A stretch of 42,142 nt of DNA, from IMG/VR virus record IMGVR_UViG_3300025138_000091, positions 1 to 42,142 of that record; one strand, written 5' to 3'. Made by a program: the position numbers and the translations under genes. Within the stretch, counting starts at the first letter, position 1. The number at the start of each line of letters is the position of its first letter. This stretch comes from a virus. Positions 1-42,142 of this stretch are shown in pieces. The notes under the pieces are model-generated. The model did not search any database, had not been told where the DNA came from, and worked only from the letters and a program-made list of their open reading frames with translations.

Positions 1-1
1 C

Positions 2-118
2 AAAATCAAATATCGTGGTAATCTAAAAGATTTAAAGGCAATGAAAGAAGATTTCAATGTACTTATCAATAAGTATGGTTTCGAAACAGTCAAGAAAATA
101 ATTAACTCAGTATCATAG
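2..118 (+). CDS. C-terminal end of an unidentified phage protein (5' truncated)
   Basis: An open frame enters from the left edge of the window and stops at TAG 116-118, giving the last 38 residues of a basic protein rich in Lys and Ile. The next gene begins 10 nt later behind an AGGA Shine-Dalgarno sequence, so both probably belong to the same structural operon. The fragment is too short to assign a family. Confidence 0.6.
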   Translation, partial: KIKYRGNLKDLKAMKEDFNVLINKYGFETVKKIINSVS

Positions 119-128
119 GAAGTAACTC

Positions 129-1739
129 ATGAATCTATTTCAAGAGGCAAAGACAATACTAGACAAGGATGGAAAAGTAAATCCTTTAGGTCCTTATGGT
201 AAGATGAAATTGACTGGTAGAGAAGTATCTACATATTTCAGAAGAAACAAAGTAAAACCAGGCGATATCAAGAAAGCAGTAGAAGTTGCACTTGATATGG
301 GTGGTGCTATGGATATCGCATCTAAAGAAATCAAGAAGTTCTTTGGTGATGCTATTCTCAAGGCAAAAGAAGTTCAGAACGCATTACGATATGCAAACGA
401 AGAAACATTCAGAGATGACCTTAACGACTTATCAGAAAAGTTTAAACCTTACAGTGACAAACAGTATCCTAGATGTGTAGACTTCTACATTCAATTCAGA
501 GGTGGTAAAGGAGACAGAATCACTTCAGAAGAGAATAAGAAAGACTTCATTAAAGCAACAGATATGATTGATGCATACTGTAAGAAAAACAAAATCAAAC
601 AAAAACCAGTTTACTCAACACCAATGGAAGGTTCGAGTGCATACAAAGTCGGTCTTATGATTGACAAATCTTACAGTAAAACAACCGATTATGATGATGG
701 TAAGGACTTACAACCTCTATATGTTGCATTAAGTAAACTAAAGACCGCAGAAGACCACGGTGGTGGTTGGGATAAACTTGCAGAAGAAACATTCAATTCA
801 CCAATTCAAGAAAACTATAGAAAACTCGCACAACATGGTATGGGTGCAGAGGGTAAGAAAGATATCAAAACTGGTACAGGTGTAGATTTCTATGAACCTA
901 AACAAGGTAATAAGAGACAAGGTAAAGTCACTAAGATGACTGCTACTGGTTACTCAGTTAAAGATGAGAAAGATGGTAAAACATATACATTTATGTACCA
1001 CGACAGAATGAAGGCAAAGAAACTTCTTCAGAAGAAAGATAAACTATCTAACATCATTAAGAAGAACACCATCCAGAAAGGTAAGTTCGCTGGGTACATG
1101 ACAGACGAAGTAGACTACAAAGAACACGAAGAGGCCAAAGGCATGGCTATCAAATCAGTAATGGACACATATAGAAATATGTGGGAAGAAGACTTAAAAG
1201 AAGACGATGATGGTTCAGAATGGAAAAAGAAATCTCAGAGTGACATGACTGATAGACAGAAAGATTTGTTGAAGAAAGAGAGAGAACACAATCTAAGAAA
1301 AATGAAACCAACAGATAAGTCTAAAGAATTCGCAAAGTCAGAAAGAGAAAAGAATCTTAAACGACTAGAAAAACAAAAAAAGACCCTTGCTCTAAGAAAA
1401 CATAAAGACGCTGAACATGGTAAAAAACACGATAGTTCATCAGATGCTTCAGAATCAAATCAATTTGACACATACAAACATCTAGTAGATGAGTGGACAA
1501 ACTCAATAGAAGAAGAGATGATTACTTACAGAGTTAAGAAGATGCAGAGACCTGAAGAACAAAAATTCAATCAGTCTGCTAAAATGATGGGTCTAAAGAT
1601 TACTATGAACAAAGGTAGAGATGATACAGTAATCGTTATGAGTGGAACTAAGAAGAAACTTAGAGACTTTGATGCAATTGCAAGAGGCAAATCATCATAT
1701 GGTGACCCTTCAACAATCAAACATTTTGACGAGAAATAA
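129..1739 (+). CDS. Large lysine-rich phage protein, probably virion-associated, function unknown
   Basis: This encodes 536 residues, very rich in Lys, Glu and Asp. The AGGA 8 nt upstream of ATG 129 supports the start. A globular first part (about 1-250) is followed by a short beta-type stretch near 255-300 of the form GKVTKMTATGYSVK, then a highly charged, probably coiled-coil region (about 370-430) with repeated K/E/R-R-E-xx-L segments. The C-terminus is compact and ends with a GTKKKLRDFDAIARGK motif. There are no membrane segments or enzymatic motifs that I recognise. Its place at the head of a run of head-type genes suggests a virion or head-assembly role; this is inference from position only. 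Confidence 0.7.
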   Translation: MNLFQEAKTILDKDGKVNPLGPYGKMKLTGREVSTYFRRNKVKPGDIKKAVEVALDMGGAMDIASKEIKKFFGDAILKAKEVQNALRYANEETFRDDLNDLSEKFKPYSDKQYPRCVDFYIQFRGGKGDRITSEENKKDFIKATDMIDAYCKKNKIKQKPVYSTPMEGSSAYKVGLMIDKSYSKTTDYDDGKDLQPLYVALSKLKTAEDHGGGWDKLAEETFNSPIQENYRKLAQHGMGAEGKKDIKTGTGVDFYEPKQGNKRQGKVTKMTATGYSVKDEKDGKTYTFMYHDRMKAKKLLQKKDKLSNIIKKNTIQKGKFAGYMTDEVDYKEHEEAKGMAIKSVMDTYRNMWEEDLKEDDDGSEWKKKSQSDMTDRQKDLLKKEREHNLRKMKPTDKSKEFAKSEREKNLKRLEKQKKTLALRKHKDAEHGKKHDSSSDASESNQFDTYKHLVDEWTNSIEEEMITYRVKKMQRPEEQKFNQSAKMMGLKITMNKGRDDTVIVMSGTKKKLRDFDAIARGKSSYGDPSTIKHFDEK

Positions 1740-1740
1740 C

Positions 1741-1995
1741 ATGAATTTAAAATCATTTGTCGAACTTACAGAAGAAAACACAAAGGTAGAGTTAGGAGAA
1801 GCATTTAGACCTAACCCCGAATTAAGAGATGTTAGGAAACTTGATAAAATGCTAGAGAGTGCATACAAAAGTATGAACAAATTACAAAATGGTAAATCCC
1901 TCTATCTCAGAAAATGCAATGATGGTATTGTAGACGCTAGAAGAGCTTTAGACGAATATGTTGATGCTATTGAGAGTGGAAAGGTCGCTGACTAA
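1741..1995 (+). CDS. Small protein with T4 capsid-targeting-like N-terminus; candidate internal head protein
   Basis: This encodes 84 residues. I chose ATG 1741, directly after the previous stop (1737-1739), over an in-frame start 99 nt earlier that would lie inside the upstream gene. The protein begins MNLKSFVELTEE. In T4, internal head proteins start with a short peptide of the pattern M-K-x-[FY]-x-E-[FYL]-[LI]-x-E that directs them into the prohead and is cut after (L/I)-x-E by protease gp21. LTE at residues 9-11 fits that cut. The rest is helical and charged. The stop overlaps the next start as TAATG. Confidence 0.7.
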   Translation: MNLKSFVELTEENTKVELGEAFRPNPELRDVRKLDKMLESAYKSMNKLQNGKSLYLRKCNDGIVDARRALDEYVDAIESGKVAD

Positions 1996-2567
1996 TGGAT
2001 GTTATCAAAGTATCAGACGGCAGAACTAAAATCTTTAAAGAGAAATTAAAGAAGTTGGGTTACGCCAAGAAACAAATTATGGATGCAGTAGAGGCGTCAA
2101 GAAATGTCAAACAAGTAATGGAAAAGATTGCTGACTTTGGTATGATGTCAGATGCAGGAAATAAGAAAATCGCTCGTGCTGTTGCACAATCAAAGAACGA
2201 GAAAGATTTGAAAGCCAAAATAGATAAGATATCTAATATGGCAAAGGGTAAGTATGCAGAGGCATCTGAAGATGAAGTCTTCAATCGTGCCTTAGATGCA
2301 ATGCAATCAAAGGCGACAGGAGTTCAAAACAGACCTGACGCTACAATGTTGATTCAACTTCGTAAATTCAAAGACGGAACCAAGGATGGTGAAGTCAGAA
2401 CAGATGATATGAAGAAGATTAAGATTAAGAATGCAGATGCAGTCAAAGTTCATGACACTTTAATGAAGGTTAGAGCGCCAATTCGAACTAAATACTTACA
2501 ACTATTACAGAAAGATACAAATACTTTTAGTAAAACATTCAATGCGATACTAAAAGTTGCTGGTTAA
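1995..2567 (+). CDS. Basic helical protein, function unknown (head-region operon)
   Basis: This encodes 190 residues, strongly basic and almost entirely helix-forming, with repeated A/K-rich segments in residues 20-100 and a single globular-looking C-terminal half. It begins within the stop codon of the upstream gene (TAATG), so translation is probably coupled. I recognise no catalytic motif. A basic, Ala/Lys-rich protein beside a candidate internal head protein could be DNA-associated in the capsid, but this is only a positional guess. Confidence 0.65.
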   Translation: MDVIKVSDGRTKIFKEKLKKLGYAKKQIMDAVEASRNVKQVMEKIADFGMMSDAGNKKIARAVAQSKNEKDLKAKIDKISNMAKGKYAEASEDEVFNRALDAMQSKATGVQNRPDATMLIQLRKFKDGTKDGEVRTDDMKKIKIKNADAVKVHDTLMKVRAPIRTKYLQLLQKDTNTFSKTFNAILKVAG

Positions 2568-2587
2568 AACACAAAGAGGAAATTAAA

Positions 2588-3154
2588 ATGGCATTATGGG
2601 GACACACATCAGGTTCTGAGTCAAAACCAAATTACTTGAGTACTGCTGAAAAAGACAAGTGCCAAGCCACAGCAGGTGGTTGGGAACTTTCTAAATCAGT
2701 TGGTTCAAGAACACTAACAGAACGACTAGTTGCAATGAGAAGTCTAACGACTAAACTTGGCGCTGCTGATATCACTAAACTTTCATGGGTAACTACTGCC
2801 GCTGATAAGTCTGCTGGGTTTACACTCTCAGTTAAGGCATTATTCAACGAGGCAGTTGATGTTACTGGAACACCTCAACTATCCGTTACTAACGGAAACC
2901 AAGGAACAGGTTCAGGTCGTGGCCCACATGCACTTTCATATGCATCAGGTTCAGGCACTAACGAATTAACATTCTCACTAGTTATTGGAGCTGCAAACGC
3001 CGCTACTAACGAAAACGATGTTCTTTCAGTTGGCACTAACCCAATGAGTTTAAATGGTGGTACTATTAAAGATAAAGGAACTTCTACAGTTTCAACAATC
3101 ACTAGTGTCGCAGGAATTGGTACTGCCGCTGGTACAGTAACAGTAGTTGCTTAA
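2588..3154 (+). CDS. Virion structural protein with beta-rich Ig-like domain
   Basis: This encodes 188 residues behind a clear GAGGAA Shine-Dalgarno. It starts MALWG, a start I know from small virion proteins of marine T4-like phages, followed by a short Gly/Ser-rich N-terminal arm (about 1-35). From about residue 60 it is dominated by Thr, Ser, Gly, Ala and Val, with the strand pattern of a bacterial Ig-like domain (FTLSVKALFNEAV followed by LTFSLVIGAAN). There are no Cys-based or catalytic motifs apart from one Cys near the N-terminus. It is likely displayed on the particle surface. The following gene is also Thr/Ser/Gly-rich. Confidence 0.7.
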   Translation: MALWGHTSGSESKPNYLSTAEKDKCQATAGGWELSKSVGSRTLTERLVAMRSLTTKLGAADITKLSWVTTAADKSAGFTLSVKALFNEAVDVTGTPQLSVTNGNQGTGSGRGPHALSYASGSGTNELTFSLVIGAANAATNENDVLSVGTNPMSLNGGTIKDKGTSTVSTITSVAGIGTAAGTVTVVA

Positions 3155-3169
3155 TTAAAGGAATAGATT

Positions 3170-3433
3170 ATGAAAATAAAAGTATTAGGAACTGAAGCAG
3201 CTTGTGGTACATCCACAAATAATGGTTCAAACTTCGGGTCTTCATCATGTGTAAGACTAGTGAATTCTGGAACGACTGATAGATTAATATCAGTCGAGAC
3301 CAGTGCAAATGTACTAATAGGTACATTTACTTTAAAGGCATCTGGTACTGAAGTAGTATATAAACTTGCATCAGATGAAATCTTTGCCGCTAGCGCCGAA
3401 ATATTGGGTGTTGGTGTTGCAACATCAAGTTAG
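3170..3433 (+). CDS. Small beta-rich virion/decoration-type protein
   Basis: This encodes 87 residues preceded by AAGGA. It is rich in Thr, Ser, Gly and Val with alternating hydrophobic residues, as expected of an all-beta domain. Two Cys residues (about 12 and 27) lie in the N-terminal part. It sits between a larger beta-rich structural protein and a protein with a capsid-targeting-like N-terminus, so a virion role such as decoration or fibre accessory is likely. No specific family is assigned. Confidence 0.6.
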   Translation: MKIKVLGTEAACGTSTNNGSNFGSSSCVRLVNSGTTDRLISVETSANVLIGTFTLKASGTEVVYKLASDEIFAASAEILGVGVATSS

Positions 3434-3441
3434 GAAAAAAT

Positions 3442-3861
3442 ATGAAAACATTTAACGAATATTTAACAGAAAATTTAGGTGGTGACTTTGGGTTAGACTC
3501 AACAGTACCTTATGACATAGACTCACAATCAGTTAAGAACAAACTTAACGCAGTGTTGGGTCATGTTGCAGTATCAGAGTTCATGAACCCTATGGCTGCT
3601 ATTCAACAGATGGAATCAAAACTATCTCAAATGGGTTTACATAAGAAAGTTCAAACAGAAGGACATGGCGTAGTACAAGACGAAGAGTTCTCTGGTTCAG
3701 GCGAATTAAACTTAGAGTTTACTCAGTTTGGTGGTGTATTTGGTAAGTCAGTTGACACACCTTTTGACGAAGTTGAGAAAGAAGAGAAGAATATCTCTCT
3801 CAAAGTTAAATATGAACAACTAGAAACTGGTTCGTTCAAAGTTTACGGTTCAATCGTTTAG
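3442..3861 (+). CDS. Head-packaged protein candidate with capsid-targeting N-terminus
   Basis: This encodes 139 residues, with AGGA just before the ATG. The N-terminus MKTFNEYLTEN closely matches the T4 capsid-targeting sequence of internal head proteins (MKTYQEFIAE type), including the gp21 cleavage pattern L-T-E at residues 8-10. The remaining roughly 125 residues have no recognised enzyme motif and end in a beta-rich segment (about 90-139). The likely role is a protein packaged in the prohead and trimmed by the prohead protease, perhaps injected with the DNA. The 64 nt after it contain an inverted repeat and a late-promoter-like box. Confidence 0.7.
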   Translation: MKTFNEYLTENLGGDFGLDSTVPYDIDSQSVKNKLNAVLGHVAVSEFMNPMAAIQQMESKLSQMGLHKKVQTEGHGVVQDEEFSGSGELNLEFTQFGGVFGKSVDTPFDEVEKEEKNISLKVKYEQLETGSFKVYGSIV

Positions 3862-3878
3862 ATTAACCTCTTAGTTAT

Positions 3879-3901
3879 GTCTACTAAATATACTAGTAGA
3901 C
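3879..3901 (+). promoter_or_regulatory. Perfect 8-bp inverted repeat enclosing a late-promoter-like box
   Basis: GTCTACTA (3879-3886) and TAGTAGAC (3894-3901) are perfect inverted repeats separated by 7 nt. The repeat contains ACTAAATA (3883-3890), which resembles the T4 late promoter box TATAAATA. The next gene begins 35 nt after the box. No T-run follows, so it does not look like an intrinsic terminator. A late promoter with a hairpin or operator overlay is the simplest reading. Confidence 0.4.
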
Positions 3902-3925
3902 AACAACTAAACAAAATATTATATT

Positions 3926-4297
3926 ATGAGTCTCTTTGACAAAATCACAGCCAAAAACTTTAACGCCTTTGCACAAAAGCATTATGATGACCCACAATGT
4001 CAAGACATTGAGGATTTCAATGAAGACTTACGCAGATTCAGATATCTAAAACGATTACTACATCGATACCACGAGAATGGTGAGATGAGAGAGAGATTGA
4101 TGTTGAATCATATTATATGTCTATTCAATGTATTTGGGTACGAGGCATGTATGAGAATGTTATCTTTTAAGATTAAAGATAATGACCATTGGGCATCTAT
4201 CAAGACCATGTTGTTGTATCTAGGACTCATAGAAGAGGGTTGGTTGATAGACCACCCTATAGATGATAAACTCGCAAACAGATTGAGAGAATTGTAG
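3926..4297 (+). CDS. Conserved marine T4-like phage protein, function unknown
   Basis: This encodes 123 residues, all-helical by appearance. It carries a central R-R-F-R-Y-L-K-R-L-L-xx-Y segment and a LMLNHIICLFNVFG hydrophobic helix (about 59-72). I recognise this composition from small proteins conserved in marine T4-like myophages, but no function is known to me. No Shine-Dalgarno precedes it; the start is preceded by an AT-rich stretch. It is separated from the next gene by a late-promoter-like box. Confidence 0.65.
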   Translation: MSLFDKITAKNFNAFAQKHYDDPQCQDIEDFNEDLRRFRYLKRLLHRYHENGEMRERLMLNHIICLFNVFGYEACMRMLSFKIKDNDHWASIKTMLLYLGLIEEGWLIDHPIDDKLANRLREL

Positions 4298-4309
4298 TCA
4301 TTCAGATTG

Positions 4310-4317
4310 CATAAATA
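4310..4317 (+). promoter_or_regulatory. Late-promoter-like box CATAAATA, 5 nt before a start codon
   Basis: CATAAATA matches the T4 late consensus TATAAATA in seven of eight positions. Exactly 5 nt separate it from ATG 4323, and that start has no Shine-Dalgarno. T4 late transcription starts a few nt after the box, so the mRNA would begin at or next to the start codon. Confidence 0.5.
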
Positions 4318-4322
4318 GATAT

Positions 4323-4940
4323 ATGGTCGGAAGAGTAATAGACAGTTTAATCGTATTCAGGATGCTCAAGATGTTGACAACACCTTTTGAGAAGACTCCT
4401 GCGTATAAGTTTGGGTTCATTGACCAGAATGGTGTTCGTGTTAAGTTTATAACAGACCCTAACAACCCCAATCAGAAACTACCAAACAACCCTAAGTCTA
4501 AAGAAGAGAAGAACGCCCTTACACCTTTACATAGACTCGTATTCAATCTAAAGAAACTAATTAGAAAACTACCAGGTGGTAAATCACAATTGGCATCATA
4601 TGCAGTCGCACTAGGTTTACTCAAAGAACATACTAACTTAGATGCAGAACAGGCAGACCAGTTGTATGAAGACTTCTATAGACTACTCAAAGACGAAGAT
4701 GTATTCTCACCAGAGATGATTGACGAGGCGCAACATGTCGGTAAAATCAAACTTCAAGACGAGTATTATCTAAGAACGCAAATCAAACAAAACTTTGATG
4801 AGAATGAAGAAATCAAAATCTATGCAGAAAAAACACAAGTCACCAATATAGAAGAACATAGTATTGGGTATGGTGTTCTAATATATGAGGGGTACATAGG
4901 AGAAGATAGAATCCTATTGACCGCAGAAGATGTATATTAG
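4323..4940 (+). CDS. Conserved marine myophage protein, function unknown
   Basis: This encodes 205 residues. It begins with a hydrophobic/basic N-terminal helix (VIDSLIVFRMLKMLTTPF), then a central segment with R-L-V-F-N-L-K-K-L-I-R-K-L-P-G-G (about 75-91), then an acidic C-terminal half. I recall comparable proteins near head and structural genes of marine T4-like phages, without known function. Its start lies 5 nt downstream of a late-promoter-like box. Its last 11 nt overlap the PAP2 gene, which suggests co-expression. Confidence 0.65.
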   Translation: MVGRVIDSLIVFRMLKMLTTPFEKTPAYKFGFIDQNGVRVKFITDPNNPNQKLPNNPKSKEEKNALTPLHRLVFNLKKLIRKLPGGKSQLASYAVALGLLKEHTNLDAEQADQLYEDFYRLLKDEDVFSPEMIDEAQHVGKIKLQDEYYLRTQIKQNFDENEEIKIYAEKTQVTNIEEHSIGYGVLIYEGYIGEDRILLTAEDVY

Positions 4941-5712
4941 AGAAGTATTAGAGTCTATAGACACTCTCGTATTCGATAAACCGAAGAAACTAAAACGAGT
5001 AAAGTACGAGAATATAGAGATATTCGAAGACGGTTGGAAAGATATAGAACTCACACCTCCACCAACAAATACATCTAAGATAGTCAAGTCAGAGATAGAA
5101 GAAGTCATCAAACAATCAGATGGTGCAAATGACGAGACTAAACAAAAATACATAAATTGTGCAGAAGACCCATGTTACTATATCAAAGAGTACATGGAAG
5201 AAGTCGACATAGAATTCGATGAGAATTATATGGATTACATTGTAGACCAATGTACACCAGTAATCAGACACTTTAAGAATCAATACAATAGACCTAGACC
5301 ATATCAAGTTGCAGAGAAACTAGGTATGAAAGTCAACAAATGGAAAACAGGTACGGCAAACTCACCGTCATATCCATCAGGTCATTCAATGCAACCATAT
5401 CTAGTTGCAAATTACTATGCTAAGAAACATCCAGAACATGAGGGTAATCTCAGAGACATGGCTGATATATGTGCATGGGGAAGAGTTCAGGCGGGATTGC
5501 ATTACCCAAGTGACTACAACGCAGGTATCAAACTTGCAGATGAAAGTGCAAAGTATCTTAAAGATGGATTATCAGAAGATGCACCAGTGAATGCTACAGG
5601 CAGTGCTGTGTCAACAGATACACCTTTAGTAAGAAGTAGAAACAAGTATCTAAAAAAGAACAAAGAAGACTCTAAGAAGATTTTTGGTCTTTTGAAAAGA
5701 TACTCTAAGTAA
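4930..5712 (+). CDS. PAP2-superfamily phosphatase
   Basis: This encodes 260 residues with all three signature motifs of the PAP2 (type 2 phosphatidic acid phosphatase / haloperoxidase) superfamily in order. These are K116-x6-R123-P124, P149-S-G-H152, and R185-x5-H191-x3-D195, so the catalytic His pair and Asp are intact. The family hydrolyses phosphomonoesters or lipid/diphosphate substrates. No obvious membrane segments are present, so it is probably a soluble, haloperoxidase-like member. An N-terminal extension of about 100 charged residues precedes the catalytic core. It lies in the late/structural cluster, so it may be carried in the virion or act late; the substrate is unknown. Confidence 0.8.
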   Translation: MYIREVLESIDTLVFDKPKKLKRVKYENIEIFEDGWKDIELTPPPTNTSKIVKSEIEEVIKQSDGANDETKQKYINCAEDPCYYIKEYMEEVDIEFDENYMDYIVDQCTPVIRHFKNQYNRPRPYQVAEKLGMKVNKWKTGTANSPSYPSGHSMQPYLVANYYAKKHPEHEGNLRDMADICAWGRVQAGLHYPSDYNAGIKLADESAKYLKDGLSEDAPVNATGSAVSTDTPLVRSRNKYLKKNKEDSKKIFGLLKRYSK

Positions 5713-5715
5713 ATT

Positions 5716-6534
5716 ATGGAAAAATTCTTAAACTATTTAGCCCTAGGTACCTCTCTTGTAATTGCAGGCATTGCCGCCTATTTCTCAGTCATTGGACTTG
5801 CAACAATATTCGCTGGTCAATGGTTATCAGTCGTAATCATGACTGGTGTATTAGAGTTTGGTAAAATAGTCACTGCCGCCTATCTACACCTATTTTGGGA
5901 TAGACTCAACTACATGAAGTATTATCTGACCCTATCAGTGTTTGTATTGATGTTAATTACATCATTGGGTATCTTTGGGTTCTTATCAAAGGCGAACATA
6001 GACCAGACACTTAAGGGTGATTCGTATTCACTTGAGATGTCAATCATAGAGAAGAGAATAGATGGTGAAGAGGGTAAACTAGAAAGACTAGAGACACGAC
6101 TAGAAGGGTTAGATTTAGTTATTAGTACTGCAAGACCTCAAGACAGAAACTACATTGACCGTAGACAAAAAGAAGAAAGGGACTTGATTGCAGAAGAAAT
6201 GGATGTTATAATAGACCAAGTGGTCGAATACAACGAACAATTAATGCCTCTCAAAAGAGAACAACTAATGCAAGAAGGTGAGATTGGTCCAATCAAGTAT
6301 GTTGCAGAAGTTATATATGGTCAAGAAGAGTCTGTCAAGTACCTTGACAACGCTGTCCGGTGGGTGATTTTTGCACTCATATTCGTTTTTGACCCCCTTG
6401 CGATATTACTATTGATAACATCAGCAAGTCTTATATCTCGTAAGATTGAGAAAGACAAACCTAAAGTTGTAGAAAATAGATATGTCATTCAAGTACCCAA
6501 AAAGAAAGTTCCTAAAATCATCAAAACCGACTAG
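5716..6534 (+). CDS. Inner-membrane protein with a long coiled coil
   Basis: This encodes 272 residues starting 3 nt after the PAP2 stop. Hydrophobic segments at about residues 8-30, 38-60, 70-92 and 213-240 predict four membrane spans. Between the third and fourth lies a charged, heptad-rich stretch (about 105-200) that should form a coiled coil. The C-terminal tail is basic. No enzymatic motif is visible. The pattern fits a membrane-anchored scaffold or a host-membrane modifier. It is the last gene before the replication/nucleotide block. Confidence 0.65.
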   Translation: MEKFLNYLALGTSLVIAGIAAYFSVIGLATIFAGQWLSVVIMTGVLEFGKIVTAAYLHLFWDRLNYMKYYLTLSVFVLMLITSLGIFGFLSKANIDQTLKGDSYSLEMSIIEKRIDGEEGKLERLETRLEGLDLVISTARPQDRNYIDRRQKEERDLIAEEMDVIIDQVVEYNEQLMPLKREQLMQEGEIGPIKYVAEVIYGQEESVKYLDNAVRWVIFALIFVFDPLAILLLITSASLISRKIEKDKPKVVENRYVIQVPKKKVPKIIKTD

Positions 6535-6554
6535 TAATTTGACCATAACTACTG

Positions 6555-6562
6555 TATAATAA
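6555..6562 (+). promoter_or_regulatory. TATAATAA box upstream of primase, no matching -35
   Basis: TATAATAA ends 7 nt before the primase start, which has no Shine-Dalgarno. A TTGACC at 6539-6544 is only 10 nt away, too close for a normal sigma70 promoter. The box may therefore be a late-like or middle promoter element. It is listed at low confidence because the match is to a short AT-rich motif. Confidence 0.3.
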
Positions 6563-6569
6563 GTAGTAT

Positions 6570-7604
6570 ATGTTATGGTTAGAGCGAAAATACTTGTCGA
6601 TGGTTATGGTCTATCTAGACCGTGCCAAGTGGACAAACGAGAACACGATGAATCACAGGTGCAATTACTGTGGTGATTCGCAGAAGAATGTATACAAAGC
6701 CAGAGCATTTCATTTTGTCAAAGACCAATCACTAATATTCAAATGTCACAATTGTGGTAAGTCAACATCTTCGATAAATTTCATCAAAGACCATTGGCCA
6801 TCAATTCATAAAGAATACATGAAAGAATGGTTGACTGAAAAAGGTCAAAAACCTAAAAGAAAAATGCTTTCAGCGAACGCTTTTAAGTTTACCCCACGAA
6901 CGGATTCTCTAAATAAGAGTGAAGATAAAAAAGAGAACAGTCTAAAGGCAATCGCCTTTCCTGTTTTAGAGAATACAGTCGCAAAGCAATATCTACTGAA
7001 TAGACAATTGCCAGAAACTGCCATGACAGACCTCTGGTTCGTACAATCGGCGCAGTCATTATCATTTTTATCTGATAAGTATAAGAATAGGGTGTTGGGT
7101 AAAGACCCTAGAATTGTGTTGCCATTCTATAACGAGAGTGGCGAATTGATTGGTGTATCAGGTCGTGCAATAAACGACTCGCCTTTGAGATACATGACCA
7201 TGAGATTCAGAGATGATGTGCCACTTATCTTTAACCTTAACAAAGTGGACAAGACTAAAACTATCTATGTCACTGAGGGACCAATAGATAGTCTATTCCT
7301 ACCGAATAGTATCGCAGTTGCAGGTAGTGATTTTAAGAAGATACAAGATGATATAAAAGACAATGCAATACTAATATATGATAACGAACCTAGAAACAAA
7401 GAAATAATCAAAAAGATTGATGAAGTAATCGACTTAGGTTATAAAGTTTGTATATGGAACGATAGAAGAATAGAGGGTTGCAAAGATATTAATGATATGG
7501 TAATGAGTGGTTTAAGTGAAAGTGAAATTGTTGAAATCATCAATCGTAATACTGTTTACGGTCTCTCAGCGAAATTACAATTGATGGAGTATAAGAAAAT
7601 ATGA
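6570..7604 (+). CDS. 61: DNA primase, T4 gp61 type
   Basis: This encodes 344 residues, the usual size for T4-type gp61. An N-terminal zinc ribbon has C31-x2-C34 and C59-x2-C62, as in bacteriophage primases that recognise template trinucleotides. A TOPRIM-like core follows: R-x-V-L-P-F-Y-N near 183-188, the conserved Glu in VTEGPID (E236), and a YDNE acidic motif near 270-273 for metal binding. It makes RNA primers for lagging-strand synthesis together with the gp41 helicase. ATG 6570 keeps the conserved ERKY-type N-terminus; an in-frame ATG at 6600 would remove it. The stop overlaps nrdA as ATGA. Confidence 0.85.
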   Translation: MLWLERKYLSMVMVYLDRAKWTNENTMNHRCNYCGDSQKNVYKARAFHFVKDQSLIFKCHNCGKSTSSINFIKDHWPSIHKEYMKEWLTEKGQKPKRKMLSANAFKFTPRTDSLNKSEDKKENSLKAIAFPVLENTVAKQYLLNRQLPETAMTDLWFVQSAQSLSFLSDKYKNRVLGKDPRIVLPFYNESGELIGVSGRAINDSPLRYMTMRFRDDVPLIFNLNKVDKTKTIYVTEGPIDSLFLPNSIAVAGSDFKKIQDDIKDNAILIYDNEPRNKEIIKKIDEVIDLGYKVCIWNDRRIEGCKDINDMVMSGLSESEIVEIINRNTVYGLSAKLQLMEYKKI

Positions 7605-9889
7605 ATTCGGAAATAAATGTTATAAAGAGTGACGGTACTAAGGCACCGATAGAACTAGATAAGATACATAGAATGGTTGAGAAGTCTTGTAGAGGCATCA
7701 ACGGTGTATCAGAGTCATCTGTAGAGATGAACTCAGGTCTTCAGTTCTTTGATGGTATCACTACCCAAGAGATACAAAAGATTTTAGTTAAGAGTGCAAG
7801 TGATTTGATATCACTTGAGAACCCAAACTACCAATTCGTTGCAGCCAGACTGTTACTATTTGGTATACAGAAACAAGTATTGAATACTAAGTGGAAAGAC
7901 TCAGAGATATATCCACCACTACAAGACTTGATACAGAGAAATATTGATAGGGGTCTATACACGAAAGACCTAGTAGAGAAATACTCAGATAAAGAGTTGA
8001 AGAAACTAAACTCTTACATGAGACATAGTAGAGACTTTGACTTCACCTATGCAGGTCTACAACAAGTAGTAGACAAGTATCTAGTACAAGACAGGTCAAC
8101 AGGCACATTGTTTGAGACACCTCAGTTCATGTACATGTTGATTGCAATGACATTATTTCAGAACTATGATGCAGACGACAGATTATTGTATGTAAGAAGA
8201 TACTATGATGCAGTGAGTATGTTTAAGATTAACATACCTACACCAGTTATGGCGGGTGTTAGAACACCACTGAAACAGTTCGCATCATGTGTACTAGTTG
8301 ATACAGATGATTCATTAGACTCATTGTTCGCATCAGACATGGCGATTGGTAGATATGTCGCCCAAAGGGCAGGTATTGGTATCAATGCAGGTCGCATCAG
8401 AGGTTTGGGTGCAAAGATTCGAGGGGGTGAAGTACAACACACTGGTGTTATACCATTTCTGAAGAAGTTTGAGTCAACAGTAAGATGTTGCACTCAGAAT
8501 GGTGTAAGGGGTGGAAGTGCAACAGTTCATTTCCCTATCTGGCATCAAGAAATAGAAGACATTATTGTCTTAAAGAACAACAAGGGTACTGAAGACAACA
8601 GAGTAAGAAAGTTAGACTATTCTATTCAGTTGTCAGAGTTATTCTATAAGAGATTTCTAAACAATCAAGAGATTACATTGTTTAGTCCTCATAATGTGCC
8701 TGGTTTATACGAGGCATTTGGTACACCAGGGTTTGATGAACTCTATGAGAAGTATGAGAATGCATACTCAATACCAAAACAAAAAGTGAGTGCAAGAGAA
8801 CTCATAACAGATTTATTAAAAGAACGAGCGGAGACTGGCCGTATTTACATCATGAATATTGACCACTGCAATAGTCATAGTTCATTTACAGACAAAGTGA
8901 ACATGAGTAATCTATGTCAAGAGATAACATTACCAACAGACCCAATTGACCATATTGATGACCATGGTGGCGAGATAGCACTTTGTATATTAAGTGCTGT
9001 CAATGTTGGTGTTATCAAAGATGATGAGATGCAAGACATATGTGAACTTGCAGTGAGAGGTCTAGAAGAACTGATTGATTATCAAGAATATCCAGTGAAG
9101 GCGGCCGAGATGTCGACACTTGCAAGAAGAAGTCTAGGTATAGGGTACATTGGTCTTGCACATTACCTTGCAAAACATAGAGTCAAGTATTCGGATCCAG
9201 AAGCATGGCAATTAGTTCATGACCTTACAGAGAGATTTCAATACTACTTGCTACGAGCATCTAATCAACTTGCAAAAGAGAAAGGTGCATGTGACTACTT
9301 CGATAGAACTAAGTACGCCCAAGGATTACTACCTATTGACCATTACAAAAAAGAGGTTGATGATATTGTCAAACCAGTGTATACTAGAGACTGGGAATAC
9401 TTAAGAGCAGAGATATTGACTCATGGTTTAAGACATTCAACACTAACGGCGCAAATGCCAAGTGAATCATCATCTGTTGTATGTAATGCGACTAATGGTA
9501 TTGAACCACCTAGAGACCATCTCTCAGTTAAGAAGAGTAAGAAAGGTACACTGAAACAGATAGTGCCTCAGTATTCTACTCTTAAGAGTGCATACACATT
9601 GCTATGGGATATGCCAGACAACACTGGTTATATCAATATAGTTGCAGTGATGCAGAAGTTCTTTGACCAAGGCATTAGTGGTAACTGGTCATATAATCCA
9701 GAACAATACCCTAACAATGAAGTACCAGTATCAGTCATGGCAAAAGACTTACTGAATACTTATAAGTATGGTTGGAAGACATCATACTACCAGAACACCA
9801 TGGATGGAAAAGTTGAAGATGTTATTGCAGACGAACTTGCACCAACACAAATTGAAGGAGATGAAGACTGCGATGCCTGTGCCATATGA
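7601..9889 (+). CDS. nrdA: Ribonucleoside-diphosphate reductase large subunit (class Ia)
   Basis: This encodes 762 residues, full length for class I NrdA. An N-terminal ATP-cone-like segment (about 1-90) is followed by the ten-stranded barrel. Catalytic residues are intact: C230 and C462 form the redox pair, N437, C439 and E441 form the radical site (NLCQE), paired Tyr residues lie near the C-terminus (SYYQN), and the terminal swinging-arm motif is CDAC. It reduces ribonucleotides to deoxyribonucleotides with NrdB. Its start overlaps primase by 4 nt and its end overlaps a 2OG oxygenase gene by 17 nt, so this is a compact operon for DNA precursor supply. Confidence 0.95.
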   Translation: MNSEINVIKSDGTKAPIELDKIHRMVEKSCRGINGVSESSVEMNSGLQFFDGITTQEIQKILVKSASDLISLENPNYQFVAARLLLFGIQKQVLNTKWKDSEIYPPLQDLIQRNIDRGLYTKDLVEKYSDKELKKLNSYMRHSRDFDFTYAGLQQVVDKYLVQDRSTGTLFETPQFMYMLIAMTLFQNYDADDRLLYVRRYYDAVSMFKINIPTPVMAGVRTPLKQFASCVLVDTDDSLDSLFASDMAIGRYVAQRAGIGINAGRIRGLGAKIRGGEVQHTGVIPFLKKFESTVRCCTQNGVRGGSATVHFPIWHQEIEDIIVLKNNKGTEDNRVRKLDYSIQLSELFYKRFLNNQEITLFSPHNVPGLYEAFGTPGFDELYEKYENAYSIPKQKVSARELITDLLKERAETGRIYIMNIDHCNSHSSFTDKVNMSNLCQEITLPTDPIDHIDDHGGEIALCILSAVNVGVIKDDEMQDICELAVRGLEELIDYQEYPVKAAEMSTLARRSLGIGYIGLAHYLAKHRVKYSDPEAWQLVHDLTERFQYYLLRASNQLAKEKGACDYFDRTKYAQGLLPIDHYKKEVDDIVKPVYTRDWEYLRAEILTHGLRHSTLTAQMPSESSSVVCNATNGIEPPRDHLSVKKSKKGTLKQIVPQYSTLKSAYTLLWDMPDNTGYINIVAVMQKFFDQGISGNWSYNPEQYPNNEVPVSVMAKDLLNTYKYGWKTSYYQNTMDGKVEDVIADELAPTQIEGDEDCDACAI

Positions 9890-10844
9890 TGAAAAGACTG
9901 TAGACTATAAAGTTGTACCCACTAGACCCCACCACGGCATCTATCAATTTCGTGGTAAAGAACATGAACCTGAAGTGAAAGGAAGTTTAAGAGGTACAAC
10001 TAACCCCATAACATGGCAATTCATGAAGAATCGTTATGTTGTTCTCAAAGATTTCTTACCTAAACATATGATTACATTTGCAATGGACATATGGAAATCT
10101 CATGAAGAATTGGGTACAGATACATCTGTAGAAAACAAAGATATTACTTACAAGAACCCTATTGATTCAATAGGTAAGTCTTCTGGTAAGTATTGTTCGC
10201 CATGGGGTAATGCATTGTCACATTACATTCATAATAAACTAGAAGATTGTTTTGACATGAACCTAGTAGAGTCATATTCATACACTAGAAAATATCATAG
10301 AGGTGCATATCTAGGTTCACATACAGATAGACCTTCGTGTGAGGTGAGTGCAACATTATGTTTAGACTATAGGACAGATGACCAGACACCATGGACAATA
10401 TGGTTGAGAAACGATAAGAACTATGCAGGCGTAGATGCAGAGATATGTAAGAATGAATCACAAGATATGAATCATAGACAACGATTAAAGAATAGTTGCA
10501 TACCAGTGAACTTAGAACCAGGTGATATACTATTGTATCAAGGTCCTAATATACCACACTGGCGAGATAGATTTCTAGGCGACTACAGTTATCATCTATT
10601 CACGCATTTTGTCAATAGAGATTCAAAAATGAACTCAATACCAGATTTCTACTATGGTAAAGATGACACGCAAGTTGCATTACAATTAGACGGCAGACCA
10701 AATAGATGGTCAGACGATAACGAAACACAAACAAATCAGAGCGACATGGCAAAGTCATTTAATGATAAATACTACGCTACAGATTATGGGCAATTCGTGA
10801 ATGATTACGATGATTTAGTACTAATAGAGAGTAAAAGAAAATGA
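9873..10844 (+). CDS. 2OG-Fe(II) dioxygenase family protein (prolyl-hydroxylase-like)
   Basis: This encodes 323 residues if translation starts at ATG 9873; ATG 9861 is a possible alternative 4 codons upstream. A double-stranded beta-helix with the Fe(II) triad is visible: H150-x-D152 in SHTDRPS and a distal His in NIPHWRD (H229), preceded by a PGDILLY strand typical of the fold. Such enzymes use 2-oxoglutarate and O2 to hydroxylate proteins, nucleic acids or small molecules; the substrate is unknown. It is wedged between nrdA and nrdB with overlaps at both ends, so it is co-translated with ribonucleotide reductase. Confidence 0.8.
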   Translation: MPVPYDEKTVDYKVVPTRPHHGIYQFRGKEHEPEVKGSLRGTTNPITWQFMKNRYVVLKDFLPKHMITFAMDIWKSHEELGTDTSVENKDITYKNPIDSIGKSSGKYCSPWGNALSHYIHNKLEDCFDMNLVESYSYTRKYHRGAYLGSHTDRPSCEVSATLCLDYRTDDQTPWTIWLRNDKNYAGVDAEICKNESQDMNHRQRLKNSCIPVNLEPGDILLYQGPNIPHWRDRFLGDYSYHLFTHFVNRDSKMNSIPDFYYGKDDTQVALQLDGRPNRWSDDNETQTNQSDMAKSFNDKYYATDYGQFVNDYDDLVLIESKRK

Positions 10845-11938
10845 CGGTATTTAACAAGAAAAACATAGACTTTACAAAGAACAAGATATTCTTTGGCGAA
10901 GAACTAAACACACAAAGATTCGATGAGTTTAAGTACCCTATATTTGATAAACTAACTCAGACTCAGTTAGGATTCTTCTGGAGACCAGAAGAGGTATCAT
11001 TACAGAAAGACCGTAATGATTACGCACAACTTAATGATGCACAAAAACATATCTTTACCTCTAACTTGAGATATCAAACACTGCTCGATAGTGTTCAAGG
11101 TAGGGCGCCATCAATAGCATTTCTACCCTTTGTCACTATACCAGAACTTGAGTCGTGTATCATCACATGGGATTTCATGGAAACAATACATTCACGAAGT
11201 TACACCCACATTATAAAGAACATCTATAGTAACCCTAGTGACATATTTGACACGATTATAGATGAACCTGCAATTGTTAAGAGAGCAGAGATGGTGACAG
11301 AGAAATACGACAAGTTCATTGAGTTGGGTCGTAGAAGACTATTAGGTCTAAAAGTAGATGAATACGAGTTGTACAAGTCATTGTACCTTGCATTGATATC
11401 AGTAAACATACTAGAGGGTGTAAGATTCTTCGTATCGTTTGCATGTTCGTTCGCATTCGGTGAACTTAAGACTATGGAAGGCAGTGCAAAGATAATATCA
11501 TTCATCGCCAGAGACGAGGCACAACATCTTGCAATCACTCAACACATACTGAAGTGTTATAAGAATCAAGAGAATGATTCTATGATGACTAAAGTGATGA
11601 AAGATTGTGAGTCAGAAGTATATGACATGTATAGAGATGCAGTCGCCCAAGAGAAAGAATGGGCAGAGTTCTTATTCAAAGAGGGTTCAATGATTGGTCT
11701 ATCAGTACCACTACTTGGTAATTACATAGAATACATTTGCAACAAGAGACTTAGGGCGATTGGTTTAGACCCAATCTTTAATGTCTCATCTGCTAACAAC
11801 CCACTACCATGGACGAAACATTGGTTTAACAGTAGAGGATTACAAAACGCACCCCAAGAGACAGAGATTGAATCTTATGTCATTGGTGGTATTAAACAAG
11901 ATGTCGATGATAACACATTTGACAATTTTACATTATAA
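10841..11938 (+). CDS. nrdB: Ribonucleoside-diphosphate reductase small subunit (class Ia)
   Basis: This encodes 365 residues. The di-iron ligands are visible in order: D83, E114 and H117 (E-T-I-H), E192 (I-L-E-G), and E226 and H229 (DEAQH). The radical-forming Tyr is Y121, four residues after H117, so this is a classical tyrosyl-radical subunit rather than a radical-free or Mn-only variant. It pairs with the NrdA encoded two genes upstream. The start overlaps the 2OG oxygenase stop by 4 nt, and the stop overlaps the next small gene by 1 nt. Confidence 0.95.
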   Translation: MTVFNKKNIDFTKNKIFFGEELNTQRFDEFKYPIFDKLTQTQLGFFWRPEEVSLQKDRNDYAQLNDAQKHIFTSNLRYQTLLDSVQGRAPSIAFLPFVTIPELESCIITWDFMETIHSRSYTHIIKNIYSNPSDIFDTIIDEPAIVKRAEMVTEKYDKFIELGRRRLLGLKVDEYELYKSLYLALISVNILEGVRFFVSFACSFAFGELKTMEGSAKIISFIARDEAQHLAITQHILKCYKNQENDSMMTKVMKDCESEVYDMYRDAVAQEKEWAEFLFKEGSMIGLSVPLLGNYIEYICNKRLRAIGLDPIFNVSSANNPLPWTKHWFNSRGLQNAPQETEIESYVIGGIKQDVDDNTFDNFTL

Positions 11939-12105
11939 TGGATGCAGTAATAATAATCATGATAATATGGTTCGCCCTAGTATCACTAGTCACATTTATA
12001 TTCTTTGATGAAGGCACCAAGGGTGTAGAGAAAGAACCTTACTATGGTAGAAAGACTGGTAAGATGTACACCGCAAAGTCATCAAGAAAGGATTATATAC
12101 TATGA
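11938..12105 (+). CDS. Small single-span membrane protein
   Basis: This encodes 55 residues. It starts within the nrdB stop (TAATG) and ends with an ATGA overlap onto the cytochrome c gene. Residues 3-23 form one hydrophobic membrane span; the rest is a basic, hydrophilic tail ending in KSSRKDYIL. The tight coupling with the membrane-anchored cytochrome c suggests a shared role at the membrane. I recognise no family. Confidence 0.6.
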   Translation: MDAVIIIMIIWFALVSLVTFIFFDEGTKGVEKEPYYGRKTGKMYTAKSSRKDYIL

Positions 12106-12563
12106 GAGAATTGGGAATGGTGTTAGTAGGGTGTTTTATCTTTGTAGTATTCTTTACTACTATGATATATCCTGATATCGAATACAAAAATCACCCAAAT
12201 ACAAGTTCATGTACTGGTATGTGTTATGCAGAGTATATAGAATTGAATGGAAATGTTGCAGAACAAATACAAAAGAAAAAAGAAATAGCGATAGCGAAAG
12301 CAGAATCAGGTATAGTCGATGAGTTTGAAACTATAAGAGGAACATGGGCAGGTTGCGGTGCATGTCATGGACCAGATGGCGGTGGTGGTATAGGACCTAA
12401 ACTTGCTGGTCAGACAGCAGACTACATAAGTGGTAGACTAATTTCTTACAAGAACAAAGAGAAGATAGGTTCACAAAGTGCTATGATGTGGGGTCAAGCA
12501 GGAATGTTATCAGATGCAGACATACAGATTATAGGTAAATTTATACAAAAGGAGTTAAAATGA
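12102..12563 (+). CDS. Membrane-anchored class I cytochrome c
   Basis: This encodes 153 residues. An N-terminal hydrophobic segment (about 5-23) should act as an uncleaved signal anchor. The C-terminal domain carries the covalent heme site C85-G-A-C88-H89, followed by a Gly-rich loop (GPDGGGGIGPKLAGQ) and Met residues at 128, 129 and 135 for the sixth ligand, as in small c-type cytochromes of the c553/c5 kind. A second Cys pair (C37, C41) in the linker could form a disulfide. It would be matured in the host periplasm and carry electrons there. Phage-encoded cytochrome c is unusual. It overlaps glutaredoxin by 4 nt. Confidence 0.8.
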   Translation: MRELGMVLVGCFIFVVFFTTMIYPDIEYKNHPNTSSCTGMCYAEYIELNGNVAEQIQKKKEIAIAKAESGIVDEFETIRGTWAGCGACHGPDGGGGIGPKLAGQTADYISGRLISYKNKEKIGSQSAMMWGQAGMLSDADIQIIGKFIQKELK

Positions 12564-12781
12564 TTGAAATATACGGAAAACCACAATGTCCATATTGTGA
12601 CATGGCGAAGAGATTATGTGAAGAACAAGGGTACGACTATGTATACAAGTCACTCGGTACAGACTTTGACAGAGAAGAGATGATGAACACATTTCCAACT
12701 GCAAGAACATTTCCTCAGATTAGAATAGACGAAGAGTCAATTGGTGGGTATACAGAACTACTAGAGTGGCATAAGGCATGA
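12560..12781 (+). CDS. Glutaredoxin
   Basis: This encodes 73 residues behind AAGGAG. It shows the thioredoxin fold of small glutaredoxins: active site C10-P-Y-C13, the cis-Pro region FPQI (P52), and the glutathione-binding GGY (62-64). It is the likely electron donor for NrdAB, matching T4 nrdC in function. Its start overlaps the cytochrome c stop and its end overlaps the next gene (ATGA), so the reductase and its reductant are made together. Confidence 0.9.
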   Translation: MIEIYGKPQCPYCDMAKRLCEEQGYDYVYKSLGTDFDREEMMNTFPTARTFPQIRIDEESIGGYTELLEWHKA

Positions 12782-13035
12782 GAACAATTCACCTATTTTT
12801 ACCACCAGAAAACGAACAAGATGTTATATCAGAAAGATATAAACACATCTGTAATACTCTAGACAAAATGGTAAATGAGGTGAGAATATACACAAAGGGG
12901 TCAGACTTTCACAACGCCCAAGAATGGGAGTTACCTTTTGTGGTGTTAGATGGTAAGAAGAAATCATTTGACAATTTTTGGAATGAAGTAATAGGCGAAA
13001 AGAAACTAGACGATGGAGATTTACTGCAAGAATAA
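12778..13035 (+). CDS. Small protein of unknown function in the nucleotide operon
   Basis: This encodes 85 residues. It overlaps glutaredoxin by 4 nt and the HExxH gene by 23 nt. The sequence is mixed alpha/beta, with an LPFVVLDGKKKSFDNFW segment (about 53-69) that resembles the second half of a thioredoxin-like fold. No CxxC active site exists; the only Cys is at about position 25. I make no functional assignment. Confidence 0.6.
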   Translation: MRTIHLFLPPENEQDVISERYKHICNTLDKMVNEVRIYTKGSDFHNAQEWELPFVVLDGKKKSFDNFWNEVIGEKKLDDGDLLQE

Positions 13036-13336
13036 TCTATTGTTAGACAAGGCAGTAGAGTATGCGAATACGCTGGGTATCAGTGAGATGCCTGCGATTA
13101 TATCTATTAAACGATTACCACCATCATTTCCTCAACAAGGGTTAATCGAACACCCACGAGAACTAGACAACACACCATATATCAACATATATGTGAAACT
13201 AAACAAAGAACGATACATCACACTTGCACATGAAATGGTGCATGTCAGACAAGTCTTAAACGGCGATAAAATAAACGAAAATGAGGCATATTTACTTGAG
13301 AAAACACTTGACAATGACCACAGGAAACGGTTATAA
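13013..13336 (+). CDS. Small zinc-metalloprotease-like protein (HExxH)
   Basis: This encodes 107 residues. The zinc motif H73-E74-M-V-H77 lies in a helix (ITLAHEMVHVRQ), followed about 11 residues later by an N-E-N-E-A-Y segment that can supply the third ligand, in the manner of minimal gluzincin or SprT-like peptidases. No signal peptide is visible, so it is cytoplasmic. The role could be protein processing or host interference; the substrate is unknown. A strong promoter for the next gene lies inside its last 30 nt. Confidence 0.65.
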   Translation: MEIYCKNNLLLDKAVEYANTLGISEMPAIISIKRLPPSFPQQGLIEHPRELDNTPYINIYVKLNKERYITLAHEMVHVRQVLNGDKINENEAYLLEKTLDNDHRKRL

Positions 13337-13337
13337 T
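13308..13337 (+). promoter_or_regulatory. Sigma70-like promoter for the deoxynucleotidase gene
   Basis: TTGACA (13308-13313) and TATAAT (13332-13337) are both perfect consensus hexamers separated by 18 nt. The start codon of the next gene is only 7 nt downstream, at the expected transcription start, and has no Shine-Dalgarno. A leaderless transcript is therefore predicted. The promoter overlaps the end of the HExxH gene. Confidence 0.65.
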
Positions 13338-13343
13338 CCTACC

Positions 13344-13853
13344 ATGATGAAAGGAAAAGTAAAAAGAGTTTTTATTGATATGGACGGAGTTCTTGCAGAC
13401 TTCTTGAGAGGTGTAGAAATGCCTCAGTATTTGGGTGAACCACTTACGAATGATGCAGAAGGACATTCTACATATGACGATAGAAAAGAAGAACTAACAA
13501 ACAAAAGATTATTCGCAAACTTACCCCCAATGGTCGACATGTATGACTTACTTGCATATGTCAGACATTGTGAAGTACCGTGGGAGATATTGACTGCCGC
13601 CGGTGAGGTGAACAGACATCTAGTAGTGCATGACAAGAACGAATGGATTAAGAGATATGTTGACCCTACAGTGCCAGTCACTTGTACCTTCACTGGTACT
13701 CAGAAGGCGGCATACGCCTATGAGGGTAGTGTGTTGATTGACGACAGACAGAAGAACATTGATGCATGGAACGATGCAGGTGGTATCGGTATTACACATA
13801 TCAGTGCAAGAGATACCATACAACAATTAAAGTTGTTAAGAAATAACGACTAA
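13344..13853 (+). CDS. 5'(3')-deoxyribonucleotidase, HAD superfamily
   Basis: This encodes 169 residues from ATG 13344 (13347 is equally possible). HAD motif I is D12-M-D14-G-V-L-A-D19. A later LIDDRQKNID segment (about 130-139) provides motif IV, and the central W-x-I-L-T-A-A region holds the motif II Thr. Enzymes of this family dephosphorylate deoxynucleoside monophosphates and tune dNTP pools, fitting the upstream nrdAB cluster. An in-frame frame continues 63 nt further upstream inside the previous gene. The perfect promoter directly upstream makes the ATG at 13344 the better start. Confidence 0.8.
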   Translation: MMKGKVKRVFIDMDGVLADFLRGVEMPQYLGEPLTNDAEGHSTYDDRKEELTNKRLFANLPPMVDMYDLLAYVRHCEVPWEILTAAGEVNRHLVVHDKNEWIKRYVDPTVPVTCTFTGTQKAAYAYEGSVLIDDRQKNIDAWNDAGGIGITHISARDTIQQLKLLRNND

Positions 13854-13856
13854 ATA
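13849..13856 (+). promoter_or_regulatory. Late-promoter-like box ACTAAATA, 5 nt before a start codon
   Basis: ACTAAATA overlaps the stop codon of the nucleotidase gene and ends exactly 5 nt before ATG 13862, which has no Shine-Dalgarno. The geometry is the same as at 4310, 24113, 26363 and 32817. Confidence 0.45.
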
Positions 13857-13861
13857 CTAGT

Positions 13862-14152
13862 ATGAACAGATTAAGAAGGGTGTGGAATAACACCAAGAAA
13901 ATAACACGGTATATCTATGAGAGCATCAAAACGCTCTTTACTAAGAGATACTTTGTTACTGTTTCGTTTAATAGTGTATATGGTGATTCAGACGATAGAA
14001 CATTTATCGCCAAGAAAATCATTGTACAGAAAGAGAAACATCTCAAGTTTAGAGATGAAGAGAATAAAGTAGTTGAGTATAGAAGTTCAGGTGGTCTGAA
14101 CTTTATCATAGAAGATTACGAGTATAAGTATGGAACCAGAAAGACCAAATAG
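13862..14152 (+). CDS. Conserved small marine phage protein, function unknown
   Basis: This encodes 96 residues. A basic amphipathic N-terminal third (about 1-28) is followed by a beta-rich domain with YFVTVSFNSV and a YRSSGGLNFIIED segment near the C-terminus. I recognise this layout from small proteins in marine T4-like phages, with no known function. It starts directly after a late-promoter-like box and overlaps the next tiny gene by 23 nt. Confidence 0.6.
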   Translation: MNRLRRVWNNTKKITRYIYESIKTLFTKRYFVTVSFNSVYGDSDDRTFIAKKIIVQKEKHLKFRDEENKVVEYRSSGGLNFIIEDYEYKYGTRKTK

Positions 14153-14207
14153 AGAACAACTCATATTTATGTTCTTCGTGTTTGCAATCATACTTTTAGT
14201 TATATAA
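14130..14207 (+). CDS. Tiny membrane peptide
   Basis: This is a 25-residue frame: ten hydrophilic residues and then a hydrophobic stretch (LIFMFFVFAIILLVI) to the end. It overlaps the previous gene by 23 nt and ends 13 nt before the i-spanin start, next to the lysis genes. It may be a genuine single-span peptide, but its shortness makes it tentative. Confidence 0.35.
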   Translation: MEPERPNREQLIFMFFVFAIILLVI

Positions 14208-14220
14208 TAGGGAGTAAATT

Positions 14221-14601
14221 ATGAATCAATTTTTCATAGCAATAATACTCGTGCTGGGTCTAGGTGGTTATTATCTCTACAATGAGAATATCACACTGAA
14301 AGACAATAACGCTAAGTTAGAGTACGCAGTAGAAGAACAGAAACAGGCGATGACCGCCATGAAAGAGTCTTACGAGAAACAAGGTAAGGCACTTATGAAC
14401 ATGTCACGAGTCAACGCACAAATAGAACAAGAGAAGGCAGAGTATCTACAGATATTCGCTAGACACAATCTTGACCTACTTGCACTTAAGAGACCAGGTA
14501 TGATTGAATTGAGATTCAACAATGCAAGTGAAGGAGTTATGGAGGGACTAGAAGATGATACAAAGATACTTTACAATATCGGCGCTGATACTCCTGAGTA
14601 G
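14221..14601 (+). CDS. Inner-membrane spanin (Rz-like)
   Basis: This encodes 126 residues, with a good GGAG Shine-Dalgarno. An N-terminal membrane anchor (about 4-20) is followed by a long charged helical region (about 25-85) in which heptads are evident, the standard design of an i-spanin that faces the periplasm. The last 47 nt overlap, out of frame, a lipoprotein gene, which is the classic embedded/overlapped Rz-Rz1 arrangement. The pair fuses inner and outer membranes in the last step of lysis of a Gram-negative host. Confidence 0.65.
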   Translation: MNQFFIAIILVLGLGGYYLYNENITLKDNNAKLEYAVEEQKQAMTAMKESYEKQGKALMNMSRVNAQIEQEKAEYLQIFARHNLDLLALKRPGMIELRFNNASEGVMEGLEDDTKILYNIGADTPE

Positions 14602-15070
14602 TTGTTCACTGATACCTACTAAGACAGTAGAGATAGTCAGTAAACCTATTGAGATAGAAATCATGCAACCTGCACTACCTAGACCGGTAGAACTAACTGC
14701 ACCAAAATGGTATGTCGTATCAGAGGCACGAATCGTCAATCGATGTAATCAAGTTATGAAACTTGATGCGAATGGTGAACACATTGTCAAAGAAGATGGT
14801 ACACATCAATTAACTAGACCTAAATCATGTGACTTATCAGAAAGAGAGAATCCAGATTGGCCAGAAGGGTACACATATCTAGATAGATTCTTAGATGAAA
14901 TCAAAGATATGAATAACGGAGAAATCGTCTTCGTTGCAACTACTGTTGGCGACTACAAAGTCATGGCAGAAGACATGCAAGAATTAAAACGATACATCAA
15001 ACAACTTGGTGAAGTAGTAGTATATTATAGAGAAGTGACAACACCTAATGAGACCGATAAAGACAAATAG
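14555..15070 (+). CDS. Outer-membrane lipoprotein, probable o-spanin (Rz1-like)
   Basis: This encodes 171 residues. A short signal sequence ends in the lipobox L14-S-S-C17, so the mature protein is lipidated at Cys17. A Pro-rich stretch (IMQPALPRPVELTAP, about 35-49) follows, as in many o-spanins. The C-terminal part (about 55-165) is larger than usual for Rz1 and has two further Cys (about 63 and 93), so it may have an added function. The out-of-frame overlap with the i-spanin gene supports the pairing. Confidence 0.6.
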   Translation: MIQRYFTISALILLSSCSLIPTKTVEIVSKPIEIEIMQPALPRPVELTAPKWYVVSEARIVNRCNQVMKLDANGEHIVKEDGTHQLTRPKSCDLSERENPDWPEGYTYLDRFLDEIKDMNNGEIVFVATTVGDYKVMAEDMQELKRYIKQLGEVVVYYREVTTPNETDKDK

Positions 15071-15815
15071 TCTAAACAATACATATTCACCGTGTAGAGG
15101 AGATTACAAACAAATCTTCCCTACACCTATGTTTCAAGGTAAGGCAAACCTCAATCACGAAATTGTCGCTGAACACTGTAGAGATGTAGTAGGTAAAATA
15201 CCAAAGGGTAATACAGAAACGGAATACACAACCTACTTCGATAATGATGCAAGAGAAGAGACCCATAATCAACCATGGTATCCAGACTTTGCAAATCAGA
15301 TGAAAGATACTTATATATCTTTCATAAGAAAAATGTGGGATTTCAATGTGTCTGGAATATCTCGACATGACATTCACCTATTTGCATGGGTGAATGTATA
15401 TAATGAACCACACTCCCATAATGTTCATAATCATGTCAAGTCTAGACTATCTGGTACTTACTATGTCTCTACAGATTCTAATTCAGAACCAATTACATTT
15501 TACAATCCTAACATGAGTTCGATATTTGGTCATGGCGCCAGTGATGGACATCATGAAGATGGTCAATTTACCTATCTAGGTAATGAAGGTGGTCAGACTG
15601 AAATGTCATTTTATGCAGAAACAGGTGACTTCTTATTGTGGCCATCGTACATGGTCCATGCAGTGCCACAGGGTAGGTCACGAGGAAAAGGATTAACAGG
15701 TAAGATAAAAGATTACGAAAGAATATCAATATCTTTCAATTTACAACATGCAGAAGATTTAGGGTCATATCATCACGGCGACCCATTTGATTACGGAGTT
15801 TTACACAATGAGTAA
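15048..15815 (+). CDS. 2OG-Fe(II) oxygenase family protein (HxH/LSGTYY type)
   Basis: This encodes 255 residues and overlaps the o-spanin gene by 23 nt. It shows the features of the putative 2OG-Fe(II) oxygenase family common in marine phages: a His-rich PHSHNVHNH segment (121-129), LSGTYY strand (134-139), a GDFLLWPS strand, and the distal His in MVHAVP (H205). These supply the iron ligands of a cupin-like core. The substrate is unknown. It is the first of four consecutive members of the superfamily. Confidence 0.75.
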   Translation: MRPIKTNSLNNTYSPCRGDYKQIFPTPMFQGKANLNHEIVAEHCRDVVGKIPKGNTETEYTTYFDNDAREETHNQPWYPDFANQMKDTYISFIRKMWDFNVSGISRHDIHLFAWVNVYNEPHSHNVHNHVKSRLSGTYYVSTDSNSEPITFYNPNMSSIFGHGASDGHHEDGQFTYLGNEGGQTEMSFYAETGDFLLWPSYMVHAVPQGRSRGKGLTGKIKDYERISISFNLQHAEDLGSYHHGDPFDYGVLHNE

Positions 15816-16509
15816 ACCAATTATACTAGATGAACTTTACAAGATGAAGGGGTCATTCGCTGACGCCACATTTGATGGGTTCGTTTTGACCATAGATGAC
15901 TTCTATGAGAATGCAGAAGATTTATATCAACACATTACGAACAGAGATTACCCAATGTGGAAATATAATACAGAGTCACCTACTAAAAATGGTATCGACT
16001 ATCTTGATTGCAGAATCGTAGACAAGGTGGGGCACCCTACAAGACTATATGAAATGGAACATCAACGACTATTAGATGTATGTCGTCAGTATTACTGGAA
16101 AGGCGAGTACGATTGGTCACGACTATATGAGTTCAATTGTTTTCAAACTATAGAAGACTTTAAACCAGACATGCAACATTACCCACATATTGACAGTAGA
16201 CTAGATACACCAGACAATTGTGCGACACTCAATATGTTAGTGTTCATGGACAAACAAGACGATGGTGGCACTGCGGTATATGACGGTGAATGGATTACTA
16301 ACGATGAAGACATGGAGTTATTATATCCTGTCGAAGAGAGATTCAATGTACGAAGAGTAATACCTGCAAAGTTTAATAGATGTGTTATCTTTCCAGGTAA
16401 TCACATGCATGGTGCTTGGATTAATGATTATAATAAATACAAGAACAATTGGAGATTCACACAAGTGACCTTCTTTCATCCCACAGGAGGGAATAACAAT
16501 GGCAATTAA
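15808..16509 (+). CDS. 2OG-Fe(II) oxygenase family protein
   Basis: This encodes 233 residues from ATG 15808, which overlaps the preceding stop; an in-frame start 21 nt earlier is less likely. The iron site is H127-x-D129 in HYPHIDSR and a distal His in GNHMHGAWI (H199 or H201), with R216 placed to bind 2-oxoglutarate. The fold is the prolyl-4-hydroxylase-like beta-helix. The overlap with both neighbours shows that the oxygenase block is translated as a unit. Confidence 0.75.
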   Translation: MSKPIILDELYKMKGSFADATFDGFVLTIDDFYENAEDLYQHITNRDYPMWKYNTESPTKNGIDYLDCRIVDKVGHPTRLYEMEHQRLLDVCRQYYWKGEYDWSRLYEFNCFQTIEDFKPDMQHYPHIDSRLDTPDNCATLNMLVFMDKQDDGGTAVYDGEWITNDEDMELLYPVEERFNVRRVIPAKFNRCVIFPGNHMHGAWINDYNKYKNNWRFTQVTFFHPTGGNNNGN

Positions 16510-17272
16510 CATGGGTACATATTCAGAACCAAAACTGGGTGGTGCAGAAGAAGAGAATAACAAAGAAGTAATAGAAGACAAATACTCAGGCGAACAGTTT
16601 GAGATAGAGAGACATACAGACTTCATAACTACATTACCTAGAATCATTAATGAAGCAGGTGTTGACCATATCATGGAACAATTCAATAGTTGCGCCATAG
16701 ATGACGATACTCATTATAATCCTGACAACAGTGAAGTAATTCCTAGTGATAAAATCATAGAACATAATCTATCTTACAAGTACCAGGCAGATATGAATAA
16801 GATTCATATGACTGTTGCATCTGGTTCAAAAGAGTTTAATGCTTGTCTAGATGTGTTCGAACATCTTATACCAGAACATCCTGATTTTGAGACAATCACA
16901 TATATGCAGATTGTACACTATGGTCAAGACTCTATGTTTCCGTTTCATAAAGACATTGCAGAAGACACCGACTTTGGTACTATGATAATGCAACTGAACG
17001 ATGAGTACAAAGGTGGTCAATTAAATGTTGAAGGTAATATAATTGCAAACAACGAAGGTACATGTACCTTCTTTAACAACTCAACACAAATGTGGCATGG
17101 TGTAGAACCTATCTATGAAGGCGACAGATATGTACTACTCGTATGGTTCGGGCGTGATGAAAACGATTTGAGAGGAGAAGAAGATGACGGATCAGATGAC
17201 AACAGCGAAATGCAGTCAATGTCAGAAAGTTCTGAGTCTACAGGAAGTGAAGTACCACTCACCGATGAATAA
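16499..17272 (+). CDS. 2OG-Fe(II) oxygenase with acidic C-terminal tail
   Basis: This encodes 257 residues behind a strong AGGAGG Shine-Dalgarno. The catalytic core is clear: H150-x-D152 in FPFHKDI, GGQLNVEG strand, H200 in MWHGVE and R210 for 2-oxoglutarate. The core ends near residue 225. The remaining tail is a Glu/Asp/Ser low-complexity region (about 226-257). That tail is encoded by DNA that also carries, in another frame, a small zinc-ribbon gene beginning at 17184. The substrate is unknown. Confidence 0.8.
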   Translation: MAINMGTYSEPKLGGAEEENNKEVIEDKYSGEQFEIERHTDFITTLPRIINEAGVDHIMEQFNSCAIDDDTHYNPDNSEVIPSDKIIEHNLSYKYQADMNKIHMTVASGSKEFNACLDVFEHLIPEHPDFETITYMQIVHYGQDSMFPFHKDIAEDTDFGTMIMQLNDEYKGGQLNVEGNIIANNEGTCTFFNNSTQMWHGVEPIYEGDRYVLLVWFGRDENDLRGEEDDGSDDNSEMQSMSESSESTGSEVPLTDE

Positions 17273-17360
17273 CGGTCATGTTGAACATGTCTGGTGTGAT
17301 GCATATTGCAGTCACGACTGGCATTGTGAGAATAGACCAAGAGACGAAGAATGGCGATGA
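17184..17360 (+). CDS. Small zinc-ribbon protein encoded across the tail of the previous gene
   Basis: This encodes 58 residues in a frame different from the overlapping oxygenase tail. A GAGGAG Shine-Dalgarno lies 6 nt before ATG 17184. Cysteines C10-x2-C13 and C38-x3-C42, with further Cys/His at 44-48, form a plausible zinc-binding knuckle pair. The terminal RPRDEEWR is typical of a compact folded protein end. Its stop overlaps ATG 17357 of the next oxygenase (ATGA), which strengthens the case. Function unknown; DNA, RNA or protein binding are all possible. Confidence 0.6.
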   Translation: MTDQMTTAKCSQCQKVLSLQEVKYHSPMNNGHVEHVWCDAYCSHDWHCENRPRDEEWR

Positions 17361-17989
17361 ACGAAGATAACAACGAAGTCAAGTATAATGTGAACAACTG
17401 GAAAGACCATGGTGACCACATTAAGACTATTGATGACTGTTTTGACCCAAGTCTAATAGACGATTGTATCAGAGTATTCGAGAACGCAGAAGAACATGGT
17501 CTAACTAAGAACAGAGTTTCAGACGGACATAGAAACGCAGGTAAATGGACAGGTGAAGACACTTCAATATATTGGAGTGCAATGGACACGATGATTAATG
17601 CACCCCTTAAAGAGTTGGGTGAGATAGTCAACAATGAAATCATACCCAAATGGGGTGAAGAGTACCCACTAGTTGGTTCAGGTATAGTCAAAGACTTATA
17701 TGTAAGTCAGTTGAAGATGCAGAAGACGAGACCATCTGAAGGGTATCACTCATGGCATTGTGAGTACACTAATCAACTGCAAGATGTAAGAACAGCACTT
17801 GCATTCATGGTGTATCTCAATGATGTAGATGAGGGCGGTGAGACAGAGTTTTTATATCAGTCAAAGAGAGTTTCGCCAAGATTTAATAGATTTGTGGTCT
17901 GGCCAGCAGGGTGGACACATATACATAGAGGTAACCCACCTCTATCAAATGATAAGTATGTAATCACAGGGTGGGTAAGTATTATATAA
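17357..17989 (+). CDS. 2OG-Fe(II) oxygenase, prolyl-4-hydroxylase-like
   Basis: This encodes 210 residues from ATG 17357, which overlaps the stop of the zinc-ribbon gene; ATG 17351 would add two residues. The Fe site appears as H134-x-E136 in SWHCEYT, using Glu instead of Asp, with a distal His in GWTHIHRG (188/190) and Lys200 for 2-oxoglutarate. The linking segment YLNDVDEGGETEF is the hallmark of prolyl-4-hydroxylase-type phage oxygenases. It closes the oxygenase block. Confidence 0.8.
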   Translation: MNEDNNEVKYNVNNWKDHGDHIKTIDDCFDPSLIDDCIRVFENAEEHGLTKNRVSDGHRNAGKWTGEDTSIYWSAMDTMINAPLKELGEIVNNEIIPKWGEEYPLVGSGIVKDLYVSQLKMQKTRPSEGYHSWHCEYTNQLQDVRTALAFMVYLNDVDEGGETEFLYQSKRVSPRFNRFVVWPAGWTHIHRGNPPLSNDKYVITGWVSII

Positions 17990-17995
17990 AACCCC

Positions 17996-18024
17996 TTGTG
18001 CATTAATGCATAATATATTATAAT
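17996..18024 (+). promoter_or_regulatory. Sigma70-like promoter overlapped by a 12-bp palindrome
   Basis: TTGTGC (17996-18001) and TATAAT (18019-18024) are separated by 17 nt. The perfect palindrome TGCATTAATGCA (17999-18010) covers the end of the -35 element and the spacer, a good place for a repressor. ATG 18033 lies 8 nt after the -10 and has no Shine-Dalgarno. Confidence 0.45.
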
Positions 18025-18032
18025 GGTTGTAC

Positions 18033-18377
18033 ATGGCATTTTTGAATTTAGGTAATAGTATTAAGTATGGTCCTCACGGTAAACGCCGTAAGACTAAAGC
18101 ATTTAGTACCAAATCCAAAACTACTAAATACAATGAGTTAATCGCAAGACAACAAGTTCAATATGACCAAGTGATGTCTGAAATGATTAAACAAGAATAT
18201 CCTTCGTATGTAAGTGACAATCTATGTGTCGGTAATCCAACACCACGCAGAGAGAATCTTATATATTCAGGTGAAAGAAAACTAATTGGTATTGGTGTTA
18301 TGCATAAGTCTAACCTAGTACCAGTTTTTGCAGAAGATAAACAATACGCCAAAGATTTGGCACGAATGAGGAGATAG
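18033..18377 (+). CDS. Conserved marine T4-like phage protein, function unknown
   Basis: This encodes 114 residues. A basic N-terminus (GPHGKRRKTKAFSTKSKTTK) precedes a helical region, a SGERKLIGIGVMHKSNLVPVF strand pair (about 80-100) and a basic end in ARMRR. I recognise the conserved block IGIGVMHKSNLVPVF from marine T4-like phages, without a known function. ATG 18033 is preferred over the in-frame TTG at 18027. It sits just downstream of a -10 box, so its transcript may be leaderless. Confidence 0.65.
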   Translation: MAFLNLGNSIKYGPHGKRRKTKAFSTKSKTTKYNELIARQQVQYDQVMSEMIKQEYPSYVSDNLCVGNPTPRRENLIYSGERKLIGIGVMHKSNLVPVFAEDKQYAKDLARMRR

Positions 18378-18381
18378 AAAA

Positions 18382-19299
18382 ATGGCATTTAATATTGCTA
18401 CAGTGTGTTTGAAAAACGACCCTACAACTACACCGGAGGATGTTGTCAAACTAAAATTATCATTAGACGCTAATCGTCTATTAATGCATGAAGGTATGCA
18501 AATCAGTAAACTAACTGTATTCACCGACTATGAGAAGTCAGACTTCATTGCAGTTCAACCTACATGGACAGGTCCAAATGACCAAGAGGGTATGGATCCC
18601 AATGTAGAATCAGGTATGGTTCGTGAAGAGATTCCAAGTGACTATACACACCCAAGTCATGCAATCAAACATGTATTCAAAAACGACAGATATGCTGAAC
18701 ATGATAAAGTCATGGTAATACACCCAAGAGTCAAGTGGCGTAATCTAGGTCATAGTATCATCTTCTCTACATTACCAGACAAAGGTAATCCTAATCACTC
18801 ATCATACACCATATCTGAAGAAGATAGAAAGTCAATCATTGAGAACAATTGGGCGACACTCAATCTTGCAGTAGACTGGACAGAATCAGAATCGACTCAG
18901 TTCATGCCTCAGTTCTTTCAGTTTAACTATGATGAACACGAAGAACTTACTAAGAAGATGTTCGATGGTACACTAGACAAGTATGAGACATTCATGCACT
19001 TCATTGAAGAAGAATATGACGAGTTCGTATTACCAATGATGCCTGCTGTGTTAGGTAAGTACTATGCATGTAATCATGCAAAGAACAAAGAACTGAATGA
19101 GATGTATGAGAAGAATGTTAGACCATTATTTCCAGCACTATGGCGTGGTACAGGTGGTGATGAAGAGGCGAAGTATGTTTCGTTTCAACATGACTACAGA
19201 GACATGACTAAACAATGTTCATTGTTATTCTTTGATGAGACAGATGGTCCTATCGATAACGATTACTTCGCTCAGATGTTTCTAGTTGCGAATCCGTAA
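18382..19299 (+). CDS. Protein of unknown function (305 aa)
   Basis: A strong GAGGAG Shine-Dalgarno supports ATG 18382. The N-terminal part has alternating strands (NIATVCLKND; KLTVFTDYEKSDF; KVMVIHPRVKW) resembling a nucleotide-sugar-binding alpha/beta fold. No DxD motif is firmly placed, so a glycosyltransferase-like role is only a guess. The C-terminal half is helical and acidic with a FHMFIEEEYDEF-like region near 210-220. The gene ends 20 nt before the terminator hairpin that separates it from the leftward genes. Confidence 0.55.
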   Translation: MAFNIATVCLKNDPTTTPEDVVKLKLSLDANRLLMHEGMQISKLTVFTDYEKSDFIAVQPTWTGPNDQEGMDPNVESGMVREEIPSDYTHPSHAIKHVFKNDRYAEHDKVMVIHPRVKWRNLGHSIIFSTLPDKGNPNHSSYTISEEDRKSIIENNWATLNLAVDWTESESTQFMPQFFQFNYDEHEELTKKMFDGTLDKYETFMHFIEEEYDEFVLPMMPAVLGKYYACNHAKNKELNEMYEKNVRPLFPALWRGTGGDEEAKYVSFQHDYRDMTKQCSLLFFDETDGPIDNDYFAQMFLVANP

Positions 19300-19318
19300 G
19301 TCATTGATTTGATTGAGA

Positions 19319-19343
19319 AAAGGGACTTGATGTCCCTTTTTTT
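19319..19343. terminator. Bidirectional intrinsic terminator
   Basis: AAAGGGAC (19319-19326) pairs perfectly with GTCCCTTT (19332-19339) around a 5-nt loop. On the plus strand it is followed by a T-run through 19343. On the minus strand the four A residues at 19318-19321 provide a T-run. It lies between two convergent genes and can terminate both. Confidence 0.85.
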
Positions 19344-20499
19344 ATAGTATTACTTTTTTGATTGCAGACTTAGATGTATAGTCTAACATGATATGCGAGG
19401 GGTATTGACCACCTTGTTTATTACGAATGTTCATCTTGAAGTCATAATACTTATTAGAGAACTCAACATCTATTCTCTTACCATTACCTTTCTTACCGCC
19501 GTAGAAGACTTTGATAGAACTACCTGATATATTAGCGTATTCTTTATTCTCTTTCTCACCTACCCACCAGTAATATATTTTACCATTGAGTTCATGTATC
19601 ATGAAGTAGTTAGCACCGATTGCTGTTTGCATGAATTTAGATAGAGTTGATTTGGGTACATGTTTAGTGACATCTTCTGCTTGACCTATACGAGGTCCAT
19701 CTTTCACATAAGAGTTGAATACTGTACAGAACTTATTGTTGTCTATACCAAATGCATTGAGTAACGCCAACCCTGCTGGGCGCTTGACTTGACCATTCTG
19801 TATTTCAGATTGTAGAAATATATCTTTCGCTACACCTGCATTGATGAAGGTTAAGGTTGAACCTGCCTTCAACGATAGATACGCATCTTGTTTACCAGAC
19901 ATTTCGACCGTGATGTCAGTAAGTTTCTCACCATGGTCGCCAGGTCTCATAGGTTCGATATAGGGTTTACCAGAAGTGAACTTAATAGGGCGAGACTGAT
20001 TCATACCACCCATCTGTTTCGCCTTAGTCGGGCGAGAGTTAAGTTCTTTAGATATAAGGTCAAGTAACTTCTTCGACTCTTTAGCATATTGACCACTACA
20101 ACAACGACTTGTGAGACATTCAATTAAACGAGTCTCAAGTTCCGCCTCAAACTGGTGACCCTTGTTACCTTGACTCCCTTGACCACCAAACTCCGCAGAC
20201 TTTTCTATGTCACTGAGTTTGACTGTTACTCTCTTACCATCACTACCTTTACCTCTAAGAAATATCTTCGCCTTATTACCAGTCTCAGCAGATATCAATC
20301 TATCGTACAAGTCAGGTCTAAACTTCTTATACAAGTCACCACCAATCTCTATAGACTCAGAGAAGAACAAACCGTCAGTCTTATGCATCCAGTTGTTTTC
20401 GTTATTACCACCATCTTCTCCTTTGCGCCCAAAGGTCTTATCAATGAACTTCTTATTGTTCATTCGTTTTCTTAAGTCAGGATACGATAGAGTTGCCAT
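19342..20499 (-). CDS. Unidentified 385-aa protein, possible PD-(D/E)xK-like nuclease
   Basis: Leftward gene whose stop touches the terminator. It encodes 385 residues, basic and Gly/Lys-rich. A segment in the middle reads DITVEMSGKQDAYLSLKAG, that is, an acidic residue followed by a strand ending in x-S-L-K, which resembles the core of PD-(D/E)xK endonucleases; an upstream Glu in HQFEAELETRLIE could complete the site. Several Gly-rich turns and a C-terminal beta-rich part follow. No family is assigned with confidence; restriction-type or virion DNA-binding proteins are alternatives. It is the last gene of the leftward transcript. Confidence 0.5.
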   Translation of the reverse strand: MATLSYPDLRKRMNNKKFIDKTFGRKGEDGGNNENNWMHKTDGLFFSESIEIGGDLYKKFRPDLYDRLISAETGNKAKIFLRGKGSDGKRVTVKLSDIEKSAEFGGQGSQGNKGHQFEAELETRLIECLTSRCCSGQYAKESKKLLDLISKELNSRPTKAKQMGGMNQSRPIKFTSGKPYIEPMRPGDHGEKLTDITVEMSGKQDAYLSLKAGSTLTFINAGVAKDIFLQSEIQNGQVKRPAGLALLNAFGIDNNKFCTVFNSYVKDGPRIGQAEDVTKHVPKSTLSKFMQTAIGANYFMIHELNGKIYYWWVGEKENKEYANISGSSIKVFYGGKKGNGKRIDVEFSNKYYDFKMNIRNKQGGQYPSHIMLDYTSKSAIKKVIL

Positions 20500-20507
20500 A
20501 GTACTAT

Positions 20508-21161
20508 TTATCTCTTGAAGAAGTTGTTAAAGAAGTTTATGTTCATAATAAATCTATCAGAGTCACCACCTACATAAGAATGCCACGAATGACTACTCGA
20601 ACGGAACATATACGCCTCATTAATATTCCAAGGTATCATAGTACCATCAGTGGTGTCAACCTTAAATCTATTCTCACCATGAAAGATGGTACTATTATTC
20701 ACATCAGGATAAATGGGTACAAGTATAGTCATTAACTTACCACCATCGTTATGAATAGGGTAAGGGCGCATGTGCTTAGGACTACATTGCATATGATGAT
20801 TACACCAGTCAGGTACATTGTTATTCACATCCTCTAAATCATTACCATTCTTACAATACTCAACACCATTCACTTCCGTAGACACTGAAAACGCTTCCCA
20901 ATTCTCATACAACCACTTCACCTTTGAAGTCATAAAAGTATCACGCACTACCGTAGATACTTGTCCGCTATCCTTAGGGTATAACGCACCATAAGGAACA
21001 CGCCGATTAGGGTAAACATCACTACTCACCACCCCAAGATTCACCGCCATAGTCCGTAGATACTCAAGCTCGCTATCCGAATAGAAGTTAGGTATAATAT
21101 AGAGACGACCCATAACAGACTCATCCCAAGGATATCGATGATGTTCGAAGGGTAACTCCAC
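20508..21161 (-). CDS. 2OG-Fe(II) oxygenase family protein (leftward)
   Basis: This encodes 217 residues. The iron-binding triad is H137-x-D139 in YPIHNDGG, a distal His in SSHSWHSY (H191 or H194), and R203 for 2-oxoglutarate. The region between them has the strand spacing of the P4H-like beta-helix. It is the only one of the eight superfamily members in the window on the minus strand. It lies between the nuclease-like gene (8 nt spacing) and a membrane protein whose stop immediately abuts its start. Confidence 0.75.
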   Translation of the reverse strand: MELPFEHHRYPWDESVMGRLYIIPNFYSDSELEYLRTMAVNLGVVSSDVYPNRRVPYGALYPKDSGQVSTVVRDTFMTSKVKWLYENWEAFSVSTEVNGVEYCKNGNDLEDVNNNVPDWCNHHMQCSPKHMRPYPIHNDGGKLMTILVPIYPDVNNSTIFHGENRFKVDTTDGTMIPWNINEAYMFRSSSHSWHSYVGGDSDRFIMNINFFNNFFKR

Positions 21162-21440
21162 CTAATGTCTATCCTCAATATCATCGTACCTACCAGAGAA
21201 GTACATACGAGTATAGTAGAGGCGTATATAAGATATGATTGTCATAGAGGTGATATTGACTAATGAGAGTACCCACCAGTCTGTTACATTGAACACCTCA
21301 CGCATACAATACATGATGAGAACGATGATAGGTGCTTGTGTAACGAGACCACTGAGTATAGTGAAAGATGTCTCTCTATGCGCTAACGCCTGTTTCCGTG
21401 AGGGTTTGAATATTTTATTGAGTAGTGCGAGTAGGTTCAT
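21162..21440 (-). CDS. Small two-span membrane protein (leftward)
   Basis: This encodes 92 residues. A basic N-terminus (NKIFKPSRKQALAHRET) leads into two hydrophobic spans (about 26-45 and 53-72), followed by a short charged tail. It is the first gene of the leftward island; its start faces the promoter-rich region 21441-21900. No clear minus-strand promoter was found by eye. The function is unknown. Confidence 0.6.
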   Translation of the reverse strand: MNLLALLNKIFKPSRKQALAHRETSFTILSGLVTQAPIIVLIMYCMREVFNVTDWWVLSLVNITSMTIISYIRLYYTRMYFSGRYDDIEDRH

Positions 21441-21635
21441 AATATAATGTGTGCAGTAGTGTGTAATTGTGTGAGAATATATTCATATTTATGTGTATTG
21501 GAGAAGTAGCGAATAAACATGGGTAGCGTGATGTGGTAGAGAGAAGCAGGACAGAGGATTAGTTGAGAGGCGCCTCAGAGGGACACGAGAGGGGATAGTG
21601 CCCACTACCGCTGTGTTGCACCATGCAGACAGGGG

Positions 21636-21665
21636 TTGACAATGACCCTCACTTTTTGATACTAT
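21636..21665 (+). promoter_or_regulatory. Early-type promoter with TCACTTTTTG spacer (copy 1)
   Basis: TTGACA (21636-21641), an 18-nt spacer ending in CTCACTTTTTGA, and TACTAT (21660-21665). The spacer motif CACTTTTTG is shared with four other promoters in this window. The first ATG downstream (21672) opens only an 8-codon frame, so this promoter may drive a short RNA or read through to 21900. Confidence 0.65.
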
Positions 21666-21752
21666 GGATACATGAGAGAGACAACCAATATGAATTAGAC
21701 AGGGTAACAGGCGAAGGACCATATGTCTGTTAGGTCCATGTGCAAGGTGAAG

Positions 21753-21771
21753 TGACTCCACAAAGGAGTCA
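21753..21771 (+). repeat. 7-bp hairpin in the early leader
   Basis: TGACTCC (21753-21759) and GGAGTCA (21765-21771) form a perfect stem with a 5-nt loop. No T-run follows, so it is not a standard terminator. It lies about 100 nt downstream of the first early promoter. Confidence 0.4.
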
Positions 21772-21863
21772 TCCCTATACATGGGTGGATTGGATGTGTG
21801 ATACTCCTACTCCATGCAATAGCTATGACTACCAGGTAGACATGGGTGTGGACTCTGTAGGGG

Positions 21864-21893
21864 TTGACAATGGGTCTCACTTTTTGTTATGGT
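21864..21893 (+). promoter_or_regulatory. Early-type promoter with TCACTTTTTG spacer (copy 2)
   Basis: TTGACA (21864-21869), 18-nt spacer ending in CTCACTTTTTGT, and TATGGT (21888-21893). It differs from copy 1 at only a few spacer positions. The next start codon (21900) is at the predicted transcription start. Confidence 0.65.
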
Positions 21894-21899
21894 ATCCAT

Positions 21900-22034
21900 A
21901 TGATGACAAACAACCAAAGAAGACTGAGAAGAATTGACATATGGTTTTGCAACAGTTCGTTCTGTGCCTTCCTATGCATGTTCGGTATACCTTTGAGTAT
22001 CATCATGTTAATAAATGGAGTAACAAATGGTTAA
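21900..22034 (+). CDS. Small early membrane protein
   Basis: This encodes 44 residues (43 if the second ATG at 21903 is used). A basic N-terminus (MMTNNQRRLRRIDIW) is followed by one hydrophobic span (about 22-39) with three Cys in its first half. It lies immediately behind an early promoter and overlaps the next gene by 8 nt. It is likely one of the small early membrane proteins that phages use to alter the host; no family is recognised. Confidence 0.5.
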   Translation: MMTNNQRRLRRIDIWFCNSSFCAFLCMFGIPLSIIMLINGVTNG

Positions 22035-22248
22035 TGGTTTGAAAGGTACCCATATCGCTACTGGTATACCAGTGGAGATAAACCTTAATGGGAAAGAGAT
22101 GCAGCTCGCTATGTGTATGGGTGACCATATCAATGAGTGTTGGGAGATGATGAACGCTAGTGTCCTGAGTAGGGGTGAGTGTGGTGTCATAGGAGAGGTA
22201 GAGGTTGATGCAATAGTCATCGGCGGTGTCTCTAAGAAATTCCACTAG
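22027..22248 (+). CDS. Small early protein of unknown function
   Basis: This encodes 73 residues, with GGAG upstream of ATG 22027. It is a compact alpha/beta sequence rich in Gly, Met and Val, with three Cys residues and no membrane span. Its stop lies within the -35 element of the next promoter. Unknown function; host-takeover role inferred only from its early-promoter context. Confidence 0.5.
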   Translation: MVNGLKGTHIATGIPVEINLNGKEMQLAMCMGDHINECWEMMNASVLSRGECGVIGEVEVDAIVIGGVSKKFH

Positions 22249-22274
22249 ACAATGACTGCATCCAGTGTTATACT
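22246..22274 (+). promoter_or_regulatory. Promoter of the structured RNA
   Basis: TAGACA (22246-22251) and TATACT (22269-22274) are separated by 17 nt. The spacer lacks the CACTTTTTG motif, so this is a different class from the neighbouring early promoters. The predicted start is near 22281, at the head of a 240-nt stretch with no gene. Confidence 0.55.
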
Positions 22275-22280
22275 GGTGTA

Positions 22281-22527
22281 TATTAAAGGGTTCATCTGAG
22301 AGTTACCTATAATATATCATGCATATGTGAAAGTCTCAGAGGTTGATGTCCGAACATCCATGGAGGGGAATGAAAACGCCCCTCCACCCCTATGGGTAGG
22401 GGAGAGTGATAGAGCGTCTTAGAACGACTCTCTGTATGTCTAACAAACAGTCCAGCTGAATTCCTCAGCGTTGGTCCACTAGTGTTAAGGCATCGGGATG
22501 ACCTAGACGCCAAAGTAAATTTTTTTT
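22281..22527 (+). ncRNA. Candidate structured non-coding RNA of about 245 nt
   Basis: A promoter precedes and a run of eight T follows (22520-22527); no convincing gene lies between. Successive stems are visible. GATGT/ACATC (22345-22349 with 22354-22358, loop CCGA). TGGAGGGG/CCCCTCCA (22361-22368 with 22379-22386). CCCCTA/TAGGGG (22387-22392 with 22397-22402, loop TGGG). AGAGT/ACTCT (22403-22407 with 22427-22431). GCTGA/TCAGC (22455-22459 with 22465-22469). A bipartite stem joins GCGT and GGTC (22468-22476) to GACC and ACGC (22500-22510). The last two stems share bases and exclude each other. It resembles no RNA family I know. It could be a free regulatory RNA or the leader of the following membrane genes. 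Confidence 0.6.
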
Positions 22528-22541
22528 AGGAGATTATAATT

Positions 22542-22637
22542 ATGCCAACCAATGAACAGTTCGATAGAGTAGAGAGATTACTGATAGGTCTCTATGTGTT
22601 TATACCACTAGCATTTATATTAGGTGAAATACTATGA
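22542..22637 (+). CDS. Tiny membrane protein downstream of the structured RNA
   Basis: This encodes 31 residues, with a strong TAGGAG Shine-Dalgarno right after the T-run that ends the structured RNA. Eleven hydrophilic residues are followed by a hydrophobic span (about 13-30). The stop overlaps the next start as ATGA. The position suggests its expression depends on read-through past, or regulation by, the upstream RNA fold. Confidence 0.5.
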   Translation: MPTNEQFDRVERLLIGLYVFIPLAFILGEIL

Positions 22638-22777
22638 GTGGTCTAGAAATTTTTTTCTTGGGCCTTGCGAGTCTCCTAGGCGTTGTGTGTCTATATCTTA
22701 TGACACATGTGAATGAAGAGCAGAAGACAGGTACTTACATACCTCTGATATGGGAGAAAGACTATTGGAAGAAGTAA
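22634..22777 (+). CDS. Small membrane protein
   Basis: This encodes 47 residues. One membrane span (about 4-24) is followed by a charged tail rich in Lys, Glu and Trp. It overlaps the upstream gene by 4 nt and the downstream gene by 28 nt. It is part of a run of small membrane genes in the early region; function unknown. Confidence 0.5.
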   Translation: MSGLEIFFLGLASLLGVVCLYLMTHVNEEQKTGTYIPLIWEKDYWKK

Positions 22778-22944
22778 GGTGGTTTAAGATAATTAAACAT
22801 GCACTAGGGTCTTTTGGTAAAGACGATGGGTATGACAAAGCCAATGAAGTCCTTATTACATATGTTCGTATGTCTATAGTGGGTTCTAATCTACTATGCG
22901 TATGGATAATCATTATTAATATCATTATAGGATGGATGCAATGA
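22750..22944 (+). CDS. Small protein with C-terminal membrane span
   Basis: This encodes 64 residues. A soluble, charged N-terminal two-thirds precedes a strongly hydrophobic C-terminal segment (about 43-61, ICVWIIIINIIIGW type). Its stop overlaps the start of the next membrane protein (ATGA). Tail-anchored topology is likely. No family is recognised. Confidence 0.5.
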   Translation: MGERLLEEVRWFKIIKHALGSFGKDDGYDKANEVLITYVRMSIVGSNLLCVWIIIINIIIGWMQ

Positions 22945-23189
22945 AACAGGTTCGTAAAGACAATCTTGCATGGTACATCAAGTGGTGTGCGAGTCTTCTT
23001 CTTATCACCTCTATGGCGGCAAGGGCAACTGGTCTGGAAGCGTTTAGTCTCTTCGACTTGTATCTCAGCACCGTAGGGGTCTTCGGATGGCTTTTGGTTG
23101 GTATACTCTGGAATGATAGAGCCTTGATTATACTTAACGCTGTGGGGTTTATTATACTCCTCGCTGGAGTCTTTAAATCTTTAGTTTAA
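22941..23189 (+). CDS. Small three-span membrane protein conserved in marine phages
   Basis: This encodes 82 residues from ATG 22941, which gives an ATGA overlap; an ATG 9 nt earlier is in frame. Pattern: short basic start, W-Y-I-K-W and a hydrophobic span, then two more spans with a G-W-L-L-V-G-I-L-W-N-D-R-A motif between them. I recall similar short proteins with the WNDRA motif in marine phages and bacteria, with no known function. Confidence 0.6.
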   Translation: MKQVRKDNLAWYIKWCASLLLITSMAARATGLEAFSLFDLYLSTVGVFGWLLVGILWNDRALIILNAVGFIILLAGVFKSLV

Positions 23190-23201
23190 TATATACACTC
23201 T

Positions 23202-23645
23202 ATGAATAAAATACAATTAGCAATGCAGAACAAAGTCAATGATGCACTCGGTGAGATTGAGTATCAGATTGACCAGTTTATGGATAACGGTTATAAGACT
23301 AAGTTTGATATGGTTAAGTATCTTACTGGGTTAGAATACAAACGCAAACTGGTTGAACTCATGCGCCACGAGTGGGATGGTTTAATCTCTGAGTTGGTGT
23401 CTACTGAAGAAGACTTCGTTGAAGCCTACTCTATGATGACGAAGGCAGAAAAGAACCGTTTTCTTAAGTTTCTTCGTGGTCTAGGTAAAGGGTGTGATGA
23501 TTATATCGCACTCAATGAGAACGAATGGGCTCAAGAGACAGCAGCCAAGCGATTACGCAACAAATCCAAAAAAAGAAATCAGAAAAGAATCGAAGAAATC
23601 AGTCAAGGCACTGGGTATGCAAAGAAAAAGTCTAAAAGGGCCTAG
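23202..23645 (+). CDS. Charged helical protein with basic tail, function unknown
   Basis: This encodes 147 residues. A helical acidic N-terminal half contains EIEYQIDQFMDNGYKTKFDM. The C-terminal 35 residues are very basic (KRLRNKSKKRNQKRIEE), which suggests nucleic-acid binding. There is no Shine-Dalgarno; a TATACA sequence lies just upstream of the start, so a leaderless transcript is possible. The last 29 nt overlap a tiny membrane gene. Confidence 0.55.
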   Translation: MNKIQLAMQNKVNDALGEIEYQIDQFMDNGYKTKFDMVKYLTGLEYKRKLVELMRHEWDGLISELVSTEEDFVEAYSMMTKAEKNRFLKFLRGLGKGCDDYIALNENEWAQETAAKRLRNKSKKRNQKRIEEISQGTGYAKKKSKRA

Positions 23646-23733
23646 TAAAACTCTGCTTATCAGTGTATACTGTATCTACAGTTTACTTTTAATAGGGGCA
23701 ACATCTGTTTTTATAGATGGTTTGCTCGGGTAA
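23617..23733 (+). CDS. Tiny membrane peptide
   Basis: This encodes 38 residues from ATG 23617. The frame is open further upstream but only as a shadow of the previous gene. Twelve basic residues precede one membrane span (about 14-33). The stop is directly followed by a strong RNA stem (23734-23803). It is tentative because of its length. Confidence 0.4.
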   Translation: MQRKSLKGPSKTLLISVYCIYSLLLIGATSVFIDGLLG

Positions 23734-23803
23734 GGGGCAGGGAAACGAACATCACCAAGTCCACAATTTATTCACGACATGCGTGAGAGTGTTTTCCCAC
23801 CCC
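23734..23803 (+). other. Folded RNA element between a small gene and tRNA-Thr
   Basis: GGGG (23734-23737) with GGGAAAC pairs with GTTTTCCC-A-CCCC (23791-23803) with one bulged T. Inside, TCACG and CGTGA form a second hairpin with a 5-nt loop. The element begins immediately after a stop codon and ends 18 nt before the tRNA. It could be a processing signal for the tRNA, a terminator-like element without a T-run, or a small RNA. Confidence 0.45.
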
Positions 23804-23821
23804 TCCAGTTTAATTTAACAC

Positions 23822-23897
23822 GCTGGGTTAGCTCAGTTGGTAGAGCAACTGATTTGTAATCAGTAGGTCGTCAGTTCGAACCCGACACTCAGCACCA
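23822..23897 (+). tRNA. tRNA-Thr (anticodon UGU), CCA encoded
   Basis: A 76-nt cloverleaf. The acceptor stem GCTGGGT/ACTCAGC has one G-U pair. The D arm is GCTC/GAGC, and the anticodon stem ACTGA/TCAGT has loop TTTGTAA, anticodon TGT at 23855-23857. The T loop is TTCGAAC, and the encoded 3' end is ACCA. The T stem has one A-C mismatch (23873 with 23883), unusual in an otherwise canonical tRNA. It would read ACA and, with wobble, other Thr codons, which are common in this AT-rich genome. Confidence 0.95.
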
Positions 23898-23913
23898 TTT
23901 TGAAGGAAAATAA

Positions 23914-24117
23914 ATGTTAGAACTCATATTATTACCATGGATACTCTTCAAGTATCTTTTTTCACTCGGATTATGGGCAGGTTTGTTCATGACAATACAT
24001 TATCAATGGAAAAAGAGGTGTCTTACAGAGAAAATCATCATTCTTGGCGATAAAATCTTTAAAAGAAATCAAAAATCAGTGAATGCTGACCTAGATGACC
24101 ATTATAATAATCTATAA
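23914..24117 (+). CDS. Small membrane protein
   Basis: This encodes 67 residues starting 16 nt after the tRNA behind a GAAGGA Shine-Dalgarno. One long hydrophobic stretch (about 3-31) may span the membrane once or as a tight hairpin; the rest is basic and hydrophilic. Its stop codon lies inside a perfect TATAAATA box. Function unknown. Confidence 0.55.
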   Translation: MLELILLPWILFKYLFSLGLWAGLFMTIHYQWKKRCLTEKIIILGDKIFKRNQKSVNADLDDHYNNL

Positions 24118-24120
24118 ATA
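24113..24120 (+). promoter_or_regulatory. Perfect T4 late promoter box TATAAATA, 5 nt before a start codon
   Basis: TATAAATA is the exact T4 late consensus. It overlaps the stop of the upstream gene and ends 5 nt before ATG 24126, which lacks a Shine-Dalgarno sequence. Confidence 0.6.
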
Positions 24121-24125
24121 AGAAT

Positions 24126-24299
24126 ATGGACTTATACATCATACATTTTATCTTTATTAGTGTTTGTGCTTCTGGTTCTTATCTTATGGGTGAGTATCAA
24201 GGGCGTAAAATTGGCCATTCTGAAATGGTTGCCGACCTTCTACATAGAAATATGGTGACACAAGACGCCCTAAATAAAGAATATAACATAACAAAATAA
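24126..24299 (+). CDS. Small membrane protein behind a late promoter box
   Basis: This encodes 57 residues. An N-terminal hydrophobic segment (about 3-21, with Cys14) acts as a membrane anchor or signal; the mature part is hydrophilic and contains MVADLLHRNMVTQDALNKEY. It begins 5 nt after TATAAATA, so it is probably made late from a leaderless mRNA. No family is recognised. Confidence 0.55.
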   Translation: MDLYIIHFIFISVCASGSYLMGEYQGRKIGHSEMVADLLHRNMVTQDALNKEYNITK

Positions 24300-24319
24300 T
24301 TCATAACAGGAAATATATT

Positions 24320-25525
24320 ATGAAAAACAAACCAACAGTGATTCTTGGTGTGAATACATCACATGACACAGCAGTGGCAGTCGTTGAAGACGGCATTGTC
24401 AAACATGTTTACGAAGAAGAGCGAAGTCGCAGAAGTAAATATTGGTCACCCTCAGAAGATAATAATGGCGATGAACCTTACGAAGAGTTAGGACTCGTCT
24501 GTATCGAACACAAACAACTACATTCTCCAGACTATCTGGCGTTCGCCTCCTTCGATAGGAGAGACTTTAAGGTCAATGTGACAGACAAGGTGAAGCATGA
24601 CAGGGAACTGCAACAGGCACTCATTAAAGATATATCTAGTCAACAGTTATCATATGAACATTTAGTTTCAATACAAAGTAAATATGGTTCGTCTGTATTT
24701 CAAAAGAATACTCGTAAAGAAGATGAAGACGAATATATTAACAAGGCAATCTCACAACAAGTACAACCTAAGGATACTGGAGTAGAGTTCAAACCAGAAC
24801 ATCATTACTTCCATGCTGTGTGTGGTAGTCATCTATCCCCATACGAAGAAGCAATATGCATCACATGGGACGGTGGTGGTTGGAATACTCACTTTGAAGA
24901 CTGGCCTGGTTATCAAGAGATTGAATGTATCTGGCATTATAAAAATGAAGAAGTCACCCCCTTATATAAAAGATATTCTAATCATAGATTCTTATCTGAT
25001 TTAAGAAATAATATGAATATGGGTGGTTGGGGTGAAGACCCTCTCATGTGTATGAACGATGAGACTTATGATTACGATGGTGTCGAGTCTGTATTTACTT
25101 CTTATCCGAGTATGGGTATGAACTTTAGTAACATGTCCTACGCATTAGGTTGTGACGAACATGGTCGTGCCGCTGGTAAAGTTATGGGTATGGCATCTTA
25201 TGGTACATTACAACCTGATGGCAGTATGGGTAACATATGGAATAAACATACGACTGCAAATAAATTAGAACATGATTCACTTGACCATGCACAAACAGTT
25301 ATTCAGAAGGCATTAGATTTAGTTCCGAATTGCAAGAACATTGTCCTTTCAGGTGGGTTTAGTTTAAACTGCACCAACAATGCAAAGTATTTGAAACTCT
25401 TTCCAGATGTTCAGTTCTTTGTTGACCCTATCCCTCACGATGGTGGTACGGCAGTTGGGGCTGCACTTGACATGCATAGAAGTATATTAAAAGGAGAAGA
25501 GAATGCTACTGACACAAATTCATAG
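24320..25525 (+). CDS. Carbamoyltransferase, N-terminal (Kae1-like) half of a split enzyme
   Basis: This encodes 401 residues matching the first domain of NodU/CmcH/TobZ carbamoyltransferases. Recognisable elements are the start ILGVNTSHDTAVAVVEDG, the metal-binding H-H-Y-x-H-A (about 154-159), TWDGGG, GRAAGKVMGMASYG and the LSGGFSLNCTNN motif near 346-357. In the family this domain forms carbamoyl-adenylate from carbamoyl phosphate and ATP. The usual single chain (about 550-600 residues) is interrupted here at the domain boundary; the C-terminal part is a separate gene overlapping by 23 nt. The phage enzyme may carbamoylate a sugar or a modified nucleotide. Confidence 0.85.
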   Translation: MKNKPTVILGVNTSHDTAVAVVEDGIVKHVYEEERSRRSKYWSPSEDNNGDEPYEELGLVCIEHKQLHSPDYLAFASFDRRDFKVNVTDKVKHDRELQQALIKDISSQQLSYEHLVSIQSKYGSSVFQKNTRKEDEDEYINKAISQQVQPKDTGVEFKPEHHYFHAVCGSHLSPYEEAICITWDGGGWNTHFEDWPGYQEIECIWHYKNEEVTPLYKRYSNHRFLSDLRNNMNMGGWGEDPLMCMNDETYDYDGVESVFTSYPSMGMNFSNMSYALGCDEHGRAAGKVMGMASYGTLQPDGSMGNIWNKHTTANKLEHDSLDHAQTVIQKALDLVPNCKNIVLSGGFSLNCTNNAKYLKLFPDVQFFVDPIPHDGGTAVGAALDMHRSILKGEENATDTNS

Positions 25526-26117
25526 AGAACTAGACGCTGTTCTAGAAGAGTTAATAGAACATCAACAGATAGTTGGTATATACCAAGAAGAGTCTGAATG
25601 GGGTCCTCGTGCGTTAGGCAATCGTTCTATTATGTTTGACCCTAGACATAGAGATGCAAAGAACATACTCAACATGGTGAAGAAGAGAGAGTCCTATAGA
25701 CCTTTTGCTTGTACAGTTATGTTAGAACATGCAGAAGAATACTTTGACATGTTGCAATTACCAGAATCACCTTGGATGTCATTTGCACTTCAGTGTAAAC
25801 CAAAGGCACTCAAAGATATACCTACATTGGTTCACTCAGATAACACATGTAGAATTCAAACAGTTACAGAAGAACAGAACCCAAACTATTATAATTTAAT
25901 TAAAGGGTTCTATGAAGAAACAGGTGTACCGATTATATTCAATACATCATTTAATCTAGGTGGCGAATCAATTGTCGAAACAGTATACGATGCAATCGAT
26001 ACATGTAATCGTTCAATGATTAATCATTTATATATTCCAGAAGACCAAGAAATTCATATACCTTATGACTCGATAAAAGATAAGACTGAGTTTTTACCAA
26101 AGGATAATAATGAGTAG
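25503..26117 (+). CDS. Carbamoyltransferase, C-terminal half of a split enzyme
   Basis: This encodes 204 residues matching the C-terminal domain of NodU/CmcH carbamoyltransferases: EESEWGPRALGNRSI (about 28-42), RPFACTV, and the late IIFNTSFNLGGESIV motif. It has its own AAGGAG Shine-Dalgarno 6 nt before ATG 25503. The SD lies inside the upstream gene, so this looks like a genuine two-gene enzyme, not a simple frameshift. The two proteins should associate to rebuild the active site. Its stop overlaps the next gene by 8 nt. Confidence 0.85.
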   Translation: MLLTQIHRELDAVLEELIEHQQIVGIYQEESEWGPRALGNRSIMFDPRHRDAKNILNMVKKRESYRPFACTVMLEHAEEYFDMLQLPESPWMSFALQCKPKALKDIPTLVHSDNTCRIQTVTEEQNPNYYNLIKGFYEETGVPIIFNTSFNLGGESIVETVYDAIDTCNRSMINHLYIPEDQEIHIPYDSIKDKTEFLPKDNNE

Positions 26118-26367
26118 GCAGAGTTATCATATGTACCGTAACGATAACAGAAGTGCTGAAGTCTGGAAATCAGAAAATGGTTTCGAAGTCGACTTAATGG
26201 AAGATGGCAAACTGATAGAGTGTAGACAATTACATACTTATTCAGAATCATATGCAGAGGACTGTGCCGACAATTGGTGTCAAGGTATGTTTGATGTAGA
26301 GAAAGACGGAAGTTTTTATGGATACAAAGAACGAAATAACAACTTTTATCCTGGCCTAGATGACTAA
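26110..26367 (+). CDS. Small protein of unknown function
   Basis: This encodes 85 residues, acidic, with aromatic residues and three Cys (about 40, 53 and 59) in the middle. The sequence GFEVDLMEDGKLIECRQL is a typical beta-hairpin, followed by a helix. Its stop lies inside a late-promoter-like box. I recognise no family. Confidence 0.55.
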   Translation: MSRQSYHMYRNDNRSAEVWKSENGFEVDLMEDGKLIECRQLHTYSESYAEDCADNWCQGMFDVEKDGSFYGYKERNNNFYPGLDD

Positions 26368-26370
26368 ATA
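26363..26370 (+). promoter_or_regulatory. Late-promoter-like box ACTAAATA, 5 nt before iscA-like gene
   Basis: ACTAAATA overlaps the upstream stop and ends exactly 5 nt before ATG 26376; no Shine-Dalgarno is present. The spacing is the same as at four other genes. Confidence 0.45.
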
Positions 26371-26375
26371 ATTAT

Positions 26376-26708
26376 ATGATAGAAGTCACCGATATTGCAA
26401 TTCAGAAACTAGTAGAACGCAATGTACCTAAAGTCAGACTTGGTGTGACAGGTGGTGGGTGTGCAGGATATGAATATGTATTTGCAGAAGATATTCTAAG
26501 AGAAGGAGACGAAGTATTAGATTACGGTAAGTTCTCTTTTCTTATAGATGCAAACAGTCAACCATTTCTAAATGGTATGACTTTAGATTATGTTAAAGAA
26601 GGATTAAATGAATTTTTTAAATTCTTAAATCCAAATGAGCAGTCAGCATGTGGCTGCGGAGTGAGTATACAGTTTAATGAAAACATCATCAGCAAAAGCA
26701 AAGGGTAG
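26376..26708 (+). CDS. iscA: A-type iron-sulfur cluster carrier (IscA/HesB family)
   Basis: This encodes 110 residues with the three conserved cysteines of A-type carriers: C29 in GGGCAGYEY and C92-G-C94 near the C-terminus. These bind a [2Fe-2S] or [4Fe-4S] cluster for delivery to apo-proteins. The length is normal for the family. Phage enzymes that need clusters are present nearby (a radical SAM protein), so the carrier may serve phage metabolism or keep host Fe-S proteins working. The last 32 nt overlap a small nuclease gene. Confidence 0.85.
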   Translation: MIEVTDIAIQKLVERNVPKVRLGVTGGGCAGYEYVFAEDILREGDEVLDYGKFSFLIDANSQPFLNGMTLDYVKEGLNEFFKFLNPNEQSACGCGVSIQFNENIISKSKG

Positions 26709-27012
26709 AAATCTACAGAAGTGGGTTGTTACTAAATTAGTAGAACATCTAAAATTAAATCCAGAAGACATGGAATCCAGACCAATGGGTTCATCTGGTG
26801 AAGATGTTATCATGGGTGTTCAATCAAGAGAATATTTCCCATACTCAGTAGAGTGTAAGAATCAAGAGAAGGTCAACATATGGTCTGCCTATGAACAGTC
26901 AGAGGCAAACTGTGGTAAGTATGAACCACTAGTAGTATTTAAAAAGAATAGAAAGAAACCACTAGTATGTGTTGATGCAGAATATTTTATAAAATTACAT
27001 GAGGAAAAATAA
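26677..27012 (+). CDS. Small PD-(D/E)xK nuclease-like protein
   Basis: This encodes 111 residues. It starts with a basic helix (SSAKAKGRNLQKWVV), then G-E42-D43 and the strand YSVE59-C-K61, which together form a PD-(D/E)xK active site as in small phage endonucleases or resolvase-like enzymes. A C-terminal strand VVFKKNRKKPLVCVD follows. It probably cuts or repairs DNA during replication or packaging; the exact substrate is unknown. TAATG links it to the next gene. Confidence 0.7.
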   Translation: MKTSSAKAKGRNLQKWVVTKLVEHLKLNPEDMESRPMGSSGEDVIMGVQSREYFPYSVECKNQEKVNIWSAYEQSEANCGKYEPLVVFKKNRKKPLVCVDAEYFIKLHEEK

Positions 27013-27791
27013 TGAAAGTAATACCAATCGATAATAAAGGAACCCAAGCAGACGAACAACTCTCAAGAAGAGAAAAGGTTTTACTTGACCCTCTTGGTGC
27101 AGCTCAACGAAGTGATGATAGTACAACAGAGGAGGCATATGAATACAAACATGAGATGCCTGTTATATTCCCATTTGGTCCTCCTGTTTATACAGATATG
27201 GTTTCAGAGTTTGCAGTAAATGAATTAGATGAACTCATAGTAGAACTAGGTGGCAAGATTGAATTCGATGCATCTGGTAGACTTGCAGGAAGAATATTAA
27301 AACAATCAGACTTATCATCTGGTATATCAGAAGATTTACACAATGAACTATTAATGCATTGTGATAGATTTTCACATTACGCTACTGGTGAATCTGGAAT
27401 GCCATTGCAACTAGACGGCATCTGGTCTAATATTCAAGAGGCACGAGAATTTAATCCACCTCATTCACATTCAGGTAATTTTTCCTTTGTAGTATATTGT
27501 AGAAATGATTTAGACAAACTTCATATAGATGAAATACAAGACAATGAGTATGATACACCACATGAAGTACAAGGTGAGGATACCACGAATCGTAAACTTG
27601 CTGGTATGATTGAACTAAAGTACGGCGAAGACAACTATATGAACTGGACTGGATATCAACACATACCTAAGCGTAGAGATATAATTATATTTCCTTCTTG
27701 GTTAAGACATGTAGTATTTGCACATTACGAAGAGAACGCTGTTAGAATCAGTGTCGCTGGTAATGTTTCAATAGTTGATTTACCTGCTTGA
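27012..27791 (+). CDS. 2OG-Fe(II) oxygenase family protein (HxH type)
   Basis: This encodes 259 residues. The signature PPHSHSGNFSFVVYC (149-163) supplies the first His ligands, and FPSWLRHVVFAHYEE plus a following RISVAGN holds the distal His and the Arg that binds 2-oxoglutarate. The arrangement is like the gene at 15048. The N-terminal 45 residues are charged and probably flexible. The substrate is unknown. The -35 element of the next promoter overlaps its stop codon. Confidence 0.75.
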   Translation: MKVIPIDNKGTQADEQLSRREKVLLDPLGAAQRSDDSTTEEAYEYKHEMPVIFPFGPPVYTDMVSEFAVNELDELIVELGGKIEFDASGRLAGRILKQSDLSSGISEDLHNELLMHCDRFSHYATGESGMPLQLDGIWSNIQEAREFNPPHSHSGNFSFVVYCRNDLDKLHIDEIQDNEYDTPHEVQGEDTTNRKLAGMIELKYGEDNYMNWTGYQHIPKRRDIIIFPSWLRHVVFAHYEENAVRISVAGNVSIVDLPA

Positions 27792-27817
27792 CAATCAACC
27801 CTCTAATAGAGTATACT
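27788..27817 (+). promoter_or_regulatory. Strong sigma70-like promoter for RNase H
   Basis: TTGACA (27788-27793) and TATACT (27812-27817) are spaced by 18 nt. The spacer lacks CACTTTTTG. TTGACA overlaps the stop codon of the upstream gene. The RNase H start codon is 28 nt after the -10 box. Confidence 0.65.
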
Positions 27818-27845
27818 GGTATCATTAAAAGAACTAGAGAATATT

Positions 27846-28733
27846 ATGATATTAATTGACTTCACACAAACCATTATCGCAGGCCTCATGGCTCAACTGA
27901 AAAGTAACGATAATGAGATAAACGAATCTATGCTTAGGCATATGATACTAAACTCACTTAGAACTTATCAGAAAAGATATGGCAGAGACTACGGTCAGAT
28001 TGTTCTATGTACAGACGCCGGTAATACATGGCGTAAAGACTACTTCCCTTTATACAAGGCGAATCGTAAAAAGTCTAGAGAGGCAGATGCAAGAGATTGG
28101 ACTTTAATCTTTGATACACTGCAACAAGTTAAAGAAGAAATAAGAGATAACTTTCCGTACAAGTATTTGTATGTTGAGAAGTGTGAGGCAGATGACATCA
28201 TCGCCGTCATAGTTAAGAAGTTTCATATGCAAGAAGACATTATGGTTGTCTCTGGTGATAAAGACTTTCAACAACTACACAAATATTCTGGTGTAAGACA
28301 ATGGTCTCCTAATTTAAACAAAGAGATTAATTGTGAAGATGCAAATATGTTTTTAAAAGAACATATATTAAAGGGAGATAAGTCAGACGGCATACCAAAT
28401 ATATTATCTAACGATGATTGTTTAGATGCAGGCATTAGACAAACGCCTTTACGCAAACCTATATTAGATAAATATCTCAGAATCACTATCGGCAATGATG
28501 ATAAATACTACCGTAATTATTTAAGAAATCAAACATTAATTGATTTCGATATGATTCCAGATAAAATAGAAGATGCAATTCTTAGTGAATATTCTAAAGT
28601 AGAACCAGTCAAGGGCAAAGTCTTTGACTATTTACGCACACAAAGATTGAATCAATTAATAGATAACATTGGTGACTTTTCAATAATGGAAACACCCACC
28701 AAGAATATAACGATGGAGAACTTTACATCATGA
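27846..28733 (+). CDS. rnh: RNase H / 5'-3' exonuclease, T4 Rnh type (FEN family)
   Basis: This encodes 295 residues, the size of T4 RNase H. Conserved acidic metal ligands appear in order: D5, D57, E114-x-D116-D117 (CEADDIIA), D138 and D140 (SGDKDF), then the KGDKSDGIPN helix-hairpin motif (about 177-186). The basic R63 and K66 region (WRKDY) matches the phosphate-binding part. The enzyme removes RNA primers and flap DNA from Okazaki fragments. It overlaps the next gene by 4 nt. Confidence 0.85.
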   Translation: MILIDFTQTIIAGLMAQLKSNDNEINESMLRHMILNSLRTYQKRYGRDYGQIVLCTDAGNTWRKDYFPLYKANRKKSREADARDWTLIFDTLQQVKEEIRDNFPYKYLYVEKCEADDIIAVIVKKFHMQEDIMVVSGDKDFQQLHKYSGVRQWSPNLNKEINCEDANMFLKEHILKGDKSDGIPNILSNDDCLDAGIRQTPLRKPILDKYLRITIGNDDKYYRNYLRNQTLIDFDMIPDKIEDAILSEYSKVEPVKGKVFDYLRTQRLNQLIDNIGDFSIMETPTKNITMENFTS

Positions 28734-29248
28734 TTGAAAAATTAAAGAAAGGAAGAGGACGACCTAAGGGCGCCCCAAACAAACCGAAGATAGAACTTAT
28801 TACAGAAAGGACTACACTTCATAAAGATGCAGATGTATACGAGATACTATGTCAGGCAGATTTAGTTGCACAAGATAATGAAGACTTTGCAATTAATGGT
28901 CTTAGAGTATTTGGTGAAACCAATGGTGCAGTTAAACCTGTATGTCAATGGGCATTTGATGAACAAATTGTTTCTAGATTACCAGAAGGCAAAACGCCTT
29001 ACAAACCTAACGATGCACCGGATAGTGATTTGACACCGACATCATTAAGATTCGAATTTAGAAAATTCAAATATTTCTGTACTGATGAAATCAAAGACAA
29101 TCGTAAACAGTCTATGTGGATTGAGTTAATGGAAAGTATACCTGCTAAAGAGGCAGAGGTAATGGAACTAGTCAAAGATAAAACTTGGCCGTTCAAGAAC
29201 ATAACTAAGGAAATGTGTCAAAAGGCCTTTCCTGATGTTGCATTTTAA
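28730..29248 (+). CDS. Conserved T4-like phage protein next to rnh, function unknown
   Basis: This encodes 172 residues. An N-terminal AT-hook-like stretch (KKGRGRPKGAPNKPK, 5-19) should bind the DNA minor groove. The rest has the pattern of a widespread marine T4-like phage family (I think of DUF6433, from memory): LPEGKTPYKPNDAPDSDL, then a FRKFKYF segment, and an end with SIPAKEAEVMELVKDK and a final helix. Its position after RNase H suggests a replication accessory protein. The family match is from memory and not verified. Confidence 0.55.
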   Translation: MIEKLKKGRGRPKGAPNKPKIELITERTTLHKDADVYEILCQADLVAQDNEDFAINGLRVFGETNGAVKPVCQWAFDEQIVSRLPEGKTPYKPNDAPDSDLTPTSLRFEFRKFKYFCTDEIKDNRKQSMWIELMESIPAKEAEVMELVKDKTWPFKNITKEMCQKAFPDVAF

Positions 29249-29260
29249 ATAAATATAACT

Positions 29261-29340
29261 GTCCGCAGAGACTATACATAGAACAAAAGGGAAAGTTTAT
29301 TAATACTTTCCGATGTATGAACTTTCTAGTCGAGTCGGAC
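29261..29340 (+). other. Nested RNA fold in the leader of the 467-aa gene
   Basis: Four helices nest perfectly. GTCCG (29261-29265) pairs with CGGAC (29336-29340). GACT (29270-29273) pairs with AGTC (29328-29331). ATACAT (29274-29279) pairs with ATGTAT (29313-29318). GGAAAGT (29290-29296) pairs with ACTTTCC (29305-29311) around an 8-nt loop. The whole non-coding space between the two genes (107 nt) is taken up by this fold and the palindrome after it. A regulatory leader or a processed small RNA is likely. Confidence 0.6.
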
Positions 29341-29350
29341 TCCATGGAGT
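29339..29350 (+). promoter_or_regulatory. Palindrome containing the Shine-Dalgarno of the 467-aa gene
   Basis: ACTCCATGGAGT is a perfect 12-nt palindrome. Its right half, GGAGT, is the Shine-Dalgarno 6 nt before ATG 29356. Its left half can pair with it and block ribosome access. Its first two bases also belong to the outer helix of the upstream leader fold, so the two structures compete. Confidence 0.5.
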
Positions 29351-29355
29351 AAACA

Positions 29356-30759
29356 ATGGCAGAACCAACATTTTCAGAAACAATGGTAGTACCAGAACTT
29401 TCTGAGTCAGATAGAATTCGAGAAAGAATTCAAAATTTTAAATCACAATTAAATCCACAAGTTCTAGGTGTGATTACAATGATGCTAGACAACCAGATGA
29501 AATCTGGTATGATTAAACCAGCAGACTTAGATGCAGTGGTTGTCCTTAGAGATGAAATCAATAAGGCACAAATTGAGTACAACACTCAAATTCAAAACGC
29601 ACAAAAACGATTACAAGACTTGGCAGAACAAGAACAAGCCGAACTAGTCGCAAAACAAGAAGCTGCTGTTCAAGCAATTCGTGATAGTGAAACACAAGAA
29701 AGACAACGCAGAAAGACAGCAGAAGACAGACTTTCAAATATGGAAGCAGTTCTATTGTCTCATGGCATTTCTATGGACTTAAACAACGATGGTGTTGTTG
29801 GTCTTCAAAAAGGAACGACTGCAACGCCTCTTACTGCTACCGAACAGGCACAAGTTGATGCAATGGTACAAGTAGATAAAGATAACATTGCTACTGCACC
29901 AGTTCAACCTACACCTGCCGTAGATAAGGCACCGTCTCGTGCATTCCAAATGGCACGATTCATGAATCCTGAACCTGAAGTATCAACTTCAGAAGAGACT
30001 TGGACAGAACCTAATCCCGAATGGTCACCAAGTGGTACAACAACAGAATCATTCATGGACGAAGTTGCAAAGGTAGAAGAAGTCGCAAAGGCAGAAGCAG
30101 AGTTGAGTGAATCAGAAACAATGCAGGCAGACTTAGAACCTATTTCTAATAGAGAAACACTTGAGCGTTCTGCTGACTTTCAAGAGAAAGTTGATGATGC
30201 AAGAGCATCGTTTAAAGAGTGGGCAGAACAAAATGTAGAAACTGTTTCTGAAGATGTACAAAGTACAGAAGAAGAAACAACTACAAGAACACCCATTGCA
30301 GATGGCGTATATGTAGAAGAAAGAGAAGTTGTAGAACCAACTGCTCCTTCAGCACCTGTAATTAGTAATTCACAAAGACCTACTGAACCAAGTTTAGATA
30401 TTGGTTATGAAACACCTAAAGAAACTATTACTACTTACGACACTGAAGAAGATATGCTTGCAGCCGCTCAAGAGAAAATTGACAATGCACCAGTAGTCGA
30501 AGAAGAAGAGTATGAAGAAGTTACTATACCTTCAGAGTCAGAACTTAAGGCAATGACTAAGACAGGCATTCTTGCACAAGGTACTATGTTAGATTTTAAA
30601 TTAGATATTAAAGATACTAAGGCAGTAATGATTGCAAGTTTCTTAACACAAGTAGACGAGTTTATTTCATCTCTACAAGAGAGTGGTGAATTTGTATCTG
30701 CTGAAAGTGAAGAAGGTGAAAATGATAATCCCGATATCCAAGACGGCGGTTACTTCTAA
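29356..30759 (+). CDS. Large acidic coiled-coil protein, function unknown
   Basis: This encodes 467 residues, very rich in Glu, Thr, Ala and Gln. Residues about 60-135 form a strong coiled coil (INKAQIEYNTQIQNAQKRLQ). It is followed by a DLNNDGVVGL loop (141-150) that matches a calcium-binding dockerin/EF-hand pattern. Residues about 150-400 are an acidic low-complexity stretch with many E/T/P. The C-terminal 60 residues are again more ordered. There is no signal peptide. It could be a structural or scaffold-type phage protein. It is expressed behind a heavily folded leader, implying tight or high-level control. Confidence 0.65.
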   Translation: MAEPTFSETMVVPELSESDRIRERIQNFKSQLNPQVLGVITMMLDNQMKSGMIKPADLDAVVVLRDEINKAQIEYNTQIQNAQKRLQDLAEQEQAELVAKQEAAVQAIRDSETQERQRRKTAEDRLSNMEAVLLSHGISMDLNNDGVVGLQKGTTATPLTATEQAQVDAMVQVDKDNIATAPVQPTPAVDKAPSRAFQMARFMNPEPEVSTSEETWTEPNPEWSPSGTTTESFMDEVAKVEEVAKAEAELSESETMQADLEPISNRETLERSADFQEKVDDARASFKEWAEQNVETVSEDVQSTEEETTTRTPIADGVYVEEREVVEPTAPSAPVISNSQRPTEPSLDIGYETPKETITTYDTEEDMLAAAQEKIDNAPVVEEEEYEEVTIPSESELKAMTKTGILAQGTMLDFKLDIKDTKAVMIASFLTQVDEFISSLQESGEFVSAESEEGENDNPDIQDGGYF

Positions 30760-31165
30760 GTTAACCCTCTGTCAAGTCGACACGAAAGATTTATGTAAAG
30801 AGTACGAAGAACGACCATGGACTGGTCTTCTTCGTATTGACTTGCCTCAAGAAATCTCAACAATACTAGGCACTAGATACATTCACGACCAACCATGGGA
30901 CAAAGTGAATGTATATAAGCATGGCGAGAAAACATTCTCATTATCACTAGAACCATTTACTACTCAAACACCGACATACGAAAGTGAGGTGTATAAGAAA
31001 CATCGTAAAGGCATCAACCCTAAGACTAATAGTTTCGATGACAATCAAGATGCTCAATTTATAGTTGTGCCTGATAACATGTTCTCAGAAGGATCCTATG
31101 TAATAGAAATGAGAAATGATACTGAAGAACTACCTAGACATATGATGTGTTGTCTAGTACAATAA
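30722..31165 (+). CDS. Protein of unknown function
   Basis: This encodes 147 residues from ATG 30722 inside the end of the previous gene (38-nt overlap), supported by an AAGGTG-like Shine-Dalgarno; an in-frame frame continues 39 nt upstream but without a good site. The sequence is mixed alpha/beta with WDKVNVYKHGEKTFSLSLEPF and a C-terminal MMCCL. There is no recognised family. Its stop lies in an AATAAATA box (31161-31168). Confidence 0.55.
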   Translation: MIIPISKTAVTSKLTLCQVDTKDLCKEYEERPWTGLLRIDLPQEISTILGTRYIHDQPWDKVNVYKHGEKTFSLSLEPFTTQTPTYESEVYKKHRKGINPKTNSFDDNQDAQFIVVPDNMFSEGSYVIEMRNDTEELPRHMMCCLVQ

Positions 31166-31168
31166 ATA
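31161..31168 (+). promoter_or_regulatory. Late-promoter-like box AATAAATA with a 24-nt leader
   Basis: AATAAATA matches the late box at seven of eight positions and overlaps the upstream stop codon. The next start codon (31193) is 24 nt away, unlike the 5-nt group. Confidence 0.35.
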
Positions 31169-31192
31169 CAACAACAAACAGAGTATCATATA

Positions 31193-31327
31193 ATGAAAAC
31201 ACCAGAACAACATATCTATAACGAATCAGATACACCATACGAACTGCAACAGTTCGGTGGGTGGTATTGGGACCACGAGACTAAAGAATTTTATCGTTGG
31301 GACAATAGACCAGAACTTAATAGGTAG
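31193..31327 (+). CDS. Small aromatic-rich protein
   Basis: This encodes 44 residues, rich in Trp, Tyr and charged residues (GGWYWDHETKEFYRWDN, 22-38). The Trp spacing superficially resembles a WW repeat, but the length and the absence of the conserved Pro argue against it. It ends 6 nt before the radical SAM gene. Function unknown. Confidence 0.45.
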   Translation: MKTPEQHIYNESDTPYELQQFGGWYWDHETKEFYRWDNRPELNR

Positions 31328-31333
31328 ATTTGT

Positions 31334-32269
31334 GTGAACGATAGTAGGAACATTCCTATACAGGCAGTCGACCAATACGACTTCTTAGAACATCGTAGAG
31401 AACAAGAAAAGAAACATTGGGAGAAGAATACAGGTACACAACCTTTAGATTCTATTCTCACTGTGGAGATTAACACAACAGAACTATGTAATAGAACATG
31501 TGTGTTTTGTCCTAGACATGACCCCAAAGTTTATCCTAATAAGAATCTACATCTAACAGTCAAGGGTGCGAATACAATTGCACAAGAACTGAGCGATAAC
31601 AACTTTAAGGGTAAGATATCTTTCTCTGGTTTCGGTGAGAACTTACTCAACCCTAACTTCATAGAAATTGTTGCAGTGTTTAGAAACCATCTGCCAGATG
31701 CGACCTTAGAGTGTAACACTAACGGAGATAAACTCACCATGGGTTATCTTGAGAATCTCTTTCATAAGTCAGGACTAGATTTAATCTATATCAATCTCTA
31801 TGACGGCATAGAACAAATGGCCGTCTTTGAAGAACTGTTATTATGGGCAGATATACTTCCTGACAAATACAAATTCAGAATGCATTGGGGTGACTTTGAG
31901 AAACATGGACTCATACTAAACAATCGTAGTGGTGTTATGGATTGGGTTGGTGTAGAAGAGTCAAGTGTTACGGACCTACAAGGCAAACCATGTCACTACC
32001 CATTCTATAAAATGTTTGTAGACTGGAACGGAGATGTATTGTTCTGTTCTAACGATTGGGGTAAAGAACATGTTGTTGGTAATCTATTACAAGACACCCT
32101 ACACGAAGTTTGGTTTAGTAAACCAATGACAAAGATTAGAAAGAGATTGATGAAAGGAAACAGAACAGTTTCCCCATGCAACAAATGTAGTGTAGATGGT
32201 TCACTATTTGGAAAACCATCGTTTGATATTATTAAGGAGTATTATGAAAATAGCAATAACAGGAACTAG
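31334..32269 (+). CDS. Radical SAM protein with SPASM-type C-terminal cysteines
   Basis: This encodes 311 residues starting at GTG 31334. The radical SAM cluster motif C52-x3-C56-x2-C59 is intact (CNRTCVFC), followed by a GFGENLLNP segment typical of SAM binding. A C-terminal set of cysteines (C in GKPCHYPFYK, LFCSNDWG, and CNKCS) can hold a second Fe-S cluster, as in SPASM/twitch enzymes that modify peptides or sugars. The substrate is unknown. It overlaps the SDR-like gene by 26 nt, which suggests joint action. An IscA homologue 5 kb upstream could supply clusters. Confidence 0.8.
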   Translation: MNDSRNIPIQAVDQYDFLEHRREQEKKHWEKNTGTQPLDSILTVEINTTELCNRTCVFCPRHDPKVYPNKNLHLTVKGANTIAQELSDNNFKGKISFSGFGENLLNPNFIEIVAVFRNHLPDATLECNTNGDKLTMGYLENLFHKSGLDLIYINLYDGIEQMAVFEELLLWADILPDKYKFRMHWGDFEKHGLILNNRSGVMDWVGVEESSVTDLQGKPCHYPFYKMFVDWNGDVLFCSNDWGKEHVVGNLLQDTLHEVWFSKPMTKIRKRLMKGNRTVSPCNKCSVDGSLFGKPSFDIIKEYYENSNNRN

Positions 32270-32825
32270 TGGTCTTGCAAAGATAATTAAAGACACACTC
32301 GAATCGACACCTTATCAAGGTGATACGATTGAAGTGGCGCCAATCAGATGCGATGACATTACTATGAACGGAACTGATTGTTGGATATTTGACGGATACA
32401 AACCTTGCGATGTATTAATCAATCTTGCACACTATGACCAGGCAGAGATTCTTATGATTGCCCACGAGGCATGGAAGTATAATAATGATAAGTTCATTAT
32501 TAATATTTCTAGTCGTGCAGCTCAACCAAACATATCAAAAGGATATATGTATTCTTCAGAGAAAGCACAACTCAATCATCTTGCAAATAATCTAACTTAC
32601 AACTCAGAGAAACAATACAAGATGACCAATCTTAATTTAGGGTTACTCAATCATGATAATTTACCTAGTGTTCGTCACCAAGATGTCGCAGGTTTAATTT
32701 ACAAACTGATTACATCTTATCCAGAGTATGAGATTCCAGATGTAACGATACAAGCTCATGCAAACTACAGAGATGTACAATCAGATAAACAGTCATTAAA
32801 AGATATGGAGAGATTCACTAAATAG
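32244..32825 (+). CDS. Short-chain dehydrogenase/epimerase-like protein
   Basis: This encodes 193 residues from ATG 32244 with AAGGAG just upstream. A Rossmann start (AITGTSGLAKII, 4-15) has a modified Gly-rich loop, and the SDR catalytic Y103-x3-K107 (YSSEK) with Ser89/90 in NISSRA is present. It is shorter than typical nucleotide-sugar epimerases (about 300 residues), so it may be a minimal oxidoreductase. Its overlap with the radical SAM gene suggests a short modification pathway, perhaps for a sugar or nucleotide. Its stop sits in a late-promoter-like box. Confidence 0.65.
   Translation: MKIAITGTSGLAKIIKDTLESTPYQGDTIEVAPIRCDDITMNGTDCWIFDGYKPCDVLINLAHYDQAEILMIAHEAWKYNNDKFIINISSRAAQPNISKGYMYSSEKAQLNHLANNLTYNSEKQYKMTNLNLGLLNHDNLPSVRHQDVAGLIYKLITSYPEYEIPDVTIQAHANYRDVQSDKQSLKDMERFTK
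32817..32824 (+). promoter_or_regulatory. Late-promoter-like box ACTAAATA, 5 nt before a start codon
   Basis: ACTAAATA overlaps the upstream stop TAG and ends exactly 5 nt before ATG 32830, which lacks a Shine-Dalgarno. It is the fifth case with identical spacing. Confidence 0.45.
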
Positions 32826-32829
32826 TATT

Positions 32830-33081
32830 ATGCCAGAAGTAAAATACAACGATTTCGGATTTACAGCTATGGACGCAGATGAACTTGCATCTGTTGACAC
32901 TAAGATAGTTGAAAAGACCACAACAGCAACTGAAGTTATAAACAAGTTAGATAACTTTATCAGACCACTACTTGAGAATCTTGCTAAAGATTCAGACAAG
33001 GACTATATCTATTGGCCTAACAGATTAGATATACTCACTGCAAAAATTCAAGAATTAGACGACCTACAAAAAAACTTGTAA
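32830..33081 (+). CDS. Small conserved T4-like marine phage protein
   Basis: This encodes 83 residues. A D-F-G-F-T-A-M-D-A-D-E-L start is followed by a helix and then the block FIRPLLENLAKDSDKDYIYWPNR (part of 43-65), which I know from small proteins of marine T4-like phages. Function unknown. It is probably a late gene because of the box upstream, and it is the last gene before a set of early-promoter genes. Confidence 0.6.
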   Translation: MPEVKYNDFGFTAMDADELASVDTKIVEKTTTATEVINKLDNFIRPLLENLAKDSDKDYIYWPNRLDILTAKIQELDDLQKNL

Positions 33082-33087
33082 AAAGGG

Positions 33088-33117
33088 TTTACTCCAGACC
33101 TCACTTTTTGATACACT
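33088..33117 (+). promoter_or_regulatory. Early-type promoter with TCACTTTTTG spacer (copy 5)
   Basis: TTTACT (33088-33093), an 18-nt spacer ending CTCACTTTTTGA, and TACACT (33112-33117). The hexamers are weaker than in the other copies but the spacer block is identical. It drives the gene at 33148. Confidence 0.55.
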
Positions 33118-33147
33118 AGTATCTTAATTAACGAACAAGGAGTTCTA

Positions 33148-33414
33148 ATGAAAGTATTAAATGCAGGCAAAAACATGTCGTACTACGGTGATTCACCAGC
33201 AGTACAAAAAATCGTATCAATTGGCAGGGAGATGATTACCCTTGCAGAAACAAACAAACTATTCCCAAAAGATGACTTACTATGGAACGCAGCCGTAACG
33301 GCAGGTAACAAGATGGTCACAGCTGGCACAACATATACTAGATTCATAGGTCCCAGTTCTCTAACTAAAAATGAACGCACAGCTTTATTAGGTTATTTAG
33401 ACCTAAAGGGTTGA
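33148..33414 (+). CDS. Small early protein of unknown function
   Basis: This encodes 88 residues with AAGGAG upstream. It is an all-helical, mildly basic protein without Cys, containing VQKIVSIGREMITLAETNK and an end in ERTALLGYLDLKG. The early promoter directly upstream suggests a host-takeover protein. The stop codon lies within the -35 of the next promoter, so the genes are individually promoted. No family recognised. Confidence 0.55.
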   Translation: MKVLNAGKNMSYYGDSPAVQKIVSIGREMITLAETNKLFPKDDLLWNAAVTAGNKMVTAGTTYTRFIGPSSLTKNERTALLGYLDLKG

Positions 33415-33440
33415 CAGTAGGTGTCACTTTTTGAGATAAT
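33411..33440 (+). promoter_or_regulatory. Early-type promoter with TCACTTTTTG spacer (copy 3)
   Basis: TTGACA (33411-33416), an 18-nt spacer ending GTCACTTTTTGA, and GATAAT (33435-33440). It overlaps the stop codon of the preceding gene and is 33 nt before the next start codon. Confidence 0.7.
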
Positions 33441-33473
33441 ACTACCTCACTGAGAGAAGAAAGGAACAAAGAA

Positions 33474-33647
33474 ATGTCAAAACAACTACCAGAGAACTGG
33501 ACAGACAAAGAGTTTTTAGAAGACGCTACATGGTTGACACCACATGAACGCATCGAACAGGAAGAGTACGATGCACTTAAGATAGACAAGGATGCACCCA
33601 TTGATATCGTTCTTTACCCTATGACTATGACATGGACGGTGGAGTAA
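33474..33647 (+). CDS. Small acidic early protein
   Basis: This encodes 57 residues with AAAGGA upstream. It is strongly acidic (ENWTDKEFLEDATWLTPHERIEQEEYDAL) and has no Cys or membrane span. It follows an early promoter directly. Small acidic early proteins are often inhibitors that bind host enzymes, but nothing in the sequence proves that here. The stop overlaps the next start as TAATG. Confidence 0.5.
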   Translation: MSKQLPENWTDKEFLEDATWLTPHERIEQEEYDALKIDKDAPIDIVLYPMTMTWTVE

Positions 33648-33814
33648 TGAAGTACTATTATCGTCTACTATGTTTACACACTAATCGTCCACTATGTTCT
33701 AAGATATTCTATTCTAAAATGGAAGCTCATATGTATGCTGAGAAGATTAACTTACAGGTTGCATTGAACCGTTCTATGATGGAAACCGATGAAGCGTATG
33801 TCGCACGGTTTTAA
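33647..33814 (+). CDS. Small basic protein, function unknown
   Basis: This encodes 55 residues from ATG 33647 (TAATG overlap); an ATG 15 nt earlier is in frame. It reads MKYYYRLLCLHTNRPLCSK, then a helix with EAHMYAEKINLQVALNRSM. Two Cys are near the N-terminus. No family is recognised; co-expressed with the acidic gene upstream. Confidence 0.45.
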   Translation: MKYYYRLLCLHTNRPLCSKIFYSKMEAHMYAEKINLQVALNRSMMETDEAYVARF

Positions 33815-33828
33815 TTAATGGGTAGAGG

Positions 33829-33858
33829 TTGACAGTAGGTGTCACTTTTTGTTATACT
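33829..33858 (+). promoter_or_regulatory. Early-type promoter with TCACTTTTTG spacer (copy 4)
   Basis: TTGACA (33829-33834), an 18-nt spacer ending GTCACTTTTTGT, and TATACT (33853-33858). It is the best match of the family. Between TTGACA and the box it is identical to copy 3 except for the last spacer base. Confidence 0.75.
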
Positions 33859-33888
33859 ATGTATATAATGAAAAAACACGGAGACATT

Positions 33889-33984
33889 ATGAAAAAAATA
33901 AAAAACCTCGGGCTACTAGATACTGACTTCTTACAAGGAATGTCACTCTTCTTATTCGCACTAATCGTTGGAGGTATTTCGTAA
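33889..33984 (+). CDS. Tiny early membrane peptide
   Basis: This encodes 31 residues from ATG 33889 with GGAG 5 nt upstream; an in-frame ATG at 33868 has no such site. A basic start (MKKIKN) is followed by a hydrophobic segment (about 15-30). The stop overlaps the next start as TAATG. It lies just behind the strongest early promoter of the window. Confidence 0.45.
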   Translation: MKKIKNLGLLDTDFLQGMSLFLFALIVGGIS

Positions 33985-34328
33985 TGACAGCAGAAACTAA
34001 AGCAATAGAACTAGTAGAACTAGTTGAGAATTTATGTGAAGACATAACTCATGCGAATCACATGCAGTGGAAACATACTCGTGATTCATTATCGCACGAT
34101 TATTCAATCGGCAAAAAATACATTAAAATATTTACAGTAGAAGATGACCAACCTCGTTCAGTATGGGGGTTCATCAACATAGGCAACGATAAGTTCCAAG
34201 TTGGTGATGTTCTCAAGTCTGCTGGTTGGGCAACGCCTGCTCTAAACAAACCAAGGGGTAATCTTTACGAAGGTTACGAAGTAAAACCAGGTACATCTAG
34301 AATGTACGGTCCAGATTATTTAAGATAG
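33984..34328 (+). CDS. Conserved small phage protein, function unknown
   Basis: This encodes 114 residues. An N-terminal helix (VELVENLCEDITHAN) precedes a compact domain with YIKIFTVEDDQPRSVWGFI and GDVLKSAGWATPALNKPRGN, ending RMYGPDYLR. I recall similar proteins widely in marine phages, annotated without function. It is translated by TAATG coupling to the tiny membrane gene and probably driven by the same early promoter. Confidence 0.6.
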   Translation: MTAETKAIELVELVENLCEDITHANHMQWKHTRDSLSHDYSIGKKYIKIFTVEDDQPRSVWGFINIGNDKFQVGDVLKSAGWATPALNKPRGNLYEGYEVKPGTSRMYGPDYLR

Positions 34329-34338
34329 GAGATAAATT

Positions 34339-34740
34339 ATGATAATAAAAGACTATGAAGTACTTTCACCGGACATGTGTTCGGCGGGTACATCCTTAAA
34401 GGGATATAAAACGACAACCTATTCGAGGTTGTGTGAAGTGTTGGGGCCACCAACATTTACTAATGCTGACCCATATGAGAAAGTCTCATGTGAGTGGGTT
34501 CTTGATACTAAGTGGTACGATGCTCAAAACATCGATGAGATAGATTACGATGACTGGAACTATGATACTGTCACCATCTATGCTTGGAAGTATGGGTATA
34601 TTCCTACTGAAGAGTGTCAGTGGAATGTCGGTGGTAAGTCTTACTATGCACCAGATGTTCTTAACATGATTCTTGATAACTATAATCAGAATGGTCAGAA
34701 TCACAACGGCGAAAGGAATTACGATTATGACGCAGCTTAA
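34339..34740 (+). CDS. Conserved small phage protein, function unknown
   Basis: This encodes 133 residues with AGGAG upstream. The central part WYDAQNIDEIDYDDWNYD is acidic and aromatic, followed by VTIYAWKYGYIP and a WNVGGKSYYAPDVL segment. This succession is familiar from small proteins of marine phages but I know no function. Its C-terminal tail is Asn-rich and overlaps the start of the next gene by 14 nt. Confidence 0.6.
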   Translation: MIIKDYEVLSPDMCSAGTSLKGYKTTTYSRLCEVLGPPTFTNADPYEKVSCEWVLDTKWYDAQNIDEIDYDDWNYDTVTIYAWKYGYIPTEECQWNVGGKSYYAPDVLNMILDNYNQNGQNHNGERNYDYDAA

Positions 34741-34936
34741 TTACGAAAGTGCAATACTGATTGCACACCAAACAGGTGGCAAGTTGACTGCTGATGATGT
34801 CATGAATCTTTGTGAGTATGGTACAACCAATGCTCAAGATATGAATCCCCTTCAAGATGAACTAGAGTTAGATACATGTGTATGTGGTACAAAGGATTGT
34901 TCAGAAGAATATGCACATACAACGAGTGGGTGTTAA
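34727..34936 (+). CDS. Small protein with C-terminal cysteine cluster
   Basis: This encodes 69 residues from ATG 34727 with AAGGA about 9 nt upstream. The C-terminal part contains C-V-C-G-T-K-D-C and a final Cys after a His (about 50-69), a possible metal-binding knuckle. The N-terminal part is helical and resembles a small DNA-binding helix pair, but this is not demonstrated. The stop is directly followed by the wall hydrolase gene. Confidence 0.5.
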   Translation: MTQLNYESAILIAHQTGGKLTADDVMNLCEYGTTNAQDMNPLQDELELDTCVCGTKDCSEEYAHTTSGC

Positions 34937-34937
34937 T

Positions 34938-35441
34938 ATGAAAATGAGATATATAAGTTTTACACTAGGTGCCTTTTTAGGATTTCTATGTGGTGCTATG
35001 AGTATGCAAGTTATGGCCTCAGATGAAAATGGTTCAGAGTATTGTCTTGCACAAAACATTTACTTCGAGGCAGGTAATCAACCACTCGCTGGTAAAGTTG
35101 CAGTAGCAAATGTTGTATTGAATAGAACACAACATTACTCATACCCAGCAGATATTTGTGGCGTAGTCTATGATGCAAAGTTAAGAGAGAACTGGCAAGG
35201 CAAACTAGTCCCTAAGATTAATCAATGTCAGTTCAGTTGGTATTGCGATGGCAAATCAGATGTACCTTTAGATACAAAGACATTCGATGAGTGTCTATTG
35301 ATTGCCAGAGATGTCGTAGATGGTTTCTATCCTGACATTACAGAAGGTGCGACTCACTATCATAATGTTTATGTCAATCCGTATTGGGCAGGAACACTAA
35401 ACGAAACAGTCGTTATTAACGAACATATATTTTACAAGTAA
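34938..35441 (+). CDS. SleB-like cell wall hydrolase with signal peptide
   Basis: This encodes 167 residues from ATG 34938. A signal peptide or anchor occupies about 1-27 (ending QVMASDE). The mature domain matches the SleB/CwlJ hydrolase family: CLAQNIYFEAGNQPLAGKVA with the catalytic Glu (E44), AVANVVLNR, CQFSWYCDGKSD, and a late GATHYHN segment. It should cut peptidoglycan from the periplasmic side. With the spanins at 14.2-15.1 kb it makes a plausible lysis set, although no holin was identified. Confidence 0.8.
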   Translation: MKMRYISFTLGAFLGFLCGAMSMQVMASDENGSEYCLAQNIYFEAGNQPLAGKVAVANVVLNRTQHYSYPADICGVVYDAKLRENWQGKLVPKINQCQFSWYCDGKSDVPLDTKTFDECLLIARDVVDGFYPDITEGATHYHNVYVNPYWAGTLNETVVINEHIFYK

Positions 35442-35451
35442 GGAGAAAACA

Positions 35452-35703
35452 ATGAGAGAATATTTGATAGATACTAATTACATGGATACAGGAGTGCAAC
35501 ATGTTTATAAATTTGAAAATGGTTACGGCGCTAGTGTCGTGAAACATGATTTCTCTTATGGCGGAAAAGATGGTCTTTGGGAACTTGCGGTACTTGACAG
35601 TGATGACGAGTTGTGTTACCATACTCCTATCACGCAAGATGTTATAGGTTATCTAGGGTGGCAAAAAGTTGAACTGTACCTAGAAGAGATTAAAGCACTA
35701 TGA
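35452..35703 (+). CDS. Conserved small phage protein, function unknown
   Basis: This encodes 83 residues behind AAGGAG. The core GYGASVVKHDFSYGGKDGLWELAVL (about 24-48) is a motif I have seen in many phage hypothetical proteins, and the end is helical. It likely forms a small beta-sheet protein. Function unknown. The stop overlaps the next gene as ATGA. Confidence 0.6.
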   Translation: MREYLIDTNYMDTGVQHVYKFENGYGASVVKHDFSYGGKDGLWELAVLDSDDELCYHTPITQDVIGYLGWQKVELYLEEIKAL

Positions 35704-36233
35704 ATTTATTTTACTTAGACAAAGAACCAGATATATCCGCTACACTGCATTGCGACAAACATGTAGTTAAGATGATTATCGAATACGCTCAGATGTTATC
35801 TACTGCACATCGTATGTTAGACGGCGAGTCGTATTATGGTTTGTCTAAGAATGGTCGTAGATTACAGAGATGGCGTATGCTTGATGACAGAGAAGATATC
35901 TTATACAAGGCATCTCATATCAATCATCCGTCTACTGTATGGGTTCGTGAAAATGCAATACAGTATCAATATGCATATGACATGTTCACCAATCTATGTG
36001 ACGAGTATACTTACCGTTACGGCAAAACACATATGACAGATACTAAACTCAGACAGTTACTAAACAACATACCAGATAACTGCAAACTAGGTGTGTGGCG
36101 AGAACCACCACAGTGTATGCCAGATGATGTCAAGGCAGAAAGCGCTATAGATGCGTATCATAAATACTACAAAGAATACAAGAAAAGTTTTGCGAAGTGG
36201 ACTAAAAGAGATGTCCCACAATTTATGTTATGA
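35700..36233 (+). CDS. Conserved phage protein with HCDKH motif, function unknown
   Basis: This encodes 177 residues. It starts MNLFYLDKEPDISATLHCDKH, continues with VVKMIIEYAQMLSTAHRML and then a GLSKNGRRLQRWRM basic stretch and SHINHPSTVWVRENA. The conserved His/Asp/Lys residues at the start look catalytic or metal-binding. I recognise this as a widespread marine phage family without an agreed function; a relation to base-excision glycosylases has crossed my mind but is unproved. It overlaps the next gene by 4 nt. Confidence 0.6.
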   Translation: MNLFYLDKEPDISATLHCDKHVVKMIIEYAQMLSTAHRMLDGESYYGLSKNGRRLQRWRMLDDREDILYKASHINHPSTVWVRENAIQYQYAYDMFTNLCDEYTYRYGKTHMTDTKLRQLLNNIPDNCKLGVWREPPQCMPDDVKAESAIDAYHKYYKEYKKSFAKWTKRDVPQFML

Positions 36234-36400
36234 GATTATTAGTAGAAAATTATGGAGAAGTTAGAATCTTCTCAGAAAGACCTTACGGTTACAAAAGATA
36301 TTATGTACAATGGAAAGACGGAACAGAACAACTGTTTAGTGGCCTTTGGTACAGTGAAAAGAAAGTCAGACAAATTGTAGAGGAACAGTTAAATGCCTAG
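36230..36400 (+). CDS. Small basic protein, function unknown
   Basis: This encodes 56 residues with an ATGA overlap to the upstream stop and an 8-nt overlap downstream. It contains RIFSERPYGYKRYYVQWKDG followed by a short helix. The aromatic, basic strand pattern would fit a small nucleic-acid-binding fold. There is no family recognition. Confidence 0.5.
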   Translation: MRLLVENYGEVRIFSERPYGYKRYYVQWKDGTEQLFSGLWYSEKKVRQIVEEQLNA

Positions 36401-36704
36401 TTACGATTTCGAAAACTCAGAGACAGGATGTATCGAAGAACGATTCATGTCCTATAAAGTACTCGACCAATTCAAGAAAGACAACCCACACTTAAAACAA
36501 GTCATATTAACTGCACCCCCAACCACAGGTGGCGTAGGGGATAGAGTTAAGATTGACGGTGGGTTTAAAGAAGTCTTATCAAATGTAGGTAAGGCATATC
36601 CAGGAAGTGATGTTGACAAAAGATACAATGGTATGGGTGTCAAAGAATCTAAGACCAGAGAGGTCGTTAGAAAACACATCAAACTCCAAAACAAAGGAAA
36701 GTAA
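36393..36704 (+). CDS. FmdB-like small phage protein (cysteine-poor)
   Basis: This encodes 103 residues. It starts MPSYDFENSETGCIEERFMS, the pattern of FmdB-type zinc-ribbon regulatory proteins, but the second Cys pair is missing, so zinc binding is doubtful. The central APPTTGGVGDRVKIDGGFKEVL and a basic end (TREVVRKHIKLQNKGK) are typical of versions in marine T4-like phages. Its function is unknown. The next gene starts 3 nt after the stop. Confidence 0.55.
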   Translation: MPSYDFENSETGCIEERFMSYKVLDQFKKDNPHLKQVILTAPPTTGGVGDRVKIDGGFKEVLSNVGKAYPGSDVDKRYNGMGVKESKTREVVRKHIKLQNKGK

Positions 36705-36707
36705 ATT

Positions 36708-37385
36708 ATGAACACAGCACCGATATGCGAACTGCATGAATTAGAGAGTATAGAACTTAGTACCATGTACGAGAATGGTAAAAGATACTATACAGACGGC
36801 GAAGGTACTATAAAGTATCCATCAGTCACCACAGTCACAGGCATTCTCAATAGAGAACATATTAAGTTGTGGCGAGAACGAGTTGGCGCTGAAGAGGCGA
36901 ACAAGATTACCAAGGCCGCAACCAACAGAGGTACTAAATTTCATCAACATGTAGAAGACTATCTAAGACAAGATAAGAAAGAAATAATCTTTGAAAACAT
37001 TCTACAAGAAGGAATGTTCAAGGCAGTTCAACCAGTATTAGATGAAATTATACCTATCGCCTTAGAGGCACCTCTCTACTCCAATGAATTGAGAATGGCA
37101 GGTAGAGTCGATTGCGTAGGGCTATGGGAGAATGAGTTATCTATTATAGACTTTAAATCATCTTCTAAGATTAAAAAAGAATACATGGCGAAACCATGGT
37201 ACATACAAATGACTGCATATGCAATCATGGTAGAAGAGATGACAGGTCACGCTGTCGACAACATCACTGCAATAGTTGGTGTAGAAGGTATGAATACCTT
37301 CCAGATATTCGAGGCACAACCTCAAGACTATGTTGATGAACTATATCAACTAAGAGAACAATACAAGAATCTATACGGCATATGA
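36708..37385 (+). CDS. RecB/Cas4-like PD-(D/E)xK exonuclease
   Basis: This encodes 225 residues with the complete RecB-family nuclease motif set: G75-T-x2-H79 (GTKFHQH), Glu120, D135 in AGRVDCVG, D148-F-K150 in IIDFKSS, and Q167-x3-Y171 (QMTAY). Such enzymes degrade or process DNA ends in recombination and repair. AAGGAAAG precedes the ATG. Its stop overlaps a 2OG oxygenase gene by 4 nt, and the T4-like replication genes follow 1 kb downstream. Confidence 0.8.
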   Translation: MNTAPICELHELESIELSTMYENGKRYYTDGEGTIKYPSVTTVTGILNREHIKLWRERVGAEEANKITKAATNRGTKFHQHVEDYLRQDKKEIIFENILQEGMFKAVQPVLDEIIPIALEAPLYSNELRMAGRVDCVGLWENELSIIDFKSSSKIKKEYMAKPWYIQMTAYAIMVEEMTGHAVDNITAIVGVEGMNTFQIFEAQPQDYVDELYQLREQYKNLYGI

Positions 37386-37993
37386 TTAATATCTCTAATA
37401 ACGATACTCACATGATAAGTATCGTTCACGACTTTATGACAGAATATGAATGCGAACACATTCTACAACATTCACTTGCATCTTTAGAGTCATCAAAGGT
37501 TGCGAGTCCAGACGGCAAGGGTATGAAACATGAAGGTCGAACAGGTTCAAATACCTGGTTGCCACATCACACCAACGATGTTATACTTGGTGTTGCAAAT
37601 AGAATTTCAGATACAGTTCGTATGCCTTTAGAGAATGCAGAACCATTTCAGGTTGTACATTACAAAGAAGGACAAGAATACAATTATCATTGGGACTCCT
37701 TTGATGAGAATGACGAAGGATACAATGATTTATATATGGGCCAAATGGGTCAGAGAATGATAACTGTATTAGGTTATTTACGAGATGTACCGAAAGGTGG
37801 TGAAACAGGATTCAATAGATTAGGAGTTAATGTTCAACCAAAGAGAGGCACAATCGTTATATGGTATAATGTTGAACCAGATACCAATAAACGAGAAATA
37901 CTATCGCAACATGCAGGTCTACCTGTATTAGAAGGCGAGAAGTATGCATTTAATTTATGGTTCAGAGAAAATAAATTTGGAGAAAGTTTATGA
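37382..37993 (+). CDS. 2OG-Fe(II) oxygenase, prolyl-4-hydroxylase-like
   Basis: This encodes 203 residues. The triad is H103-x-D105 (NYHWDSF), H177 (LSQHAGLPV) and Lys187 (EGEKYAFN) for 2-oxoglutarate, with the YLRDVPKGGETGF linker characteristic of P4H-type enzymes. It is among the best matches to true prolyl-4-hydroxylases in this window. The ATGA overlaps on both sides place it in one transcript with the exonuclease and a small acidic gene. The substrate is unknown. Confidence 0.85.
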   Translation: MINISNNDTHMISIVHDFMTEYECEHILQHSLASLESSKVASPDGKGMKHEGRTGSNTWLPHHTNDVILGVANRISDTVRMPLENAEPFQVVHYKEGQEYNYHWDSFDENDEGYNDLYMGQMGQRMITVLGYLRDVPKGGETGFNRLGVNVQPKRGTIVIWYNVEPDTNKREILSQHAGLPVLEGEKYAFNLWFRENKFGESL

Positions 37994-38298
37994 GTGATAT
38001 AATTATGACACTAACGGAAGACCATACCGTGTATGTCAAAAAAGAAAAACACATCGATAGTGGATGGTTGGACGAGTGTGGTGTAACCGAAGACGAAGTA
38101 CACGAGTATATCGAATCAGGTTCATTAGAAGAAGATACAGAATTACTTCAAGGCGAATACGATGGCCAACTTAAGAGTGAGGCTATCTTTGAAATATTAA
38201 CAGAAGCCGATACTATGGATGTATATGAAGATTGGTTTAGTGACAGAAAGGGTATGACAGAATACCACTTTAGTCTTGGCGGTCTTAATGATAAGTAG
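37990..38298 (+). CDS. Small acidic protein, function unknown
   Basis: This encodes 102 residues, highly acidic (VHEYIESGSLEEDTELLQGE). It starts within the stop of the oxygenase gene and overlaps the gp33-like gene by 11 nt. No Cys motif beyond one Cys and no membrane segment. Its charge could mimic DNA, but no family supports that. Confidence 0.5.
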   Translation: MSDIIMTLTEDHTVYVKKEKHIDSGWLDECGVTEDEVHEYIESGSLEEDTELLQGEYDGQLKSEAIFEILTEADTMDVYEDWFSDRKGMTEYHFSLGGLNDK

Positions 38299-38524
38299 AA
38301 AAGAGTTTACAGAACAAGTAGAAAGATTACTTGTAGGTAATAAGACGGACATAATGAGTGCAATACTTAGAGTGTGCGAGAATAATAATGTAGAACCAGA
38401 AGGTGCTAAACGATTACTTTCTATTCCGTTAAAGGAGAAGTTGACTGCTGAAGCAGAGAAACTAAAACTGATTAACAGAGAGAAGGCAAGTCGTGGTTCA
38501 CTTGAAAGTTTTATATCAACATAA
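38288..38524 (+). CDS. 33: Probable late transcription co-activator gp33
   Basis: This encodes 78 residues from ATG 38288 (an upstream in-frame TTG is less likely). It resembles the short gp33 of marine T4-like phages: an N-terminal helix FTEQVERLLVGNKTDIM, then a segment with NNNVEPEGAKRLLSIPLKEKLTAEAEKL. gp33 links the sliding clamp to RNA polymerase carrying gp55 and activates late promoters. The gene order 33-59-32 is as in T4, although two extra genes are inserted. The identity is not fully certain because gp33 is small and diverged. Late-promoter-like boxes in the window support a T4-type late system. Confidence 0.6.
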   Translation: MISRKEFTEQVERLLVGNKTDIMSAILRVCENNNVEPEGAKRLLSIPLKEKLTAEAEKLKLINREKASRGSLESFIST

Positions 38525-38532
38525 AGGAAAAT

Positions 38533-38955
38533 ATGAATATAATTAAACACTTCATTGATACAATGAAGACGGTGTTGGTCACGAGAGCGACAGATATTAA
38601 CGGAAGGTCAGATAGACCCGAGTACTGGTGGTTTACATTGTATGCCATGATTGTATTTGGTTTACTTGCACTAGTGGACAACTATGTACTAGGATTTACA
38701 TTCTTTAGTATACTAGAACCATGGGGAGAAATGAAAGAGAGTGGAGTGTTAGTATTGTTATGGACACTTGTAACTCTTGTACAAAGTATATGTTTAACAG
38801 CAAGAAGATTACATGACAGAGGTCATAGTGGTTGGTGGCAGTTAGGTTTTATAGTACCAGGCTTAAACTTTATAGTTTTTTACTGGTTAGTAAGAGATGC
38901 AAAGGATATACCTGAAGCATTAACATATGAGAACCCATATGGGTTCCGTTATTAA
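38533..38955 (+). CDS. DUF805-family membrane protein
   Basis: This encodes 140 residues with AAAGGA upstream. The motifs of the DUF805 family are present: RATDINGRSDRPEYWWF (about 17-33), three to four hydrophobic spans, and the signature ARRLHDRGHSGWW (about 93-105). The function is unknown even in bacteria. Its placement between gp33 and gp59 is unusual and indicates insertion of an accessory gene into the T4 core order. Confidence 0.8.
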   Translation: MNIIKHFIDTMKTVLVTRATDINGRSDRPEYWWFTLYAMIVFGLLALVDNYVLGFTFFSILEPWGEMKESGVLVLLWTLVTLVQSICLTARRLHDRGHSGWWQLGFIVPGLNFIVFYWLVRDAKDIPEALTYENPYGFRY

Positions 38956-38965
38956 GGAGAAAAAT

Positions 38966-39262
38966 ATGAAAGCAGGAGATTTAGTAAGTGTAGTTACCAT
39001 GAGTGGTGAGTACATTGGTAAATACGCCGAGTCAGAAACAGGACTCAGATTAGACAACCCACGCATGATAGTACAAGCGCCTAACGGTGGCATGGGTTTT
39101 GCTAAAGGGGTTGCAGTAACAGGTAAAGTGGATCCTGAATACATGCAAATTAATAGTTATGTTTTTGTTTGTGAGACAAACGAAGATGTAAAAGAAGCTT
39201 ATATGACCGCATTTTCAGGTATACAAGTACCTAAGAAGAAAAAGATTATAGTGAATAAGTAA
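38966..39262 (+). CDS. Small conserved phage protein, function unknown
   Basis: This encodes 98 residues from ATG 38966 with AAGGAG 6 nt upstream; an in-frame frame extends 39 nt upstream but only as overlap with the DUF805 gene. An SH3-like beta start (AGDLVSVVTMSGEYIGKY), a central RLDNPRMIVQAPNGGMGFA and a basic end (PKKKKIIVNK) are seen. I recall such proteins in marine T4-like phages without a function. Confidence 0.6.
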   Translation: MKAGDLVSVVTMSGEYIGKYAESETGLRLDNPRMIVQAPNGGMGFAKGVAVTGKVDPEYMQINSYVFVCETNEDVKEAYMTAFSGIQVPKKKKIIVNK

Positions 39263-39858
39263 TGTCGAGTCGTGAAGGATTTGATAGTTATCAGTTATAC
39301 TTAGGAATTAAATTACATTTTAATTCAGCATCGTATGACTTCATCAAATACAATGGTAAGGTCAAGGCAGACTTACCATCCTTCATGAAACGAAAAGACA
39401 AGTATCACTTTGCCAAACTGGCGAGAACATATAAGAGTGAACTACTTGACTTCTATGTTGCCAACCTATCATTGAAAGATGCGTGGGTTGGTGATTTACT
39501 AGAAAATGAATCTAAGAAACTCTACTTAGATTGGAAGAAAAGACAACAGAGATTATCTTATCAGTTTGAACAAGACATGATGTATCTATTAAAGAAGAAA
39601 ACGATACAAGAGGTATTGACTGTAACAAACGGACAACACCCCTATCTACTCAAACAGTTCCTTGGTAAGAACATATCACTAGAGACAATGTGTATACTAG
39701 ATGATGTGACTGAATTCAGTAAGAAATGGAATAATCTTATATCAGAAACACTGATATATCCAGATACAATAAACAAGATTGATAAGTATAAGTCATTTAT
39801 GAATTATAACATCAACACCTATAAACAAAAACTTATAAAACTATGCAAGACAACTTAG
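39262..39858 (+). CDS. 59: DNA helicase loader gp59
   Basis: This encodes 198 residues, close to T4 gp59 (217). Conserved features include the N-terminal YQLYLGIKLHFN-x-ASYDFIKYNG segment, KRKDKYHFAKLA, the DAWVGDL motif, and a helical basic C-terminal half ending in KQKLIKLCKT. gp59 binds fork DNA and gp32 and loads the gp41 helicase. Its start overlaps the previous stop by 1 nt, and it overlaps the next gene by 16 nt. Its place before gene 32 is as in T4, except for one inserted gene. Confidence 0.85.
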   Translation: MSSREGFDSYQLYLGIKLHFNSASYDFIKYNGKVKADLPSFMKRKDKYHFAKLARTYKSELLDFYVANLSLKDAWVGDLLENESKKLYLDWKKRQQRLSYQFEQDMMYLLKKKTIQEVLTVTNGQHPYLLKQFLGKNISLETMCILDDVTEFSKKWNNLISETLIYPDTINKIDKYKSFMNYNINTYKQKLIKLCKTT

Positions 39859-40607
39859 ACATGTTATACTTAGTGGGTAATGGTCCGTCAAGAAAAAACA
39901 TAGACCCTAATACTTTATCTGAGTGGTGGGGAATGAATATGATATACAGAACACACTCACCAGATATGGTGTTTGTGCAAGATGTATCTCCTCAGAATGA
40001 ATGTGTAAAAGAAGAGTACTATAAGAAAGGTAAGGTGTGTTTCGCCGAGTGGAATGAACTCCCTATAGATATGTGGGACATGATGAAACTAGGGTTACCA
40101 GGAACAATAATCGAAACGAGACTTCCAGATGATGATGCATTTGTGTATCAAGGAGAAACATCTTATGAGTTTGGTGAAGAGACGAGGTCCTATATGATTG
40201 GATACAATCGGGCCTATGCAGATAACATAGTTATATATAAAAATGAACTGCTCAAGAACATGTATTGTGGAATATATGCATTAGGATATGCAGTACACCA
40301 TGGATACAAAAACATATGTCTAGTTGGTTATGATTCACTACAGTTTAATGAATCTGCCAATGTATATGGTCGAGAAGACCACTACACATACGCTGATGAA
40401 TACAGACATGATTCAGGCGTACTAGATATTCAACAATCTCAATTTGTGAGCCTTATGGAACACATAAATAAAGAGTATCCTGAAATTAAGGTTTATTTTA
40501 AAAACCCCATTGAAGGATTTGACTTAATCGTGTATAATGAACTATTATCTCGATTTAAAGTTGAAGATAAGTGGATTCTAGGTCAAGGCCTAGAGTCTTT
40601 GATATAA
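39843..40607 (+). CDS. Putative glycosyltransferase-like protein inserted between 59 and 32
   Basis: This encodes 254 residues. The start MLYLVGNGPSRKNID with a following MNMIYRTHSPDMVFVQD resembles the nucleotide-binding beginning of sialyltransferase-like (CstII/GT42) and DUF115-type proteins. A later CGIYALGYAVHHGYKNICLVGYDS fits the second Rossmann-like part. No signal peptide. It could add a sugar to DNA, lipopolysaccharide or a small molecule; the exact family is uncertain. ATG 39843 is used, with 39861 as an alternative. The gene 32 promoter lies within its last 35 nt. Confidence 0.5.
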   Translation: MQDNLDMLYLVGNGPSRKNIDPNTLSEWWGMNMIYRTHSPDMVFVQDVSPQNECVKEEYYKKGKVCFAEWNELPIDMWDMMKLGLPGTIIETRLPDDDAFVYQGETSYEFGEETRSYMIGYNRAYADNIVIYKNELLKNMYCGIYALGYAVHHGYKNICLVGYDSLQFNESANVYGREDHYTYADEYRHDSGVLDIQQSQFVSLMEHINKEYPEIKVYFKNPIEGFDLIVYNELLSRFKVEDKWILGQGLESLI

Positions 40608-40608
40608 T
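40577..40608 (+). promoter_or_regulatory. Gene 32 promoter with overlapping inverted repeat
   Basis: TATAAT (40603-40608) lies 28 nt before the gene 32 start. There is no good TTGACA at the right distance. Instead TCTAGG (40577-40582) and CCTAGA (40589-40594) form a perfect 6-bp inverted repeat with a 6-nt spacer over the -35 region. A phage-activated middle promoter or an operator are both possible. Confidence 0.5.
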
Positions 40609-40635
40609 GCGATATGAATACAATAGGAGAATACA

Positions 40636-41532
40636 ATGTCAACATCGTTAGATAAGCTCAGACAGGCCATGGAGTCTGCATCACCAGCTCAAGGTGATAA
40701 AAAAACCTACGGAGACGATACTTTCTGGAAACCTGAACTCGATAAGAGTGGTAATGGTTATGCAGTAGTTCGTTTCTTGCCAACACCAGAAGGAGATGAG
40801 ATGCCATGGGTATCTTACTTCGACCATGGTTTCCAAGGTCCAGGTGGTTGGTATATCGAAAAGTCTTTGACTACCATTGGTAAAAAAGACCCTGTAAGTG
40901 AATACAACACATCGTTGTGGAACACAGGAATTGAAGCCAACAAAGAAATGGCTAGAAAACAGAAGCGTAGGCTTCATTATGTTTCTAACATCTTTGTAGT
41001 TTCAGACCCCAAGAATCCTGATAATGAAGGGAAGGTATTTCAGTACCGATATGGTAAGAAGATTTTTGAAATGTTGAAAGAGGCTATCTCTCCAGCATTC
41101 GAAGATGAGTCTGCTATTAATCCTTTTGACTTAAGAGGCGAAGGTGCAAACTTTAAGATTAAGATTAGAAAAGTAGACGGCTACTGGAACTATGACAAAT
41201 CAGAGTTTGATTCACCTGCGAATCTATTTGAAGATGAGGCGAGATTAGAAAATATCGCTATGTCTACAAAGAGTCTATCGGAGATTATATCACCTAGTAA
41301 GTTTAAGTCTTATGAAGAACTTAAAGAGAAACTCGATAGAGTTCTCGGTCTTGCAGGTGCTGTAGCAAATTCTACTGCTGAATCAATTGCAGACGACATG
41401 GAAGAAGTGCCATGGTCTGGAGTTAATACTGAAACAGTAGCAGAAGAACCTGTAATCTCATCAGTAGAATCTACATCCGAAGGCGATGAAGATGATGCGA
41501 TGGATTACTTTAAGAAGTTAGCTGACAGCTAA
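40636..41532 (+). CDS. 32: Single-stranded DNA-binding protein gp32 lacking the zinc cysteines
   Basis: This encodes 298 residues, like T4 gp32 (301), with AGGAG upstream. Domains: a short N-terminal cooperativity segment (LDKLRQAM), an OB-fold core (about 25-240) with GFQGPGGWYIE (65-75), and an acidic C-terminal tail (about 255-298, ending DDAMDYFKKLADS) that contacts other replication proteins. T4 gp32 binds zinc by H64, C77, C87 and C90. Here H64 is kept, but position 77 is Ser and the CPVC region reads DPVSEY; the whole protein has no cysteine. It coats single-stranded DNA in replication, recombination and repair. Confidence 0.95.
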   Translation: MSTSLDKLRQAMESASPAQGDKKTYGDDTFWKPELDKSGNGYAVVRFLPTPEGDEMPWVSYFDHGFQGPGGWYIEKSLTTIGKKDPVSEYNTSLWNTGIEANKEMARKQKRRLHYVSNIFVVSDPKNPDNEGKVFQYRYGKKIFEMLKEAISPAFEDESAINPFDLRGEGANFKIKIRKVDGYWNYDKSEFDSPANLFEDEARLENIAMSTKSLSEIISPSKFKSYEELKEKLDRVLGLAGAVANSTAESIADDMEEVPWSGVNTETVAEEPVISSVESTSEGDEDDAMDYFKKLADS

Positions 41533-41545
41533 TTTCTTTGTAGGG

Positions 41546-41698
41546 TGTAGTTGTTATATATTATGTGTTTTTTGAATGCAACTACAAACTTCGGCCGTGG
41601 ATATGGGGGCATCGAAGTAGGGGAAAGGTTATCAGCAAAAGCGGGATAATCGGTACAGAGCGGGTTGCTGTAAGCGTTGGGGCGACTGTACACTTTTT
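41546..41698 (+). ncRNA. Candidate structured RNA between gene 32 and the bS21 gene
   Basis: The 180-nt gap without a gene holds a row of stems. TGTAGTTG/CAACTACA (41546-41553 with 41579-41586, AT-rich loop with a T-run). ACTTCG/CGAAGT (41588-41593 with 41613-41618). GGTTATC/GATAATC (41627-41633 with 41645-41651, one G-T pair, inner AAAA loop). GTACAG/CTGTAC (41653-41658 with 41686-41691), followed by TTTTT (41694-41698). The last stem with its T-run could terminate. It may be a small RNA or the leader controlling the ribosomal protein gene that follows. Confidence 0.55.
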
Positions 41699-41712
41699 AA
41701 GAGAAATATTAT

Positions 41713-41949
41713 ATGCCAAATGTAACACCAAAATTAAATCCTAAAACGAAACAAACGGAGTCGTTTGATAGTCTATTAAGGAGATTTAAAAGAGCATGTG
41801 ATAAGGCAGAGATAGTACAAGAGATAAGACAACGACAGTATCATGAGAAACCAAACGATACTAAGAATCAAAAGAATCAAGATTTAAAGAGACAGAAGAA
41901 GTTAAACGCTAAACGAGCTCTACAGAACCCAATAAGAAAGAGAAGATAA
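41713..41949 (+). CDS. rpsU: Ribosomal protein bS21 homologue
   Basis: This encodes 78 residues matching bacterial small-subunit protein bS21: the block ESFDSLLRRFKRACDKAEIV (16-35), RQRQYHEKP (40-48), and a Lys/Arg-rich tail that binds rRNA. bS21 aids translation initiation and is loosely bound, so a phage copy can exchange into host ribosomes. It is preceded by a long structured intergenic region. Its stop overlaps the next gene as TAATG. Phage-borne bS21 is known in marine phages of Pelagibacter and others. Confidence 0.85.
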   Translation: MPNVTPKLNPKTKQTESFDSLLRRFKRACDKAEIVQEIRQRQYHEKPNDTKNQKNQDLKRQKKLNAKRALQNPIRKRR

Positions 41950-42142
41950 TGAAACAGTGGCATGGTGGCAAAGGTTCTGAAAGAAGGAACGCAAACGATA
42001 AAGCCTATGCTGACGGATGGGAACTTGCATTCGGTAAAAAGAAACCAGAAGTCAAAGCTCGTAAAGAAACACCCTCACACGCATCTACTCAGATGCATTC
42101 AGATAAAACGAAAGTTATTCCTAGAAAAGAAAAGTATAAAGA
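41949..42142 (+). CDS. Small basic phage protein (3' truncated by window edge)
   Basis: This starts within the bS21 stop (TAATG) and runs off the window after 64 residues. It begins MKQWHGGKGSERR, a Gly/Lys/Arg-rich start, followed by DKAYADGWELAFGKKK. This start is familiar from small proteins of marine T4-like phages near gene 32 or replication genes; function unknown. It is translationally coupled to bS21. Confidence 0.6.
   Translation, partial: MKQWHGGKGSERRNANDKAYADGWELAFGKKKPEVKARKETPSHASTQMHSDKTKVIPRKEKYK

Follow-up and report, generated by a model that had tools for sequence, protein, structure and literature searches.

Phage genomes encode large non-coding RNAs such as GOLLD and ROOL. 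The structured leader RNAs of tailed phages are, to our knowledge, few, and most of them come from laboratory phages. In phage HK022, the put elements (putL and putR) are nascent structured RNAs of about 70 nt that modify RNA polymerase and act in cis whichever gene follows; putL lies just downstream of an early phage promoter, and a -10-like sequence at its positions +23 to +28 is thought to cause a sigma-dependent pause (PMC9378689). The translational operator of gene 32 in T4, T2 and RB69 begins with a 5'-terminal H-type pseudoknot and regulates translation (PMC535899). Glutamine (glnA) riboswitches have been reported in Melnitz-like phages and pelagimyophages, which are related marine T4-like phages (PMC9004378).

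The window analyzed here, the whole 42,142 bases of an IMG/VR virus contig, carries genes for the large subunit of a class I ribonucleotide reductase, a Nol-like carbamoyltransferase and a gp32-type single-strand DNA-binding protein (40636-41532), the last with 52-54% identity to its nearest proteins, those of Melnitz, HTVC008M, Mosig and cyanophages. Because of this gene content and these gp32 relatives, we assign the window to a T4-like marine virus with no close isolate in the cultured-phage collection. On the + strand, a promoter (TAGACA-17-TATACT, 22246-22274), whose -35 box overlaps the stop codon of a 73-aa gene (22027-22248, + strand), precedes a segment (22281-22527) in which the initial annotation of this DNA had proposed a novel multi-stem RNA with its own promoter, a closing run of eight T and no gene. 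We found no plausible + strand gene between 22249 and 22541, the T-run is present at 22520-22527, and the promoter is kept in homologues, as TAGACA-17/18-TATAAT in L004, L009, L011, L038, L045 and L024 (contigs are given by L numbers). The promoter by itself is unremarkable, with 15 promoter-like sites versus 23.8 in shuffles; among homologues, promoter and RNA are conserved together. The proposal of a novel RNA is upheld by homologues, by covariation and by its absence from Rfam. Elsewhere in the window, four long early-promoter-like repeats, TTGACA(atg/gta)NNNNtCACTTTTTNNTA, lie at 21636, 21864, 33411 and 33829 (expected number 0.04), which suggests an early promoter that is specific to the phage and conserved in its spacer.

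Homologues were found by scanning IMG/VR with neighboring proteins and with conserved DNA patterns. The segment was found in L004 (with L003, L006 and L032), L007, L009, L008, L011, L014, L031, L038 and L045; at least seven related contigs conserve it, with no common reading frame. A coding sequence across it was rejected, as the + frames open in any homologue reach at most 52 codons and none is held in common. The 73-aa upstream protein is a conserved neighbor in relatives, and a search with its family alignment showed the family to be widespread (72 IMG/VR loci), with different genes coming after it; no relative was found in the cultured phage records searched. Two of these 72 loci, L085 and L089, carry the same hairpins ahead of a DUF932/TIGR03299 gene, the family name being taken from the gene's phage relatives. 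A pattern built from the shared part added L121, L154, L124/L168, L139/L148/L161/L169 and L138, and L017, L020 and L024 were also recognized as members. The shared module recurs in about 25 uncultured viral contigs and one phage-like MAG contig; these contigs are fragments, several are near-duplicates and the independent lineages number perhaps ten. Each contig has one copy, that of the window lying at 22287-22385 only. When a stricter pattern was run against 84,980 prokaryote genomes, one of the five matches was a true member (L177, a 60.8-kb phage-like contig); the other four were judged to lack the fold, and most of them lie within open frames. By these searches the module appears nearly absent from cellular genomes. 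It was not found in eight cultured phages (Melnitz, Mosig, HTVC008M, P-SSM7, P-SSM4, phiM12, C48C1 and RHph_I1_18), and the DNA of the segment gave no significant match in cultured phages.

The genes that follow the module are unrelated to each other, and include a 59-aa "RYFxKN" gene, DUF932/TIGR03299 genes and others. The first downstream gene of the window (22542-22637, + strand) encodes a membrane-like protein of 31 aa and is not the same gene in relatives: MPTNEQF follows in the window, an acidic protein of 86-89 aa in L004 and L009, and another small protein in L008 and L011. Further downstream, L004, L008, L011, L139 and L024 encode a protein that visual comparison relates to the window's DUF6552 protein of 85 aa, and several members evidently share an early region with the window. 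In L085, L089, L138, L124, L139 and L177, the module stands immediately before a start codon, 100-135 nt separating S1, its first stem, from the ATG; the same spacing is found in L020, L121, L154, L038 and L045, where the following gene is that of the 59-aa protein. The window also holds a tRNA-Thr gene (TGT, 23822-23897), which appears to be an insertion: in L002/L005 and L007 the gene is missing, and the alignments pass directly from 23816 to 23897/23898.

Conservation centers on a module of 99 nt (22287-22385), which occupies the extreme 5' end of the segment and is built in order from an H-type pseudoknot with stems S1 and S2, a GG, a hairpin H2, a short linker and a hairpin H3, all on the + strand. 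The pseudoknot (22288-22340) is the best conserved element; it escaped the initial annotation because a reading in nested stems cannot reveal a pseudoknot. In S1 (22288-22308), GGGT at 22288-22291 pairs with ACCT at 22305-22308, and in S2 (22295-22340), TCTGAGA at 22295-22301 pairs with TCTCAGA at 22334-22340. H2 (22345-22358) is closed by GAT (22345-22347) and ATC (22356-22358) around the loop GTCCGAAC, and H3 (22362-22385) by GGAGGGG and CCCCTCC around the loop AATGAAAACG. Among members, S1 has 3-6 bp, S2 6-7 bp, H2 3 bp and H3 5-7 bp, and the loop bases of H2 (consensus NNCYGAAC) and H3 (usually RAUGARANNG) are near-invariant. The bridging loop of the pseudoknot ends in AAAG or GAAG; in the window class it measures about 20-25 nt, as opposed to 4-8 nt in the DUF932, L124, L139 and L177 members. 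In L139, the pseudoknot has an S1 of 5 bp, an L1 of 1 nt, an S2 of 7 bp and an L3 of 7 nt. In the bridging loop of the long-loop class (22310-22333 in the window), the stretch ATATATCATGCATATGTGAAAG is almost invariant and includes -10-like elements, a kind of sequence also present in HK022 putL.

The four helices are supported by abundant compensatory changes and are, on this comparative evidence, real. S1 occurs with 10 different arm pairs and S2 with 13, all of them paired (one bulge in L008 removed for S2), and S1 changes on both sides at four of five positions. In a covariance-model alignment of 20 sequences, H2 covaries in all three pairs with 100% of cells paired and H3 in five of seven with 98.4% paired; together they have 98.9% of cells paired, both-side changes in 8/10 pairs and a covariation score of 0.665, compared with 0.183 in shuffles and at most 0.192 in slid controls. 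The 12 long-loop members were also aligned with MAFFT and scored on the full structure including the pseudoknot: of 22 pairs, 17 changed on both sides, and the score was 0.600 versus 0.206. None of 500 shuffles reached the observed value, and all slid controls were far lower. When S1, S2, H2 and H3 were assigned by hand, all pairs were standard among dereplicated members, and reshuffling of the arms did as well as observed in 0, 0, 2 and 0 of 20,000 trials, respectively, a test that overstates the case, the arms having been picked by eye and one bulged base of L008 omitted. When the 60 nt upstream were searched for the best partner of the 7 nt before the GG, most members yielded one that paired over all 7 nt and kept a steady position; single-member p values were modest (0.008-0.12) in those with the full partner. 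The check on homologues that the initial annotation had called for thus revealed compensatory changes in all four helices of the module and no reading frame common to them. The perfect 8-bp GC-rich hairpin that it had described is real, with an energy z score of -4.2 and strong covariation, but corresponds to H3 and has 7 bp (22362-22385). The segment as a whole folds weakly better than shuffles (MFE z -1.66; 13 of 200 as good), which is insufficient alone, so the case for a structured RNA rests on evidence beyond energy.

The position of the module relative to the predicted promoter points to the 5' end of a transcript. Of 17 members, 11 carry a -10 hexamer (matching in at least 5 of 6 positions) at a distance of 4-15 nt ahead of S1; random positions within these loci do so at a rate of 11.9% (binomial p ~4e-7, the true value being larger as members are related and not independent). 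In the window class, the module begins 13-14 nt after the -10 box. The box is absent or weak in L124, L139, L177, L008 and L154, and is about 29 nt off in L085/L089. Since the box precedes S1 in these 11 members, the module usually begins only a few bases from the predicted transcription start, and the pseudoknot would form the very start of the RNA. In relatives, the 5' end (GTAGTATAATGGTTA) resembles a tRNA D-arm; we discount this, since the sequence is the -10 box.

Downstream of the module, conservation declines. In the window and its closest relatives, the module is joined to a less conserved, faster-changing 3' domain, followed by the T-run. The intervening variable region of the window (22387-22402, + strand) forms a small hairpin, CCCCTA-TGGG-TAGGGG, with an energy no better than that of shuffles. 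In L038, L045, L020, L121 and L154, the 59-aa gene takes the place of the variable region, between the module and a recognizable 3' domain. Its product, conserved in these five contigs, belongs to an RYFxKN family (xxRYFxKN...VW...); cultured phages gave no relative of it, and no Pfam family scored above its cut-off. The 3' domain (22446-22503, + strand) comprises AACAGTCC (22446-22453), GGTC (22473-22476) facing GACC (22500-22503), and TTAAGG (22485-22490). In the window class its sequence is conserved, in the order AACAGTCC, GGTCCAC, TTAAGG, GGGATG and then AAATTTTTTTT, and remnants of these motifs occur in L017 and, after the 59-aa gene, in L038, L045, L020, L154 and L121.

Covariation support for a fold of the 3' domain was not obtained in the relatives' alignment. 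The hairpin at 22473-22503 has an ordinary energy (z -0.6) and is partly kept in relatives. A candidate closing stem (22414-22510, + strand), seen by eye, pairs GCGTCTTAG (22414-22422) with CTAGACGC (22503-22510); its counterparts, also by eye, are GCGTCTT/AAGACGC in L008, 8 of 9 pairs in L009 and a weaker form in L014, and the form GCGTCTTAG/CTAAGAC is found in L008 and L009. This stem is the best candidate for the fold of the domain. A long-range pairing of 5' GGGTTCATCT with 3' GGGATGACC, suggested by a consensus fold, is only a possibility, given its weak covariation and its disruption in L009 and the 59-aa-gene class. The mutually exclusive stems that had been read as a switch (22455-22469 and 22468-22510) lose their support, because one of them, the hairpin at 22455-22469, is not kept in L004, L009, L014 and L031.

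The segment ends in an A-tract/T-tract, AAATTTTTTTT, which together with the Shine-Dalgarno sequence AGGAG that follows it spans 22517-22532 (+ strand), a motif kept in relatives. No intrinsic terminator was called at the T-run, and no GC hairpin directly precedes the eight T, from which the end of GACGCC (22511) is 8 nt away. As the run has no hairpin in front of it and abuts the Shine-Dalgarno sequence, its reading as a canonical terminator is not supported. The tract AAAATTTTTTT(T)GG occurs twice in the window (22517-22527 and 22647-22656) and also in L008, L017, L020, L121 and L154, recurring beside gene starts and even within the start regions of small genes.

In the mechanism that we propose, the promoter at 22246 would initiate, near 22281, an early transcript whose first ~105 nt would fold into the 5'-terminal H-type pseudoknot and the two hairpins with near-invariant loops. 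Because the same fold recurs at the transcript starts of unrelated genes, we infer that the module is cis-acting and works on the transcript that it begins, with the conserved loops CYGAAC, RAUGARA and GAAG recognizing a trans factor. The leader of the window and of its close relatives would bear in addition the 3' domain, ending in a U-tract just before the next Shine-Dalgarno sequence. We consider it probable that this is a new cis-acting early-leader RNA, acting through a bound factor or through protection of its end. As to how it would act, modification of RNA polymerase or antitermination, by analogy with HK022 put or lambda nut, is a tentative suggestion; control of translation by a bound protein, as an operator or otherwise, is somewhat unlikely, and protection of the 5' end of the mRNA rather more so. 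Direct translational control is less obvious in the window class, where 254 nt separate the module from the start of the next gene. The downstream genes have no common theme, and duplex energies between Shine-Dalgarno sequences and the S1-S2 pseudoknot region were not better than those of shuffled controls, so we favor an effect that does not depend on the gene over a metabolite riboswitch. The occurrence of the module before unrelated genes predicts a general device for the handling of early transcripts, and, the module being short and its stems breakable and restorable, the hypothesis is directly testable.

The initial annotation had proposed, as the first of two possibilities, an RNA acting in trans, which would here be a small RNA of about 245 nt, dual-function where the 59-aa gene lies inside it, ended at the T-run and directed at host or phage RNAs. 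Its own promoter and T-run are conserved, the RNA stays while the downstream gene differs between relatives, and the 3' domain is conserved too. Nevertheless, the terminator hairpin is absent, the T-run abuts a Shine-Dalgarno sequence, as expected of a leader, and the core module occurs without the 3' domain right before the start codons of other genes, which makes such an RNA unlikely. Control in cis, which the annotation had mentioned as its alternative, is the better fit: in other viruses the core module alone is a 5' leader directly upstream of various genes. Conserved DNA, with a promoter, protein-binding sites and chance stems in place of a functional RNA, would agree with the near-ordinary folding energy of the segment and with the conservation that promoter-proximal DNA can show. 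For the 5' module this reading is refuted by the compensatory changes in 17 of 22 pairs and by scores that no shuffle in 500 attained; it may still hold for the T-run and for parts of the 3' domain, and as an account of the whole it is scarcely credible.

Two further readings retain the cis-acting leader and differ in what it would sense or bind. The compact pseudoknotted build, the near-invariant loop bases and the position 100-135 nt upstream of start codons would suit an aptamer that controls translation of the gene behind it, and glutamine riboswitches have precedent in related marine T4-like phages (PMC9004378). A metabolite riboswitch is nonetheless doubtful, given the lack of a common metabolic theme among downstream genes, of a match to any Rfam riboswitch and of a signal for Shine-Dalgarno sequestration in the S1-S2 region tested, and the near absence of the module from cellular genomes. 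A translational operator through which the phage single-strand DNA-binding protein would control its own synthesis, like the T4 gene 32 pseudoknot, could draw on the 5'-terminal H-type pseudoknot and its classical geometry, as in L139, on the gp32 relative encoded by the virus and on the UUAA stretches that follow the module in L085, L089 and L138 but not in the window class. It is very improbable, since the module of the window is not upstream of gene 32 (40636-41532), the two additional hairpins with invariant loops have no counterpart in the operator, and the window class is structured rather than A/U-rich after the module. Returning to the early-leader RNA, a bolder form of it, which we put forward speculatively, is a phage leader of a new class that would bind the host transcription or translation machinery through the pseudoknot and two recognition hairpins and serve any early gene behind it, and that in one lineage would have merged with a small gene and the 3' domain into a composite coding and structured RNA.

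Comparison with catalogued RNAs agrees with the initial annotation, which had recognized no RNA family here. The module matches none of the 4227 families of Rfam 15 at gathering or permissive thresholds, and fourteen relatives searched against Rfam gave no module match, with only tRNA matched. No tmRNA was found by ARAGORN or Rfam, the tRNA/tmRNA search giving only the tRNA-Thr at 23822. HDV-like, pistol, twister and other ribozymes were rejected, with no Rfam match and no topology known to match, and the titles and abstracts of the open-access papers found by literature searches gave no description of such an RNA. GOLLD and ROOL are far larger than the module, which had no such match in Rfam. 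The glnA riboswitches are likewise structured leader RNAs of related marine T4-like phages, but the module has no Rfam glnA match and differs in sequence and fold. Like put of HK022, an RNA that suppresses termination and binds the zinc-binding domain of the beta' subunit of RNA polymerase, it lies just downstream of a predicted early promoter; put, however, consists of two stem-loops with no pseudoknot and is known from lambdoid phages, whereas the module has a pseudoknot and two hairpins. With the gene 32 operator it shares a 5'-terminal H-type pseudoknot in the leader of a T4-like phage; in contrast, that operator pseudoknot is about 28 nt long, lies upstream of gene 32, is followed by unstructured UUAAA repeats and lacks counterparts of H2 and H3. 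By the tests made, the module is a member of neither. What is new, as far as sequence comparison can tell, is a covariation-backed RNA of uncultured marine T4-like viruses which, missing from Rfam and from eight cultured phages, stands before unrelated genes.
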